Below, in pieces: positions 1-64,000 of a stretch of 64,000 nt of DNA (the first letter of the stretch is position 1; each line of letters begins with the position of its first letter). The stretch spans positions 305,696 through 369,695 of the forward strand of contig CACNIF010000001.1 of assembly GCA_902620465.1 (NCBI GenBank), in the 5' to 3' direction. Below the pieces are notes generated by a model, which did not search any database, was not told the DNA's origin, and saw nothing but the letters and a program-made list of their open reading frames with translations. Position numbers and translations under genes: made by a program. The stretch is from an uncultured Pelagibacteraceae bacterium. GTDB lineage: Bacteria; Pseudomonadota; Alphaproteobacteria; Pelagibacterales; Pelagibacteraceae.

Positions 1-403
1 CAAATTCAATTACTCTTTTTTGATTAATCTTTTTTGTCTTATTTAAAATATTTTTTATTCTTAAAATTAATTCTTTAGGTTCAAAAGGTTTAGGTAAATA
101 GTCATCAGCTCCTATTTCTAAACCTTCAATTCTGTCACTTGGCTCACCTTTGGCAGTTAATAAAATAATCGGAGTCTCCAATCTTTTTATATTTTCTTGA
201 ATAAATTCTAATCCACTTTTGCCTGGCATCATTATATCTAATATTATTAAATCAAACTTTATTAATTCTATTTTTTTTTTAGCATCCTCTGCATTTTCTG
301 CTGTAGATATTAGAAAATTGTTTTCATTTAGATACTTTTTTACTAAAGATCTTATCCCATGGTCATCATCTACAACCAATATATGAGCAATAAAATCATC
401 CAT
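1..403 (-). CDS. petR: Response regulator, OmpR/PetR-like (partial, C-terminus off window)
   Basis: My translation from ATG at 403 begins MDDFIAHILVVDDDHGIRSL and runs off the left edge after about 134 codons. It is a CheY-like receiver: acidic cluster DDD, phospho-acceptor Asp in LIILDIMMPGKSG, Thr in LLTAKGEP, and Lys in YLPKPFEPKEL. The receiver is nearly complete and continues into a linker, so a DNA-binding output domain is expected off window. Its start overlaps the stop of the MarR gene by 8 bases (ATGGATGA), so the two are translationally coupled. A MarR-type petP paired with petR is known from Rhodobacter; the symbol rests on that pairing. No sensor kinase is visible here. Confidence 0.85.
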   Translation of the reverse strand, partial: MDDFIAHILVVDDDHGIRSLVKKYLNENNFLISTAENAEDAKKKIELIKFDLIILDIMMPGKSGLEFIQENIKRLETPIILLTAKGEPSDRIEGLEIGADDYLPKPFEPKELILRIKNILNKTKKINQKRVIEF

Positions 404-833
404 TAATAATTTTTTTTAAGACTTTATCAAAATTAATCACCTCTTCAGAACTTGAATTTAAAAGGGCATTATAAATTCTTTTTTTTTGTAGCAAAAATAT
501 TTCTTCAAATATTTTTTTGCCTTTTTCATTAAGATAAACATGTTTAATTCTGGTATCTGTCTCATCTTTTTTAAAAATAATAATCTCAAGTTTTATTAAA
601 TCTTTTAATACTCTATTTAAACTTTGTTTTGTTACTTTTAGTTTTGCAAGTAATTTAGAAATTGAAATACCCTCATACATTGATAGTAAATGTATAACTT
701 TTTGATGAGCTAAACCAATTGAGTACTTATCAAGAATTTTTTTTGAGTCCGAAAAGGTTTCTCTATAGCCAACAAATATTTTTTCAATCAAATCTTTCAA
801 TTGGTCATCTTTTAGATATAAAAGTTCTTTCAT
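396..833 (-). CDS. petP: MarR-family transcriptional regulator, PetP-like
   Basis: 145 aa, the usual MarR length. A winged-helix core is visible at about residues 45-115: ISISKLLAKLKVTKQSLNRVLKDL as helix-turn-helix, then the wing IIIFKKDETDTRIKHVYLNEKG, whose D-x-R pattern is typical of MarR wings. It would act as a cytoplasmic dimeric DNA-binding repressor or activator; no ligand can be deduced. It overlaps the downstream response regulator by 8 bases and is divergent from ilvE across about 66 bp, so it could regulate itself and ilvE. The petP name is inferred from the MarR plus response-regulator pairing known in Alphaproteobacteria. Confidence 0.8.
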   Translation of the reverse strand: MKELLYLKDDQLKDLIEKIFVGYRETFSDSKKILDKYSIGLAHQKVIHLLSMYEGISISKLLAKLKVTKQSLNRVLKDLIKLEIIIFKKDETDTRIKHVYLNEKGKKIFEEIFLLQKKRIYNALLNSSSEEVINFDKVLKKIING

Positions 834-899
834 TATAGGTAAGTTATATTGACATATTATAGATACAAAGATATTTTTTAATAAATAAATATTTCATAA

Positions 900-1781
900 A
901 TGATACCTTACGATAAAAGATCTGGAAAAATATGGTACAATGGTGATTTAGTTGATTGGTCAGAGGTTAAATTACACGTTTTAAGTCATGGTTTGCATTA
1001 TGCGAGTTGTGTTTTTGAGGGAGAGCGTGTTTATGATGGTTCAATCTTTAAACTAGAGGAGCACACATCAAGATTATTTTATTCAGCAAAAAGAATGGGT
1101 TTTGAAATTCCTTATACAGAAGATGAAATCAATTCTGCTAGTAAAAAAATAATAGCAACACAAAAGGTTGAAAATGGTTATGTCAGACCAGTTGCTTGGC
1201 GAGGAAGTGAAATGATGGCTATATCTGCCCAGCATACAAAAATTCATGTCGCAATAGCAACTTGGGAGTGGGGATCTTATTTCGATCCAAAGCTTAAAGT
1301 AGAAGGTATAAAATTAAATATATCCAAGTGGCGAAGACCCGCACCAGATACTATACCTTGGGATACAAAAGCATCAGGACTTTATATGATCTGCACTCTT
1401 TCAAAGCATGAAGCTGAAAAACAAGGATATACAGACTCATTGATGTTAGATTATGAGGGAAATGTTGCCGAAGCGACTGGTGCAAATATATTTTTTAAAG
1501 ATAAAAATGGAGAGCTACATACTCCAATACCTGACTCATTTTTAGATGGTATTACAAGAAGAACTGTAATTGAGATTGCAAAATCTAAGAATATAAAAGT
1601 TCACGAAAGAAAAATAAATCCAAATGAACTTCCAAATTTTGCAGGATGTTTCTTAACTGGTACAGCTGCAGAGGTAACCCCAGTATCTTGCATCGCTGAA
1701 AACCAATACAAAGTTTGTGATATGATAATTAATCTTAATGAGAGCTATCAAACTTTAGTAAAGAAGAAAAAAGCAGCCTAA
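900..1781 (+). CDS. ilvE: Branched-chain amino acid aminotransferase
   Basis: 293 aa class IV PLP aminotransferase, which transfers the amino group from glutamate to the keto acids of Val, Leu and Ile in the cytoplasm. Family features: N-terminal IWYNGDLVDWSEVKLHVLSHGLHYASCVFEGERVY, catalytic Lys in PWDTKASGLY (about residue 159), and the C-terminal PLP-binding stretch GNVAEATGANIFF and LDGITRRTVIEIA. Length matches IlvE. D-amino acid aminotransferase is the related alternative, but the N-terminal block favours IlvE. The stop overlaps the convergent pgsA stop by 4 bases. Confidence 0.93.
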   Translation: MIPYDKRSGKIWYNGDLVDWSEVKLHVLSHGLHYASCVFEGERVYDGSIFKLEEHTSRLFYSAKRMGFEIPYTEDEINSASKKIIATQKVENGYVRPVAWRGSEMMAISAQHTKIHVAIATWEWGSYFDPKLKVEGIKLNISKWRRPAPDTIPWDTKASGLYMICTLSKHEAEKQGYTDSLMLDYEGNVAEATGANIFFKDKNGELHTPIPDSFLDGITRRTVIEIAKSKNIKVHERKINPNELPNFAGCFLTGTAAEVTPVSCIAENQYKVCDMIINLNESYQTLVKKKKAA

Positions 1782-2362
1782 TCCTTATTATCCTCTGAAA
1801 TTGCATGATCAATTCCTTTCCGCATATATTCATACCCAGTAAAAAGTGTTAAAGCTGCGGAGAGCCATAACAAAACAATTCCGATTGTTTGAGCATTATA
1901 GTCTTGAAAATTTATAATTTTATTTCCAGTATCTCCTGACAGTAAAAGAGCAATCGAAACCATTTGTAAGACAGTTTTCAATTTAGCTAGATTTGAAACA
2001 GGAAGTTTAATTTTACCTTTAGCTAAAAATTCTCTTAGACCAGATACTAATATTTCACGTGTTAGAATTATTATAGCAGCAATAACTTCATAATTTCGAA
2101 TAGTACCGTCCATTACTAAAAGAATAAGAGCTGCAGCAACAATTATTTTGTCCGCAATCGGATCTAGTAATTCACCTAGTTTAGACTCCTCTCCAAGCAA
2201 TCTGGCCAACATACCATCTAAAAAATCAGTAAATGATGCGACTAAAAAAAGAATTAATGCAGTAAAGTCACCATAAAAACCAGGCAGATAAAATGCTAAA
2301 ACAAAAAACGGAACAATCAAAATTCTTCCAATGGTTAATATATTTGGTATTTTTTTAAGCAT
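1778..2362 (-). CDS. pgsA: CDP-diacylglycerol-glycerol-3-phosphate 3-phosphatidyltransferase
   Basis: 194 aa integral membrane enzyme that makes phosphatidylglycerophosphate from CDP-diacylglycerol and glycerol 3-phosphate, the committed step to phosphatidylglycerol and cardiolipin. The CDP-alcohol phosphatidyltransferase signature is complete: DFLDGMLAR, then G and the paired Asp of LLDPIADK (about residues 46-72). Several hydrophobic segments span the rest. It lies 8 bases downstream of uvrC on the same strand, an arrangement also seen in gammaproteobacteria (uvrC-pgsA). Head-group specificity is assigned from length and context; other CDP-alcohol transferases share the motif. Confidence 0.92.
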   Translation of the reverse strand: MLKKIPNILTIGRILIVPFFVLAFYLPGFYGDFTALILFLVASFTDFLDGMLARLLGEESKLGELLDPIADKIIVAAALILLVMDGTIRNYEVIAAIIILTREILVSGLREFLAKGKIKLPVSNLAKLKTVLQMVSIALLLSGDTGNKIINFQDYNAQTIGIVLLWLSAALTLFTGYEYMRKGIDHAISEDNKD

Positions 2363-2370
2363 TTTTAGTT

Positions 2371-4206
2371 TTATTCATGAAAAAAGTTATATATCTTTTT
2401 TGCGACTTTTTCTTCTACACCATCAACAGATTTAATTTCATCAAGACTGGCGGATTCCACTGCTCGAGCAGATCCAAAATGATTTAATAAAGCCCTTTTT
2501 CTTATAGATCCTATACCATCAATTTGATCTAGTAAGGACTTACTAATTCCTCTTTTTCTTTTAGCCCTATGTGCACTTATCGCAAAACGATGAGACTCAT
2601 CTCTAATCCTTTGAAGAAAGAAAAGGGTAGGATCATTTTTTGCAAATTTATATTCTTTACCATTATGAAAAAATGTCTCGTTTCCACTATTTCTAAATTT
2701 CCCCTTAGCAATTGCAATGATTGGGATTTCATGAAGACCTAATTCATTTAAACTTTCTCTTGCAACTGAATATTGGCCTTTTCCACCATCAACTATAACT
2801 AAGTCAGGAAATGAGAGATAATTATCCTTTTCTTGAATTGCTCTTTTAAATCTCCTGTTCAATACCTCTCGCATCATTCCATAATCGTCTTGCTCATTTT
2901 TTTTCATTTTGATATTAAATTTTCGGTATCTTTTTTTAACAAAACCCTCTTCACCGAATGCTATCAAAGCTCCAACACTATTTGTTCCTTGAATATGACT
3001 ATTATCATAAACCTCTACTAAATTTATATTGGTCTCAAGATTAAACTTACTCGCGACTGAATCAAATAATTCCCTATTATTTTGACTTTCATAAAGTTTT
3101 CGATTTAAACTTTCTTTTGCATTTTTAATTGCTAGATTAATGACTTTTAATTTTGATCCTTTTTTTGCGACAGATAAATTGACTTGTTTTCCCTCTTTTC
3201 TCGAAAGTGTTTTTTCTATCAAATTTTTTTCTTTTATTTCCTCAGAAATTATTATCGATGAAGGCACGCTTTTATTTTCATAAAATTGCGAAATAAAAGA
3301 ATTGAGTATATTGCTAAGACTTTCATCTGGATCATGTTTTGGAAAAAATGCTTGGTTACCCCAATTTTGTTTTGAACGATAAAAAAAAACTTGAATACAA
3401 GTTTTTCCTGATTCTTTGTAACCTGCGATTACATCTGCTTCAATTAAATTTGCCTCATTAATTCTTTGAGAAGATTGAATAATATTTAAAGATTTAATTC
3501 TATCTCTTAAAATCACAGCTTTCTCAAAATCTAAATCTTCACTAGCCTTTTCCATTTGATCTGAGAGACTTTTTTGAATTTTTCTCGATTTTCCAGAAAC
3601 AAATTCTATCGCATCTTCAACAGTCTTCTTATATTCTTCTTTTTCGATATAGCCAACGCAAGGTCCAGAACACCTTTTAATTTGATACAAAATACATGTT
3701 CTTTCACGATTTTTGAAAACAGTGTCATCACACACCCTTAAATGAAAAATCTTTTGTATCATTTTTATAGTCCAATTTGCTGAACCTGCAGATGCGAAAG
3801 GACCAAAATAAAAACCTTCTTTAGTCTTTTTTCCTCTGTGTCTCTTTATTTGAGGCCACATGTCCTTATTACCAATAAAGATAAAAGGAAAAGATTTATC
3901 ATCTCTTAAAAGAATATTAAATTTTGGTTTGTGCTTCTTAATTAAATTGGCCTCCAGTAATAAAGCCTCACTTTCATTTGAAGTAGTAGTAATCTCAAGG
4001 TTTTTCGTTTGAGACAACATTCTCTCAGTTCTAATAATATGATTTTTTTCTGCTATATAACTTTTAAGTCTGTTAGGTAAATTTTTTGCTTTGCCAACAT
4101 AAAGAATTTCCCCTTTTTCATTTAACATGCGATAAACACCAGGTAGTTTAGGTATTAAAGGCAGTTCTTTTTTAATTACTTCTTTTCCAATTTCAGAACT
4201 TATCAT
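2371..4206 (-). CDS. uvrC: Excinuclease ABC subunit C
   Basis: Nuclease of nucleotide excision repair that makes both incisions after UvrAB loading. An N-terminal GIY-YIG domain ([22 protein letters not shown]) is followed by a Cys cluster ([17 protein letters not shown]), a UVR motif ([17 protein letters not shown]), the RNase H-like C-terminal nuclease ([21 protein letters not shown]) and helix-hairpin-helix segments ([19 protein letters not shown]). I moved the start from the track value of 4236, which is TTG, to the ATG at 4206. That ATG is preceded by a purine-rich AAGAGAAG and leaves a 14-base overlap with folB; the protein is 611 aa. uvrB lies three genes upstream in the same run. Confidence 0.94.
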
Positions 4207-4618
4207 GACTTCTCTTTTTGGTAATTTGAATACCAACAGATGAACACTGTTTTAAGATTTCTAATTTTTCAATTTTAAGCATTATTTTAGCAATCCTTTT
4301 GTCTTTAAATAACTCATCGAACACGGCCTCTGCTAAAGTTTCTAAAAAGTTATAATGTTTTTTTTTAACTAGTTTTGTTACTAATTTGACAATTGTACTG
4401 TAATTAACAATAGATTTAATATCTTTATCATTTGAAGGTTTTTTATCTTGATAGTCAATTTCTAAACTAAATTTTACTTTCTGAGGTTTTTCTTTTTCAA
4501 AATCATAGTATCCGAGTTTTAGATCCAAAATTAATTCATTAATAAGAATTTTTTTCTCGTAGTTAAATAAGCTTTTGGATTTATCAATCTTAACAATTTT
4601 AAGGTTACTTTTTTTCAC
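4193..4618 (-). CDS. folB: Dihydroneopterin aldolase (FolB-like)
   Basis: Folate biosynthesis: converts 7,8-dihydroneopterin to 6-hydroxymethyl-dihydropterin plus glycolaldehyde. The family pattern is visible: [31 protein letters not shown] near the start, [16 protein letters not shown] in the middle, and [15 protein letters not shown] with the conserved Glu. The track ORF begins at 4651 (152 aa), but its first 11 residues read through the end of the SDR gene. I prefer the GTG at 4618, which forms a GTGA overlap with the SDR stop and gives 141 aa. The coupled SDR resembles pteridine reductases, supporting a joint pterin role. The exact aldolase/epimerase activity is inferred. Confidence 0.75.
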
Positions 4619-5351
4619 TCTTTCCCTCTCATTATATCTGGTGTCTGCCAATTTAAGCTTTGACCACTATCAATAGCTAAAATTTGCCCTGTAATAGAGC
4701 TGTTTTTTATAAAAAAGTCAACTGCATCACATATCTCTTTTACATTAACTTGTTTTTTTAGTGGTGTTGCTAAATATTGATTCTTAAAGTGTTTTTCAGA
4801 TTGTCTTTTATTTTTAATTGTTGGACCTGGAGCTATTCCATTAACTCTGATTTTTGGTGATAGGCTCATAGCGCTAGTTTTGGTTAAAGTATATAAGCCA
4901 GTTTTACTTATTGTGTACGAAAAAAAGAAAGGAGTTAGTTTAAAAACTCTTTGATCAATTATATTAATTATATTGTTATTTTTTCCCTTAATATTTTTTG
5001 AAAATTCTTTTGATAAAAGAGCAGGAGCTTTAAGATTAGTTGAAATGTGATTTCCCCAACTTTTTGCACTAAAGTTTTCTAATTTATCATTTTCGAATAA
5101 GGAAGCGTTATTAATTAAACAATCAAAATATTTTAACTTTGACTTAGCAAATTTTATAATTTTTATAACATCTTTTTCTTTACTAAGATCTCCTTTTACC
5201 AAATAAATTTTTGAACCAAAATTCTCTAGTTTCTTTTTTAAATTTTCAGCTTTTATTTTTGATTTATTATAATGAATAATAATTTGTTTATTTGGTCCTG
5301 ATAATTTCTCAGCGATCGCAGCACCTATTCTAGTTGCTCCACCAGTAATTA

Positions 5352-5370
<19 letters not shown>
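4615..5370 (-). CDS. SDR-family oxidoreductase, pteridine-reductase-like
   Basis: 251 aa short-chain dehydrogenase/reductase. The nucleotide-binding motif is [12 protein letters not shown] (residues 9-20), the structural motif is LINNAS, and the active site is YTISKTG with Y and K of YxxxK; the Ser normally preceding Tyr is not obvious (in FFFSYTISK a Ser lies directly before it). The Arg in TGGATRIG instead of the common TGAxxGIG is a mark of NADPH-dependent pteridine reductases such as FolM and PTR1. Coupling to folB through a GTGA overlap supports reduction of dihydropterin or dihydrofolate. It overlaps uvrB by 19 bases. A generic 3-oxoacyl-type reductase is the alternative. Confidence 0.78.
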
Positions 5371-8753
<3,383 letters not shown>

Positions 8754-8755
8754 CT

Positions 8756-9703
8756 TTATCTTTGATTTAAGATTTTTTTTGCTGGAAGAGTTTTTTTGAT
8801 CCAAGATTTTGGAATAGCGTTTAATCCTTTTAATGCTGCAAAATATGCGCCAATAAAATTTGCTCTAGAGCAATTACATCCACCAGCCTTAATTGTTTTT
8901 AAAATAGCTCTTTGATAATTTGTTGAACTTAGTATTGCATGAATGGAGCTATTAAATGTACCTGGGTAGCTACATGCCATTCCCAGTTTTTTTACAACGA
9001 ATGAGTGAGATTTTGATTTTAATTTTTTAATTTTAATTATGTCATTTATAATTATCTTAAAATTGTGACTTTTCTTAAATTTTTTGACAAATTCATTTAT
9101 TGGATTTTTCGCACCTTTAAGAGCAAGATCTATAATGTGAAATTTTGCTAATGCATATTTGTGACTGATTTTTGAAATCGTTACAGTAGTAATTATCTTT
9201 TCTAAACTTTTAAAATCATAACCATAAAGAAAATATGGAAGGCTGGCACAAAAACCATCTGACTCGTTCACTTTAATTCCACCAGTAGATTTTTTTTTTA
9301 ATTTTATATTTTTTACAGTTTCAATTACATTTTGGTGTATCCAGGGTCCTTTAACTATGCCACGCCAGTCTTTAACTTTTTTATACTTTGATCTAAGCCC
9401 TAGATTCCGCCAATAAATACTTCCAGGGCCGAAATTTTTAAGAATATTTTTTTTAAAACGTTGGTTGATATCATCATGTCCCTCAAGCAGAGTTTTGAAC
9501 ATGACCTGACCAATTTCATTATATCCAGAAACTTTACCTGTTTTGATATTATAAAAAGGACTTTTATTTTTTTTTAGAAAAGAAAAGTCTTTTTTTCCTC
9601 TTATATAAGAATTTAGCTTTTTTTGATTATAAACCCAATGCAAAGGTCTTGCAGCAGCATCAGCTACAGTTGCACCTAAAAATACATGAAGATTATTTTT
9701 CAC
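8756..9703 (-). CDS. ADP-ribosylglycohydrolase-superfamily protein with altered metal motif
   Basis: 315 aa from a GTG start at 9703. The N-terminal GATVADAAARPLHWVY occupies the place of the ADP-ribosylglycohydrolase motif GxxxGDAxG. The C-terminal block KAGGCNCSRANFIGAYFAALKGL corresponds to the usual GGDTDTxAAxxGAxxGA metal-binding segment, but the acidic ligands are replaced by CNCS. To my recollection the J1-crystallin/selenoprotein J branch carries a similar PLHW N-terminus. Hydrolysis of ADP-ribose linkages is therefore doubtful, and a structural or altered function is possible. It sits 1 bp after trxB on the same strand, so the two are probably cotranscribed; a redox-sensitive Cys pair (CNC) is worth noting in that context. 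Confidence 0.7.
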   Translation of the reverse strand: MKNNLHVFLGATVADAAARPLHWVYNQKKLNSYIRGKKDFSFLKKNKSPFYNIKTGKVSGYNEIGQVMFKTLLEGHDDINQRFKKNILKNFGPGSIYWRNLGLRSKYKKVKDWRGIVKGPWIHQNVIETVKNIKLKKKSTGGIKVNESDGFCASLPYFLYGYDFKSLEKIITTVTISKISHKYALAKFHIIDLALKGAKNPINEFVKKFKKSHNFKIIINDIIKIKKLKSKSHSFVVKKLGMACSYPGTFNSSIHAILSSTNYQRAILKTIKAGGCNCSRANFIGAYFAALKGLNAIPKSWIKKTLPAKKILNQR

Positions 9704-9704
9704 G

Positions 9705-10649
9705 TTAGTGTGATAAGAATTTTTCCGCTTCTAAAGCCGCCATACAACCCATTCCTGCTGCAGTTACTGCTTGTCTAAATGTTTTGTCTTTAACGTCACC
9801 AGCTGCATAAACACCAGGAATATTTGTTTCTGTTGAGTCTGGTTTTGTAATTAAATAACCCTCTTTATCCATTTGCAATTGATCTTTAAAAAGTTGAGTA
9901 GCTGGATCATGACCTATAGCAATAAAAACTCCGTCTAATTTAAGTTCTTCGATTTTATTTGTTTTAACATTTTTAATTTTAATTCCCTTAACATTTTTAG
10001 GGTCTTTATCTCCCACAACGTCTTCTACAACTGAGTCCCAAATAATTTCAATTTTTTTATTTTCCATTAATTTTTTTTGAAGCATTTTTTCTGCCCTCAA
10101 ACTGTCTCTTCTGTGGATTAATTTTACTTTTGAAGCAAATTTTGTAAGAAACATTGCTTCTTCAACAGCTGCGTTACCACCACCTACAACAGCAACTTCT
10201 TTATCTTTAAAGAAAAACCCATCACACGTAGCGCACGCTGAAACACCAAATCCCCTAAAGTCTTGCTCAGATTTTAAATTTAGCCATCTTGCTTGAGCAC
10301 CTGTTGAAATAATAATGCTGTCAGCAGTGTATTTCTGTCCAGTATCACCCATAGCTTCAAAAGGAGAAGTCTTTAAATTTACTGAACTAATGTGATCCTC
10401 TATCATCTCAGTTCCAACAGCTTTAGCTTGCTCTTTCATTTGATCCATCAGCCAAGGCCCTTGAATTACATCAGCAAATCCTGGATAATTTTCTACATCA
10501 GTTGTTGTAGTAAGTTGACCACCCGGCTCTGACCCATACACTAAAATTGGATTGAGCATTGCTCTTGCAGCGTAAACAGCGGCTGTATATCCGGCAGGAC
10601 CAGATCCAATTATTAACACTTTTGTGTGTTTAGTTGGATTTTGACTCAT
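9705..10649 (-). CDS. trxB: Thioredoxin reductase (NADPH)
   Basis: 314 aa FAD/NADPH enzyme that reduces thioredoxin. The FAD-binding motif is GSGPAGYTAAVYAARA, the redox-active disulfide is CATCDGFFF (typical CATC), the NADPH motif is VVGGGNAAVEEAMFLT, and the second FAD motif is GVYAAGDVKDKTFRQAVTAAGMGCMAAL. Length and all motifs are canonical. It is followed after 1 bp by the ADP-ribosylglycohydrolase-like gene and is divergent from the ELM1-family gene. Confidence 0.96.
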   Translation of the reverse strand: MSQNPTKHTKVLIIGSGPAGYTAAVYAARAMLNPILVYGSEPGGQLTTTTDVENYPGFADVIQGPWLMDQMKEQAKAVGTEMIEDHISSVNLKTSPFEAMGDTGQKYTADSIIISTGAQARWLNLKSEQDFRGFGVSACATCDGFFFKDKEVAVVGGGNAAVEEAMFLTKFASKVKLIHRRDSLRAEKMLQKKLMENKKIEIIWDSVVEDVVGDKDPKNVKGIKIKNVKTNKIEELKLDGVFIAIGHDPATQLFKDQLQMDKEGYLITKPDSTETNIPGVYAAGDVKDKTFRQAVTAAGMGCMAALEAEKFLSH

Positions 10650-10670
10650 ATGAAAGCTATATAGTGATTA

Positions 10671-11621
10671 ATGACTAAATTAAAAGGTTTATTATTGACC
10701 GAGGGAATGCACGGTATGATTAGTCAGGTTGAAGGACTTGCAAAAGCTTTAGATCTTGATTTTATACACGAAAAAATTGAACTTGAAAATTTTTGGAAGC
10801 TTATTCCACCAAAAATAACACCAATCAAAAGTTTTGTATTTAAAAATAATATTCTGCATGATTTTAATATTGTTATTTCTTGCGGAAGAAAAAGTGTAAT
10901 ACCATCAATTTACTTAAAAAAAAAATTTAAAGAAAAAATTATTAACATTCACATTCAAGATCCCAAAGTTTCTTTAACTAACTTTGATTTTGTTGTGGCT
11001 CCAGAACATGATGGATTAATAGGAAAAAATGTAATTTCGACTAAGGGAGCAATTCATTACCTGAGAGAAAATGAGTTGGATGAAAATACTTCATATTTAA
11101 AACCAAAGATTAAGAAAGAAAAAATTGTCACTTTAGTTGTAGGAGGGCCTAATAAATATTATGACTATAAACCAAAAGTAGTAGAAGAAATATTTTCAAA
11201 AATTAAACAAAATTTCATTAATAACAACTATCAATTAATATTTATACCCTCAATGCGAACTCCAAAAAATGTGATTGATAAAGCAAAAAATTATTTTGAT
11301 GACCATCAAATTATTGTTAGTGAAATTGATAAAAAAGCTTATTTATCTTCTTTGGGACTAGCAGATCATATTGTCGTTACATGTGACTCAACCTCTATGA
11401 TATCGGAGGCAGCAATCACTGGTAAACCGATTTATGTAGCGCATATGCCATATATAAAAAATAACTATAGATTTAAAAAATTTTTTGAAATGTTTAAGAA
11501 ACTCAATATCATTAAAGATTTAGGTGACAATTTAGAAGTCTGGAAATATGAAAAACTTAATGAAACAGATAGAATATCAGGATATATAAAGAGCAAATTA
11601 AAAGACTATGACATTTCTTAA
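10671..11621 (+). CDS. ELM1/GtrOC1-family protein (DUF1022), putative glycosyltransferase-like
   Basis: 316 aa. The N-terminus LLLTEGMHGMISQVEGLAKAL, the middle HIQDPKVSLTNFDFVVAPEHDGLIGKNVISTKGAIHYL, and LVVGGPNKYYDYKP with DHIVVTCDSTSMISEAAITGKPIYVA match the mitochondrial fission ELM1 family, which is widespread in Alphaproteobacteria. The second half looks like a GT-B Rossmann fold with a donor-binding D-S-x-S-M-x-x-E pattern, so a glycosyltransferase-like role at the envelope is plausible. Biochemical function is not established. It overlaps the following 2OG oxygenase gene by 14 bases, suggesting a common pathway. No signal peptide. Confidence 0.75.
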   Translation: MTKLKGLLLTEGMHGMISQVEGLAKALDLDFIHEKIELENFWKLIPPKITPIKSFVFKNNILHDFNIVISCGRKSVIPSIYLKKKFKEKIINIHIQDPKVSLTNFDFVVAPEHDGLIGKNVISTKGAIHYLRENELDENTSYLKPKIKKEKIVTLVVGGPNKYYDYKPKVVEEIFSKIKQNFINNNYQLIFIPSMRTPKNVIDKAKNYFDDHQIIVSEIDKKAYLSSLGLADHIVVTCDSTSMISEAAITGKPIYVAHMPYIKNNYRFKKFFEMFKKLNIIKDLGDNLEVWKYEKLNETDRISGYIKSKLKDYDIS

Positions 11622-12270
11622 TTCTATATTAAATCAATCCAAAAAGTATGATTTCCCATTTGATCATTGGGAATATAATAATGCTTTAAGTGAAAATGCA
11701 ATTCAGGAAATAATTACAGCGGATATACCAGATGTAAGCAAACATAACCTATCTTACGATGGTACAAGAGCAATCGATGGTGGAGCTGCAGAATTTAGAG
11801 AGGGAATTGCATCTGGTGGTAAAGCAATAAAATTTAGATGCTTTGTTACAAAAGAAAACTCAGCACAATTTCCAAACTTAGTTAGATTTATAAATGAATT
11901 ACAATCCAAAGAAACCTGTGAGTCAATTTCAAAAATGATTAACAAAGATCTTTCCAATTCTTATGTAAGAGTAGAGGTTATCTGTGATCGTGAAGGTTTC
12001 TGGTTGAAACCTCACTGTGATATAAAAGAAAAACTAATGTCAGGACTAATTTTTGTAAATAAGGAAAATGAGTCTGAAGATTTAGGTACCGATTTTTACA
12101 ATAATAAATTAGAGAAAGTTAAGACAGTGCCATATAAGCATAATTATGGTTATTTGTTTTCAAGTGGCCCAAATACTTGGCACGGAATGGAAAAGAAAAA
12201 AATAGTTAAAGAGAGAAGATGTATTCAAGTAAATTATGTAACATTCAAAACTGATTGGAAAGTTGAATAA
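11608..12270 (+). CDS. 2-oxoglutarate/Fe(II)-dependent oxygenase-like protein
   Basis: 220 aa. The double-stranded beta-helix metal triad can be read as His and Asp in LKPHCDIKEKLMSGLIFVN (HxD, about residues 137-139) and a distal His in GPNTWHGMEKKKI, followed by an Arg in KERRCIQVNYV that would hold 2-oxoglutarate. A lid-like N-terminal half precedes it. Substrate unknown; relatives of this layout hydroxylate small molecules or surface glycans. The 14-base overlap with the ELM1-family gene argues for coordinated expression. Specific substrate claims would be guesswork. Confidence 0.7.
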   Translation: MTFLNSILNQSKKYDFPFDHWEYNNALSENAIQEIITADIPDVSKHNLSYDGTRAIDGGAAEFREGIASGGKAIKFRCFVTKENSAQFPNLVRFINELQSKETCESISKMINKDLSNSYVRVEVICDREGFWLKPHCDIKEKLMSGLIFVNKENESEDLGTDFYNNKLEKVKTVPYKHNYGYLFSSGPNTWHGMEKKKIVKERRCIQVNYVTFKTDWKVE

Positions 12271-12296
12271 TATGTAATTTTAAAAAATTTAATAAC

Positions 12297-12536
12297 TTAA
12301 AACAGACAAGAATAAGTTCCCAAAACAAATAATGTTACAAAAGTAAAACATATACCAGAAACAGCTTTTACCTGATCACCATCTTCATTAGGATTATCTT
12401 TACTATAAAGTCTCCAGTAACCTTCATTATTATTTTTATTAGAAAAATTATCTAAACTATTTTCAATATATTCACTGATATCCGAGCTTCTAACTGCATC
12501 GTGAAATTGGTTGCTTTTAAGGTTCTCTGTACTCAT
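12297..12536 (-). CDS. Small single-pass membrane protein, unknown
   Basis: 79 aa. The first 55 residues are polar and Asn/Asp-rich (SLDNFSNKNNNEGYWRLYSKDNPNEDGDQ), and the last 20 (VSGICFTFVTLFVLGTYSCLF) form one hydrophobic helix, so it is probably C-tail anchored with its bulk in the cytoplasm. I do not recognise a family. A copy of the ACCCAAAATGG motif shared with the pilus genes lies about 60 bp upstream in the matching orientation, which supports it being a real gene and possibly part of the same regulon. Confidence 0.5.
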   Translation of the reverse strand: MSTENLKSNQFHDAVRSSDISEYIENSLDNFSNKNNNEGYWRLYSKDNPNEDGDQVKAVSGICFTFVTLFVLGTYSCLF

Positions 12537-12595
12537 ATTTTTTTATAATTCTAAAATAAAATAAAAAAAGAGTCCTAGGTAATATTTGTTAAAGT

Positions 12596-12608
12596 TACCA
12601 TTTTGGGT
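12596..12608 (-). promoter_or_regulatory. Shared 13-base motif, copy 1 (ACCCAAAATGGTA)
   Basis: On the minus strand the sequence reads ACCCAAAATGGTA, matching the ACCCAWWATGRAC pattern in the first 11 positions. It lies 60 bp upstream of the ATG of the 79-aa membrane-protein gene and also between it and the divergent 12673 gene. Four other copies precede genes of the pilus island. Operator or promoter function is inferred from recurrence only. Confidence 0.45.
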
Positions 12609-12672
12609 CAAAAAGATTGATAAATCGTATTTATATATTGATAGTTGAATTTATTAATTTATTTAATTACCG

Positions 12673-13014
12673 ATGATTATAAAATATTTAAGTTTTTTGG
12701 TAGGTTTGATCTGGTCTTACTCTTTAATTAAAACACAATCTATTTTTAGTAAAAAAGCAGGTCTAATCTTTAAATTGTTTATCTCCAAGGTTTCTTGGTT
12801 AACCCTAATTGTGGCAATTTATTTTGGGTATAAAAATTTTTCTGTTGAGTACATTTTGGCAGGTATTATTTTCTCTATTATTTTAGTTCATCTTGGATTT
12901 AAATTTTTAGGTAAATATTTAAAGTCAAAATTTAGTGAAAAACAACTTACTACTACAAAAACATTTTTTGAATATTCATTAATAGCTTGGGTTTTATATT
13001 ATATTTTTAATTAA
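12673..13014 (+). CDS. Small multi-pass membrane protein, unknown
   Basis: 113 aa with about four hydrophobic segments: residues 5-20, 30-50, 58-78 and 99-112 (YSLIAWVLYYIFN). Basic residues cluster after the third segment (KFLGKYLKSKFSEK). No catalytic motif and no family recognised. It lies 72 bp upstream of pilT on the same strand, possibly in its transcription unit, though a 5-bp hairpin sits between them. An accessory pilus or envelope role would be speculation. Confidence 0.6.
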   Translation: MIIKYLSFLVGLIWSYSLIKTQSIFSKKAGLIFKLFISKVSWLTLIVAIYFGYKNFSVEYILAGIIFSIILVHLGFKFLGKYLKSKFSEKQLTTTKTFFEYSLIAWVLYYIFN

Positions 13015-13086
13015 TAATGAACTATTTTGCTCAAACTGAGCTAAGTTAATATTGTTTTTTCTAATAATTATATATAAATATTTGTT

Positions 13087-14100
13087 ATGTTTGAAAAATT
13101 AGAAGAACTTGCAAAAAATAATAAAAAAATTTCCGACTTTCATATTAGAAGTGGTTGGCCTTTAGCTTATCGTCAAACTGGTGAAATTCATAAAATTCAA
13201 GAGGTTGTAGTTAAAGCCCAGGATCTTCAAGATTTATTATCAACAAACTGTAATGAAATTGAAATGAATAGATTTAAGGATACTCATGAATTAGATTCCT
13301 CAGTAACTTTGAGTGGACTAAGATTTAGAGCAAACTTTTACAAAACTATTCATGGTCCTGCTGCAGTATTGAGAAGAGTTGAGAGTGTAATTCCGACGAT
13401 GGATCAATTTGACCTACCGCCTGTTCTTTATGATATCATCGATATGCATAAAGGTTTAGTTTTAGTGACAGGTCCAACAGGTTCGGGTAAGTCAACAACC
13501 CTTGCAGCAATAGTTAATGAAATTAACAAGACAAGAACTTCAAATATTATAACGGTTGAAGATCCAGTTGAATTTATTCATAAAGATATAAAGAGTATTG
13601 TTTCTCACAGAGAGGTTGGAAAACAAACTCAATCTTTTGCTAGCGCATTAAAAGCCGCATTGAGAGAAGATCCAGATGTTATATTAGTAGGAGAGATGAG
13701 AGATCTTGAAACAGTTTCACTTGCTTTAACTGCAGCTGAGACGGGTCACCTTGTTTTTGGAACTTTGCATACAAGTGGTGCCCCAAGTACCATAAACAGA
13801 ATCATTGACGTATTTCCGCCAGAACAACAAGCGCAGATTAGAGCTCAAATTTCTACATCTTTAAAAATGGTTGTAACCCAAAGACTTCTAAAAACAAAAG
13901 ACGGGCAAGGTCGTTGTGGTGCCTTTGAGGTAATGAAATGTACTGCACCAATTCAAAACTTAATACGAGAATCTAAAATCCACCAAATACCAAGCATCAT
14001 GCAGACCGCCGTTAAGGAAGGAATGATTACAATGACAAAATCATTAGAGGAACTTGTCAAAGCAGGTAAAATTGATGCATCGGCTGGTAGAGAACAATAA
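13087..14100 (+). CDS. pilT: Type IV pilus retraction ATPase PilT
   Basis: 337 aa hexameric cytoplasmic ATPase that drives pilus disassembly, twitching and DNA uptake. An N-terminal PAS-like domain (SDFHIRSGWPLAYRQTGEI) precedes Walker A GPTGSGKSTT (about residue 129), the Asp-box ITVEDPVEFIH, Walker B ALREDPDVILVGEMRD, and the His-box GHLVFGTLHTSGAPSTINRIIDVFP. The C-terminal QNLIRESKIHQIPSIM corresponds to the PilT AIRNLIRE block, which separates it from PilB and most PilU. It heads an operon with minor prepilins and PilY1, so retraction and tip components are co-expressed. Confidence 0.95.
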   Translation: MFEKLEELAKNNKKISDFHIRSGWPLAYRQTGEIHKIQEVVVKAQDLQDLLSTNCNEIEMNRFKDTHELDSSVTLSGLRFRANFYKTIHGPAAVLRRVESVIPTMDQFDLPPVLYDIIDMHKGLVLVTGPTGSGKSTTLAAIVNEINKTRTSNIITVEDPVEFIHKDIKSIVSHREVGKQTQSFASALKAALREDPDVILVGEMRDLETVSLALTAAETGHLVFGTLHTSGAPSTINRIIDVFPPEQQAQIRAQISTSLKMVVTQRLLKTKDGQGRCGAFEVMKCTAPIQNLIRESKIHQIPSIMQTAVKEGMITMTKSLEELVKAGKIDASAGREQ

Positions 14101-14758
14101 AGGTTTTACAACTTTAGAAGTTATAGTTGTGCTATGTATTGTAGGTGTTCTGGCAGCTATTTCTTATCCACGAATATCAGATTGGAATAAAGCTAGAGCA
14201 GTGCAATCAGATGTCCTTAAAGCATTTAATGTGTTTGATAAAATAAATTCACAAGTACAAAGAGGACTATATGCGTTTGTTCAAGTTTACATAATTAATG
14301 AGGTTTCAGATGATGCTGGTACTTCTATTACAATTACATCAAGAGGAATAACAGCTGATACATTAGGTGACAAAATTACTTCAGGAGCTTTTAGAAATGC
14401 ATCTGAAAGATGCTCTGCAGATATAGCTGACTGGGATCATGATGGCACCATATCTGATAGGCCTGAGGTGTCTAGTGTAGTTTTAGATAACCTTGAAACA
14501 ATTTTACCCGCTGACGCTGAGGAAGGAGTATGTTTTTCTAAAGACGGAAGATGGTATAGTACTACTGATGGTTTAGCGGGAGTAAATTTTTTAGAACTAT
14601 TTGGTACAGGAGGTCTTTGTGATAGGCATTTAAATCCTAGGGACGAAATGGATATACGAAGAGGTCCTCAATGTGATTATCGCATTATTTGGTCAAGATT
14701 TGGAAATATAAAACTTGAAAAATGGGCCGAAGTAAAAGGAGATTGGGTTACTCAATAG
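14075..14758 (+). CDS. Minor prepilin (FimT/GspH-like)
   Basis: The track start at 14054 lies inside pilT. The ATG at 14075 (MHRLVENNKG before FTTLEVIVVLC) leaves a short class III leader and gives 227 aa. The prepilin-peptidase site is KG/FTTLE with the invariant Glu at +5, followed by a hydrophobic helix IVVLCIVGVLAAISY. The C-terminal domain contains several Cys (RCSADIADWDHDGT, GVCFSKDGRW, GLCDRHL, QCDYRIIW) suggesting disulfides. It overlaps pilT by 26 bases. By position and size it corresponds to the GspH/FimT/FimU initiating subunit at the pilus tip; the exact subtype is inferred. Confidence 0.82.
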   Translation: MHRLVENNKGFTTLEVIVVLCIVGVLAAISYPRISDWNKARAVQSDVLKAFNVFDKINSQVQRGLYAFVQVYIINEVSDDAGTSITITSRGITADTLGDKITSGAFRNASERCSADIADWDHDGTISDRPEVSSVVLDNLETILPADAEEGVCFSKDGRWYSTTDGLAGVNFLELFGTGGLCDRHLNPRDEMDIRRGPQCDYRIIWSRFGNIKLEKWAEVKGDWVTQ

Positions 14759-14759
14759 A

Positions 14760-15497
14760 ATGAAGAAGAATAAAGAAAAAGGAATGAGTATATTAGAGGC
14801 AATTGTTGCAAGCGTAATAGTTGGTATTGGTTTCATAGGAATTTTTCAAATGGTTGGCTATGCAGTAAATTCTATTGATGTTTCAGGAGAGAGATCAAAA
14901 GCTGGACATTTAGTTGGAATGATTGCAGAAGGAGTGCTCGGTTATAAAGATACTTATGTGGGGGTAAGTGAAGATGATGAACAAGCATTGATTTTTGAGG
15001 ATGGTAAAGCATTCATGCCATCAGAGTTAGATCGAAAAGCGTGTGCAAAATTTGTACAATTTTATACGAATTTGGATTTTGATGAAACTGAGGATACTAA
15101 TGCTTGTGGATCAGACACTAAGCTTAATAATATAAATACTATCATAAATACGGATAGATGCTCGACAGAAGATAAGTTGCCTCTTTATAAAAAAGATGAG
15201 GCATCAGTTTGGGGAGGAAAAAGTGCTGCTTCAAACCAAATACTGAAATGGCAGGCAATTTTAAATCAAGATCAATTAATTAAATGTAAAACCGAAAAAG
15301 ATACAAAGTCAATTAAGATGTTTGATATGTGTCGTTGGTCCTCAAATAAATGTACATATACTAATAATAATATATTTGATGATCGAATGTATGTAGGAAG
15401 AATTCAATTCAATTTAAATGATGGAAAAAAAAGAAGATTTTTATATTTCCAAGCAGACTATGAGCCTAAATATCGAGCTAGAGGAGCTGGAGAATGA
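14760..15497 (+). CDS. pilV: Minor prepilin PilV-like
   Basis: 245 aa. Leader KKNKEKG followed by MSILEAIVASVIVGIGFIGIFQM: cleavage after Gly, Met at +1 and Glu at +5, with the long helix typical of PilV/GspI. The soluble domain carries paired Cys (KACAKF, NACGSD, RCSTED, KCKTEK, MCRW, KCTY). It starts one base after the previous stop and overlaps the next gene by 4 bases (ATGA). With the neighbouring FimT, PilW and PilX-like subunits it would form the priming complex that carries PilY1 at the tip. Confidence 0.82.
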   Translation: MKKNKEKGMSILEAIVASVIVGIGFIGIFQMVGYAVNSIDVSGERSKAGHLVGMIAEGVLGYKDTYVGVSEDDEQALIFEDGKAFMPSELDRKACAKFVQFYTNLDFDETEDTNACGSDTKLNNINTIINTDRCSTEDKLPLYKKDEASVWGGKSAASNQILKWQAILNQDQLIKCKTEKDTKSIKMFDMCRWSSNKCTYTNNNIFDDRMYVGRIQFNLNDGKKRRFLYFQADYEPKYRARGAGE

Positions 15498-16471
15498 TAA
15501 GAACTCATCAAAACGCAGGAGTTAGTTTGATAGAGATGCTTATAGGTATCGTCATATCTGCAATAATAATTGGTGCAATGTACACCACTTATTCAGTAAT
15601 AAACCAAACTTATTCAAGGGTATCGGATGTTGCTGGTATTAGTAAGTCAGGAAGAGATATAGTTTCCATGATAATGAGAGACGTAAGGATGGCCGGTTTT
15701 AAATATTACTATGGTTACAATGCTGAGAATGAAGCAAGACCTGAAGCAAGGAGAATTCCAAGAATTGACTATCTACGATTTGTCCCTGGTGCTTCTGATG
15801 AAAAAAAAGGCCATGAACCAGTTGTTATTTATAGAAATAGACTTGGGGATGCAACTAGATTGTCTGATCAAGACCCTGTTGTTCCTGGATATACTTTGAT
15901 TGATGAACCAATAAATGATGTTTGCTGTGATCAAATCCATATTGTTTATGGAGACTTTGATGCAAACGCTGATATTGATGCTGGAGAACAATTTTATACA
16001 AGATATAAGATTTCTTATTTTGCCCATGCTATGCAAAAAGATAATGACAAATTTTATGGAGTTTTTAGATCAAAGAAATATTGGAAACAGGCTATAGATG
16101 ATCCAGAAGGAGGAGACTGGGTTGTCAATAATTGTCCTCCAGATAATGATTGTTACTCAGGTCAGTTAGTAAGAGAATATTTATCCGACATGTCATTTGT
16201 TGCTATGGATAAATTTGGTAGAGCAGTGGATGCAGATCCAAAAGATCCTGAAAATATTTATAATATTCGATCGGTTGATATTACTTTAACATTTAGATCA
16301 GCTTCAAAATCCGGATTTTTTAAAAATCTCAGGCAGGGAACAAAAAGACAAATTTTATCACTGGGAAGAGAAGCTACAGAATTTACTGGTGAAGATGCTG
16401 CTTTCAAAAGAGATCCAATTTTTTTAACAGTGCATACAAGAAACTTGGGTGGAATAGGAATGACTAATTAA
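15494..16471 (+). CDS. pilW: Minor prepilin PilW-like
   Basis: 325 aa. Leader MIRTHQNAG then VSLIEMLIGIVISAIIIGAMYTTY: cleavage after Gly, Glu at +5. GRDIVSMIMRDVRMAGF after the helix is the characteristic PilW/GspJ stretch. The Asp-rich loop VYGDFDANADIDAGEQF is calcium-loop-like, reminiscent of EF-hand-type D-x-D-x-D patterns. Overlaps pilV by 4 bases and shares its final base with the next ATG. Role: component of the tip minor-pilin complex. Confidence 0.86.
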   Translation: MIRTHQNAGVSLIEMLIGIVISAIIIGAMYTTYSVINQTYSRVSDVAGISKSGRDIVSMIMRDVRMAGFKYYYGYNAENEARPEARRIPRIDYLRFVPGASDEKKGHEPVVIYRNRLGDATRLSDQDPVVPGYTLIDEPINDVCCDQIHIVYGDFDANADIDAGEQFYTRYKISYFAHAMQKDNDKFYGVFRSKKYWKQAIDDPEGGDWVVNNCPPDNDCYSGQLVREYLSDMSFVAMDKFGRAVDADPKDPENIYNIRSVDITLTFRSASKSGFFKNLRQGTKRQILSLGREATEFTGEDAAFKRDPIFLTVHTRNLGGIGMTN

Positions 16472-17367
16472 TGAATAATAATAAAGAAAAAGGATTTGCA
16501 TTAGTTTTATCAATTGTACTTTTAATAGTAATGTCTTTGATGGGCGGTTCATTAATAGTTATTTCATCAGGGGATCACCAAAGTAATAATAGTAGCGATC
16601 AGTACCAGCAAACTTTTTATGTTGCTGAAGCTGGTCTTTTAGAGGGAGAGAAATGGATCTTGGATAAATATCTTGGACCTTGGATGAATAGCATGCCCAG
16701 TGATAATGATGTCCTCGGAGATCCTCCTGCAGAACCTGGTCCATTAGCAGTCTGGAATATTAAAAATGAGATATGGCAGGATACAAAAACTGAGTACACA
16801 AGCAAATCAGAAAATGGTTTCTTTAGACATACATTTATACGAGGGCCAGCTCAAAATGATACAAAAGTTGCTAGAGATAGCTCACAATGCTTAATGAGTT
16901 TTAAAAACATAGATACAGATGAAGATGATAACGTATCAATTATTGGAAAAGGCCAACTTCCAGTTGAAAAAAGTTTTTTGGATATCGTTGGACCACTTCT
17001 ATGCACAGGAACAAATGCGGAATGTTTAGATCCTGACAGTACAAGTTTTAACACTGATGATGAAGTAGTTAATGAGAGAGGCGATAATCCTACGGATTTT
17101 GAAGAAAAAGAAAAATTTATTCGTGCAGAATTTAATTTCTTAAAAAGATTTGCTTATGAATATTTTATCGTAAATGTGGGGGCAGCTGCATATAGAAATG
17201 ATGGATCTAGTGTTGCAACAGACGTCAGTAATGTTGACTCACAAGGAACAGCATATAAAATATATTCCTGTGGGATTCTTTATGGGCCAGGAGGCAGAGG
17301 AGAATACCACAATGGAGAGGTTGAAATTTTAATACCTTTAGAAAGTATTGTGGTAATGCCGACATAA
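16471..17367 (+). CDS. pilX: Minor pilus assembly protein PilX-like
   Basis: 298 aa. N-terminus NNNKEKGFALVLSIVLLIVMSLMGGSLIVISSGD with cleavage at KG/FALVL. There is no Glu at +5, as is usual for the PilX/GspK class. YQQTFYVAEAGLLEGEKWIL is the PilX N-terminal block, in which incoming subunits are recognised without Glu5. The C-terminus ends in a beta-rich region (YKIYSCGILYGPGGRGEYHNGEVEILI). It is followed after 4 bp by a secreted unknown gene and then pilY1. Confidence 0.85.
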   Translation: MNNNKEKGFALVLSIVLLIVMSLMGGSLIVISSGDHQSNNSSDQYQQTFYVAEAGLLEGEKWILDKYLGPWMNSMPSDNDVLGDPPAEPGPLAVWNIKNEIWQDTKTEYTSKSENGFFRHTFIRGPAQNDTKVARDSSQCLMSFKNIDTDEDDNVSIIGKGQLPVEKSFLDIVGPLLCTGTNAECLDPDSTSFNTDDEVVNERGDNPTDFEEKEKFIRAEFNFLKRFAYEYFIVNVGAAAYRNDGSSVATDVSNVDSQGTAYKIYSCGILYGPGGRGEYHNGEVEILIPLESIVVMPT

Positions 17368-17371
17368 AATC

Positions 17372-17908
17372 ATGAGAAGAAATATATTTTTAATAACTTT
17401 ATTTTTACTAACTTTTCTAAAATTTAATCCTGTTTATTCTGAAGAATGTGATCTAGAATTTGAAATTGGAGAGAGTTTTTCAAGTGTCACTGAGATGTTA
17501 GGTGAGCCTGATATAGATAAGAATATTGAATTAATAGATATGAATCCAAATGCTGAAAAAACAAATTATTGGTTTGCAACAACGAATTTTAAAAATTGGT
17601 GTCCAGACCATCATCCGGAGGAAACTGAAATTAGAATTCACTCTCTAGGTGGAGAAACTGTTATTGGTTATGAGTTAATTCTTAATAATAATATATCTAA
17701 GATAAATGATAAAAAATCGTTTCTCTTTTATTATATTCAAGAAAATTATGGAGAAGAAGCCAAAGAAGTTTTTGATCCAAAATGGCTTGGACATATTAGT
17801 TGGGAGAAGGATAATAAGAAATATTATTATAGTAAAACTTTAAGATTGGATGTTTTGGTCGAGGAAGAATTAATAATTACAACTAATGAATATAGGCAGT
17901 ATTGGTAA
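17372..17908 (+). CDS. Secreted protein of unknown function in the pilY1 operon
   Basis: 178 aa with a clear signal peptide (RRNIFLITLFLLTFLKFNPVYS before EECDLEF). The mature part is acidic and contains FEIGESFSSVTEMLGEPDIDKN, a pattern loosely like the SmpA/OmlA-type GxxxxxVxxxLGxP repeat, and two Cys (EECDLEF, KNWCPDH). No family recognised with certainty. Its stop TAA overlaps the pilY1 ATG by one base (TAATG), so it is tightly coupled to PilY1; a periplasmic chaperone or partner for PilY1 or the minor pilins is a reasonable hypothesis. Confidence 0.65.
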   Translation: MRRNIFLITLFLLTFLKFNPVYSEECDLEFEIGESFSSVTEMLGEPDIDKNIELIDMNPNAEKTNYWFATTNFKNWCPDHHPEETEIRIHSLGGETVIGYELILNNNISKINDKKSFLFYYIQENYGEEAKEVFDPKWLGHISWEKDNKKYYYSKTLRLDVLVEEELIITTNEYRQYW

Positions 17909-20900
17909 TGTTTAAAATGGACTCAATAAAAAGATTATTTTTCTATCTATTTGCATTAGTTATGGCGTTTAATCAAAATGCCCTTTCAAAATCATTACCA
18001 CCGGGTTCAGGTACAGGCGATGTTAAAGCAAATATATTAATTCTTCTTGATACATCAGCTAGTATGAACGGAAACCCTTTTGGTGGTGCAGCAATTTATA
18101 ATCCAAATGATTTAATTTTGCTTAATGATGGTGATGTAATGGTTGGGCAAGCCAGAGGCGCAATTGTAAAATTTGATTACGACACAGAGGATTTTGATCC
18201 AACATTTGTTGATCCTGACGGTGATGGCAAGGGAGATAGGCTATTCCAAGGATCAAACAGTATGCCCTCGTGTGAATTAGAGACTGGCAGACAAGATAGC
18301 AGAGTAAGAACTGTTCGTGAAATGGATAAGTCATCAGATGTAATTGGAGTTTCACCAGCAGGTAAAGAAGTTATTTATTCAATCTCGTATGATTATGAGT
18401 CTGTTGTAGCTATAGATGCGTCTGGCAATTGCGTAGAGGTTATTAGTAGTGCTGAACTTGGGAAAGTGTCTACTGGAAGATTTGATAAATTGTATCCACT
18501 AGGTTTGGATATTAAAACTATTGATAGCCAAGACCATTTAATTGTAACGGGTCATCAAGAAGTCTGCCTTGATGAAAGAAGGGTAGGAAAGAAAAAAAGA
18601 AAGAGATGGGTTTGTTTTAGATATAGTCAAGAAGAATTTGTTTTTTCAAGAAATCTCTCGACTGGTAACCAATTGCTTTGTCCTGTTAATAGTCTCAATT
18701 CAACATTCAGAACCCACTTAAGATCTACAAGTTCAATTTCTATGGATAGTGGAAACAATCTTTACTACGTTGTTAGCGGAGAAATTTATAAAATTTCAAT
18801 TTCATCTGATGGCGTAAACTTTTGTCCAAATCTTGAAGCGCCTACACGTTTTCAGAGAAATGTTAATGGCAATGTTTACAATCTAGTTGCGAAAATGAGT
18901 ATTGATCCACAAGATGAAAGTATTATCTATGCAACAAGTAACACCAGCCATACACTGCAAAAATTATCAATTAACTCATCGAACATAACTACTACAGCAA
19001 CTGTTGGGGGGTTCGGTCCAACAGCGTCCACAGCATCAAATGTTCTCTTTAATATACCTATGGGTCTTCATGTGTCGAATGACAGAGTTTGGGTTGGTAA
19101 TGCGAAAAATTCAATTCAAGAATTCGATATAAGCGGAGGGTCTATGACTTGGGTTGACGAATTGGGAACTAAAATAGTAAGTAGAGCTGAAGGAGCCAAA
19201 AGAGCAATTAAAGCAGTTGTTAACGACAGTTCATTAACTAGTGGAGCGTATTTTGGTTATGGATATTGGAACGCTGGAACAAGAGCAAACGGAAGAGGAG
19301 CTAAGGGAAAATGGTTACCGTTTACAGAATATTCTTGTCACAACATGTGTCCCAAGGCAAAAAAATTTCAAAGATGTAATGATTTTTGTGATTATTACCG
19401 GGGGTGGTCTAACGCTGCCCAACATCCTTCGGGTAAATCTGTCCAATGTGATGACAATTCTTGTATACCTGTAGGAATTGGACCAAATACATCTAATCGA
19501 ATAGTTGAAGCTGTTGATAGAATGAAAACAAGATTTGGAACAGATGGTACTGCTTTTTCTCAACTTGCCTACGAGTATATGTTAGACCCAAATATTGGAA
19601 TAACTAAAGACGGTCCTGAGTGTCAACTTAACTACGTTATTGTAATAGGTGATGGTATGTGGCAACACCACGACCGGGCTTTGAGACAAATTAGAGATTT
19701 AAGAATTGATAGTGCAGCAGCGGGGGTAAACAAAGATCGGTTTGGAAACGCAAAAGGAGTTAAGACAATTTTTATAGCCTATGGTGGAGGAATAAAAGAT
19801 AGAGGAGACGAGCAATTTCAAGAAGCAGCAAAAGCTGGTAGTTGTGATGATCCTAATTTTGGTACATCTGCTCAAACAGATCCAGAATGTAGACAAAGAA
19901 TTATTGCAGAAAATCCAAAAGAGTTAGTTACAAAATTAAAAAGTGAGATAGAGAGAATCATTGCTAGTAGGCTCTCATTTTCTGCTCCAGCCATAACTGC
20001 TACCGTGCAAGAAGGTGGAGATTTGTTTCAGGGACAATTTTCATTAGCACAAGGACAACAGTGGATAGGACATCTAATGAGAAAGGGCGTTACACCAGAC
20101 GGTTTTGTTATTCATGAGGACCCTGCAAATAATTGGGATGCAGCTAAAAAATTAGCAGACAGGGATATATCTACTAGAAAAATTTGGACCCCTCTGCAGG
20201 GTAAAAGTTACATAGAAAGTGACTGGAACAACTGGGTTGAAGGAAACAGTTCTGAAATTAATAAATTATTTCAAATTTTAGGAAACACTGTTACAGATTA
20301 TCATAAAACGGGTTCTACTTGTCCAGGACCAGATGGAAATGATGATGATATAAAAGGTTTGATTAATTTCGTCAGAGGTGCGGATTACTTTCTTTACCGC
20401 ACAGGTAACGACAGATGTTCTGGAAAAGGAGATAAGAGAGAAAATATTCTTGGGGACATATATCATTCTCAGATTGTTGAGGTTGGACCTCCAGGCGCAA
20501 ACACGAACTACACAGCCACAAATCAAGAAGCATACTACAGACAAAAAAATGGTTATGCTAGTTTTGCTTCTAGTTTAAGCCAAAGGCAAAGAGTTCTTTA
20601 TGTAGGAGCTAATGATGGAATGTTGCACGCGTTTGATGCTAAAACTGGAGAGGAGCTTTGGGGTTTTGTTCCACCGTTCATTGCTGGAAAGTTACCGGAG
20701 ATGGTAAATGATAACCTAGATCAAGCAATTGGTAATGGAAAAGGCGGTACGAATGCAATATTTGCAGTTGATGGTTCACCAGTTGTACATGACATGTTTA
20801 TTAAAGCTGTGAAACCTAATGGGCAGCCAGAGGCAACAAAATCTTGGCGTACTATATTAATGATTCCTTACGGAAGAGGTGGTGCAGGATATTCTATTTT

Positions 20901-22764
20901 AGATGTGACAGAGCCATCAGAACCAATTCATGTATTCTCTGTTTACAATGATTTTGTTCGAAGTAAAGTTATGATAGCTTTAAGTGATGGTGAAATAATT
21001 AACAGTGAAGACTCACCAGCTCCAGCATTAGATTATACAGGTGGAAGCTTGAATATTAATGACTCAGAGGAAGCTAAAAACGCTAAATTTAATATTGAAG
21101 TAGCTAGAAATGCTGACCTAGCTAATGATAGCACTGGTAATGATTATACTGAAAGGGATAAGATTAGAGATTGTGTGACCGACAGTAATTTTTACTCGGG
21201 TGGTACAGCCGCTTGTTACAAAGGCAGAGTTTGGAGATTTCCATATATTATGCCGCAAGAATTTATTGATGATCCATCAACTTTACCTGTTCAAAAAGTT
21301 ATAGATGGAACTGTTACATCATTAACCGTAGATACGATTGTACAAGAAGCATCATTAGCAACAATTACATTTAGAGAGGAACTAGTAATTAATCTGAGTG
21401 AAGATGACGGTTCTCTAGCATCCGATGATGAGACAACTTTCTTTACTGTTAAAATTCCTAATATAGGAACTGAAAACCCAGTATATGATTATAGTAAGAT
21501 GGGTGAAACTTGGGCAACGCCAAGAATATTCAGACTTCCAGTTGAAAGAGAAGAGTCTATAGATAGTGATAGATATGTTGCAGTAATGCCCGCTGGATTT
21601 GGTAGAGTTGGCGGTGTTGGTTCAGCTGTATATGTAATAGATTTAGAGTCCATGAGTGAGCAAAGTGGAGGCCAATACCCTGGGAAAATAGCTAGCGGAG
21701 GGAATGGGTTAATCGATTTAGTCGATATCGATAACTCATTTGAAAGTGCTTATGGAGGTACATTAAACGATCTTCCTAATTCAGTATTGGGCGACCCAGT
21801 GGTAATTACTCCAGATACTTTTAGAGGTGCGAAATGGCGGGGAGCAATGGTTTATGTAAACGATTATGAGGGGAAAATTTCAAAAATTAACTTAACTAAT
21901 GAACTGACTTCTAAAGGCTCTAATCCGGCGCCAATAGAATTATATGATCATACTACTTTATTTTCTCTAAATACAAACGAGGAAAACGGCAGAGTTAGTT
22001 TTTTTGGAATGGACGCTGCTTTTGGAATGGATACTAAAAACTTATATTTGTTTGGAGCCACTGGGGACTTTAATGACATCGCGCGGAGATCAAGAGGAAT
22101 GGATAACATCTTATATGGAATAAGAGATTTTGATTTTCCAAATTTTAGAATGGTAAATTCTGGAGGCGTCGGGTCTTTAACAGAGGCTATGAATGCAAGA
22201 AAGATTGATGCAGAAGACGGATATAGTTTAAGTTCAAATTGTGTAAATACTGCTGACGAAACAAATGATCAGGGGGATTGTCCTGCGATATCTAAGGACG
22301 CCTGGGTTTTTAAATTAGATAAGCCATTTGACAAAAGACAAGACGAGTCTTTAGTTACTGATACAGGAGCTCCAAATTTAACACAAAATTTATATCACAA
22401 AGCTACTGCATCACCCACTGTGTTTAAGGGCACGGTTTATTATCCTGTTTATCAACCACCAGAGGGCGGAAAGTGTAATGTCGGAAACGCTTATGTCTGT
22501 GCCGCTGATGATGAATGTGGAATTAATACCTCAGAAGAAATTGGACGAGCAAGCAGACAGATGGATGCAAATGCTGGCTTTGATGAAAAGACAGGTTGTT
22601 ATTATCTACAACCTGGTGTTCTTTCGAAGTTAGAGGTGTTTGCAGATAAACTTTTTGCAAACATTACAACAGATAGTGAAGACCAAGAAGATACACTTAT
22701 ATCTTTACTTTCTAATGACGGAGCAATCTCAGTGTTCAGAGGAAATTGGCGAGAAAATTATTAG
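17908..22764 (+). CDS. pilY1: Type IV pilus tip adhesin/assembly protein PilY1
   Basis: About 1618 aa from ATG at 17908 (the track starts at TTG 17902). After a signal peptide a von Willebrand A domain opens with MIDAS motif DTSASM (about residue 48) and appears to resume near [12 protein letters not shown] (about 575). Between them lies a 350-450 residue insertion with propeller-like strands ([50 protein letters not shown]). The PilY1 C-terminal propeller starts with [29 protein letters not shown] (about 895). It would sit at the pilus tip in adhesion, surface sensing and retraction control. Its stop overlaps the convergent prepilin peptidase stop by 4 bases. Confidence 0.93.
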   Translation: [1618 protein letters not shown]

Positions 22765-23525
22765 AATAAAAATATTTTAAATTTATCAAAAAAAGAAATA
22801 TAAATCACACACCCGATTATAATGTACGGACCAAATGGAATTTGTGAGGACATTGTTTTTGATTTTTTAATTAGAGATGGTGTTACAATTAGAAGTGCTA
22901 CAACAGAAGATATAAAAATTATAAAGGGGATACATATCCAGCCGAACCAGAAACCAATTGCAGAGAGTAACTTAGCATCCCCCAGTCCCATACCTTCTTT
23001 ATTCTTAAATTTTTTATAAGAAAGAATGATTAACCAAATGACTAAGTAACCCATAATTCCTCCAATAAGTGAGTTAAGATAAATAGGAAAGAGATTTGAG
23101 TCTAAATTTGGAGCAAATGATTTTGCAAAACCAATTATCATTAATGGAAAAGTAAGGCTGTCAGGGATTATAAAATGATTTAAATCTATAAAAAATATGA
23201 TTATAAAAAAAATACTTAACAAAGCTAACAACAGAGTTGTGATGGTTAAACCATAAATATGGTAAACTAGTAAAAAACTTAAGACACTGATTAATTCTAC
23301 TATAAAATATCTTATATCTATTTTAACTTTGCAACTTCTACACTTTCCACCAAGTATAAAGAAAGACAATAGAGGAATGTTATCAAACCATTTGATCCTT
23401 GTACTGCATTTTGGACAATAAGATCTCTTAATTGCTATACTTTCATCATTTGGAAGCCTGTGTATACAAACGTTTGCGAAACTCCCCCATATACTTCCAA
23501 GGATAAATGCTATAATATAGAACAC
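22761..23525 (-). CDS. pilD: Prepilin peptidase / N-methyltransferase
   Basis: 254 aa polytopic inner-membrane aspartyl protease that cleaves class III leaders and methylates the new N-terminus. N-terminal GSIWGSFANVCIHRLP and the two CxxC pairs (YCPKCSTRIKWFDNIPLLSFFILGGKCRSCKVKI) are canonical, as is GMGLGDAKLLSAIGFWFGW with the catalytic Asp; the second Asp is in FIDLNHFIIPDSLTFP. About seven hydrophobic segments follow the Cys region. Start codon is GTG at 23525. It would serve all six prepilins encoded in this island. Confidence 0.95.
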   Translation of the reverse strand: MFYIIAFILGSIWGSFANVCIHRLPNDESIAIKRSYCPKCSTRIKWFDNIPLLSFFILGGKCRSCKVKIDIRYFIVELISVLSFLLVYHIYGLTITTLLLALLSIFFIIIFFIDLNHFIIPDSLTFPLMIIGFAKSFAPNLDSNLFPIYLNSLIGGIMGYLVIWLIILSYKKFKNKEGMGLGDAKLLSAIGFWFGWICIPFIIFISSVVALLIVTPSLIKKSKTMSSQIPFGPYIIIGCVIYISFFDKFKIFLF

Positions 23526-23624
23526 AGTTTAGAGTTTAATTTGAGAGGAAAATTCTATGAGCCCATTAATGCAGTATTGTACTAACATAATTGCATCAGT
23601 TAGGTGCAAATAGAAATTAGGCGC

Positions 23625-24974
23625 ATGAATAATGATTTCCATCAATTTCAAAATTATCAAAAAATTAACGAATATCAATTTATAAATAACATGTTTTTTG
23701 GTGTAAAAAAAAAGGAAACGATCAAAATAGATGACACTAGCAGTAAAGATTTAGAGCTGGTAACTAAAATGAATCAAGAGTTTGCAATGTCTCTTGATTT
23801 AAAAGAAACACTTAATAACTCATTAGAATTAATTATAAAAAGAATTAATGCACAAGCAGCAAATATTTTTTTAATAGATAAAAAAAATCAATCGTTCCAA
23901 TGTATTGCTTCCAAACATCAAGCATATCTTGAGGATTTCGAAATCCCAATTACTCAAGGAGTTATGGGAAAAGCTGCAGTCATGAAAAAATGTATTAGAG
24001 TTGGTGATGTTAGAAAAGATATTAGAGAAATTGCAGAATTTTATTTTGATTTAGATAATAAAACAAATTTTACAACTTATTCAGTTCTATGTTCCCCTTT
24101 AATTGTATCGGATGAATGTATTGGCGTTATTCATTGCTTAAACAAAAAAACTAATAATAAACTTTTTGAAGAGAATGATAGAAAACTTTTAGAAACTTTG
24201 TCTGGTCCGGCTGCATTAGCAATAAACAATGCTAAGATGGCAAAAGATTTAGTCGATAAGAATAGAATGCAAAAAGAAATTGAAATTGTTGGCGAGATAC
24301 AAAAAACTTTGTTGTCGCAAAACAAAAAAGAAAACTTTCCTATAGCAGGAATAAACATCCCAGCAAAAGTTGTATCAGGAGATTTTTATAATTTTTCTGA
24401 TCTAGGTGATGGTAAATTTGGTTTTGGTGTTGCAGATGTATCTGGTAAAGGAATTAAATCTTCCCTTTTAATGTCAAAGGCTTCGAGTCTTTATAGATGT
24501 TTAAGTAAAACAATTTTTTCTGCTGCTGATTTATTAAACTTACTTAATTCTGAAATTTGTGAAACAGCTGCACGTGGAATGTTTGTAACAATGCTTATAG
24601 GTATTTATGACAGTAATAAAAAAGAATTACTACTTGCTAACGCAGGACATGAACCACCACTAATTCATTCTAAAGACGGAAAATTTACAAACTATACTGA
24701 AGCAGGTCCACCTTTAGGAATTATGTCGAAGATTAAATACAAAGAGACAAAAATAAAATTTTCTGAAAGTTCGATGTACGTATTCACTGATGGTATAACA
24801 GAAATGAAAGATCCTGAAGGTAATATGTTAGAGTCTGATGGATTCAAAAACTATATTACAAAGTATCAACAAACACCTAATCACGAAAGATTAAATAAAA
24901 TTGTTGAGGATATAATTAAGTCTGGTCGTATTCAAAAAGACGATCTGACTATTGTAGTTGTAGACGGAGCATAA
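23625..24974 (+). CDS. GAF-domain PP2C/SpoIIE-type serine phosphatase (RsbU-like)
   Basis: About 449 aa from ATG 23625 (the track uses GTG 23604). A GAF domain spans about residues 50-205 (NAQAANIFLIDKKNQSFQCIASK, GVMGKAAVMKKCIRVGDVRKD, SVLCSPLIVSDECIGVIHCLNK). A signalling helix IEIVGEIQKTLLSQ then leads into a SpoIIE phosphatase domain with metal-binding motifs VSGDFYNF and ADVSGKGIKSSLLMSKASSLYR, plus NAGHEPPLI and VFTDGITEM. Such enzymes dephosphorylate STAS anti-anti-sigma factors. It is one of three PP2C proteins in the island and lies between pilD and pilMN. The GAF ligand is unknown. Confidence 0.9.
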   Translation: MNNDFHQFQNYQKINEYQFINNMFFGVKKKETIKIDDTSSKDLELVTKMNQEFAMSLDLKETLNNSLELIIKRINAQAANIFLIDKKNQSFQCIASKHQAYLEDFEIPITQGVMGKAAVMKKCIRVGDVRKDIREIAEFYFDLDNKTNFTTYSVLCSPLIVSDECIGVIHCLNKKTNNKLFEENDRKLLETLSGPAALAINNAKMAKDLVDKNRMQKEIEIVGEIQKTLLSQNKKENFPIAGINIPAKVVSGDFYNFSDLGDGKFGFGVADVSGKGIKSSLLMSKASSLYRCLSKTIFSAADLLNLLNSEICETAARGMFVTMLIGIYDSNKKELLLANAGHEPPLIHSKDGKFTNYTEAGPPLGIMSKIKYKETKIKFSESSMYVFTDGITEMKDPEGNMLESDGFKNYITKYQQTPNHERLNKIVEDIIKSGRIQKDDLTIVVVDGA

Positions 24975-24982
24975 TTTTTTTT

Positions 24983-25285
24983 ATGTTTGCGATAAGTAAG
25001 ACAATAGTCTTGTTTGCAATAATTATTTCTGCTCTTTTGTTTTGGGCGACGTCAAATGTTTGTAGATATAATTTTACAATTGAAAAAAAAACAAATTAGC
25101 TTAATATTATTTCAGAAGATATATTCCAAACGCTTCCAATAGCAAAAGTTTATTACTTTAGAGAATTAAATTGTAATAACGTTGATACCATTTAGAATTT
25201 TAACAGAATTATTAATAATTTTAACGCAATTACAGTTTTGATTTATCAAGAGTTAACTACAGATATAAGAGGAGAGCCTAATTAA
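24983..25285 (+). pseudogene. Decayed small membrane/secreted ORF with two in-frame TAG codons
   Basis: Reading from ATG 24983 gives MFAISKTIVLFAIIISALLF and further hydrophobic then polar sequence, a TAG at 25097, 31 open codons, a TAG at 25193, 29 more open codons and a TAA at 25283. The frame has a plausible N-terminal membrane helix and coding-like residue mix (DIFQTLPIAKVYYFRELNCNNVDTI), so it looks like a roughly 100-codon gene with two nonsense changes. Only the first 38 codons are continuously open. No family recognised. Chance openness in AT-rich DNA cannot be excluded. Confidence 0.35.
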
Positions 25286-25589
25286 AATAAAAAAATGTGT
25301 TTTAAAGAAATTTTTTTAATAAATCATGTAAGAAATTTAATTATTATCCAATTTTCGCTCAAAAAGAGAAAAAAACTATATTTTTTTTTAAAAAAAGGCT
25401 CAATTTGTAATTGAATAGATAGTTTTTTAATAAATTGAATATTAAATTTACAATTTTTGAGTGTAGTATTAATAAAACATTTAACTCTAACACATAAATT
25501 TAAAACTCTAACACAAAAAAGTTTAAATTTAGCATGATTTTAATTTTTGTTGATTTTATTGACTTTTTTAAAAAAAATTAAAATATAAT

Positions 25590-25628
25590 ACTCTAACACA
25601 ATTTAAAATTTATTATTTGTGTTAGAGT
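25590..25628. repeat. Perfect 11-bp inverted repeat (central operator pair)
   Basis: ACTCTAACACA (25590-25600) and its exact complement TGTGTTAGAGT (25618-25628) flank a 17-bp all-A/T spacer. As DNA it is a symmetric binding site pair; as RNA it could form an 11-bp stem. No U-run follows, so it is not a simple terminator. It is the point where the repeat orientation flips within the seven-copy cluster. Confidence 0.65.
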
Positions 25629-25714
25629 TTATTAAAAATTTAAATAAAAAAAAAAGTTAAATAAATATTTTAATTTTTAAAAAATGGCTATTTTACTTAC
25701 TTTTTTAACATTAA

Positions 25715-25727
25715 GCCCATTTTGAAC
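25715..25727 (+). promoter_or_regulatory. Shared 13-base motif, copy 2 (GCCCATTTTGAAC)
   Basis: Matches the ACCCAWWATGRAC pattern with two differences (G first, T at position 8). It lies 90 bp upstream of the pilMN start, between the central inverted repeat and the proximal TGTGTTAGAG copies. Same orientation as the gene, as with the other four copies. Confidence 0.45.
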
Positions 25728-25816
25728 ATATATTTTATAATTTTGTGTTAGACTAAATAATAATTTTGTGTTAGAGATTCGTTAAATTGTGTTAGAGAAA
25801 AAATTATAAGTTGTTT

Positions 25817-28258
25817 ATGAACGATCAAGACGACGAAAAAAAAATTATTGATGAAGATAAGTCTCAGTCTGAATCTGAGAATCAATCTAAAGTTGATGAA
25901 AATAATCAACCTGAAGGTGTAGATAATCAAAAAAATGATCCTATCCTTGAATCAAATCAAAATAATAAGGAAAATAATGATCAAACACAAAATTTAGATA
26001 CATCTAGTGATAAAAAAGATGAAAATAAAATTTTAGATAATCAAAATGATGAAAAAAGTTTAGAATCAAGTCAGAACAACGATCAAGAAACCACCCAACA
26101 ACAAACATCCGAGCCTTCAAGTGAAAAAAAAGATGAAAATAATGGATCCTCGCATGAGGTAATCCATAAGAAAGACGGAAGGTTGCATATTTATATCCGA
26201 CAAGACAAATACAAAGGTGAATTAAAATCAAAAAATTGGGTTGGAAGACTTTATCATGATGGAAAACAAAAAATTTCATCATCAGGAACTCCTAATTTGG
26301 AGGAAGCAATACCAATTTTAGAAAAATGGTTTGATGACGTTGTTGCGGGAAAAGAAAAAGAAAAAGAAATTCAAGAGCTACCTGTTAAAACTGAAGAAAC
26401 ATCTGTTCAACCAGAAACTTCAACTCAAATTGTTAATAAAGAACAAACGAGTCAAACAACTACGTTAACCGAACCTAAAATTGACTCTCCTATTTTAAAT
26501 CAATCACCAGAGGACGAACAAGAAAATAAAAAATCAAAATTTGCTTTTTTAGATAATATAAAAAATATTAAATTTAAAAAGCCAAGCTTCTTAGAAAAAA
26601 GTTCAGTTTCAAAACCATCACTCAAAACTAATGAACTTTCGAAAAAAGTTACTAGTTTTTTTAAATCTAAAATTGGAAAGTCAGCAGTTAAAGGGGAGGA
26701 AATTGTTGGAGTTGAAATTACAAACAAAGAAATAAGATTAGCTCAAGTATCAACTAATAAATCAAATCAATGGGTATTAGATAAATTTTATGCTCACCCA
26801 GTTGACTTACCAGATGATGCAAATGTTTTAGATAATGGAGAAAAATTAGGAGCAGAACTTACAATTGCATTACAAAAATCTAAAATTACAACATTAAATG
26901 CTGCAATTGCTATACCTGTCACAAGTGCAATTATAAGAGTTGTAACAGCACCATTGATGAAAGAAGAGGAATTGCAAAAAGCTATTGAAACTAATTCACT
27001 TTGGGAAAATTTAGTTCAGTTAACTGATAACTTAGATGACTATTCAATTTTCCATCAAGTTATTAATAGGAATGAAAAAGCTAATACAATGGATATTTTA
27101 TTTGTTGCTTCAAAGCTGGCTGATATAAATAATTATACCTCTATAATCAAGCAAAGTAATCTCAACCCAGTTATAATTGATGTAAAATGCTTTGCATTAA
27201 AATCTGCTGTCGACCAAATAAATCAAATCTCAAATAAAACGGATGATGTAAATCTTACTGCGGTTTTAGAATTTGGTTTAGATGAGAATTATTTAATGAT
27301 TTTATATGATAATAACCCAATAATTACTGATATTTTTTTAAGAGGCCAAGATAGAAAAATATTATTAGAGTCACAAGATGTTGAAGAAAAAGAAGCATTA
27401 GTAAGAAGATTTTTAACTCAAGTAAAACAAGCGGTTCAAGATTTTGAAACCAAATATGAGAGAAGAATAAGAAACATAAAAGTAGTCTCAGATTTAAAAA
27501 ATGTTGAGGATTTTTTGTCAAGTTTTAGAAAGGGACTACTAAATGTTGGTTTTAACTTATTTGATCCAATTGATGGATTGTTAATCCCTCAGCAAAATAA
27601 AGAAAAAGTAGATTTAATTAACAGATCATACTTATCATCGGTTGTAGGTCTTGCTTTTAGAAAATTGGATGTATTTGGTTATTATAAATTTGTTACTGCC
27701 GTTAAAAATATAAACTTACTTCCTAACAGAAAAGGCATGATTAAAGAAAAAAAGATGAAAGCCTTTTCAAGTTTTGCTTTCAAAGGTATAGCTGCTTCAG
27801 TAGCAGCAATATATGTAATTCTCTTTGGTTTATCTTTCTGGAACATCCAATCTTACAATAAAAAACTAATTAATTATGATACTGTCCTAGAAACTCATAA
27901 AGCTAAAACATCTGAACAAAAGAAAATTAAAAAAGAGTTAGCTATAATTACAAATACTTTAAAATTAAGTAAAAGTTTAAAATCAAATAAACAGAAGAGT
28001 TATAGGGTTTTAGCTCAAGTTGCTATGAGTGTTCCTAAAAGAATAAAATTTTCATCAGTTGATTACGATGGCAAAAATAAAGTAATTATCAGAGGGCAGG
28101 CTGCTACCGATCAAGACATTTTGAAGTTAATTAATAATTTAGGAACGCAGGAGTTAGTTGTGCAAGCATCACTTGGAAAAATGAATTTCAAAGGTAAGGC
28201 TGGAGACTCTGCAGATATTAAAAAAGATTTTACAGTTTTTGTGGATGTTAAGGGATAA
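25817..28258 (+). CDS. pilM: PilM-PilN fusion protein with N-terminal disordered region and small unknown domain
   Basis: About 813 aa from ATG 25817 (the track starts at TTG 25811). Residues 1-113 are Asn/Gln/Asp/Lys-rich and probably disordered. Residues about 117-173 form a compact module (GRLHIYIRQDKYKGELKSKN, WVGRLYHDGKQKISSSGTPNLEEA) I do not recognise; its strand-strand-helix look recalls AP2/integrase-arm domains. From about 293 comes a PilM-like actin fold (GVEITNKEIRLAQV, IPVTSAIIRVVTAPL, VLEFGLDENYLMILYD). PilN follows from about 630: INLLPNRKG, a transmembrane helix near 657-675, a coiled coil and a periplasmic ferredoxin-like domain. PilM and PilN are normally separate and contact each other at the inner membrane. 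pilO follows after 3 bp. Confidence 0.88.
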   Translation: MNDQDDEKKIIDEDKSQSESENQSKVDENNQPEGVDNQKNDPILESNQNNKENNDQTQNLDTSSDKKDENKILDNQNDEKSLESSQNNDQETTQQQTSEPSSEKKDENNGSSHEVIHKKDGRLHIYIRQDKYKGELKSKNWVGRLYHDGKQKISSSGTPNLEEAIPILEKWFDDVVAGKEKEKEIQELPVKTEETSVQPETSTQIVNKEQTSQTTTLTEPKIDSPILNQSPEDEQENKKSKFAFLDNIKNIKFKKPSFLEKSSVSKPSLKTNELSKKVTSFFKSKIGKSAVKGEEIVGVEITNKEIRLAQVSTNKSNQWVLDKFYAHPVDLPDDANVLDNGEKLGAELTIALQKSKITTLNAAIAIPVTSAIIRVVTAPLMKEEELQKAIETNSLWENLVQLTDNLDDYSIFHQVINRNEKANTMDILFVASKLADINNYTSIIKQSNLNPVIIDVKCFALKSAVDQINQISNKTDDVNLTAVLEFGLDENYLMILYDNNPIITDIFLRGQDRKILLESQDVEEKEALVRRFLTQVKQAVQDFETKYERRIRNIKVVSDLKNVEDFLSSFRKGLLNVGFNLFDPIDGLLIPQQNKEKVDLINRSYLSSVVGLAFRKLDVFGYYKFVTAVKNINLLPNRKGMIKEKKMKAFSSFAFKGIAASVAAIYVILFGLSFWNIQSYNKKLINYDTVLETHKAKTSEQKKIKKELAIITNTLKLSKSLKSNKQKSYRVLAQVAMSVPKRIKFSSVDYDGKNKVIIRGQAATDQDILKLINNLGTQELVVQASLGKMNFKGKAGDSADIKKDFTVFVDVKG

Positions 28259-28261
28259 TTT

Positions 28262-28963
28262 ATGGATTTAAAAAATATTAATTTAGATTTAAAGAACATC
28301 GATTTAGAAAGTATAAAAGCTAAAATTAAATCGATAGATAAAAAAATTCTAATTAAATTTGGTATTGGATTTTTATCAATTATTATATTCTTAATAATTT
28401 ATTACGCTGTTTTAAGCCCTATCGTTGAAAAGAAAAAAGCTCAGTTAGATAACATGCAGAAAAAACAAGCTGAGATAACAAAGATGAATCAAGACATCAA
28501 ATCTAGTAAAGCTAAAATAAAAAAACTTACTCCTCGATATGAACAATATTCTACTTTATTCCATAGCAAAGCCGAGGTTGAGGGTCTTTACGATACACTA
28601 AGTCAATTCGCAGGGATTAACAACTTAGTCATTTCAAAGATTGAAAAGGGCAAACCAAAGGCCATAACAAAGGCATCAGCTATTGCTTCTACAGAAAAGA
28701 AGAAAAAGAAGAAAAAGAGAAAAAGTAGAAAGAAAGTTGATACTGGTGTTAAAAAAAATATTGCTTATTACAGAATACCTGTAAATTTTCAAATAAAGGG
28801 CAATTTTCTTGGATATATTAAGTTTAAGAGACAAGTGGCCATGTCTCAAAAAATGTTAAATTTTGACAAAGAAACAATTAAAGTGATAAAAGGGGATACA
28901 ACCAGTACGGTAGCTGTAACTGGTGTATTAACAATAGTGGGTTTACCAGATGAATTTTTTTAG
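28262..28963 (+). CDS. pilO: Type IV pilus inner-membrane alignment protein PilO
   Basis: 233 aa. One transmembrane helix at about residues 32-52 (FGIGFLSIIIFLIIYYAVL) is followed by the coiled coil (AQLDNMQKKQAEITKMNQDIKSSKAKIKKL) and a periplasmic domain (YDTLSQFAGINNLVISKIEKG, YYRIPVNFQIKGNFLGYIKFKRQVA). A run of 13 basic residues in 15 (KKKKKKKRKSRKKV, about residues 143-157) interrupts the periplasmic domain, which is unusual. PilO pairs with PilN to connect the motor platform to PilP and PilQ. It overlaps pilP by 14 bases. Confidence 0.88.
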   Translation: MDLKNINLDLKNIDLESIKAKIKSIDKKILIKFGIGFLSIIIFLIIYYAVLSPIVEKKKAQLDNMQKKQAEITKMNQDIKSSKAKIKKLTPRYEQYSTLFHSKAEVEGLYDTLSQFAGINNLVISKIEKGKPKAITKASAIASTEKKKKKKKRKSRKKVDTGVKKNIAYYRIPVNFQIKGNFLGYIKFKRQVAMSQKMLNFDKETIKVIKGDTTSTVAVTGVLTIVGLPDEFF

Positions 28964-29456
28964 GCTCATATTTTTGGTTATAATAGTTATCACTTTCTCA
29001 CAGAAAGTAATGTCAGATAGTCACGACCAAAACATTGTTGAAAAGGCAAAAGAAATTAATAAACAAGTAAAAGAGAAGCAAGCAGCACAACAAGAGAACA
29101 TTAAAAAAGAAACAGACCAAATTGTTGTAAAAGAAGAACCGTTACCTTTAAATGATCCATTTGCTGGAGATGCGTCAACATCTAGTGATATAGTTACAGA
29201 AGTAACACCTACATCCAGTGCAGTAAAATTAAGATCTTATAAACTTGTTGGATCATTTTCCGCTCAAGATAATAGTTTCATTACTTTAGTTGATGACAAT
29301 GGTGAATTTATGACAGTAGAATTATTTGAAGAAGTCTTAAGTGGTGTGAAACTTGTTGACGTTAGTATAAAAAGAGCAGTTTTTGAAAAAGCTGACGATA
29401 ACCAGTACATAATTATGAATTTTAAAAATCAAATAAAAGAGGCAAATGAATTTTAA
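28950..29456 (+). CDS. pilP: Type IV pilus assembly protein PilP
   Basis: 168 aa. Cleavable-looking signal peptide (NFFRLIFLVIIVITFSQKVMSD) without a lipobox Cys, although PilP is a lipoprotein in Pseudomonas. A charged linker with Pro-rich LPLNDPFAGD precedes a small beta domain at about residues 85-160 (VKLRSYKLVGSFSAQDNSFITLVDDNGEFMTV), the PilP fold that binds the secretin N-domains. The position between pilO and pilQ confirms the call. It overlaps both neighbours. Confidence 0.85.
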   Translation: MNFFRLIFLVIIVITFSQKVMSDSHDQNIVEKAKEINKQVKEKQAAQQENIKKETDQIVVKEEPLPLNDPFAGDASTSSDIVTEVTPTSSAVKLRSYKLVGSFSAQDNSFITLVDDNGEFMTVELFEEVLSGVKLVDVSIKRAVFEKADDNQYIIMNFKNQIKEANEF

Positions 29457-30984
29457 AAATACCAAACTTTTTATTTTATTTAGTTTTTTTTCAGCTTTGC
29501 TTTTAACTGGTTGTGCCACTGACGGTAAATTTGGAACAAAAAAATTTAAACATAACACTCCTTTAATAAAAGAAGACATAAAGAAGAAAGGTAAAATAGA
29601 AGTTGATAAGACCGCAAAGATGGGGCCAAAACCAGCTGAGGCTGATGTAATTAAACTTGGTAAAAGAAAACAAATTTCTTCACAGAAATCAAGAAACTAT
29701 TTGTTAATTGGTGAGGAATATGAATTATTAAAGCAAAATATTTCATTTAATTTTAAAAATCTAGATTATAGAACAGCAATAGAATTAATGGCAAAAGCAG
29801 GTGAGATAAATATTCTCATTGGTGATGAAGTTGCCGGCTCAGTTACAGCACAACTGATTGATATTCCATGGGATAAAGCTTTTAATGCACTCTTAGATCT
29901 AAAAAACTATGCAGCTGACTTTGATGTTCAAAGTAATTTAATAAGAGTTCACTCTCCATCAAATTTGACTCAACAAGAATCTACAAAATCAGCTAGAGCT
30001 TCAGCTGTAAGGAAAAAAGTTGAACTAGAGGACTCTGTAGAGCCATTAATTTCAGAAATATTCAGACTTTATTATATAAGCCCTGCTGAGGCCAAAGCTA
30101 CTTTAGATGAGTTATTTAAAGCAGCAGATGGAGGAATTTCTTTAGTTCAAATTACTGAAGAAAAAACTACAAGATCGATTATTGCAAGAGGAAAAGAAAA
30201 AGATTTAGACGTAGTTGATAAAATAATTAAAGAAATTGATGTTAGAACAAGACAAGTCTTAATTGAAGCTTTTATTGTTGAGGCAAATTCAGATTTCGAA
30301 AGAGCATTAGGTACTGCTCTTGGTGGATACTATAGAAGACAGGGTGAGATAATAGGTGGTGTTCAAGCAGGATCATCAGGAGATGCAGATATAGGTGCAG
30401 CTACTGCTGTTATAGGTTCTACTACTGACTCCATAACAAATTTTGGAGCAGCTGGTAAGACAAGTGGTATTGGAATATTAAAGAAGACAGGATCTGCAGT
30501 TTTAAAGACCGAAATAACTGCACTAGAGTCTCAGGGGATGGGAAAAACTATATCTAATCCAAAAATATTTACTTTAGATAACCAGGTCGCAACTATCACA
30601 CAAGGTGAAGAAATACCTTACGCTTCTAGTTCAGCAGAGGGTTCAGATACCTCCTTTAAGGAAGCAGCATTAAAAATGACTGTTACACCAAGTATTATTG
30701 GAGATGGAAATGTTCTTTTGGATATCCAAGTTAATAATGATACGCCTAATAGATCTAATCCAGGAGATCCTGCGATCAATAAAATGGAAATTAGCACAAA
30801 ATTATTAATAGCTGATGGCGATATTGTAGTTATAGGTGGTATTAAAAAGAATGCTTTAACTAACAGCAAACAACAAACTCCTGGGGTAGGAGACGTTCCA
30901 GTTGTTGGAAATTTATTTAAAGGTAAATCAAACACTGATAACATGGATGAATTATTAGTGTTTATCGCACCAAGGATTTTATAG
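29446..30984 (+). CDS. pilQ: Type IV pilus secretin PilQ, apparent lipoprotein
   Basis: 512 aa outer-membrane channel through which the pilus exits. The N-terminal signal ends in a lipobox (LLLTGC, Cys about residue 22). There are no AMIN domains. An N0/STN-like domain (ISFNFKNLDYRTAIELMAKAGEINILIGDEVAGSV) and one N1 domain (EIFRLYYISPAEAKATLDELFK, RSIIARGKEKDLDVVDKIIKEIDV) lead to the secretin core: QVLIEAFIVEANSDFERALG, SNPKIFTLDNQVATITQGEEIPY, and the signature ISTKLLIADGDIVVIGGIKK ending VPVVGNLFKGKSNTDNMDELLVFIAPRIL. It is shorter than typical PilQ (about 700 aa). pilB starts at the base after its stop. Confidence 0.94.
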   Translation: MNFKNTKLFILFSFFSALLLTGCATDGKFGTKKFKHNTPLIKEDIKKKGKIEVDKTAKMGPKPAEADVIKLGKRKQISSQKSRNYLLIGEEYELLKQNISFNFKNLDYRTAIELMAKAGEINILIGDEVAGSVTAQLIDIPWDKAFNALLDLKNYAADFDVQSNLIRVHSPSNLTQQESTKSARASAVRKKVELEDSVEPLISEIFRLYYISPAEAKATLDELFKAADGGISLVQITEEKTTRSIIARGKEKDLDVVDKIIKEIDVRTRQVLIEAFIVEANSDFERALGTALGGYYRRQGEIIGGVQAGSSGDADIGAATAVIGSTTDSITNFGAAGKTSGIGILKKTGSAVLKTEITALESQGMGKTISNPKIFTLDNQVATITQGEEIPYASSSAEGSDTSFKEAALKMTVTPSIIGDGNVLLDIQVNNDTPNRSNPGDPAINKMEISTKLLIADGDIVVIGGIKKNALTNSKQQTPGVGDVPVVGNLFKGKSNTDNMDELLVFIAPRIL

Positions 30985-32736
30985 ATGCTTAAAATTAGCA
31001 GAGAAAGTGAAATTAATTTGATCAATGTGCTAATTGATAACGATATTATTTCTGGAAAAGATTTAATTAACATTAAAAAGATTAGCACTGAGGGAAATAA
31101 ATCTCAGATAGATGCAGTATTTGAACTCAAGCTCACTGATGAAAATAAAATTTTAGATGTTTTGGTAAAAGAACAAAGTCTTGAAATTGTAGATCTTTCT
31201 AAAATTCAAATAAGCGATGAAATTAAAAGTGTGCTACCCTCAAATTACATAAACGTAAATTTTGTAGCGCCCTTTAAGGTTGAGGGTAAAACTCTTCACA
31301 TTGCGATTTCAGATAGTTCAAAGCTTGGTCTTATGAGAAATTTGAAAGCAATTACAAAAAAAAATATAGAGCTACACGCTGCAAAAGTTTCTCAAATTTC
31401 AGAGTTTATTGAAAAACTTCAATCAGAAAGTGGAGACGTTACAACTGCAACAATTAGACAAGAGAATAAAGAGAAAACAAAAACCTTTGACTCTGATTTA
31501 GGTGAGGCGGGTGAAGTTTTAGAAAAAGCTCCCGAAGAAGATATAGAAGCAATCGAAAACGAGTCGGAAGTAATAAAATTTAGTACAGCAGTTGTGGCAG
31601 AGGCTATTAAATCAGGTGTCAGTGATATTCATATCGAACCGTACAGATTTAGCTCAAGAGTTAGATACAGATTAGACGGAATGCTCCAAGAGCAGGAACA
31701 ATATAAAAAATTTCTTCATGATAATTATGGAGCGGTTGTTACAAGATTTAAAATAATGGGTAAATTAGATATTGCTGAAAGAAGATTACCTCAAGATGGA
31801 GCAATAAATTTTAAGATAGATGGTAAAGTTGTTGATTTACGATTATCGATTTTACCAACCGCTAATAATGAGAGAATAGTAATGCGGGTTTTAAATAAAG
31901 ATGCTGGTGACATAACTTTAGAGCAATTAAACTTTGAAGATGTTGATTTACAGAATTTAAGAAAAGCAATTCATGGAACTCAAGGTTTAATACTTGTAAC
32001 TGGACCAACAGGATCTGGTAAATCAACAACTCTTTATAGTATTTTAAAAGAGGTGAGTAAGCCTCACTTAAATATTCTAACAGCCGAGGATCCTGTTGAA
32101 TATGAATTAGATGGTGTAGGACAAGTTCAGATAAAAGATGACATTGGATTAAGTTTTGCTGCTGCTTTGAGATCTTTTTTAAGACAAGACCCGGAAATAA
32201 TACTTGTCGGGGAGATGAGAGATAAAGAAACAGTTGATATCGGACTGAAGGCTGCACTCACTGGTCACTTAGTATTTAGTACTTTGCACACGAATGACGC
32301 TCCAAGCACTATAACTAGATTACAAAACATGGGCACTCCTGATTATTTAATAAGTGCTGCTTGCCAATTGGTTTTAGCACAAAGACTAGCAAGAAGGACC
32401 TGCAAAGATTGTAGAGTTCCAGATGACGATGTTAATCCAAAAGTTTTGCAAGACCTAGGCTTTACAGCAGAATTGGCTTCAAGAGTAAAAGCTCTCAAAG
32501 GCAAAGGTTGTCCTAAATGTAAAGACACTGGTTATAAAGGAAGACAAGGTCTATACGAAATTTTGGTTGTCTCAAAACCAGTTAAAGAGGCAATACTTAG
32601 AAAAGCAACAACACCTGAGCTAAGAGAAATTGCAGTTAAAGAGGGCTTTCAAACCATGCAAGATATGGGAAGAAGACTAATTGCTAATGGTGAGCTTAAT
32701 TTTAGGGAATATGAGCGGGTTTTAACTACCTCATAA
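30985..32736 (+). CDS. pilB: Type IV pilus extension ATPase PilB
   Basis: 583 aa GspE/PilB ATPase powering pilus polymerisation. N-terminal MshEN-type domain (residues about 1-150), then SDIHIEPYRFSSRVRYRLDG, Walker A GPTGSGKSTT at about 340, Asp-box TAEDPVEYELDGVGQVQI, Walker B FLRQDPEIILVGEMRD, His-box GHLVFSTLHTNDAPSTITRL. A tetracysteine zinc site (CKDCRVPD and CPKCKDTG, about 470-515) is characteristic of PilB/GspE and absent from PilT. It lies between pilQ and pilC as in many assembly operons. The MshEN domain may bind c-di-GMP in homologues; residues for that were not verified. Confidence 0.95.
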   Translation: MLKISRESEINLINVLIDNDIISGKDLINIKKISTEGNKSQIDAVFELKLTDENKILDVLVKEQSLEIVDLSKIQISDEIKSVLPSNYINVNFVAPFKVEGKTLHIAISDSSKLGLMRNLKAITKKNIELHAAKVSQISEFIEKLQSESGDVTTATIRQENKEKTKTFDSDLGEAGEVLEKAPEEDIEAIENESEVIKFSTAVVAEAIKSGVSDIHIEPYRFSSRVRYRLDGMLQEQEQYKKFLHDNYGAVVTRFKIMGKLDIAERRLPQDGAINFKIDGKVVDLRLSILPTANNERIVMRVLNKDAGDITLEQLNFEDVDLQNLRKAIHGTQGLILVTGPTGSGKSTTLYSILKEVSKPHLNILTAEDPVEYELDGVGQVQIKDDIGLSFAAALRSFLRQDPEIILVGEMRDKETVDIGLKAALTGHLVFSTLHTNDAPSTITRLQNMGTPDYLISAACQLVLAQRLARRTCKDCRVPDDDVNPKVLQDLGFTAELASRVKALKGKGCPKCKDTGYKGRQGLYEILVVSKPVKEAILRKATTPELREIAVKEGFQTMQDMGRRLIANGELNFREYERVLTTS

Positions 32737-32758
32737 TTATTATATAGTCTAAAGAGTC

Positions 32759-33994
32759 ATGGAAGCATTTACTTATAAAGGCATTGCAGATGGTAAATAC
32801 GTTGAGGGCGATATTGAGGCTATCAATCAAGAGGAAGCATCTCATAAGCTTAAAGAGCAAAAAATTATTATTACTAATTTAATAAGATCAAAAAAGAAAA
32901 AAGTAGAAACCAAAGCTAAAGCAAAAGGTAAAGGCTTTTCTTTTCGTAAACCAAAAGTCAAAGTGGAAGATGTCTTAATTTTTTCTAAGCAATTTGCAAC
33001 AATGGTTAAAGCGGGCTTACCAATATTAGAGGTTTTAGCCATGTTGAGAGATCAGTTGGAGAGTCCAGCTATTAAAGAAGTAATCGAAGATATAAGGAAA
33101 AGCCTAGAGGGAGGGGTAACACTTTCTAAATGTTTTGAAAAATATCCTCAATATTTTGATAACGTTTATTGTAATTTGATAAAAGCTGGAGAAGCCAGTG
33201 GTAAGTTGGATGTATTCTTAATGAAAATTGTAGACGCTCTTGAAAAAAAAGAAAAGATAAAAAAGAAAATAAAATCTGCACTCATGTATCCTGCTATAAT
33301 GTTTTCTGTAGCAATAACTGTTAGTGCATTTATGTTAATCAAAGTTGTTCCTGTTTTTGCAAAAATGTATGATGGAATGGGTTTAGATTTACCAAAACCA
33401 ACAGCAGTTATCATGTCAATGAGTGATTTTTTGAGAGGAACTGGAGGAATGGTTTTATTAATAAGTTTAATTTCCTTTTTTGTAGCATTTAAATATTTAA
33501 CAGCTAAAAATGAAAAGATTAAGTATAGATGGCACAAACAAGTTTTAAAACTACCAGTCTTTGGTGATTTAATATTAAAATCATTGCTTGCAAGAATTTC
33601 CTTAATAATGGGAAACTTGAGTGCAGCCGGAGTAAATTTATTGGAAAGTATAGAGATTGCAAAATCAGTTAGCAGCAATGTGGTTGTATCAGAGGCTTTA
33701 GAAAATGTTAAAAAAGGAGTTTTTTCTGGAGATACTTTGACAAAATTATTTTTAAAAGAACCACTCTTCCCCCCAACTTTTAGTCAATTAATTTCTGTGG
33801 GTGAGCAAACGGGGCAGTTAGATGAAATGTTTGGCTCTGTTGCAATGTATTATGAAGAAGAATTCGATGGAGCTGTCGATAATATGTCAAGTTTGATTGA
33901 ACCGATAATGATTGTTTTTATGGGAGTTATGATCGGTGGATTAATGATTGCGATGTATTCACCAATCTTTAACGTTGGAGCGTTAATAGGTTAA
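32759..33994 (+). CDS. pilC: Type IV pilus inner-membrane platform protein PilC
   Basis: 411 aa GspF-family platform protein. N-terminal cytoplasmic part (FTYKGIADGKYVEGDIEAINQEEASHKL) followed by two T2SSF repeats: VLIFSKQFATMVKAGLPILEVLAML with CNLIKAGEASGKLDVFL, and SLLARISLIMGNLSAAGVNLLESIEIA with SQLISVGEQTGQLDEMF. Three transmembrane helices are evident (near 180, 225 and 385). It couples PilB to pilin subunits. The 22-bp gap after pilB is the largest in this run. Its stop overlaps the convergent RsbW-like stop by 4 bases. Confidence 0.95.
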   Translation: MEAFTYKGIADGKYVEGDIEAINQEEASHKLKEQKIIITNLIRSKKKKVETKAKAKGKGFSFRKPKVKVEDVLIFSKQFATMVKAGLPILEVLAMLRDQLESPAIKEVIEDIRKSLEGGVTLSKCFEKYPQYFDNVYCNLIKAGEASGKLDVFLMKIVDALEKKEKIKKKIKSALMYPAIMFSVAITVSAFMLIKVVPVFAKMYDGMGLDLPKPTAVIMSMSDFLRGTGGMVLLISLISFFVAFKYLTAKNEKIKYRWHKQVLKLPVFGDLILKSLLARISLIMGNLSAAGVNLLESIEIAKSVSSNVVVSEALENVKKGVFSGDTLTKLFLKEPLFPPTFSQLISVGEQTGQLDEMFGSVAMYYEEEFDGAVDNMSSLIEPIMIVFMGVMIGGLMIAMYSPIFNVGALIG

Positions 33995-34404
33995 ATTTTT
34001 TTAGTAAGTACCAAATGGTTTACCCATTCTTTTTGGTCTTTTTTAAAAACTGCTGCATCCATGATTTGCTTTATAAAAAAAGTCCCAAGACCCCCTGGTT
34101 TAATATCATCTAATTTTCTATGTTGAATATTTTCTGGTATTACTGCTTTGCCTTTATCAAAAAAACCGATCTCTAAATCACTATTTTTAAGTGAGATTTT
34201 AATTTCCATTCTATCTGATGTTTCTGCAATATCTTTATAGGCATGCTTAACGATATTTTGTGCTGCCTCAGCAATTGCTAATACAAGTTCATCTTTTTGA
34301 TCTTGTGGTAAATTAATTTTTTCAAATACTTCTCTAGAGAAAGTTCTTACTTCTTTTAAACTAGCCGTACTTACAAGAAAATCTTTAGACTCTTCTATAT
34401 TCAT
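33991..34404 (-). CDS. RsbW/SpoIIAB-like serine kinase (HATPase) of a partner switch
   Basis: 137 aa GHKL-type ATPase. N-box is ELVLAIAEAAQNIVKHAYKD (the conserved E and N are present), G1 is IGFFDKGKAV (weaker than the usual DxGxG), and G2 is KPGGLGTFFIKQIMD. Length and fold match anti-sigma kinases RsbW/SpoIIAB, which phosphorylate a STAS partner and alternately bind an output protein. The gene is coupled to the upstream STAS gene by a TAATG one-base overlap. The captured target may be a sigma factor or something else; none is encoded next to it. It sits between pilC and pilA on the opposite strand. Confidence 0.87.
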   Translation of the reverse strand: MNIEESKDFLVSTASLKEVRTFSREVFEKINLPQDQKDELVLAIAEAAQNIVKHAYKDIAETSDRMEIKISLKNSDLEIGFFDKGKAVIPENIQHRKLDDIKPGGLGTFFIKQIMDAAVFKKDQKEWVNHLVLTKKI

Positions 34405-34703
34405 TATTCCAAGTTTAAAATCTGTTCAAGTTTTGCCATCATTATCACTTTTAAAACAGATTTACTTACCTCTTTGACAATAACCTTGGTATTATGCTCC
34501 AAAGCTTTTTGATGACTTTCAATTAAAACAGAAATTCCTGAAGAATCCATGTAGGAAACATCTTTCAAGTTTAAATGAACTTCTTTTCCTGACTCTACTA
34601 TAGGTAAAATCACCTCTTTGGCTTTTTCGGTAACGTCCATATCTATCTCTCCATTTAAAAAGACAGTGCTGACATTTCCTTCTTCTGTTACTTTATAGGT
34701 CAT
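34404..34703 (-). CDS. STAS-domain anti-anti-sigma factor (RsbV/SpoIIAA-like)
   Basis: 99 aa single STAS domain. EEGNVSTVFLNGEIDMDVTEKAKEVI is the N-terminal half, and VSYMDSSGISVLIESHQKA carries the phosphorylation site; by alignment to SpoIIAA, Ser54 of DSSG is the phospho-acceptor. It would be phosphorylated by the coupled kinase and dephosphorylated by PP2C phosphatases, three of which lie in this island. In its unphosphorylated form it should bind the kinase and release the kinase target. It is divergent from pilA across 164 bp. Confidence 0.9.
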   Translation of the reverse strand: MTYKVTEEGNVSTVFLNGEIDMDVTEKAKEVILPIVESGKEVHLNLKDVSYMDSSGISVLIESHQKALEHNTKVIVKEVSKSVLKVIMMAKLEQILNLE

Positions 34704-34753
34704 AATTATATAAAGACTGATAACATAAATAGATCTTAAAATGTATATTTTTT

Positions 34754-34766
34754 ACCCATTATGGAC
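34754..34766 (+). promoter_or_regulatory. Shared 13-base motif, copy 3 (ACCCATTATGGAC), pilA upstream
   Basis: Full match to ACCCAWWATGRAC. It lies 101 bp upstream of the pilA ATG within the 164-bp region between STAS and pilA. A TATAAT-like sequence (AATATAATATT near 34790) lies downstream. Could be an activator or operator site for the major pilin promoter. Confidence 0.5.
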
Positions 34767-34867
34767 AAAAAACATTTATTTTTGTTAGATAATATAATAT
34801 TTATAAAGTATTTACATATCATAAATTATTAATAAGAATTAAGTATTAATTAAAAAGAGGAACTAAA

Positions 34868-35383
34868 ATGAAAAATAATAAAGGTTTTACACTAATTGAA
34901 TTATTGGTTGTTGTTGCAATCATAGGTATTTTAGCTGCCGTAGGTGTTGTTGCATACAACGGATACACTGGTGCTGCTAAAAAAAATGCAGCTAAAACAA
35001 TTCATGCAAATTTAATTAAGTATGTTGCAGCTGAATATTCTAAATGCACTATAGATAATTCAGATACTATCATGAAAAAAGGTGGTACAGGTGGAATAGA
35101 ATGTTCAACCGAAGATGCTGGAACAGGTGCAATAACTTTCGTTACTGCAGGTGAGATAGTTACTCATTTGGTAGGAGATGATACTCCTTTAGAAGATAAA
35201 AATCCGTACTCAACTTCTAGTGCTGCTGTAAGATCAAGTACAAGTGCAGGCGCAGGTTTTGTTAGTATTGATGCAACTAGTGATAACTTAATAACTGTCC
35301 TTACTTGTTTCACAGACGGTAAAACAGGAAATGAATGTACAGCGACCGACAATCAATTGACTAACACAATATCGATTGATTAA
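34868..35383 (+). CDS. pilA: Major type IV pilin PilA
   Basis: 171 aa. Short leader KNNKG then FTLIELLVVVAIIGILAAVGVVAYNGYTGAAKKNAAK: cleavage after Gly, Phe at +1, Glu at +5, the classic type IVa pilin helix. Four Cys (SKCTID, IECSTED, LTCFTD, NECTATD) allow two disulfides, the C-terminal pair forming a D-loop. A strong ribosome-binding sequence (AAGAGGAAC) precedes the ATG. It has its own upstream region with the shared motif, consistent with high separate expression. A second pilin follows 23 bp downstream. Confidence 0.94.
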   Translation: MKNNKGFTLIELLVVVAIIGILAAVGVVAYNGYTGAAKKNAAKTIHANLIKYVAAEYSKCTIDNSDTIMKKGGTGGIECSTEDAGTGAITFVTAGEIVTHLVGDDTPLEDKNPYSTSSAAVRSSTSAGAGFVSIDATSDNLITVLTCFTDGKTGNECTATDNQLTNTISID

Positions 35384-35405
35384 TTTTTTTTGAATTGAGT
35401 TTAAA

Positions 35406-35843
35406 ATGTCTACTAGGAGTTCTGCATTTACTTTAATAGAACTTCTAGTAGTCATTGCTATAATAGGTATCTTATCTGCCGTTGGAACTGTCGCTTATAA
35501 CGGTTACATCGGTGGTACGAAAAAAAAAGCTGCAGAAAATGTCTTAATGCAGATAGGTTTAGCTCAAACAGATCATTATGCTAGTTGTGGAACTTATTAT
35601 TCTACCTCAGATGGTTACTGTGTACCACCAACTGCAGAAACGGAGTGTACACCATCTAAAGGCACAACCGAGACTATAGGAACTGATCTATTTGGAAAAC
35701 CAAGTTACATAAAGCTTCAAAATGGTTTTCTTTTTTGTTCTTTTTCCCCAGGTACAACTTCTTATACAGTGAGAGCTGTAGGCCTTGGTGATTGCCAGTT
35801 AGATATTGATGAAAGTGGTAGTATTGATGACTCTGCATGTTAA
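35406..35843 (+). CDS. Second type IV pilin (PilA paralog) with Ala at the cleavage site
   Basis: 145 aa. MSTRSSA then FTLIELLVVIAIIGILSAVGTVAYNGYIGGTKKKAAEN, nearly identical to PilA through the helix and following turn, so a tandem duplicate. The residue before the cleavage point is Ala rather than the near-invariant Gly; substitution to Ala is known to be tolerated by PilD in Pseudomonas, so processing may be slower. Six Cys (YASCGTYY, GYCVPP, ETECTPS, FLFCSF, GDCQLD, DSAC) and a C-terminal Asp-rich stretch DIDESGSIDDSAC. Likely a variant or minor subunit cotranscribed with pilA. Confidence 0.86.
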   Translation: MSTRSSAFTLIELLVVIAIIGILSAVGTVAYNGYIGGTKKKAAENVLMQIGLAQTDHYASCGTYYSTSDGYCVPPTAETECTPSKGTTETIGTDLFGKPSYIKLQNGFLFCSFSPGTTSYTVRAVGLGDCQLDIDESGSIDDSAC

Positions 35844-35870
35844 TAGCTACAATTATGAAATTGTAAATTA

Positions 35871-35883
35871 ACCCAAAATGGAT
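35871..35883 (+). promoter_or_regulatory. Shared 13-base motif, copy 4 (ACCCAAAATGGAT)
   Basis: Matches ACCCAWWATGRAY. It lies 49 bp upstream of the lipoprotein ATG. A TATAAT (in AACTATAATTATA) begins about 10 bp after the motif, so the motif would overlap the -35 position of a putative promoter for the lipoprotein-Amt transcription unit. Confidence 0.5.
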
Positions 35884-35931
35884 ATATGAAAACTATAATT
35901 ATACATAAGGTTAATATTTAAAGTATTTAAC

Positions 35932-36222
35932 ATGAAAAAATTAATTTTAATTTTAATAGTTTTCCCACTTTTAACTAATTGTACTCAATATTCTGCTATG
36001 ATGAATCCGAGCATTACATTAGCAACTGGTGGAACTATTTCCCAAGCCTCCACATCTTTAGCAAGTTCACTGGCTGTCAATGAAGCAAAGAAAAGTTTAC
36101 AAGCAGAAGTACCAGAGGAAAAATTTTGTCAGACTTTTCATTCATCTGAATTAAATGAAATTTTTTTTGAGACTATCGATCAATCAGATTGCATTTACGA
36201 TCCCATGAGTATTTATAGATAA
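35932..36222 (+). CDS. Small lipoprotein, unknown
   Basis: 96 aa with signal peptide and lipobox (FPLLTNC, Cys at residue 17). The mature 80 residues are Ser/Thr/Ala-rich (SITLATGGTISQASTSLASSLAV) then acidic, with Cys in KFCQTF and SDCIYD that could pair. No family recognised. It lies between the pilins and the ammonium-transporter phosphatase, 9 bp before the latter, so probably cotranscribed. A candidate pilotin for PilQ can be considered, but PilQ here has its own lipobox and nothing in the sequence resembles the TPR pilotin PilF. Confidence 0.6.
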   Translation: MKKLILILIVFPLLTNCTQYSAMMNPSITLATGGTISQASTSLASSLAVNEAKKSLQAEVPEEKFCQTFHSSELNEIFFETIDQSDCIYDPMSIYR

Positions 36223-36231
36223 TACAAATCA

Positions 36232-38385
36232 ATGATGCCACAAGAAGTAATTGATGTACTATCAAGTAACATCGACACTTTATGGGTAATAGATTGCGCA
36301 ATTCTAGTTTTCATAATGCAAGCAGGTTTTATGTGTATGGAAACTGGCTTATCACGGCATAAAAATAGCATTAATGTTGCCCTTAAAAATGCTGCAGACT
36401 TTGGAGTATCTGTAGTTATTTTCTGGATATTTGGTTTTGGTATCATGTTCGGTACTTCTTATTACGGTTTTTTTGGCACTGATTTATTTTTTTTCAAAAC
36501 TAACAAAGCGGAATACATGACTTACTTTGTATTCCAAGCAATGTTTGTTGCAACTGCTGCAACAATTATTTCAGGTGCAGTTGCTGAAAGAATGAAATTT
36601 AATGGTTATTTGATTATGACTGTTTTAGCTACCGGAATAATTTATCCTATAGTTGGTCATTGGGCGTGGTCCTCAAGTTATCTTTCAAAATATGATACGG
36701 TCGATCAGTTACTAGTTGTTACTGGTTCAGTAAGAACAACCGGATGGCTTTCAGATTTAGGTTTTGTTGATTTTGCAGGAAGTACAATTGTACATTCTGT
36801 AGGTGGATGGATTGCGTTAGCAGCAGTAATTATTTTGGGGCCAAGAATTGGTAAATACTCTAATGCTAATAAAGGAAAATTCACTGGATCTAGTTTTCCA
36901 CTTGCTGTTTTAGGTACACTCATTTTGTGGTTTGGTTGGTTTGGTTTTAATGGTGGTAGCAATGGGGCGATGGATGAAGTAGTGCCTTTAATTTTAATCA
37001 ATACATTTTTAGCTGCTGCTTTTGGTTTATTAACTGGATTAGGTATTTCATATTTTAAACATAAAAAACCCGATCCTTTTTATATTATTTTAGGTCCGTT
37101 AGCAGGTTTAGTTGCAATTACTGCAGGATGTAATTCGATGACGTCTGTCACTGCAATTTTTGTTGGCATCATTGGTTCGATTATTGCAATTTTTGTAAAT
37201 GAACTTTTAAACAAATTTGAAATTGACGATGTTGTTGGTGCTGTTCCAGTTCATTTGGCTGCTGGTATTTGGGGAACTTTAGCTGTTGGATTTTTTAGCG
37301 ATTTAAATATTTTAGATACTGGTCTTGATAGATTTTCACAAATTAAAATTCAATTAATAGGAATTTTGGCAATTGGATCATTTACATTTATATCATCATT
37401 TATAATTTTGAGTTTTGTAAACAAATTTTATCCATTAAGAGTAAGTACCGTTCAAGAGGAATTAGGATTAAATATTGCAGAGCATAATGCAGTTTCAATT
37501 GAGCATGATTTAATTTCAATTTTAAACAAACAATCAGAATCTGGAGATCTTAAAGTAAGGGGGCCTCAAGATCCGTTCACCGCTGGTGGTGTGATTGGTC
37601 TTTATTATAATAAGTTAATGAGCAAGCTTGAAACAACAGAAGAGGAAAAAAACAAGTGGCGTGAAAGAATTTCTAAAGAGGTTAAATTAGCTGTAAAAGT
37701 TCAAGAAAACTTTTTACCAAAAAGAAATTTAAAAAATTATCCTGTGCACGGCATCAACCTATCAGCGAGAGAGGTCTCAGGTGATTTCTTTAGCTTCTAT
37801 CCTCACAATGATAGTATTTATTTTATAATTGCTGATGTTGCTGGCAAAGGTATTCATGCTGGAATGGTTATGGCTAAAGCGTCTACTTTGTTTGAAGTGT
37901 TATCCCAATCAAAAGTAGATCCAGATGAAATGGTTCTGCACATGAATAATGATTTAAATAATACTAAAACTGGTGGAATGTTTGTAACTTCAATAATTGG
38001 TGAATACAATTTAATTACAGATGAAATTAGATGGGTAAACGCAGGTCATCAGCCTGCAATTGTTAGAGATGATAATGGGAAATATGAGCAGTTTCAAAGT
38101 TCAGCACCTCCCCTAGGTGTTATCAAACAGAAAGACAAAAGTATTTATAATATTAATAAGATGAAACTAAATGGTTCAAGATTTTATGCATTTACCGATG
38201 GATTATCTGAAAGCTTAAATGATAAAGGACAAGAAATAGGTATTGACGGATCAATAGATATTATTGAGACTAATTACAACAAAGACACCACTCAACAATT
38301 AAATGATATAACTAAAATGGTCGTAAACACGAGCAAAAATCAAAAACTGTCTGATGATTTAACAGTAATAAGTATTGGAAAATAG
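36232..38385 (+). CDS. Ammonium transporter (Amt) fused to SpoIIE/PP2C phosphatase
   Basis: 717 aa. Residues about 1-415 are a complete Amt/MEP channel: GFMCMETGLSRHKNSINVALKNAADF, the twin-His pore residues H188 (STIVHSVGGW) and H341 (VPVHLAAGIWG), and D180 eight residues before H188 as in AmtB. So ammonium binding and probably conduction are retained. A cytosolic linker about 415-480 leads to a signalling helix (EVKLAVKVQENFLPK) and a SpoIIE phosphatase domain about 485-715 with VSGDFFSF, ADVAGKGIHAGMVMAKAS, NAGHQPAIV and AFTDGLSES. Transceptor-type Amt fusions to histidine kinases are known; here the output is a serine phosphatase. No GlnK lies next to it. Confidence 0.93.
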   Translation: MMPQEVIDVLSSNIDTLWVIDCAILVFIMQAGFMCMETGLSRHKNSINVALKNAADFGVSVVIFWIFGFGIMFGTSYYGFFGTDLFFFKTNKAEYMTYFVFQAMFVATAATIISGAVAERMKFNGYLIMTVLATGIIYPIVGHWAWSSSYLSKYDTVDQLLVVTGSVRTTGWLSDLGFVDFAGSTIVHSVGGWIALAAVIILGPRIGKYSNANKGKFTGSSFPLAVLGTLILWFGWFGFNGGSNGAMDEVVPLILINTFLAAAFGLLTGLGISYFKHKKPDPFYIILGPLAGLVAITAGCNSMTSVTAIFVGIIGSIIAIFVNELLNKFEIDDVVGAVPVHLAAGIWGTLAVGFFSDLNILDTGLDRFSQIKIQLIGILAIGSFTFISSFIILSFVNKFYPLRVSTVQEELGLNIAEHNAVSIEHDLISILNKQSESGDLKVRGPQDPFTAGGVIGLYYNKLMSKLETTEEEKNKWRERISKEVKLAVKVQENFLPKRNLKNYPVHGINLSAREVSGDFFSFYPHNDSIYFIIADVAGKGIHAGMVMAKASTLFEVLSQSKVDPDEMVLHMNNDLNNTKTGGMFVTSIIGEYNLITDEIRWVNAGHQPAIVRDDNGKYEQFQSSAPPLGVIKQKDKSIYNINKMKLNGSRFYAFTDGLSESLNDKGQEIGIDGSIDIIETNYNKDTTQQLNDITKMVVNTSKNQKLSDDLTVISIGK

Positions 38386-38445
38386 TATTAATTCACAAAA
38401 AAATATTAATTGAAAAAATAAATAGACTTAATATCTTTCACTTTT

Positions 38446-39747
38446 ATGAATTTAAACACTAACAGATTAATATTTGTTTTCATCTCAATATTATTGCTGA
38501 TGACAACCTTTGCTGTCTCTTCAGAAAAAAATATTACGTACATGCAAATTTTACAAAAACCAAATGATTTAGATTTAAATTTAAAGTATGCCCAGCAACA
38601 AGGTAAAATGGGAAATTTTAAGCAAACAATTTCTACACTTGAAAGATTGAATATGCTTTATCCCGATAATACTGAAATCAAATTATATTTGTTATCAGTT
38701 TTAGTCCAAGTTGACTCACCTGAAAAAGCATCAACCATTATTGAAGAAATGAAATTAAGAAGGGACCTTTCATCTGAAGATTTAGAAACATTACAAGAAA
38801 TTGAAGAGGAATTAAAAGATCGAGAACCAGGTCTTTGGACTTTTGCTGCCGATTTTTCAACTGGAGTGATTGCATCTGATAATGTTAATAGTGTTTCAAG
38901 TACGAGATTTAAAGATTCATCTGGATCACGTGAAGCTTTTAATTCTCCAAAATTTGACAGAACTTTGAGTGGCAGTATGGGATTATCTGCATCTCGACCT
39001 GTTGGAGAGGAGTCCTCGTTACTTATTAATTTGTCCCAAACTACATCTGAACAATATCATGAAGCTGATGATGATTATCAAAGTTATGGTTTTACTCTTG
39101 GTTTAGATACAGTTTTTTTAGGACAAAGTGTTAGTCCGTATCTTATTTTAAGCAAATCAGATTACCAACATGATGCTGATAGTTTTTCTAAGATGTATGG
39201 TTTAGGAGGTTTCTTTTCTGTCGGTGAGAGAAATTCTTTTAGTTACGGATTTTCATACTCAAACTCGAAAGGAAATAACAATATATCTGATACTACTGCA
39301 AACGAGACGAATGCAAGTGGTCATAGTATAAATTTAGGCCACGACTTTATAGTAAATCAACTGATCACAACTAATATTAGTTTAGGTTACAGTGATACCG
39401 ATTCAAGAGTTGATGATGGAAATGATTATGAAAACTACGATGTAGGTTTTGGAATTAATTTTGCATTTCCTTGGGCTTATATCGCAGTAAGTAATAGTAT
39501 GAGTTTCAATGATTACAAGAAAGCAGACACGTCAGTTAATGATACAATAAGATCAGACTTTACAAATACATTTGATATAATTTTAACAAAGGCTATTGGA
39601 GACATTTTTCCAGGGATAGATCCTAACAGAAGCTTTTTTATAAATTTATCTTATGAAAAACTTTTTTCTGAAGCGAATATTATTAATTATGATTATATCG
39701 CAGATTCCTTTTCTTTAAGTTTTTCAAAATCTTTTAGGTTAAATTAA
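38446..39747 (+). CDS. Outer-membrane beta-barrel protein with N-terminal TPR-like region
   Basis: 433 aa. A signal peptide (about residues 1-26) is followed by helical repeats at about 35-125 (DLDLNLKYAQQQGKMGNFKQTISTLERLNMLYPDNTEIKLYLLSVLVQVDSPEKA), typical TPR. The rest is alternating aromatic/polar strands (SGSMGLSASRPVGEESSLLINLSQ, FGINFAFPWAYIAVSNSMSF), consistent with a barrel of about 12-14 strands. The TPR-plus-barrel layout recalls PgaA/Slam-type proteins that export or modify surface material. The C-terminus ends FSKSFRLN rather than in a terminal Phe. Secretion substrate unknown; the FecR protein downstream is the obvious candidate. Confidence 0.7.
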   Translation: MNLNTNRLIFVFISILLLMTTFAVSSEKNITYMQILQKPNDLDLNLKYAQQQGKMGNFKQTISTLERLNMLYPDNTEIKLYLLSVLVQVDSPEKASTIIEEMKLRRDLSSEDLETLQEIEEELKDREPGLWTFAADFSTGVIASDNVNSVSSTRFKDSSGSREAFNSPKFDRTLSGSMGLSASRPVGEESSLLINLSQTTSEQYHEADDDYQSYGFTLGLDTVFLGQSVSPYLILSKSDYQHDADSFSKMYGLGGFFSVGERNSFSYGFSYSNSKGNNNISDTTANETNASGHSINLGHDFIVNQLITTNISLGYSDTDSRVDDGNDYENYDVGFGINFAFPWAYIAVSNSMSFNDYKKADTSVNDTIRSDFTNTFDIILTKAIGDIFPGIDPNRSFFINLSYEKLFSEANIINYDYIADSFSLSFSKSFRLN

Positions 39748-39809
39748 TTTTTCTTATAAATATTTAAATTTTTGGTTAGATTAACCTTAGTTTTATTGAG
39801 TTTTTTTTA

Positions 39810-39822
39810 ACCCATAATGAAC
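39810..39822 (+). promoter_or_regulatory. Shared 13-base motif, copy 5 (ACCCATAATGAAC)
   Basis: Full match to ACCCAWWATGRAC, located 39 bp upstream of the FecR-domain gene start, in the 113-bp gap after the outer-membrane protein gene. Same orientation as the gene. Confidence 0.5.
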
Positions 39823-39860
39823 ATTAATTATTCCTATTTTCGTCTAAATTTGCTAGTTTC

Positions 39861-41087
39861 ATGGTGATGAAAAAAATTTTTAGTGCAGTCATTGGGCTAT
39901 TTTTAATTCTTTCTTCTCAAGTGAATTCTGCTGAGAAGCTTAGCATTGAAAAGCAACTTGTTGGAATAGTTGGAGCTATATCTGGAACGGTAAAAACTGA
40001 AACAAGAGAGTTAAAGGCTGGCGATAAAATTTATTTAAATGAAACGATTTATGCTGCACCAGGTTCAGGTACACAGATTTTATTATTAGATCAGTCAACT
40101 TTTACAGTTGGTGAAGACTCTGAAGTTGTGATGGATACTTTTATTTTTGATCCAGAAACAAATGATGGAAAAATCGTTGCAAGCGTAAAACAAGGAAGTT
40201 TAAAAGTTATTTCAGGATTAATAAGTAAAAAAAATCCTGACAGCCTTACAGTCGAAGTTCCTGAGGGAACTTTAGGTTCAAGAGGAACAGAATTTCAAAC
40301 TATAGTTTCAAAAGGAAAAACAGATACTTTATTAATTGGTCCAGGAAAAAATAACACTTTAGGTATGAGACCAGGAGCGGTTTTAGTTGGAAATAATCTT
40401 GGTCAAACTTTATTAGATAACCCATATAGTATGACTTCGATGACCAAAGGAAAAGCGCCGGGTCAAGCAAAAAAAATTACTAAAAATCAATTAAAGAAAT
40501 TTAATAAAAAAATGAGAGCTCTTAGAGTAGCCAAGCTATCTCCTAATGAAACTAAAGCTGAGAGAAAACAATTAAGAAAAAATCTTAAAAAAGAATTAAA
40601 AGCACTAGGTTTTGAAAAAGAGGAAATTAAAACAATAATTAAAGAAAACATTCAAAAAGATAAAGAGAAAAAAGTAGCAATTAAAGCTGAAAGAGCAGAA
40701 AAGAAAAAAGCTCAGAAAGCTAAAGCTAAAGCTAAAAAGCAAAAGAAAAAAGCTAAATTAGACGAAGGTAAGAAAAAAGGTAAGAAGAAAAAAGCTAAAG
40801 CAAAAAATAAAAAAGGCAAAAAGAAAAAAGCTAAAGCCGAAAAGAAAAAAGGTACTAAGAAAAAAGCTACTAAGAAAAAAGCTACTAAGAAAAAAGCTAC
40901 TAAGAAAAAAGCAGTAAAGAAAAAGCCAGCTAAAAAGAAAAAAGCAGTGAAGAAAAAACCGAAAAAGAAGAAAAAAGTAGTTAAGAAGAAACCTAAGAGA
41001 AAAGTCGTTAAAAAGAAAAGAGTAGTGAAGAAGAAAAGAGCTGCTAAGAAGAGAAAAGCTAAAAAGAAAAGAAGAAGAAAAAAATAA
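39861..41087 (+). CDS. Secreted FecR-domain protein with long lysine/alanine histone-like tail
   Basis: 408 aa. Signal peptide (MKKIFSAVIGLFLILSSQVNSA) then a FecR/LysM-like beta domain at about 35-150: LVGIVGAISGTVKTETRELKAGDKIYLNETIYAAPGSGTQILLLDQSTFTVGEDSEVVMD and GTLGSRGTEFQTIV. From about residue 195 the protein is strongly basic, and the last 170 residues are almost only Lys, Ala, Arg, Thr and Val, like eukaryotic histone H1 or bacterial AlgP tails. FecR-domain proteins of this type often accompany surface export systems and adenylate-cyclase/CHASE2 proteins; a CHASE2 protein follows here. Fate of the tail (surface, periplasm, DNA binding) is unknown. An in-frame MKK start at 39867 is equally likely. 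Confidence 0.8.
   Translation: MVMKKIFSAVIGLFLILSSQVNSAEKLSIEKQLVGIVGAISGTVKTETRELKAGDKIYLNETIYAAPGSGTQILLLDQSTFTVGEDSEVVMDTFIFDPETNDGKIVASVKQGSLKVISGLISKKNPDSLTVEVPEGTLGSRGTEFQTIVSKGKTDTLLIGPGKNNTLGMRPGAVLVGNNLGQTLLDNPYSMTSMTKGKAPGQAKKITKNQLKKFNKKMRALRVAKLSPNETKAERKQLRKNLKKELKALGFEKEEIKTIIKENIQKDKEKKVAIKAERAEKKKAQKAKAKAKKQKKKAKLDEGKKKGKKKKAKAKNKKGKKKKAKAEKKKGTKKKATKKKATKKKATKKKAVKKKPAKKKKAVKKKPKKKKKVVKKKPKRKVVKKKRVVKKKRAAKKRKAKKKRRRKK
40854..40913 (+). repeat. Four tandem 15-bp units encoding TKKKA
   Basis: The unit ACTAAGAAAAAAGCT repeats exactly three times and a fourth time with one change, inside the basic tail of the FecR protein. It is in frame, so copy number changes would vary tail length by five residues. 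Slippage-prone DNA. Confidence 0.85.
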
Positions 41088-41146
41088 ACAGATCTTTCGT
41101 AAATAAGATTTATTTACTTTAATCCAATTACCTATAAATTTGATTT

Positions 41147-43198
41147 GTGAAAGCAATTTTACATAAAAATCTAAATTACGTAGTTTTCTTTGCCTTACTT
41201 ATTCTCTTGATTTTTTTAAAAATTCTTAACCCAAGTTTTATCAAATCAATATCATTTTTAAGTTTTGATCTTTACCAAAAAGTATTTGCAGAAAAAAAAA
41301 ATTCAGATGTTGTAATTATAGATATTGATGAAAAAAGTTTAGGTAAGTTTGGTCAGTTTCCTTGGAATAGAATTGTCTTTGCAGAAATTTTAGATAAGCT
41401 AAACGAGTCAAACCCAAAGGCAATAGGTTTTGATATTTTTTTCACTGAAAAAGATAAACAATCTCCCGATGCTATTATTAAATCGTATGGTTTAATTCCC
41501 TCTGACATAGCAGAACTTCAGAATTTAAAAAGTCCGGATGATATTTTTGCGGAGAAACTTAAAGAGTCTAAATCTATAATAGCAGTTCTGGGAAGCAATG
41601 TTCCGTCTCATTCAAACTATGATCGAAAAGCAAAAGCTAGATTTTTATCTAAAGGTGGGGAACCAAAACAATTTACTTACTCTTATCCTTATTCCATAGG
41701 CTCACTAGAAGTATTAGAAAAAAATGTCAAAGGTTTAGGATCTATCTCTTTTTTAGATCAATTAGACGGTATCATTAGATCTCTACCTTTAATTGTTCAA
41801 TTCAATAAAAAAATGTATCCAACTATGGGTTTAGAGATGGTTAGAGTTGGTTCTAAACAAAAAAATATTTATGTAGAATTAAATGAAGTTGGAATTCAAA
41901 GAATTAGTGCAAGACCTCACAAAATAGACTCCGATCCTAATGGGATTATTTGGATTAAATATAAAAAGTCAGATAAAAATCAATATATTTCAGCCGGGGA
42001 TGTTTATGATGGTAAATTTCAAACAGATTTTTTTAAAGACAAATATGTTTTAATTGGTGCCTCAGCACAAGGTTTATTTGATTTAGTTAAAACTCCTCTT
42101 GGAGTAACTATACCAGGAGTTGAAGTTCATGCTAATGTTATCGAAAATATCTTAGATCAATCCTATTTGGTTAGAAATCCAAACACATATATATTTGAGT
42201 TATTGTTTTCTATTATCGTTGCCCTAATTACATTTATTTTATCTCAAAAGGTAAAACCCAAACTAAGTTTATCAATTTTCTTTGGAAACATCTTGGCAAT
42301 TATAATCATCGGATTTTCAATTTATAAATTTAGATCTGAATTGGTAGATATGAGCTACCCTATATTTATTGTAACCGCTACCTTCTTAACCGGTCTTTAT
42401 TTTAGATTTATTGAGGAAAACAAAATAGCTTTAGATAATTTACAAAAAGAGGCAAAATTATTAAAAGAACGAGAATTAGCTGCAGGAGTTCAAAAAAGCT
42501 TATTTCCAGACATATCAAAATTTGAAAATTTTATTTTTGCAAGAAACGTTCCTGCAAGAGATGTATCAGGAGATTATTTTGATGTGGTAAGATCCACCCC
42601 AGAAGAATACTTTTTCACATTAGCTGATGTATCAGGGAAAGGGGTTAAAGCGGGTATGTATATGGCAAAAGCATCGTCCATATTTAGAACGCTTACGAAC
42701 TTGAAGTTTCCATTAGAAAAAGTTGTGTTCGGTGTCAATAATGAGCTCGTTGAGGCAAAGTTTAAAGGGATGTTTGTTACTGCTGTTTTTGGGAAATTAA
42801 ACATTAAAACAGGAGAACTCGTATTTATTAATGCAGGGCATGAAAGTATTTTGACTTTTGATCAAAATAAAAATTATGAATATATCAAATCAGAAATGCC
42901 ACCCATTGGAATTGTTAAATATTTCACAGAGTCTATGGTTAAATCCAATACTATGAACCTTAAAGATAAAACATTTGTGGTTTATACTGATGGTGTAACG
43001 GAAGGCTATTTGAAAAATGGTGAGGAATTAGGCGCAGAAGGAGTGCAAAAAATCATAGATGGTATGTCAGAAGTGACACCAAAAACTATTGTCGAGTCTA
43101 TTGAAAAAGAATTAAATTGGGGTGCTGAAAAATTAAGAGATGATATTACTTGTATGGCTATAAATATAAATAATACTGAGCTAATCAAAAAGAAATAA
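41147..43198 (+). CDS. CHASE2 sensor with SpoIIE/PP2C serine phosphatase
   Basis: 683 aa from a GTG start. An N-terminal membrane helix and an extracytoplasmic CHASE2 domain (VVIIDIDEKSLGKFGQFPWNR, AIGFDIFFTEKDK, KYVLIGASAQGLFDLVKTPLGVTIPGVEVHANVIENIL) occupy about residues 15-340, followed by three membrane helices (about 345-415). A coiled helix (KEAKLLKERELAAGVQKSLFP) leads to the SpoIIE domain with VSGDYFDV (about 474), ADVSGKGVKAGMYMAKASSIFR, NAGHESIL and VYTDGVTEGY. It would dephosphorylate a STAS protein in response to an outer signal. FecR plus CHASE2 gene pairs are a recurring neighbourhood, suggesting the FecR protein may be its ligand. Confidence 0.92.
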   Translation: MKAILHKNLNYVVFFALLILLIFLKILNPSFIKSISFLSFDLYQKVFAEKKNSDVVIIDIDEKSLGKFGQFPWNRIVFAEILDKLNESNPKAIGFDIFFTEKDKQSPDAIIKSYGLIPSDIAELQNLKSPDDIFAEKLKESKSIIAVLGSNVPSHSNYDRKAKARFLSKGGEPKQFTYSYPYSIGSLEVLEKNVKGLGSISFLDQLDGIIRSLPLIVQFNKKMYPTMGLEMVRVGSKQKNIYVELNEVGIQRISARPHKIDSDPNGIIWIKYKKSDKNQYISAGDVYDGKFQTDFFKDKYVLIGASAQGLFDLVKTPLGVTIPGVEVHANVIENILDQSYLVRNPNTYIFELLFSIIVALITFILSQKVKPKLSLSIFFGNILAIIIIGFSIYKFRSELVDMSYPIFIVTATFLTGLYFRFIEENKIALDNLQKEAKLLKERELAAGVQKSLFPDISKFENFIFARNVPARDVSGDYFDVVRSTPEEYFFTLADVSGKGVKAGMYMAKASSIFRTLTNLKFPLEKVVFGVNNELVEAKFKGMFVTAVFGKLNIKTGELVFINAGHESILTFDQNKNYEYIKSEMPPIGIVKYFTESMVKSNTMNLKDKTFVVYTDGVTEGYLKNGEELGAEGVQKIIDGMSEVTPKTIVESIEKELNWGAEKLRDDITCMAININNTELIKKK

Positions 43199-43208
43199 AT
43201 CTTAATTC

Positions 43209-45689
43209 ATGAAAATTTTTAAAAAATTAAATATTAAAAAAATTTTTAAGTCTTTAAAAACAGGTGTTTTAAGTACTAATATATTTTTTTTTTTATTTAC
43301 AGCCTTTTTTTCTACACTAGCTCTAGCCGCCGCTTTAACACTTACACATAAAGAAAATAGAATTCCAAATAGTGCACCCGGTTGTTTTAGCTCTAAATTA
43401 GAACAGATTAACCAAACAACATCGGTGCAAAGCTACTTTACAGAACTTAAACACGATAGAACCGAGGATCTAAGAGATATCGTGTGGAGTGATGACGGCA
43501 CAATGGTTTTTTCTATTAATGCTGACATGGATGCTAGTCCTTCTAGTGGTTATATGGGTGACCTTGATTTATCTATGAATAAAGTTGCTACTCCATTTGA
43601 ATTAAACACTGTAAAAACTGATACTACAGATAATATACCACATACTTGTGATGATATTGATGGTTTTGATGTTGATCATCCAGAATTTCTGGCACAAGGT
43701 TTGAGCTTTTTTTCTACTGCATATAGAAGTATTCATGTAGCAAAAGGTGGTAGGATTTTTTATATTTTGAATAGCACAGGTGATGTATATAGATATGATT
43801 TAAGTACACCTTTTGATTTTAAAACGGCAAAATACATACATCAAATTGATTTAAGCACCTCAACAAAAGTTACTGGTTTTTCGTTAAGCAGAGACGGTAC
43901 AAGAATGTATTCTGTGGATCAAGGCGAAGATGCTGACACACCTGTGGTGGCAACTTTTTCATTATCACCAGCATTTGATATCACATCTGCTACAGAAATT
44001 CATAGTGTAAATCTATTTACAATTGGAGTTGAAGATGTCGCTAATTTTCAAGCGGCTAGAGATATTGAGTTTAGTGATGATGGAAGTCAAATGTTTGTCT
44101 CTTTTTTTAATAAAAATCATACTAATAGCATTGAGCAATTTAGTTTAGGCAAACCTTTTGATGTTTCAACAGCTACTCATTTAGGAGGCCATGATTTTCT
44201 ATATCGTGTCTCCCCTGGAGGAGCATTACGAGATGCAGACGAAGCGAGGAGTTACCCAGCGGGTCATGGAATAATATGGGGTTTTTCTTTTTCAAGTGAT
44301 GGTATGAAATTATTTATTTCACAAGCAGATGCTGGACAAACGATAGATAATATTTATCAATTTGACCTTGATTGTCCTTATGGCATTGTTTCATGTGTAT
44401 CCAATGCAAGTGCATCTGTTAATGCTCAAATTGAATTAGCTAAACAAAATATAAGTATAAACGTTGATACTATTTTTAAAAGATTTGAGTGGATCAAAAG
44501 AAATAGAGATCAAGAAGACTTAACTAGTCACAATATAAATATAAACTACCCCAATCCTATATTAAAATCTCTAGCAAGTAAGTTAGAACCTTCATTAAAA
44601 AATAATTTAGTATCCCTTGTGAGTAATACTCAAAAAAATGACGAAAAGAAAAAATCTAAATGGTCGTCATGGAGTTTACTGGATTTATCAATAGGAGATT
44701 ATCAAGAAACACTCGTAGATAAAGCAAAAGGTATTAAAACGAAAGGTATAACATTTGGCTCAGATAGAAAAATTGGAGATAATAAGTTTTTTGGTTTGGC
44801 ATTGAGGTATGGAGATAGTGCATCGAATATTAGACGATCTAGTCAAAAAGTTGACCTCGAGTCTTTGACATTAAATATTTATGGAACTGTTCCAACAAAT
44901 AACAATCAGTATATTAATGCAGTTTTAGGCCTGAGTGCTTTACGTTTCGATAACAAGTACCTAGGAAAAATATCAGGTGAACGAAATGGAAGACAGGCAT
45001 TTGCATCAATTAATTACAGAACTAAAAAGACATATGGTAAGTTTAATATTACTCCTACAGGAAAACTTACTTATGGGGTAACAGAATTATCTGAATTTAC
45101 AGATTTTATTAGTAAAGCTAGCGATCGACCAGCTACAGATATTCGTTTTCATGATGATACATTTGTAAGTGGAGAATTTGCTGGTGGTGTTTTATTTGAA
45201 ATGGAAAAAATTGAGAGAGATAGGGTAACATTCCAACCCATGGGAGGAATTGAAATTATTTATGATCTGGCAGATGATAATGCCTACAAATATTCATATT
45301 TAGGTTCAACTGTTGTAAATGAAGAGACAATTAATAGCTATTCGAATAAAAAATTAAAAACTAATATTGGTTTAGAGTATATACTTGAAAATGGCTTCAC
45401 TATACTTTTTGATTATAAATACATAAAAAGTTTAGATAATTGTGAAAGTTGTTTACATTCAGCAGTATCTCAAAATTTTAATAACAAAACTTTTATTATT
45501 AAATTTAGTAAATCAAAAGAAGAAAATAATCAGTTTGCTCTCGATTTTGATCCATTATCAGACAATCTTACTAAATTAAGTTACTCAAAGGATATTGGTA
45601 ATTTGAATTATAATTTGAGTTCTAAAATGAATTTATTATCCAAAATTAAAGATTATGGAGTAAATTTTGAAATTTCTGGTACTTTTTAG
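43209..45689 (+). CDS. Propeller/autotransporter-barrel surface protein, paralog 1
   Basis: 826 aa. Long signal region (about 50 residues, FFLFTAFFSTLALAA) as in autotransporters. Residues about 60-390 hold repeats of F-S-x-D-G-x-x-M-F/Y with YDLSTPFDxxTA connectors (SLSRDGTRMYSVDQ, FSDDGSQMFVSFF, FSSDGMKLFISQA), a likely beta-propeller. A linker with IFKRFEWIKRNRDQEDLTSHNINI follows, then a barrel from about 480 to the terminal Phe (NFEISGTF), the outer-membrane sorting end. The first of three tandem paralogs, 10 bp after the CHASE2 phosphatase. Probably an adhesin or surface-displayed binding protein; ligand unknown. Confidence 0.78.
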   Translation: MKIFKKLNIKKIFKSLKTGVLSTNIFFFLFTAFFSTLALAAALTLTHKENRIPNSAPGCFSSKLEQINQTTSVQSYFTELKHDRTEDLRDIVWSDDGTMVFSINADMDASPSSGYMGDLDLSMNKVATPFELNTVKTDTTDNIPHTCDDIDGFDVDHPEFLAQGLSFFSTAYRSIHVAKGGRIFYILNSTGDVYRYDLSTPFDFKTAKYIHQIDLSTSTKVTGFSLSRDGTRMYSVDQGEDADTPVVATFSLSPAFDITSATEIHSVNLFTIGVEDVANFQAARDIEFSDDGSQMFVSFFNKNHTNSIEQFSLGKPFDVSTATHLGGHDFLYRVSPGGALRDADEARSYPAGHGIIWGFSFSSDGMKLFISQADAGQTIDNIYQFDLDCPYGIVSCVSNASASVNAQIELAKQNISINVDTIFKRFEWIKRNRDQEDLTSHNININYPNPILKSLASKLEPSLKNNLVSLVSNTQKNDEKKKSKWSSWSLLDLSIGDYQETLVDKAKGIKTKGITFGSDRKIGDNKFFGLALRYGDSASNIRRSSQKVDLESLTLNIYGTVPTNNNQYINAVLGLSALRFDNKYLGKISGERNGRQAFASINYRTKKTYGKFNITPTGKLTYGVTELSEFTDFISKASDRPATDIRFHDDTFVSGEFAGGVLFEMEKIERDRVTFQPMGGIEIIYDLADDNAYKYSYLGSTVVNEETINSYSNKKLKTNIGLEYILENGFTILFDYKYIKSLDNCESCLHSAVSQNFNNKTFIIKFSKSKEENNQFALDFDPLSDNLTKLSYSKDIGNLNYNLSSKMNLLSKIKDYGVNFEISGTF

Positions 45690-45727
45690 TATTTACAAAT
45701 TTTAATTTTTTTTTTTATAAAGTAATA

Positions 45728-47917
45728 ATGAAAAAGCTTTTAGTAAAAATTTTTGTTATCTTGTTTTTATTATCATCAAATTTATTTGCTGAGGTTAAAC
45801 CTACTTTGTTAAGAACAGTTAGTTTGACTAATATTGTAAAATCTCCATCAGATGTGAGATTTAATCCTGCAGGAACTAGAATTTTTTTTTCTGATTATCA
45901 TTCTGGAGCAAATGTTTTATTACAATTCGATGTTGATACCCCTTTTAATATTTCTACAATCGATTTTAATAGTAAAGTTGAATTAGCTACTAATGGAGGT
46001 GTTGACAACATACAACAACCACAAGGTTTTGAGTTTAATAGTGATGGAACAAAAGTTTTTGCTATTAATGATGGAGGTGGATTTAACGCCCATTTGCTTT
46101 CAACTCCCTATGATTTTTCAAATGCCACCATGGTTGCTGATGATGGTTTTCATTTTAAAACAGATCCGGATCCAGATATAAATAACAACAGAGCTGTTAA
46201 ATTTAATAATGATGGAACAAAAATGTTTCTAATTGATGCTCACACTGTTACTGGTGGTAAAAGAATAATTGAATTTAATTTATCTACTCCTTATGACACG
46301 AGCACAGTTACCGAAGGAAATAGTTTTGCAATTAGTGGTACAGTTGCAGCAGCAGTACTTCAAGATTTTTCATTTGATGATGATGGTACAAGAATGTATG
46401 TAATTGAAAGTCGTATAAATCCAATTGCGACATTCATCTATGTTTATAAACTATCAACAGGCTTTGATATAACTTCAGCAACGTTTGTAGGAAAAGTCCA
46501 GCAAGTATTCGAGAGTTTAGGAAGTGATGGAACTAATGGAACTCCTCTAGGTATGGGTTTCTCCGAAGATGGAATGAAACTTTACCAAGTTACTTACCAA
46601 GATAAGGCAATTGGTACCCGTGATAGAGTACACGAATACGATTTAATTTGTCCTTATGGGATTGTAATTTGTGAAACGGATGCTGTTACAGCAATAGGGG
46701 CTCAAGTAGAAATTGCTAAAAATGTAATTTATCAAAATTCTTCAACAATTTTTAAAAGATTTGATTGGTTACGAAGAAATGATGAAAGAACTAATTTAAC
46801 CAATCATGAAATTAAACTGAATATTCATAATCCAATTTTAGCAGCATTAAAAACAAACTTAGAAAATTCATTAAATAATATTGAATATACTCAAGTATCA
46901 TTAAAAAAAGAAAATTCTAAAATCAATAAAAAGAATTGGTCTTATTGGTCTCATGGAGATATTTCATTTGGAAGAGTAGGTGATACAGCATCCTCTAAAC
47001 CTAAGGAAGTTAAGACTAAAGGTATTATGTTTGGTGCAGATAAATTAGTGGATAAAAAGATTTTTGGTTATGCATTCCGATACGGTAATGAAGAAGTTGA
47101 TATAGATGATGGGTCAAGCGATGAATTAGATGCACAAACATTTTCTTTAAATATTTACAGTAGTGTGCCTCTAAAAAATCGGTCTAATCTTAATTTATTA
47201 TTTGGTGCTAGTTATTTAATGATAGACCAATTAGGTAAAGATCAAGTTACCGGTCAAAGAAATGGAAAACAAATTTATACATCAATGAGCTATGAAAACG
47301 AAAATGAGTATACCAAATATGAATTAATACCATTTGCTAAGCTTGAAATGGGTATTACTCAATTTTCAGATTATACTGATTTTGGTGTTGTCTCTAATAG
47401 CGTTGAAAGTCACGAGAGACTTACATTTAAAACAGGAAATATCTCTGCAGGTTTGAAATTTGATGATATTTTATATTTAAATGAAGACACTATAAGTCGA
47501 AATGGATTTATTGAATATATTTATGATTTAACACCCAACATTGATCATTATGTTAAAAATCATCTTGATAATACTACTCTTAAAAAAACTATAAATACTC
47601 ATTCATTACACAATGTAAAAGGGAATATAGGTTTTGAATATATGTATTCAGATGGTCGTACAATTGCAATTAATTATGAAAGATTTCAAAGTCTAGACAA
47701 AAGTGGTCATAAAGACAGTTTGTTAATTAAGTTTGGTGGCGTGAAAAAACATAATGCAAATTTAGATTTAATTTATGATCCAATAAACGATAATAATACG
47801 AAAGTCAGCTATCTAAAACAAATGGGTAATTTTAATTTAAAACTAAAATCTAATTATAGTTTATTTAGTAAAATTCCTGATTATGGTGCAAATATAGAAA
47901 TTTCTGGTACTTTTTAG
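45728..47917 (+). CDS. Propeller/autotransporter-barrel surface protein, paralog 2
   Basis: 729 aa with a normal short signal peptide (KKLLVKIFVILFLLSSNLFA). Propeller-type repeats (VRFNPAGTRIFFSDYH, FNSDGTKVFAINDGG, FDDDGTRMYVIES, FSEDGMKLYQVTYQ) are followed by the same DLICPYGIVICE junction and the IFKRFDWLRRNDERTNLTNHEIKL linker as paralog 1. The barrel carries matching strands (GIMFGADKLVDKKIFGYAFRYG, GNIGFEYMYSDGRTIAINYE) and ends NIEISGTF. Domain order and C-terminus show common descent with the neighbours. No catalytic motif in the passenger. Confidence 0.78.
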   Translation: MKKLLVKIFVILFLLSSNLFAEVKPTLLRTVSLTNIVKSPSDVRFNPAGTRIFFSDYHSGANVLLQFDVDTPFNISTIDFNSKVELATNGGVDNIQQPQGFEFNSDGTKVFAINDGGGFNAHLLSTPYDFSNATMVADDGFHFKTDPDPDINNNRAVKFNNDGTKMFLIDAHTVTGGKRIIEFNLSTPYDTSTVTEGNSFAISGTVAAAVLQDFSFDDDGTRMYVIESRINPIATFIYVYKLSTGFDITSATFVGKVQQVFESLGSDGTNGTPLGMGFSEDGMKLYQVTYQDKAIGTRDRVHEYDLICPYGIVICETDAVTAIGAQVEIAKNVIYQNSSTIFKRFDWLRRNDERTNLTNHEIKLNIHNPILAALKTNLENSLNNIEYTQVSLKKENSKINKKNWSYWSHGDISFGRVGDTASSKPKEVKTKGIMFGADKLVDKKIFGYAFRYGNEEVDIDDGSSDELDAQTFSLNIYSSVPLKNRSNLNLLFGASYLMIDQLGKDQVTGQRNGKQIYTSMSYENENEYTKYELIPFAKLEMGITQFSDYTDFGVVSNSVESHERLTFKTGNISAGLKFDDILYLNEDTISRNGFIEYIYDLTPNIDHYVKNHLDNTTLKKTINTHSLHNVKGNIGFEYMYSDGRTIAINYERFQSLDKSGHKDSLLIKFGGVKKHNANLDLIYDPINDNNTKVSYLKQMGNFNLKLKSNYSLFSKIPDYGANIEISGTF

Positions 47918-47928
47918 TTTAAAAGAAA

Positions 47929-50172
47929 ATGATTAAAAAACTAATTTGGATTTTATTAATAATTTTTCCAATTTCTAATTCCTTTGGGGCCATGTATACC
48001 CTGTTACAAACTACAGACGTGAGTAGTAGTGGTGTTGTTCCAGGTGGTATTCATTTTAATCCTGATGGAACAAAAATGTTCATTGTATCTCAATCTAAAG
48101 ACGGTGATTTTTCGCTAGTGGATGAGTATGATTTAACCACACCATTCGATATCTCTACTCAAAGTTATGCAGGTGATAGTGAGAGATGTAATTTAGATAA
48201 TAGTAGTGGTGGCGACAGCTTTGGCCCCAATATGAATACTACTTTTGGTTTGGAATTCTCCAATGATGGAATGAAATTGTTTGTAGGTACTGGTGGTATA
48301 GCTAATGAAGTAAAAAGAGATAGAGTATTTAGGTTTGATTTGACTTCACCTTATGATGTTTCAACATGTTCATTTGCAAACCAAACTCCAGGTCTTGACA
48401 CTGATGCCTTACAGGATGGGAGTAATGCAGGTGACAGGGAAAAATTTGATAATGGAAACACACATGCTTTACAGAGATTCCGACTTCAAGGTATTGAAAT
48501 CAGCAATGATGGAAAAAAATTATTTGTAATTATGCATGGTCATAATACAGGTGGAACTGTACGTAATACCAGGCTACTAGAATACTCACTCACAACACCA
48601 TTTGATTTAAGTAGTCTGTCGCTTATTTCAAACGCAGGAATAGAATTAGAAGATGAAGTAATGAACCCAAAAGACATGAGATTTAGTCCAGATGGAAAAA
48701 GACTTTGGTTGGTGGATCATCAAACTTCTCAAAGAAATGTTACTCAAATTTCTCTTGACGTTGCATTTTCTACATCTACATTTACAATTGATGGTTCTGT
48801 TACACTAGATCAAGAACAGCCTGCTGGAATTGCATTTAGCACAAATGGTTTAAAGATGTATGTTGGTGGGGATACAACTCAAATTGTTGAGGAATATAAT
48901 CTCGTCTGTCCTTTCAATCTTTTTGCAGGCAAATGTCCTCCAATTACAGATAACAGTGATCGAACTGGAATGGCATTAGCTCAAATAGAAATTGCCAAAA
49001 GAACTATTGATCATTCAACAGATAGTGCACTTAATCGATTAAAATGGATTAGAAGAAATAAAGATAAACAAAATTTAACTAATTTAAATATTGATATTAA
49101 TTTTACTAATCAAAGATTAGCTTCTTTAACCGAGATTGTTAAAAATGTTGCTGCTAAAAAAAAAGCAAAAGTCAAAGAAGAAGACGTATTTTATTGGAGT
49201 GAAGGAAGTATTGCAGTTGGAAGAATAGGAGATACAAGTATTTCATCTACTAAGAGAATTGATACGGATGCAGTCACTTTTGGTGCAGATAAATTTACTG
49301 ATGAAAATGGAATTAAAGGATTAGCATTTAGAGTTGGTAGAAATAATGTTGATATTGGAAATTCTGGAAGCAATTTGGACACTGATACATTTAACATTAC
49401 CTATTATTCCACAACCCCAATAGAAGATGATACTAAATTTCTTGATACCTTTATTGGGGTCGGAGGATTGAGGTCTGATTTATTAACTGTTCTAGATGGT
49501 AAAAATTTAACTGCTAATCGAAAAGGTAAACAAATATATGGAACAATAAGAATAAAAGATGAAATAAAAAAAGATAATTTGACTTTTATTCCTTCTGGAA
49601 GATTTGATATTGGTCACACTATTTTAGGATCTTATAACGAATCTGGTAATGGTGGTATTGATGTAGAAAATCAACACATTCGAACGAAAAAAATTAGAGC
49701 AGGTTTTGCTGCAGTCGAAGATGTCTTAAATGAAAAATATACAATAAAAAGACACGGAAAAATTGAATACATAATGGATTTGGATCAATCCTCAAAGTTT
49801 AAATATACATATACAGGTGACAGCAGTGTAACTTTTGATGATAGTTTATCTTCTGGAGCCTTGCACAGTATTAATGGTGAGATTGGGATTGATATCGTGC
49901 TTCAGGATAATTTTAGTGTTTTTTTAATATATGAAAGAAATCAAGCGCTTGGATCAGGACATACTGATAAAATTCATTTAGCTATTGGATATTTACCCAA
50001 TAAAGAAACAAATTATGCTTTTAATATTAAAGGATCTGATGATCTAAGATCAGAATATATCTTAAGCAAAACCATTAATGATTTTGAATTAGATTTTAAG
50101 ATAATAAATGAAGATCCTTTTAATATAAGTGATATTAAGCAAGCTTTTTTTAATTTAAGAAAAGTTTTTTAA
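47929..50172 (+). CDS. Propeller/autotransporter-barrel surface protein, paralog 3
   Basis: 747 aa, 11 bp after paralog 2. Signal peptide KKLIWILLIIFPISNSFGA. Propeller repeats (IHFNPDGTKMFIVSQ, FSNDGMKLFVGTGG, ISNDGKKLFVIMHG, FSPDGKRLWLVDHQ, FSTNGLKMYVGGD), junction VCPFNLFAGKC, linker LNRLKWIRRNKDKQNLTNLNIDI, then a barrel ending FNLRKVF, with the terminal Phe kept but the EISGTF ending lost. The most divergent of the three. Its stop lies 1 bp from the convergent carB stop, marking the end of the surface island. Confidence 0.77.
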   Translation: MIKKLIWILLIIFPISNSFGAMYTLLQTTDVSSSGVVPGGIHFNPDGTKMFIVSQSKDGDFSLVDEYDLTTPFDISTQSYAGDSERCNLDNSSGGDSFGPNMNTTFGLEFSNDGMKLFVGTGGIANEVKRDRVFRFDLTSPYDVSTCSFANQTPGLDTDALQDGSNAGDREKFDNGNTHALQRFRLQGIEISNDGKKLFVIMHGHNTGGTVRNTRLLEYSLTTPFDLSSLSLISNAGIELEDEVMNPKDMRFSPDGKRLWLVDHQTSQRNVTQISLDVAFSTSTFTIDGSVTLDQEQPAGIAFSTNGLKMYVGGDTTQIVEEYNLVCPFNLFAGKCPPITDNSDRTGMALAQIEIAKRTIDHSTDSALNRLKWIRRNKDKQNLTNLNIDINFTNQRLASLTEIVKNVAAKKKAKVKEEDVFYWSEGSIAVGRIGDTSISSTKRIDTDAVTFGADKFTDENGIKGLAFRVGRNNVDIGNSGSNLDTDTFNITYYSTTPIEDDTKFLDTFIGVGGLRSDLLTVLDGKNLTANRKGKQIYGTIRIKDEIKKDNLTFIPSGRFDIGHTILGSYNESGNGGIDVENQHIRTKKIRAGFAAVEDVLNEKYTIKRHGKIEYIMDLDQSSKFKYTYTGDSSVTFDDSLSSGALHSINGEIGIDIVLQDNFSVFLIYERNQALGSGHTDKIHLAIGYLPNKETNYAFNIKGSDDLRSEYILSKTINDFELDFKIINEDPFNISDIKQAFFNLRKVF

Positions 50173-50173
50173 A

Positions 50174-53100
50174 CTAGATATTTTGTAAAGCTGTGACTTC
50201 TAATTTTTTAGTTTTTAGTGACTTTATCGCTTCTAAACAAGCATAAGCTGTTGACATATTTGTGCAATAAGGAACTTTATTTTTTAAGGTTGCTCTTCTT
50301 AAAGCTATAGCATCACTAACTCGATGTTCACTATTACCGCCACCAGTATTAATTACTAGAGCAATTTTTTTAGCATCTAAAACATCAACAATGTGAGGAG
50401 TACCTGAACTAACTTTATTAATCTTCTTACATTTCATACCAAATTTTCTAATATATTCAGCAGTCCCTTTAGTAGCACACAATTTAAATTTAAGTTTGAT
50501 CAATTGTTTTGCTAAAATAATCCCTTCATCTTTGTGTGCATCTTTTAATGAAATAAAAGCAAGGCCATCTTTTGGTAAAGAATTAGCAGATGCAATTTGA
50601 CTCTTGGCAAAAGCCATACCAAAATTTTTATCAAAACCCATCACTTCACCAGTTGATTTCATCTCTGGACCTAAAAGTAAGTCACTATTTGGAAATTTAT
50701 TAAATGGAAAAACTGCTTCTTTAACAGCATACATTCCTTTAGATTTATCTTTTAAATTAAATTTAGATAATTTTTCACCAGCCATAATTCTTGAGGCAAT
50801 TTTAGCAAGAGGTAAACCTTTTGCTTTTGATACGAAAGGCACAGTTCTACTTGCTCTTGGATTTACTTCAATTACGTAAATCTGATCTTTTTTAATTGCA
50901 AATTGAATATTCATGAACCCTTTAACCTTAAGAGCTAAAGCTAATTTTCTTGTTTGATTTTCTATTTCTTTAATCAAATAAGGTTTAATTGAAACAGGGG
51001 GTAGACTACACGCTGAGTCTCCAGAGTGAATTCCAGCTTCTTCAATGTGTTGCATGATACCTGCAACAAATACATCTTTACCATCAGACAATGCATCCAC
51101 ATCAACTTCCATTGCTTGATTAATAAATTTATCAATCAATATTGGATTGTCTTCTGCAGCCTTAAAGGCTTCTTCAACGAACTTTTTTAAATCATTTTTC
51201 TCATATACAATTTCCATTGCTCGTCCGCCTAAAACGTAAGAGGGTCTTACAATTAGGGGTAAACCAATTTTTTCAGCAATTTTTATTGCTTGTTTATAAG
51301 TTTTAGCAATTCCACTTTCAGCCTGTTTTAATTTTAATTTATTTAAAAGATTTCTAAATCGATCTCTATCTTCTGCAAGATCAATCGAAGTATATTGGGT
51401 GCCTAATATTGGAAGTTTATTTTGATATAAAAATTCAGCTAACTTTATAGGAGTTTGGCCACCAAATTGTGCTATCACTCCAATTAAGTTTCCTTTCTCT
51501 TGTTCTTTCTTAATGATGTTGAAAACGTACTCTTCTTTAAGCGGTTCAAAATATAATCGATCACTTGTGTCATAATCTGTTGATACAGTTTCTGGATTAC
51601 AATTGACCATAATCGTTTCAAAACCTGCATCTTTTAAGGCGAAACTTGCTTGGCAACAACAATAATCAAATTCAATTCCTTGACCAATCCTGTTAGGACC
51701 CCCTCCTAAGATAATGATTTTTTTCTTTTGAGTTGGCTCTGCTTCACACTCAGAGTTGAGTGAAAAATTTCTTTGATAACTTGAGTACATATAAGGTGTA
51801 AAAGATTTAAATTCTGCAGCACAAGTGTCCACTTTTTTATAAACAGGTAATACTTTTAAAGCCATTCTTCTTTTTCTTACAACACTCTCAGGAATTTTAG
51901 TTAACTCAGATATTTTTTTGTCTGAAAAACCAATAGATTTAATACGATTGAATTCAACAAAATCTCTTGGAACACCTTTGTTTTTAAGTTTATTTTCATT
52001 ATCAACTATCTCTTTAATTTGTTCTAAAAACCACGGGTCGATCTTTGATAAATTATGAATTCTTTTTATATTGATCTTTTTTCTAAAAGCTTCTGCGACA
52101 AGTAAAAGTTTATTAGGGATATTTTCTTTAAGTTTTTTCTCTATTTTTTTTCTATTAATATTAAAAACTCTATCTAAGCCTGAATACCCTGTTTCAAGAG
52201 AAACCAATGCTTTTTGTAAAGACTCTTTAAAATTTCGACCTATCGCCATCGCCTCCCCAACTGATTTCATTGATGTACCTAATGTTGCAGGTGAAGTCGA
52301 AAATTTTTCAAAGGTAAATCTTGGAATTTTTGTAACGACATAATCAATAGTTGGTTCAAAAGATGCAGGGGTGACTTTTGTTATCTCATTTTTTAATTCA
52401 TCTAATGTGTAACCGACAGCAAGTTTCGCTGCAATTTTTGCAATAGGAAAACCTGTTGCTTTCGATGCTAAAGCAGATGATCTTGATACTCTTGGGTTCA
52501 TCTCAATAATGACCATTCGTCCATTTTTTGGATTTATGGCAAACTGAACATTAGACCCTCCTGTTTCAACTCCAATTTTTCTAAGGCATGCAATAGATGC
52601 GTTTCTCATTACTTGATATTCTTTATCAGTAAGTGTCAACGCTGGTGCAATTGTAACAGAGTCACCCGTGTGAATTCCCATTGGGTCAATGTTTTCTATT
52701 GAACAAATAATTATACAATTATCTTTCTTATCTCTTACAACTTCCATTTCAAATTCCTTCCAACCCTCCAAACATTCTTCAACTAGAACTTGGTTTACTG
52801 GGGACTCGTGTAATCCATATTTAATTATTTTATAAAAGTCTTTTTTGGTTTTAGCAATTCCACCTCCAAGACCACCGAGTGTAAATGCGGGTCTAATAAT
52901 TGCAGGTAGACCAATTTGTTTTAAAACTTTTGAGGCTTGATTGAATTTATTTACAACTTTTGATTTCGGTAAATCTATACCAATATCCATCATGTTCTTT
53001 CTAAATTTTTTCCTATCTTCAGCATTAGAAATTGCTTTTGAATTGGCCCCAATTAGTTCTATTTTGTATTTTTTAAGAACTCCCTTTTTTTCTGCTTCCA

Positions 53101-53398
53101 TTGCCAAGTTTAATGCAGTCTGACCACCCATGGTTGGTAAAATTGCATCGGGTTTTTCTTTTTTTAAAATTTTTTCAAGTATTTCTAGAGTAATTGGTTC
53201 TATATAAGTTTTATCTGCAACATCTGGGTCAGTCATTATTGTTGCTGGATTTGAATTAACTAAAACTACCTTATAACCTTCATCCTTTAGTGCTTTGCAT
53301 GCTTGAGTGCCCGAGTAATCAAATTCACAAGCTTGACCAATAATTATTGGGCCAGCTCCAACGACTAAAATTTTTTTAATATCTTTTCTTTTTGGCAT
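50174..53398 (-). CDS. carB: Carbamoyl-phosphate synthase large subunit
   Basis: 1074 aa, the full length for CarB. Two ATP-grasp halves are visible: [28 protein letters not shown] at the N-terminus, and [30 protein letters not shown] opening the second half (about residue 560). The C-terminal MGS-like allosteric domain contains [31 protein letters not shown]. It makes carbamoyl phosphate from bicarbonate, ATP and ammonia for arginine and pyrimidine synthesis. It starts inside the end of carA (23-base overlap). Confidence 0.97.
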
Positions 53399-54572
53399 TT
53401 TTTTTAATGTTGTTTATAAATTCTTGAAAAAGGTAAACACTATCCTGTGGTCCTGGATTTGACTCTGGATGATATTGAACAGAAAACACAGGTTTATTTT
53501 TTAATCGAATTCCCTCTATTCCTCCATCAAACAAAGATTTATGAGTAATTTCTAGATTTCTTGGTAAACCTTCTTTAACAATTTCAAAACCGTGGTTTTG
53601 ACTGGTAATTTCAACACTATCATTAATAAAGTTTTTTACTGGATGATTGGCTCCACGATGTCCAAGCTTCATTTTTTTAGTTTTTGCTCCTAAGGCTAAA
53701 CCAAGTAATTGGTGACCAAGACAAATTCCAAATATTGGAAAATTTTTTTTAATTAGATTTTTTATTATTCCAATAGCATATTTTCCAGTTGCAGCAGGAT
53801 CTCCAGGACCATTTGACAGAAATATTCCATCAGGTTTTAGTGATGAAATTTTTTCATAACTAGTGTTACATGGAACCACTGTAACTTTACATTTAAAGTC
53901 AGAAAAATATCTTAAAATGTTCTTTTTAATTCCATAGTCTATAGCAACGACATGAAAAGATTTTTGTTTATTTTTTTGATATCCAGTTTGCTTTTTCCAA
54001 GTTTTAAAACCGTTCCAAAGATAATTTTTTTTTGTAGTAACTTCTTTTGCAAGATCTAAATTTTTTAATCCACTCCATTTTGTAGTTACATTGATGATTT
54101 TATTTATATTAAATTTGCCTGTTTTTGAGACTGATATTGTGCCTTTTGGTGCTCCTTTATCTCTAATAAAATTGGTCAAATTTCTTGTATCTAATCCAGT
54201 GATGCCGACGATTTTATTTTTTTTTAACCAAGCATCGAGGTGTAAAAATGATCTATAATTTGATGGTGAGGTTATTTCTGAATTAAATATAACTCCTTTT
54301 GTCCAAATTTTATCAGACTCATGATCTTCACTATTGGTACCCACATTACCAATGTGAGGAAAAGTAAAATTGATTATTTGCCCAGCATAAGATGGGTCAG
54401 AAATTATTTCCTGATACCCTGTAAGAGAAGTGTTGAAGCAAACTTCTCCAGTTGCTGTTCCTTGGTAGCCAATACCAATGCCTTTAAAAACTTTTCTATT
54501 TTCAAGAACTAAAATACCTGTTTGTTTATCTGAGATTTTTTTTGAGTTAGTTTTTTTTGCTTTTTTGATCAA
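53376..54572 (-). CDS. carA: Carbamoyl-phosphate synthase small (glutamine amidotransferase) subunit
   Basis: 398 aa. N-terminal CarA domain ([50 protein letters not shown]) and class I glutaminase with nucleophile Cys in [16 protein letters not shown], plus the His and Glu in [13 protein letters not shown]. Ammonia released from glutamine is channelled to CarB. The track start at 54572 is a TTG; no in-frame ATG occurs before the conserved domain, so TTG or another rare start must be used. A lysine-rich 15-residue N-terminal extension precedes the domain. Confidence 0.95.
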
Positions 54573-54698
54573 TTACAACTCATAAGTTAAAGGTTAATAC
54601 AATAATTGGATTATTATCGCAACAGAGATGTATTATAAAATTGAAAAAAAACAATTTTTCTTTTGAGAATTTTTTGCTTTAAAGTAGATTAAAAAATT

Positions 54699-55163
54699 AT
54701 GTCTTTAAAACAAACAATTGAAACTGAATACAAAAACGCTTTAAAATCTAAAGATAAAACAAAAATATCAACTTATAGGTTAATTTTATCATCAATCAAA
54801 GATTTAGATATTGAAAATAGATCAGGTCCCAACAAGAAAGAGACAGACGATGAAGATATTAAAAAGCTATTTAAAAAAATGGTTAAGCAAAGAAGCGAAT
54901 CAATTGAAATCTACAAAAAAAATAATCGAACTGATTTACTTGAGGTTGAGCAAAATGAGTATGACATTATATCAAGTTTTTTACCTAAGGTTTTAGGTGA
55001 TGAAGAAACAAAAAAAATATGTGAGGAGATTATAACAAAATTAGGCGCTTCTTCACTAAAAGATATGGGCAAAGTTATGGGTGAACTAAAAAAAGAATAT
55101 TCCGATAAAATTGATTTTGCTAAAGCGGGATCTCTTATTAAAGAACTCTTGAATAATTCATGA
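54699..55163 (+). CDS. yqeY: GatB/YqeY-domain protein
   Basis: 154 aa. SLKQTIETEYKNALKSKDKTKISTYRLILSSIKDLDIENRS and IKKLFKKMVKQRSESIEIYKKNNRTDLLEVEQNEYDIISSFLPKVL are the YqeY pattern, with the C-terminal helical part (SLKDMGKVMGELKKEY) resembling the tRNA-binding tail of GatB. A role in amidotransferase-like tRNA handling is assumed for the family but unproven. It overlaps dnaG by an ATGA junction; yqeY-dnaG-rpoD is a common proteobacterial order. Confidence 0.9.
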   Translation: MSLKQTIETEYKNALKSKDKTKISTYRLILSSIKDLDIENRSGPNKKETDDEDIKKLFKKMVKQRSESIEIYKKNNRTDLLEVEQNEYDIISSFLPKVLGDEETKKICEEIITKLGASSLKDMGKVMGELKKEYSDKIDFAKAGSLIKELLNNS

Positions 55164-56938
55164 TGAAATATCCAAAAGAGTATCTCGATGAAATAAAAAC
55201 TAGATTAAAAGTTTCATCAGTCGTATCTAAATTTGTGAGTTTAAAAAAAAGAGGAAAAGAATTTGTAGGTCTTTCACCTTTTAAAAATGAAAAAACACCT
55301 TCATTCACAGTTAACGATGAAAAAGAATTTTACCATTGTTTTGCTACGTCTGAACATGGAAACATTTTTGATTTTGTTATGAAAACACAAAATCTTAGAT
55401 TTGGTGAAGCTGTAAAGTATCTTGCAAATTTGGCTGGTATGCAACCTTATATGTTTACGAAACAAGATGAGGAGAGAGAAAAAAAATGGAAAGAGTATTG
55501 TTTAATTTTTGATCAATACGTCGAATTTTATCATGACGAGTTAATTAAAAATGAAACACATAACAATGCGAGAAATTATTTAAAAGATAGAAATATAAGC
55601 AAAGATCAAGTTAAAAAATTTAAAATAGGATATATCGAGAAAAATCCAAATTTTTTTGAAAAAATAAGAAGTAATTTCAGTGAAGAAGCTTTAATTGGAA
55701 CTGGATTATTTTATTTCGATGAAAAAAAGAAAATTCACGTAGAGAGATTCAAGGGCCGTATAATTTTTCCAATAAATAATATTTCTGGTAAATCAATTGC
55801 ACTTGGTGGAAGAATAATTGAAAAAAGTGATTACCTTGCCAAATATATTAATTCTCCTGAAACATCTTTTTTTAAAAAAGGTTCAAATTTATATAACTTA
55901 GATCAGGCTAGAAAATTGTCTAATAAGTTAAATCATATCTTTCTTGTTGAGGGTTATATGGATGTTGTTGGATTAGCAAAAAATAATATAGAAAATGTGG
56001 TTGCTAACTTGGGAACTTCACTTACCGACAAACAAATTTTAACATTAAATCAATTTTTCGATGATATTATAATTTGCTTCGATGGGGATGAGAGTGGTTA
56101 TAAAGCGGCTTTAAGAGCCGCAGAAAATTCTATTGTTTATTTAAAACCAGAAAAACAAATTTCATTTTTATTTTTACCTGACAAAGAGGATCCTGATAGT
56201 TTTGTGAATAAAAACGGCAAAGACTATTTTTTAAATTTTGTAAAAGAAAGTAAAATATCGATACACCAGTTTATTTTTGCACACTATAAAAAACATACTC
56301 AAAATAATCCATCATCTTTGGCAATTTTCGATAAAAAACTTAGGTCGATAGCAAACACTATTAAGGATGAATATATTAAAAAATACGTCTTAGAGTATTT
56401 TTTGGAAAAAATTTCCGAGCTAGCACCACATACTAATTTAAGTAAAAAATTCAATTATGTTAAAAAAGTTAAATCTCTAGAAACGACAAAAAAATACTTT
56501 AATGAAAGTAAATCGTTATCAGCAATAGAGCTTAAAGAATTTTCATTGCTTTATCTTATAATGAATAATTTGGAATTAATGAGGGAAAATCCTCATTTAA
56601 TTGAAAATGTAAGTTTATTTACCGAAGTTAATGAGCAAATTTTTTCAAAAATTTTATCAAAACTTAAACTTGATGGAGAACTCACTATTAAAGATTTAGA
56701 AATTGATAAACAACTAATTGAAAAAATTGATAAGTTTGCTCCAATTAAATATATCCTGGGTAAAAAGAATAAAAATGAACATGAGATAATTGGATTATTA
56801 GATGACATTAAAAGAGATCTGAATAGTTATAATCTTGAACTTAGAATCCAGGAGTTAGAATCGAAGTTTTCTAAAGATCTTAGTGAGACAACATTTAATG
56901 AGCTAAAAGAACTCAAAAAAAAGCAAAATATCAATTAA
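55160..56938 (+). CDS. dnaG: DNA primase DnaG
   Basis: 592 aa. The N-terminal zinc-domain region is present but reads GLSPFKNEKTPSF and FYHCFATSEHG, so only one of the four usual zinc ligands (CPFH, CFGC) remains. The core follows with FKGRIIFPINNISGKSIALGGRII, EGYMDVVGLAKNNIENVVANLGTSLT (TOPRIM Glu) and ICFDGDESGYKAALRAAE (DxD). The C-terminal helicase-binding domain (about 440-592) is divergent. It makes RNA primers at the replication fork. Loss of zinc Cys is something I recall in several alphaproteobacterial primases, so it need not mean inactivity. rpoD follows. Confidence 0.94.
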   Translation: MMKYPKEYLDEIKTRLKVSSVVSKFVSLKKRGKEFVGLSPFKNEKTPSFTVNDEKEFYHCFATSEHGNIFDFVMKTQNLRFGEAVKYLANLAGMQPYMFTKQDEEREKKWKEYCLIFDQYVEFYHDELIKNETHNNARNYLKDRNISKDQVKKFKIGYIEKNPNFFEKIRSNFSEEALIGTGLFYFDEKKKIHVERFKGRIIFPINNISGKSIALGGRIIEKSDYLAKYINSPETSFFKKGSNLYNLDQARKLSNKLNHIFLVEGYMDVVGLAKNNIENVVANLGTSLTDKQILTLNQFFDDIIICFDGDESGYKAALRAAENSIVYLKPEKQISFLFLPDKEDPDSFVNKNGKDYFLNFVKESKISIHQFIFAHYKKHTQNNPSSLAIFDKKLRSIANTIKDEYIKKYVLEYFLEKISELAPHTNLSKKFNYVKKVKSLETTKKYFNESKSLSAIELKEFSLLYLIMNNLELMRENPHLIENVSLFTEVNEQIFSKILSKLKLDGELTIKDLEIDKQLIEKIDKFAPIKYILGKKNKNEHEIIGLLDDIKRDLNSYNLELRIQELESKFSKDLSETTFNELKELKKKQNIN

Positions 56939-57004
56939 TTTATATTATTTATTAATGGATTTTTATAAATTTGACATTATATAAGACTCTTTAAAATTAT
57001 TGCT

Positions 57005-58828
57005 GTGGAAAGAATTATTACAAAATCGTTTGCAAGACTAATGGGTCGTGGAACCCATAGAGGATTTATTACTTACGAAGAACTAAGCAAATCCTTAGGT
57101 AAGAGGAATTTGTCTAATGAAAATCTTGCCCAAGCATTCATACATATCCTTGATGAAAAAGTTACTTTAGTAGAAAAAAAATCAGACTTTAAAGTTCTTA
57201 GAAAAAAGGACAGTTCCTCTAAAGAAGAAGGTAAAACTATCGAGAAAAGTGATGATCCTATTAGGATGTATCTTAGAGAAATGGGTGGTGTTGAGTTATT
57301 ATCTAGAGAAGGTGAAATAGCTATTGCTAAAAGAATCGAAGCTGGAAAAGATGTAATGTTAATAGCATTGTCTCAAAGCCCTATAACAGCTCAACAATTT
57401 TTTGAATGGAATGGAAAACTTCAAAAAGATGAAATTTTAGTTCGTGAGATTATTGATATTGATACAAATTATATGGAAGATGAAACAACTGGACCTAGTG
57501 CAAAACAAAAAAATTCTGGAGAATTAGAAAAAGAAGAAGGTGCTAGTGAGGAAGACGAGGATTTTAATCCCACACTTGCTGCAATGGAAAGTGAGATTAA
57601 ACCTAAGGTATTAAAAACAGTTAATTTATTAACTAAAGAATATAATAAACTTATCAAATACCAAAAAGAAAAATTAGACTGTGTGTTAAATTCAAAGACT
57701 TTTTCTCCTGCAAAAGAAAAAGGTCATGATAAAATTGTTAATGACATCTTAGAGAATATTAAATCTCTCCAATTGTCACCATCTGTTTTAGAAGAATTAG
57801 TTCAAAAACATTATGTAGAGAACAAAAAGATTGTTTCTCTAGAGGGAAATTTAATGAGGCTAGCTATAGATCAAAAGATTCCTCGAAATGAATTTATCAA
57901 GTTTTATATTGGTAATGAAATTAACCCTAATTTAAAAAAGTTTTTAGATACAAACTCTTTATGGAAGCAATTTTTCTCAAAAAATAAAGATGAATTCAAG
58001 AATATTAGAGATAGATTAGTTGAAATAAGTCATAAATTAGGGATGTCGGTAACTGACTATAAAAAGTTAGTTAGTAGAGTACAAAAAGGAGAAAAAGAAT
58101 CTAGAATTGCGAAAAAAGAAATGGTTGAAGCAAATTTGAGACTAGTTATCTCGATTGCCAAGAAATATACAAACAGAGGTTTACAATTTTTGGACTTAAT
58201 TCAAGAGGGAAATATAGGTTTAATGAAAGCAGTCGACAAATTTGAGTACAGAAGAGGTTATAAATTTTCTACTTATGCTACATGGTGGATACGACAAGCA
58301 ATAACAAGATCCATTGCTGATCAAGCAAGGACAATTAGAATTCCAGTCCACATGATAGAGACTATAAATAAGATTGTAAGAACTCAAAGATTAATTCTCA
58401 GTGAATTTGGAAGAGAAGCAACTCCAGAGGAACTGGCAAAAAAATTAAGAATGCCACTAGATAAAGTGAGAAAGGTTTTAAAAATTTCTAAAGAACCAGT
58501 ATCTTTAGAAAAACCAGTTGGTGATGAAGAAGATAGTAGTCTAGGAGATTTTATAGAAGATACGAAAGCCCTCGCACCTCTAGAACAAGCAATTAAATCT
58601 AATTTAGGAGAAGCAACGACAAAAATATTATCAACTCTTACACCTAGAGAGGAGAGAGTATTAAGAATGAGATTTGGGGTTGGTATGAATACAGATCATA
58701 CTCTAGAGGAAGTTGGTTTACAGTTCTCTGTCACACGTGAACGTATAAGACAAATTGAGGCGAAAGCTCTGAGGAAATTAAAACATCCAAGTAGATCGAA
58801 ACAGTTAAAGAGTTTCTTAGAAAGTTAA
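57005..58828 (+). CDS. rpoD: RNA polymerase primary sigma factor (sigma-70)
   Basis: 607 aa from GTG 57005. Region 1.1 ([28 protein letters not shown]), region 1.2 ([33 protein letters not shown]), a large non-conserved region, then regions 2-4: [74 protein letters not shown], and [37 protein letters not shown] (56971) with TAAAAT 15 bp later sits just before the start codon, so translation may begin with a very short leader if that promoter is used. Two tRNA genes follow. Confidence 0.96.
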
Positions 58829-58839
58829 GTTTTATATTT

Positions 58840-58914
58840 GGGCCGTTAGCTCAATAGTAGAGTACTGCATTGACATTGCAGGGGTAGTTGGAGCGTAACC
58901 AACACGGCCCACCA
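58840..58914 (+). tRNA. tRNA-Val(GAC) with non-canonical D- and T-loops
   Basis: GGGCCGT pairs fully with ACGGCCC, followed by A and an encoded CCA. The D-stem GCTC/GAGT, anticodon stem CTGCA/TGCAG with loop TTGACAT (anticodon GAC) and T-stem GTTGG/CCAAC all form. The D-loop AATAGTA lacks GG, and the 7-base T-loop AGCGTAA lacks the TTCRA consensus, so the usual elbow contacts cannot form. Four intact stems argue that it is transcribed and folded; a pseudo-tRNA is the alternative. It starts 12 bp after rpoD. Confidence 0.75.
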
Positions 58915-58988
58915 TTTAAAATTTCAATAGTAAAAAGATCTATTCTTGTTTAATATATCAATTTATTATAATAAGTTATTTTATGAAA

Positions 58989-59065
58989 GGGCCTGTAGCT
59001 CAGTTGGTTAGAGCAGTACACTCATAATGTATTGGTCCCAGGTTCGAGTCCTGGCGGGCCCACCA
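58989..59065 (+). tRNA. tRNA with CAT anticodon (elongator Met or lysidine-type Ile2)
   Basis: Acceptor GGGCCTG/CGGGCCC (one G-T pair), canonical D-arm TAGCTCAGTTGGTTAGAGCA, anticodon arm GTACA-CTCATAA-TGTAT with CAT, T-arm CCAGG-TTCGAGT-CCTGG, discriminator A and encoded CCA. It is not an initiator tRNA: the first base pair is a normal G-C and the anticodon stem lacks three G-C pairs. Elongator Met and TilS-modified Ile2 cannot be separated by eye. Confidence 0.93.
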
Positions 59066-59079
59066 TATATACAATTTAA

Positions 59080-59664
59080 TTATTTTAAAGAAAATTCTTT
59101 TAATGTTTTAAATAAGAAGTCGATATTACCATCATTGGAGTTTAATATTGATGCAAACTCCTCCTTTTGTGTTCTCGCTAAACTTAAGCCCTCTATTATT
59201 AAGTCTCTTATTAGCGGGTTATCTTGATTTTTTGTATAAATTCTCCAGTCAATTTTTACCTCAGGTCTTTCAGAAGTTCCTTTTAAAACACTATTAACAA
59301 TAGTGTAATTTTCACCTAAAACCTTTTTTGACAAAACATCAATTTCTGGATTTGTATATTCTGATAACCTACTAGAAAAACTTTTTAAAAAATAATCTTC
59401 GAATAATTGTAAATACTTAATTTTTTCTTCTTCACTCAAGTTTTTTCTGGCTGATCCTAGAGAATAAAAACCCACACCCTGAATGTCAACAGTTTCTTTT
59501 GCAATTACCTTCAACTTATTGATTTTTTCTTCTTGTGAAATATTTTTAGCTAATATTTCTGATGCTCTGTTAACTGTTGATTGAACGAATACATCAGGCT
59601 CAACAGAAAAAACATGAATAAAGTTAAAATTTAATAATATTAATATAAAAAAAATTTTTTTCAT
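59080..59664 (-). CDS. mlaC: Phospholipid-transport periplasmic protein MlaC
   Basis: 194 aa with signal peptide (KKIFFILILLNFNFIHVFS). The Ttg2D/MlaC pattern is clear: QSTVNRASEILAKNISQEEKINKLKVIAKETVDIQGVGFYSLGSARKNLSEEEKIKYLQLFEDYFLKSFSSRLSEYTN, then VLKGTSERPEVKIDWRIYTKNQDNPLIRDLIIEGLSLARTQKEEFASIL. It shuttles phospholipids between MlaA at the outer membrane and the MlaFEDB transporter, which is not in the window. It follows mlaA after 23 bp. It ends 14 bp from the tRNA gene, in convergent orientation. Confidence 0.93.
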   Translation of the reverse strand: MKKIFFILILLNFNFIHVFSVEPDVFVQSTVNRASEILAKNISQEEKINKLKVIAKETVDIQGVGFYSLGSARKNLSEEEKIKYLQLFEDYFLKSFSSRLSEYTNPEIDVLSKKVLGENYTIVNSVLKGTSERPEVKIDWRIYTKNQDNPLIRDLIIEGLSLARTQKEEFASILNSNDGNIDFLFKTLKEFSLK

Positions 59665-59687
59665 TTCTTTGTTGTACAGATAAAGAC

Positions 59688-60482
59688 TTAATTATTGTCT
59701 ATTTCTTCCCAATCTTCCTCATTTTTGTAGAAAATTTCAATATTTCCTTTTCTTAAATTGCTAATTTTGTTTTCTCTGTCTTGCAAATATAAACTTTTTA
59801 CCGATGCATAAAAGTCTATAGAATTTATTTCTAGATTGTCAAATGACTCAATATTATTTGATCTAAAATCGATACCCTCTACAGCCTTTGTTGCCATATA
59901 AAAACCCTCACTTAAATACTCGTTATTTCCGTGCATTGAAGCGTTATAGTAAGGATCACCTCCTAACACATTCATAAAGGAACCAGTTGTATCTCGTAAA
60001 GTCGAAGGTCCCAAAACAGGTAAAACTACGTAACAGCCTGGTCCAACTCCCCATGCACCTAAAGTTTGACCATAATCCTCCCTTTCGTATTTTGGAAAAC
60101 CCATTTGATTCGCAACATCAATAGTACCTAATATTCCAATAGTTGAGTTGACTACAAGCCTAGCCGTATTAATTATTGCTAGTTTAATATCACCCTGCAA
60201 AACATTATTCGGAATTGTAACTAAACTTGATAAATTTGTAACAAAATTATGAGTACCTTTTTGAACAGGATCTGGTAATTTTCTGTAACTTTCAGCAAGA
60301 GGTTTTATTATAGTTTTATCCAGACTTTGATTAAATGCAAAAGTTGCTCTATTTAAATTTTTGAAACAATCTTTAACTTTTTTTGGTTCTTTTTCTAACT
60401 TTAATTCACCATCAGAACCTGCGTTTGCATTCATTGTTAATAAAAAAATTGAAATTAAAATTATTGATAATTTTTTTAACAT
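59688..60482 (-). CDS. mlaA: Outer-membrane lipid asymmetry protein MlaA (VacJ family)
   Basis: 264 aa. VacJ signature: LNRATFAFNQSLDKTIIKPLAESYRKLPDPVQKGTHNFVTNLSSLVTIPNNVLQGDIKLAIINTARLVVNSTIGILGTIDVANQMGFPKYEREDYGQTLGAWGVGPGCYVVLPVLGPSTLRDTTGSF. The signal peptide (MNANA) lacks a lipobox Cys, unlike E. coli MlaA, which is a lipoprotein. It removes mislocalised phospholipids from the outer leaflet and hands them to MlaC encoded next. Confidence 0.94.
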   Translation of the reverse strand: MLKKLSIILISIFLLTMNANAGSDGELKLEKEPKKVKDCFKNLNRATFAFNQSLDKTIIKPLAESYRKLPDPVQKGTHNFVTNLSSLVTIPNNVLQGDIKLAIINTARLVVNSTIGILGTIDVANQMGFPKYEREDYGQTLGAWGVGPGCYVVLPVLGPSTLRDTTGSFMNVLGGDPYYNASMHGNNEYLSEGFYMATKAVEGIDFRSNNIESFDNLEINSIDFYASVKSLYLQDRENKISNLRKGNIEIFYKNEEDWEEIDNN

Positions 60483-60589
60483 ACGAACTTATCTTATATA
60501 TTATTCTTAATTATGTAAATTAACATTTAATAATAAAAAATGTCCATAAAATGTTTATAAATAGCCTAAAATTGTATTAATATTTAAGC

Positions 60590-61318
60590 ATGAATAAAAT
60601 TTATGATTATTCACCGAATTTTAGCTTGCCAAAAAGGCAAAAAAAAAGAATAAAATTTATCATCATTCATTACACAGGCATGAAAAAAGAAATAGATTCT
60701 ATAAAGAGACTGCAGAATCCCAGGTCTAAAGTTAGTTCGCATTATTTAATAAAAAAAAATGGTAAAATATTAATTCTAGTTCCTGATCTTTACGAAGCTT
60801 GGCATGCTGGTTTATCAAAATGGAAAAATCATGAAAATTTAAATAAAAACTCAATTGGTATCGAAATTACTAATCCAGGTCACCAATATGGTTACAAAAA
60901 TTTTTCTAGGTTACAAATTTTTTCTCTAGAAAAACTTTTAATATCTTTAATTAAAAAATTCAGAATTAAAAAAAAATATATTCTTGGTCATTCAGATATA
61001 TCTCCCGATCGAAAAAAAGATCCAGGTGAAAAATTTCCTTGGGCAAAGCTGGCTAAAAATGGGTTGACCTGGTATCATAATTTAGATTTAAAAAAAATTA
61101 AAAAATTTAGAAAAGTTAAACTTTCATCTAAAATTGAGGAAAATATTTTTCTTAAAAATCTTTATAAAATTGGATATAAAAAGATTGAAGGTTTAAAAAT
61201 GAGTAAAAATATAGAATATCTTACAAAGGCTTTCCAAAGAAGATTTAGACAGGATTTAGTTGATGGTAAAATAGACCGAGAGTGTTTAATAATAAGTAAA
61301 AACCTTGTCTCTAATTAA
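60590..61318 (+). CDS. N-acetylmuramoyl-L-alanine amidase, AmpD/AmiD type
   Basis: 242 aa. The amidase_2 zinc site can be read as His in IIIHYTGMK, and His and Asp in ILGHSDISPDRKKDPGEKFPW. NSIGIEITNPGHQ contains the conserved Glu-bearing strand. No signal peptide, so cytoplasmic recycling of anhydromuropeptides (AmpD-like) is more likely than an exported enzyme. The C-terminal 60 residues (YKKIEGLKMSKNIEYLTKAFQRRFRQDLVDGKIDRECL) form a peptidoglycan-binding-1-like helical domain, as in AmiD. rnpB follows 45 bp downstream. Confidence 0.9.
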   Translation: MNKIYDYSPNFSLPKRQKKRIKFIIIHYTGMKKEIDSIKRLQNPRSKVSSHYLIKKNGKILILVPDLYEAWHAGLSKWKNHENLNKNSIGIEITNPGHQYGYKNFSRLQIFSLEKLLISLIKKFRIKKKYILGHSDISPDRKKDPGEKFPWAKLAKNGLTWYHNLDLKKIKKFRKVKLSSKIEENIFLKNLYKIGYKKIEGLKMSKNIEYLTKAFQRRFRQDLVDGKIDRECLIISKNLVSN

Positions 61319-61363
61319 AAAGATTAAACTTGAAATTTTTTGATTTAATTATAGATTATCTTT

Positions 61364-61716
61364 GCCAGATGAACGATTTATCGCTTTAATTTTTTAAAGA
61401 GGAAAGTCCGGACTCTACAAGAATACAGTGCCAGGTAATTCCTGGCAGGGGCAACCCTAGGGATAGTGCCACAGAAAATAAACCGCCATAACATGGCAAG
61501 GGTGAAAAGGTGTGGTAAGAGCACACCGGTTCTATTGGTAACAATGAACGCTGGAAAACCCCACTGGGAGCAAAACTAAGTAGAGATGACAATGTTGAAA
61601 AACTAAAAGCAATTCTTGGCTAGTCATCAGGGTTAGTTGCTTGAGCTCAAAAGTGATTTTGAGCCTAGATAAATGATAAATTTAAATGACAGAACCCGGC
61701 TTACAGTTCATCTGGC
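61364..61716 (+). ncRNA. rnpB: RNase P RNA (class A)
   Basis: The 5' end GCCAGATGAAC is an exact complement of the 3' end GTTCATCTGGC (11-bp P1). Conserved blocks in order: GAGGAAAGTCCGGACTC (CR I), ACAGAAAATAAACCGCC (CR II/III), AGGGTGAAAAGGTGTGGTAAGAGCACACCG (P10-P12 region), AACCCCACTGGGAGCAA (CR III/IV), and AGATAAATGAT with ACAGAACCCGGCTTAC (CR V). About 353 nt. Catalytic RNA for 5' maturation of tRNAs. The ORFs called across it are spurious. Confidence 0.96.
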
Positions 61717-61825
61717 TTATCCAAAATAATTAAATTCAATATAAATGTTCACGTTTTGATTCATTTTTGATCAAATTTTTTACATTCATTCTACATTAAC
61801 CTAAGTGTTGACTCCTTTAATAAAA

Positions 61826-61850
61826 ACCCATAATATCCCATAAATTCCCA
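61826..61850 (+). promoter_or_regulatory. MraZ operator: three CCCA repeats at 10-bp spacing
   Basis: ACCCATAATATCCCATAAATTCCCA has CCCA at 61827, 61837 and 61847, i.e. three TGGG boxes exactly 10 bp apart on the other strand. Known MraZ binding sites are three TGGGN direct repeats with 5-bp spacers in front of mraZ, the same geometry. It lies 31 bp before the mraZ ATG, so autoregulation of the division operon is expected. Confidence 0.8.
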
Positions 61851-61880
61851 AAATAAAGGGAACAAAGAATTTTATGGCTT

Positions 61881-62336
61881 ATGTTTTTATCGACGTACGA
61901 AAACAAACTAGACAAAAAAGGAAGGGTGTCCGTGCCTGCAAGTTTTAGATCATATTTATCTAATCTTGGTTATAACGGTATAATTTGTTATCCTTCTTTC
62001 AATAATCAATCAATAGAAGCATGGCCTCAAGACAGAATAGAAAAAATTTCTAATACAATAGATACTCTTAGTCCATTTGAGGAAAAAAGAGATTTTTTCG
62101 CAACATCAATTTTATCTGAGAGCACAAATTTACAATTTGATAGTGAAGGTAGAATTTCACTAACCTCAAAATTACTAAAACATGCAAAAATAAAAAACAG
62201 TATGATTTTTGTTGGCCAAGGTAAAACATTCCAAATTTGGGAACCAATGGCATTCGAAAGATTTAAAACTAACGCTAGAAAAAAAGCAAATTTACATAGA
62301 GCTAGTCTTAAATGGGAGAGTCAACTTAACAAATAA
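61881..62336 (+). CDS. mraZ: Transcriptional regulator MraZ
   Basis: 151 aa with two SpoVT-AbrB-like halves: MFLSTYENKLDKKGRVSVPASFRSYL at the N-terminus and NLQFDSEGRISLTSKLLKHAKIKNSMIFVGQGKTFQIWEPMAFERF in the second half, each with the DxxGR motif (DKKGR, DSEGR). It represses the cell-division and wall operon. An operator with the expected geometry precedes it. ftsZ, not rsmH, follows after 12 bp. Confidence 0.96.
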   Translation: MFLSTYENKLDKKGRVSVPASFRSYLSNLGYNGIICYPSFNNQSIEAWPQDRIEKISNTIDTLSPFEEKRDFFATSILSESTNLQFDSEGRISLTSKLLKHAKIKNSMIFVGQGKTFQIWEPMAFERFKTNARKKANLHRASLKWESQLNK

Positions 62337-62348
62337 CGGGGGATAGAA

Positions 62349-63824
62349 ATGACAATTAATTTTAAGGTACCAGAAATTAAAGAATTACAGCCAAGACTTT
62401 TAGTAATGGGAATTGGTGGAGCAGGTGGAAATGCAATTAATGAGATGATTGATAATGGAATGCAAGGAGTTGAGTTTATTGCAGTAAATACTGATGCGCA
62501 GGATTTAAAGCACAGCAAAGCAAAATCAAAAATTCAAATTGGCTTAAATTTAACTAAAGGTTTAGGTGCAGGTGCAAAACTTGATATAGGTCAAGCAGCT
62601 GCTGATGAATCTTTAAATGATATTGTCAATATCTTACAGGGTGCTAACATGGTATTTATTGCAGCTGGAATGGGTGGTGGAACCGGTACAGGTGCTGCTC
62701 ATGTAATTGCTAGAGCTGCTAAAGAACTTAATATTTTAACTGTTGGTGTAGTCACTTTACCTTTTTTATATGAGGGACCATCAAGAATGAGAAGAGCTCA
62801 ACAAGGATTAGAGGAACTAAGAAGACACGTAGATACAATTATAGTTATCCCAAATCAAAATTTATTTAAGATTGCTAATGAACAAACTACTTTTGAGCAG
62901 TCGTTTAACTTATCAAATAACGTCCTGATGCATGGAGTGCAGAGTATTACTGATTTAATGGTAAGACCTGGATTAATAAATCTTGATTTTGCTGATGTTG
63001 AGTCTGTAATGGCCTCGATGGGTAAAGCGATGATGGGTACAGGCGAGGCTGAGGGTGAAGGTAGAGCAATGAAGGCAGCTGAGATGGCAATTAGTAACCC
63101 ATTAATCGATGATTATACCTTAAAAGGTGCCAAAGGATTATTAGTAAACATTACTGGGGGAAAGGATCTTAAGCTTTTTGAAGTTGATGAGGCAGTCAAT
63201 AAAGTTAGAGCAGAAGTAGATCCTGAGGCCGAATTAATTATTGGTGCCATCACAGATCCTGAACTTGACGGAAAAATGAGAGTTTCAATTGTTGCAACTT
63301 CTTTGGACGGTCAACAACCAGAAACTAAATCAGTAATTAATATGGTACATAGAATACAAAATAGAAATCCGGGTTATTCTGACTTTGTGGCCAATGGTAT
63401 GACACAATCTTTTCAATTTAGTGGAAACAACTCAAATCCGGTTTCCCATGGCGCGAACGCTCTCAAGCTTGAGAACGAGATTGTAACTAATAATTTACAA
63501 AGTCAAACAAACAATCAATCAGTAAGTGATGTGAATAATCAATATCATGAAGAGCTTTTGAAAAATCAGGAAATTGAGAAAATTGATAGTTTAAGTTCTG
63601 ACTATAATGAGATGCCTTTTTCACAAGAAACCTCTGAGCCTTTAGAAAAAATAGAAGAAGACCAGAATGATTTGAGAGAATTTGGCGTAGACACTAACGA
63701 ACCAGACTTATTTAGTTCTGAAAACGATAATTTAGATTCGAATGACCTCCTAAATTCTTCAGAAGATGAAAAAGAAGAGGATGATCTTGAAATTCCCGCA
63801 TTTTTAAGAAGGCAAAAAAATTAA
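62349..63824 (+). CDS. ftsZ: Cell division tubulin FtsZ
   Basis: 491 aa. GTP-binding features: [34 protein letters not shown], tubulin signature [14 protein letters not shown]7 loop with [24 protein letters not shown] (LINLDFADV). A 140-residue acidic, Asn/Ser-rich linker follows the globular core, ending in the conserved tail [12 protein letters not shown], which binds FtsA/ZipA-type partners. It forms the Z ring. It sits directly between mraZ and rsmH, away from the usual place at the end of the division cluster. Confidence 0.97.
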
Positions 63825-63842
63825 TGTTCTTCGAGAAAATAA

Positions 63843-64000
63843 ATGGAAGCCACCATAGTACCGGATAGATTAAATCACTATCCAGTATTGCTAAAAGAAC
63901 TCATTAGCATTATTTCCCCTCAATATGGTGGCACATTTATTGATTGTACTTTTGGTCAAGGTGGATATTCAAAAGAGATACTTAAATTTCCAAATACTAA
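63843..64000 (+). CDS. rsmH: 16S rRNA (cytosine-1402-N4)-methyltransferase RsmH (partial, 5' end only)
   Basis: My translation from ATG 63843 begins [20 protein letters not shown] and continues [19 protein letters not shown] to the window edge. H-x-PVLLxE and the SAM-binding D-x-TFGxGGYS are the RsmH/MraW signature. It starts 19 bp after ftsZ, so it is the third gene of the mraZ operon here. About 53 codons are visible. Confidence 0.9.

Follow-up and report, generated by a model that had tools for sequence, protein, structure and literature searches.

Directly downstream of rpoD in the 64,000-nucleotide stretch of Pelagibacteraceae DNA analysed here (the window) lies a tRNA-Val(GAC) gene with an encoded CCA end and two unusual loops, followed by a second tRNA with a CAT anticodon (Table 1). 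A sequence-only reading had described the valine gene with a D-loop AATAGTA and a T-loop AGCGTAA next to a fully canonical neighbour, and all of this holds: ARAGORN calls both genes, the Rfam tRNA model recognises tRNA-Val(GAC) as a cloverleaf with 53.6 bits (E = 6e-10; curated covariance threshold 29), and its minimum-energy fold is a full cloverleaf (z = -3.3). The neighbour scores 72.7 bits. The same reading had stated that both partners of the 18-55 and 19-56 elbow contacts are missing. This is right for G18 and U55, which are replaced by A18 and G55, but wrong for G19 and C56; the Rfam alignment places both of them, which rules out loss of the G19-C56 contact. The true departures are A18 for G18, G55 for U55, A54/U58 for U54/A58, and A15/A48 for G15/C48. 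The gene accordingly lacks canonical G18G19 and TPsiC loops (it has A18 G19 and A54 G55 C56), and this strips it of the label "canonical", not of the label "works like an elongator". The rest of the host assembly, which is 77.9% complete, has 21 other tRNAs, all with a TTC T-loop; they include a canonical tRNA-Val(TAC), the second valine tRNA whose existence the sequence-only reading had raised.

Table 1. Features of the rpoD-tRNA locus, in window positions.
Feature	Position	Strand	Basis
rpoD	57005..58828	+	NCBIfam RpoD equivalog; stop codon 11 bases 5' of tRNA-Val(GAC)
tRNA-Val(GAC) gene with encoded CCA	58840..58914	+	ARAGORN, Rfam, fold; 75/75 identity in 21 further genomes
D-loop AATAGTA (A14 A15 U16 A18 G19 U20 A21)	58853..58859	+	Rfam alignment, comparison with relatives
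U16, covarying with A59	58855	+	Alignment comparison
A18 in place of G18	58856	+	Rfam alignment
G19, retained	58857	+	Rfam alignment
Anticodon GAC	58872..58874	+	ARAGORN
A48, opposite A15, replacing the G15-C48 Levitt pair	58886	+	Rfam alignment and relatives
T-loop AGCGTAA (A54 G55 C56 G57 U58 A59 A60)	58892..58898	+	Rfam alignment and comparisons
G55 in place of U55	58893	+	Rfam alignment
C56, retained	58894	+	Rfam alignment
A59, covarying with U16	58897	+	Alignment comparison
Canonical CAT tRNA, annotated Met	58989..59065	+	ARAGORN

Although annotated as tRNA-Met, the CAT tRNA is probably tRNA-Ile2, by elimination, since the genome has separate initiator and elongator tRNA-Met genes (L015, L014). 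In most relatives within the genus the start of tRNA-Val follows the rpoD stop codon after 0-32 bases, or the rpoD frame runs into the tRNA. The latter is seen at 13 loci (e.g. L036, L040 and L083), where no stop codon precedes the tRNA-Val gene. Given how closely the gene follows rpoD, tRNA-Val(GAC) would be made from the rpoD transcript and then freed by RNase P.

Conservation and covariation of tRNA-Val(GAC)

All 75 bases of the gene are identical in 22 of the 27 sampled genomes of the window's SAR11 genus (g1), and the identical sequence recurs in many contigs of uncultured Pelagibacteraceae. At the level of the order, the odd T-arm pattern is present in 230 of 397 genomes, which belong to three genera. 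Among 110 other alphaproteobacterial genomes sampled, the tRNA-Val loops are all normal. For covariation we aligned 17 distinct tRNAs with odd loops: 12 tRNA-Val of SAR11, a further two of viral origin, and three tRNA-His taken from other bacteria. Pairing is intact in 99.8% of the cells at marked pairs, and 15 of the 24 pairs are compensated on both sides; shuffled and slid controls are far lower. Positions 16 and 59 switch on both sides between U-A and A-U, and only one of the 17 sequences breaks this pairing. G19-C56 and A54/U58 are invariant throughout; the invariance of A54/U58 is partly a matter of choice, because the viral and tRNA-His sequences were picked for an A54/U58 loop, but neither the swap at 16/59 nor the changes in the stems depend on that choice. 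Together with the identity in 22 of 27 genomes, the alignment shows a gene under selection with compensated stems. The earlier suggestion of co-evolution instead of random decay is borne out by the identity across species, by the compensated stems and by the fact that positions 18 and 55 always switch together in SAR11.

At the same rpoD locus, two genomes of g1, G109 and G105, encode tRNA-Val(GAC) with the usual loops (G18 G19 and TTC); like the odd form, these genes have G10-U25 and A48. The tRNA of G092 is intermediate, with A18/G55 present and U54-A58 and G15-C48 retained. From their sequences, these orthologues and the intermediate indicate that the elbow switched in steps. The sequence-only reading had named orthologues with normal loops as a sign of sequencing or assembly error; such orthologues do exist, but they are natural alleles and no proof of error, given that many assemblies made independently contain exactly the same odd form.

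The A18/G55 elbow in other tRNAs

The combination of A18-G19 with G55-C56-R57 that is present in tRNA-Val(GAC) defines a wider elbow class. In SAR11 tRNA-Phe(GAA), A18/G55 occurs in 54 of 128 genomes and G18/U55 in the other 74, with no mixed cases; all 85 other alphaproteobacterial genomes sampled have G18/U55. The SAR11 A18/G55 tRNA-Phe has a D-loop AGGAGTA or AGTAGTA and a T-loop TGCGAAT or TGCGATT, and is also found in Pelagibacteraceae contigs, one of them from Candidatus Pelagibacter ubique. In the complete SAR11 genome G003, ARAGORN finds 31 tRNAs and a tmRNA, and TTC is missing only from the single-copy tRNA-Phe and tRNA-Val(GAC). Because this sole tRNA-Phe (at 204435) is of the A18/G55 type, the elbow must, as judged from gene content, serve translation, and the single-copy A18/G55 tRNA-Phe is the strongest argument that it does. 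The tRNA-His of the same genome (at 205064) has both odd loops as in tRNA-Val and is missed by ARAGORN, a warning for annotators. The SAR11 tRNA-His beside tRNA-Phe is hypervariable, with normal and several A18/G55 forms and at least 10 bodies, some of which also escape ARAGORN (L379, L402, L415, L601 and L602, among others). An AGCGTTA T-loop with A18 likewise occurs in tRNA-His of Patescibacteria (L430, L445) and of another bacterium (L481).

In IMG/VR we searched viral tRNAs that share the D-stem, whatever their isotype, for A18-G19 combined with G55-C56. A18/G55 is present in at least 120 viral stretches, across isotypes; scans of the whole collection gave 23 stretches with A18/U55 and 26 with G18/G55, most of the latter being A18 in short loops. 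After a cloverleaf filter the distinct viral tRNAs number at least 162 (A/G), 313 (G/U), 20 (A/U) and 7 (G/G); these are counts retrieved by pattern and not population frequencies, with the mixed classes scanned to the end and the A/G figure a lower bound. The mixed combinations are rare. All the A/G loops listed have a purine at position 57. At six viral loci (L204, L209, L287, L299, L307 and L325) the T-loops have TTT, and the D-loop fits an A19-U56 pair replacing G19-C56.

Interpretation of the elbow and competing explanations

We regard it as very likely, judging by the comparative evidence, that the gene encodes a working elongator tRNA-Val for GUU and GUC codons, with an elbow that coordinated substitutions have rewired. 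GUU is the commonest valine codon both in G003 and in the window, and is read by a GAC anticodon. Since tRNA-Val(TAC) coexists with it and some genera seem to do without it (several SAR11 genera have no tRNA-Val(GAC) matching the pattern used), tRNA-Val(GAC) may be dispensable, useful rather than essential. Comparison with canonical tRNAs indicates that the cloverleaf, G19 and C56 have been retained while G18/U55 became A18/G55 and U54/A58 became A54/U58, with positions 16 and 59 covarying as U-A or A-U. In a standard tRNA U55 starts the U-turn of the T-loop, and GNRA loops form the same turn with a G. By analogy, G55-C56-R57 would make the sharp turn of U55-C56-R57 as a GNR turn, and probably preserves this turn of the T-loop, A18 having taken over from G18 as the partner; A18 would pair with G55 in the role of G18 with U55 or Psi55, in a geometry that we can only infer. 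The loops would dock through the unchanged G19-C56 pair and an additional 16-59 contact, and the L-shape would therefore be kept without T54 and Psi55.

One proposal for what led to the switch, which adds a cause to the rewired-elongator reading and which we hold to be possible but doubtful, is that loss of TruB, the enzyme that makes Psi55, in lineages that also lack TrmFO weakened the U55-based contact, so that a pseudouridine-free A18/G55 elbow was selected. TruB was not found in any of the 27 sampled g1 genomes, seven of them single-contig, and is also absent from g2, g3, g4, g6, g8, g10, g11, g13 and g14, i.e. from 10 of 14 sampled Pelagibacteraceae genera including g1; it is present in g5, g7, g9, g12 and most of family f2. 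Between 113.2 and 114.2 kb of G003 (L515) the order nusA-infB-rbfA-rpsO-pnp leaves no room for truB between rbfA and rpsO, and tblastn of this genome gave no significant match to E. coli or SAR11 TruB, nor to E. coli TrmA. No TrmFO scored above the cut-off across the order. In addition, A18/G55 tRNA-Phe was seen only in genera without TruB, and the TruB-less g1 and g4 cluster in the MnmG tree (support 89/94), on which the tRNA-Phe elbow requires at least three switches, counted by hand. However, three g12 genomes (G023, G040 and G048) have the odd tRNA-Val and g9 has an A18/G55 tRNA-His, all with TruB retained, which rules out TruB loss as a necessary cause; the viral A18/G55 tRNAs are spread over many unrelated contigs; and G003, without TruB, still has TTC in most of its tRNAs. 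Moreover, TruB was apparently lost only once or a few times, which leaves the correlation between TruB and elbow with little independent support. Because A18/G55 tRNA-Val and tRNA-His occur alongside TruB, its loss is at most permissive, and may favour the switch.

It is rather unlikely, though well short of negligible, that the odd gene was acquired, whether from a phage or from another SAR11 lineage, and displaced an earlier tRNA-Val allele. The loops do recur in tRNA-Val on viral contigs (L105, L158), close relatives differ in whether the locus holds an odd or a normal allele (G105, with normal loops, groups with the odd G003 in the tree), and one tRNA sequence is common to G023 and G048 of g12 and G026 of g1. 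Against this, C25 is found in the viral forms, while those of g1, odd or normal, have G10-U25 and A48 in common and lie at the rpoD locus. A viral source sequence was not found: 50,697 phage records gave no match, and an exact search of IMG/VR with a 48-base stretch was negative. A role outside translation, comparable to that of the staphylococcal cell-wall tRNA-Gly, would be compatible with a canonical tRNA-Val(TAC) that could cover GUN codons, but is very improbable considering that the same elbow is present in the only tRNA-Phe of G003 and in tRNA-His, which must decode. The lower score relative to the neighbouring tRNA and the existence of normal-loop orthologues might point to a pseudogene or to a sequencing or assembly error, the least credible of these explanations: the sequence is the same in 22 genomes, it is present in assemblies of many isolates, and compensated changes in the stems contrast with constant odd loops, ruling out decay or error.

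Textbooks treat the 18/55 contact and Psi55 as near-universal in tRNA. The free-living and very abundant SAR11 bacteria, with a single-copy tRNA-Phe in two interchangeable elbow versions and no Psi55 synthase in many of their genera, offer a natural test of what the elbow requires. As a broader and tentative proposal, A18/G55 on a G55-C56-R57 turn could be a second natural elbow solution with no need for Psi55, one that might have spread through SAR11 isotypes after TruB loss and be used by phages for independence from host T-loop modification. We found no report of an A18-G55 pair in the open literature covered here. Steinberg and colleagues reportedly worked on suppressor tRNAs selected in the laboratory for changed D- and T-loops, and the pair may have been described earlier in such work.

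Comparison with known systems

With canonical class I elongator tRNAs (RF00005, and tRNA-Val(GAC) of other Alphaproteobacteria) the window's tRNA shares the cloverleaf, U8, A14, A21, G19, C56, G53-C61, the anticodon loop, A73 and CCA; it differs in A18/G55, A54/U58, A15/A48, G10-U25 and the covarying 16/59. In the elbow it resembles the A18/G55 tRNAs of IMG/VR viruses, which have A18-G19 and G55-C56-R57 in common with it; a few of these also have an AGCGTWA loop and 16/59 pairing, and they differ in belonging to many isotypes and, in most cases, in having U54-A58 (TGCRANN) or G54/G58. The sequence-only reading had likened the gene to mitochondrial tRNAs without an elbow. Type II mitochondrial tRNAs, which have no contacts between D- and T-loops (PMC7609411), do share the absence of the GG and TPsiC motifs, but the analogy fails: G19 and C56 are invariant in the 17 distinct sequences, the loops are of normal size, and the other contacts have been exchanged rather than lost. 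Eukaryotic initiator tRNAs, with A54-A58 in the T-loop (PMC7912444), share A54 and differ from the present tRNA in its U58, G55 and D-loop A18. Finally, a 16:59 contact is known from tRNA-Sec as C16:C59 or U16:U59 (PMC7609411), whereas here the two positions covary as U-A or A-U.
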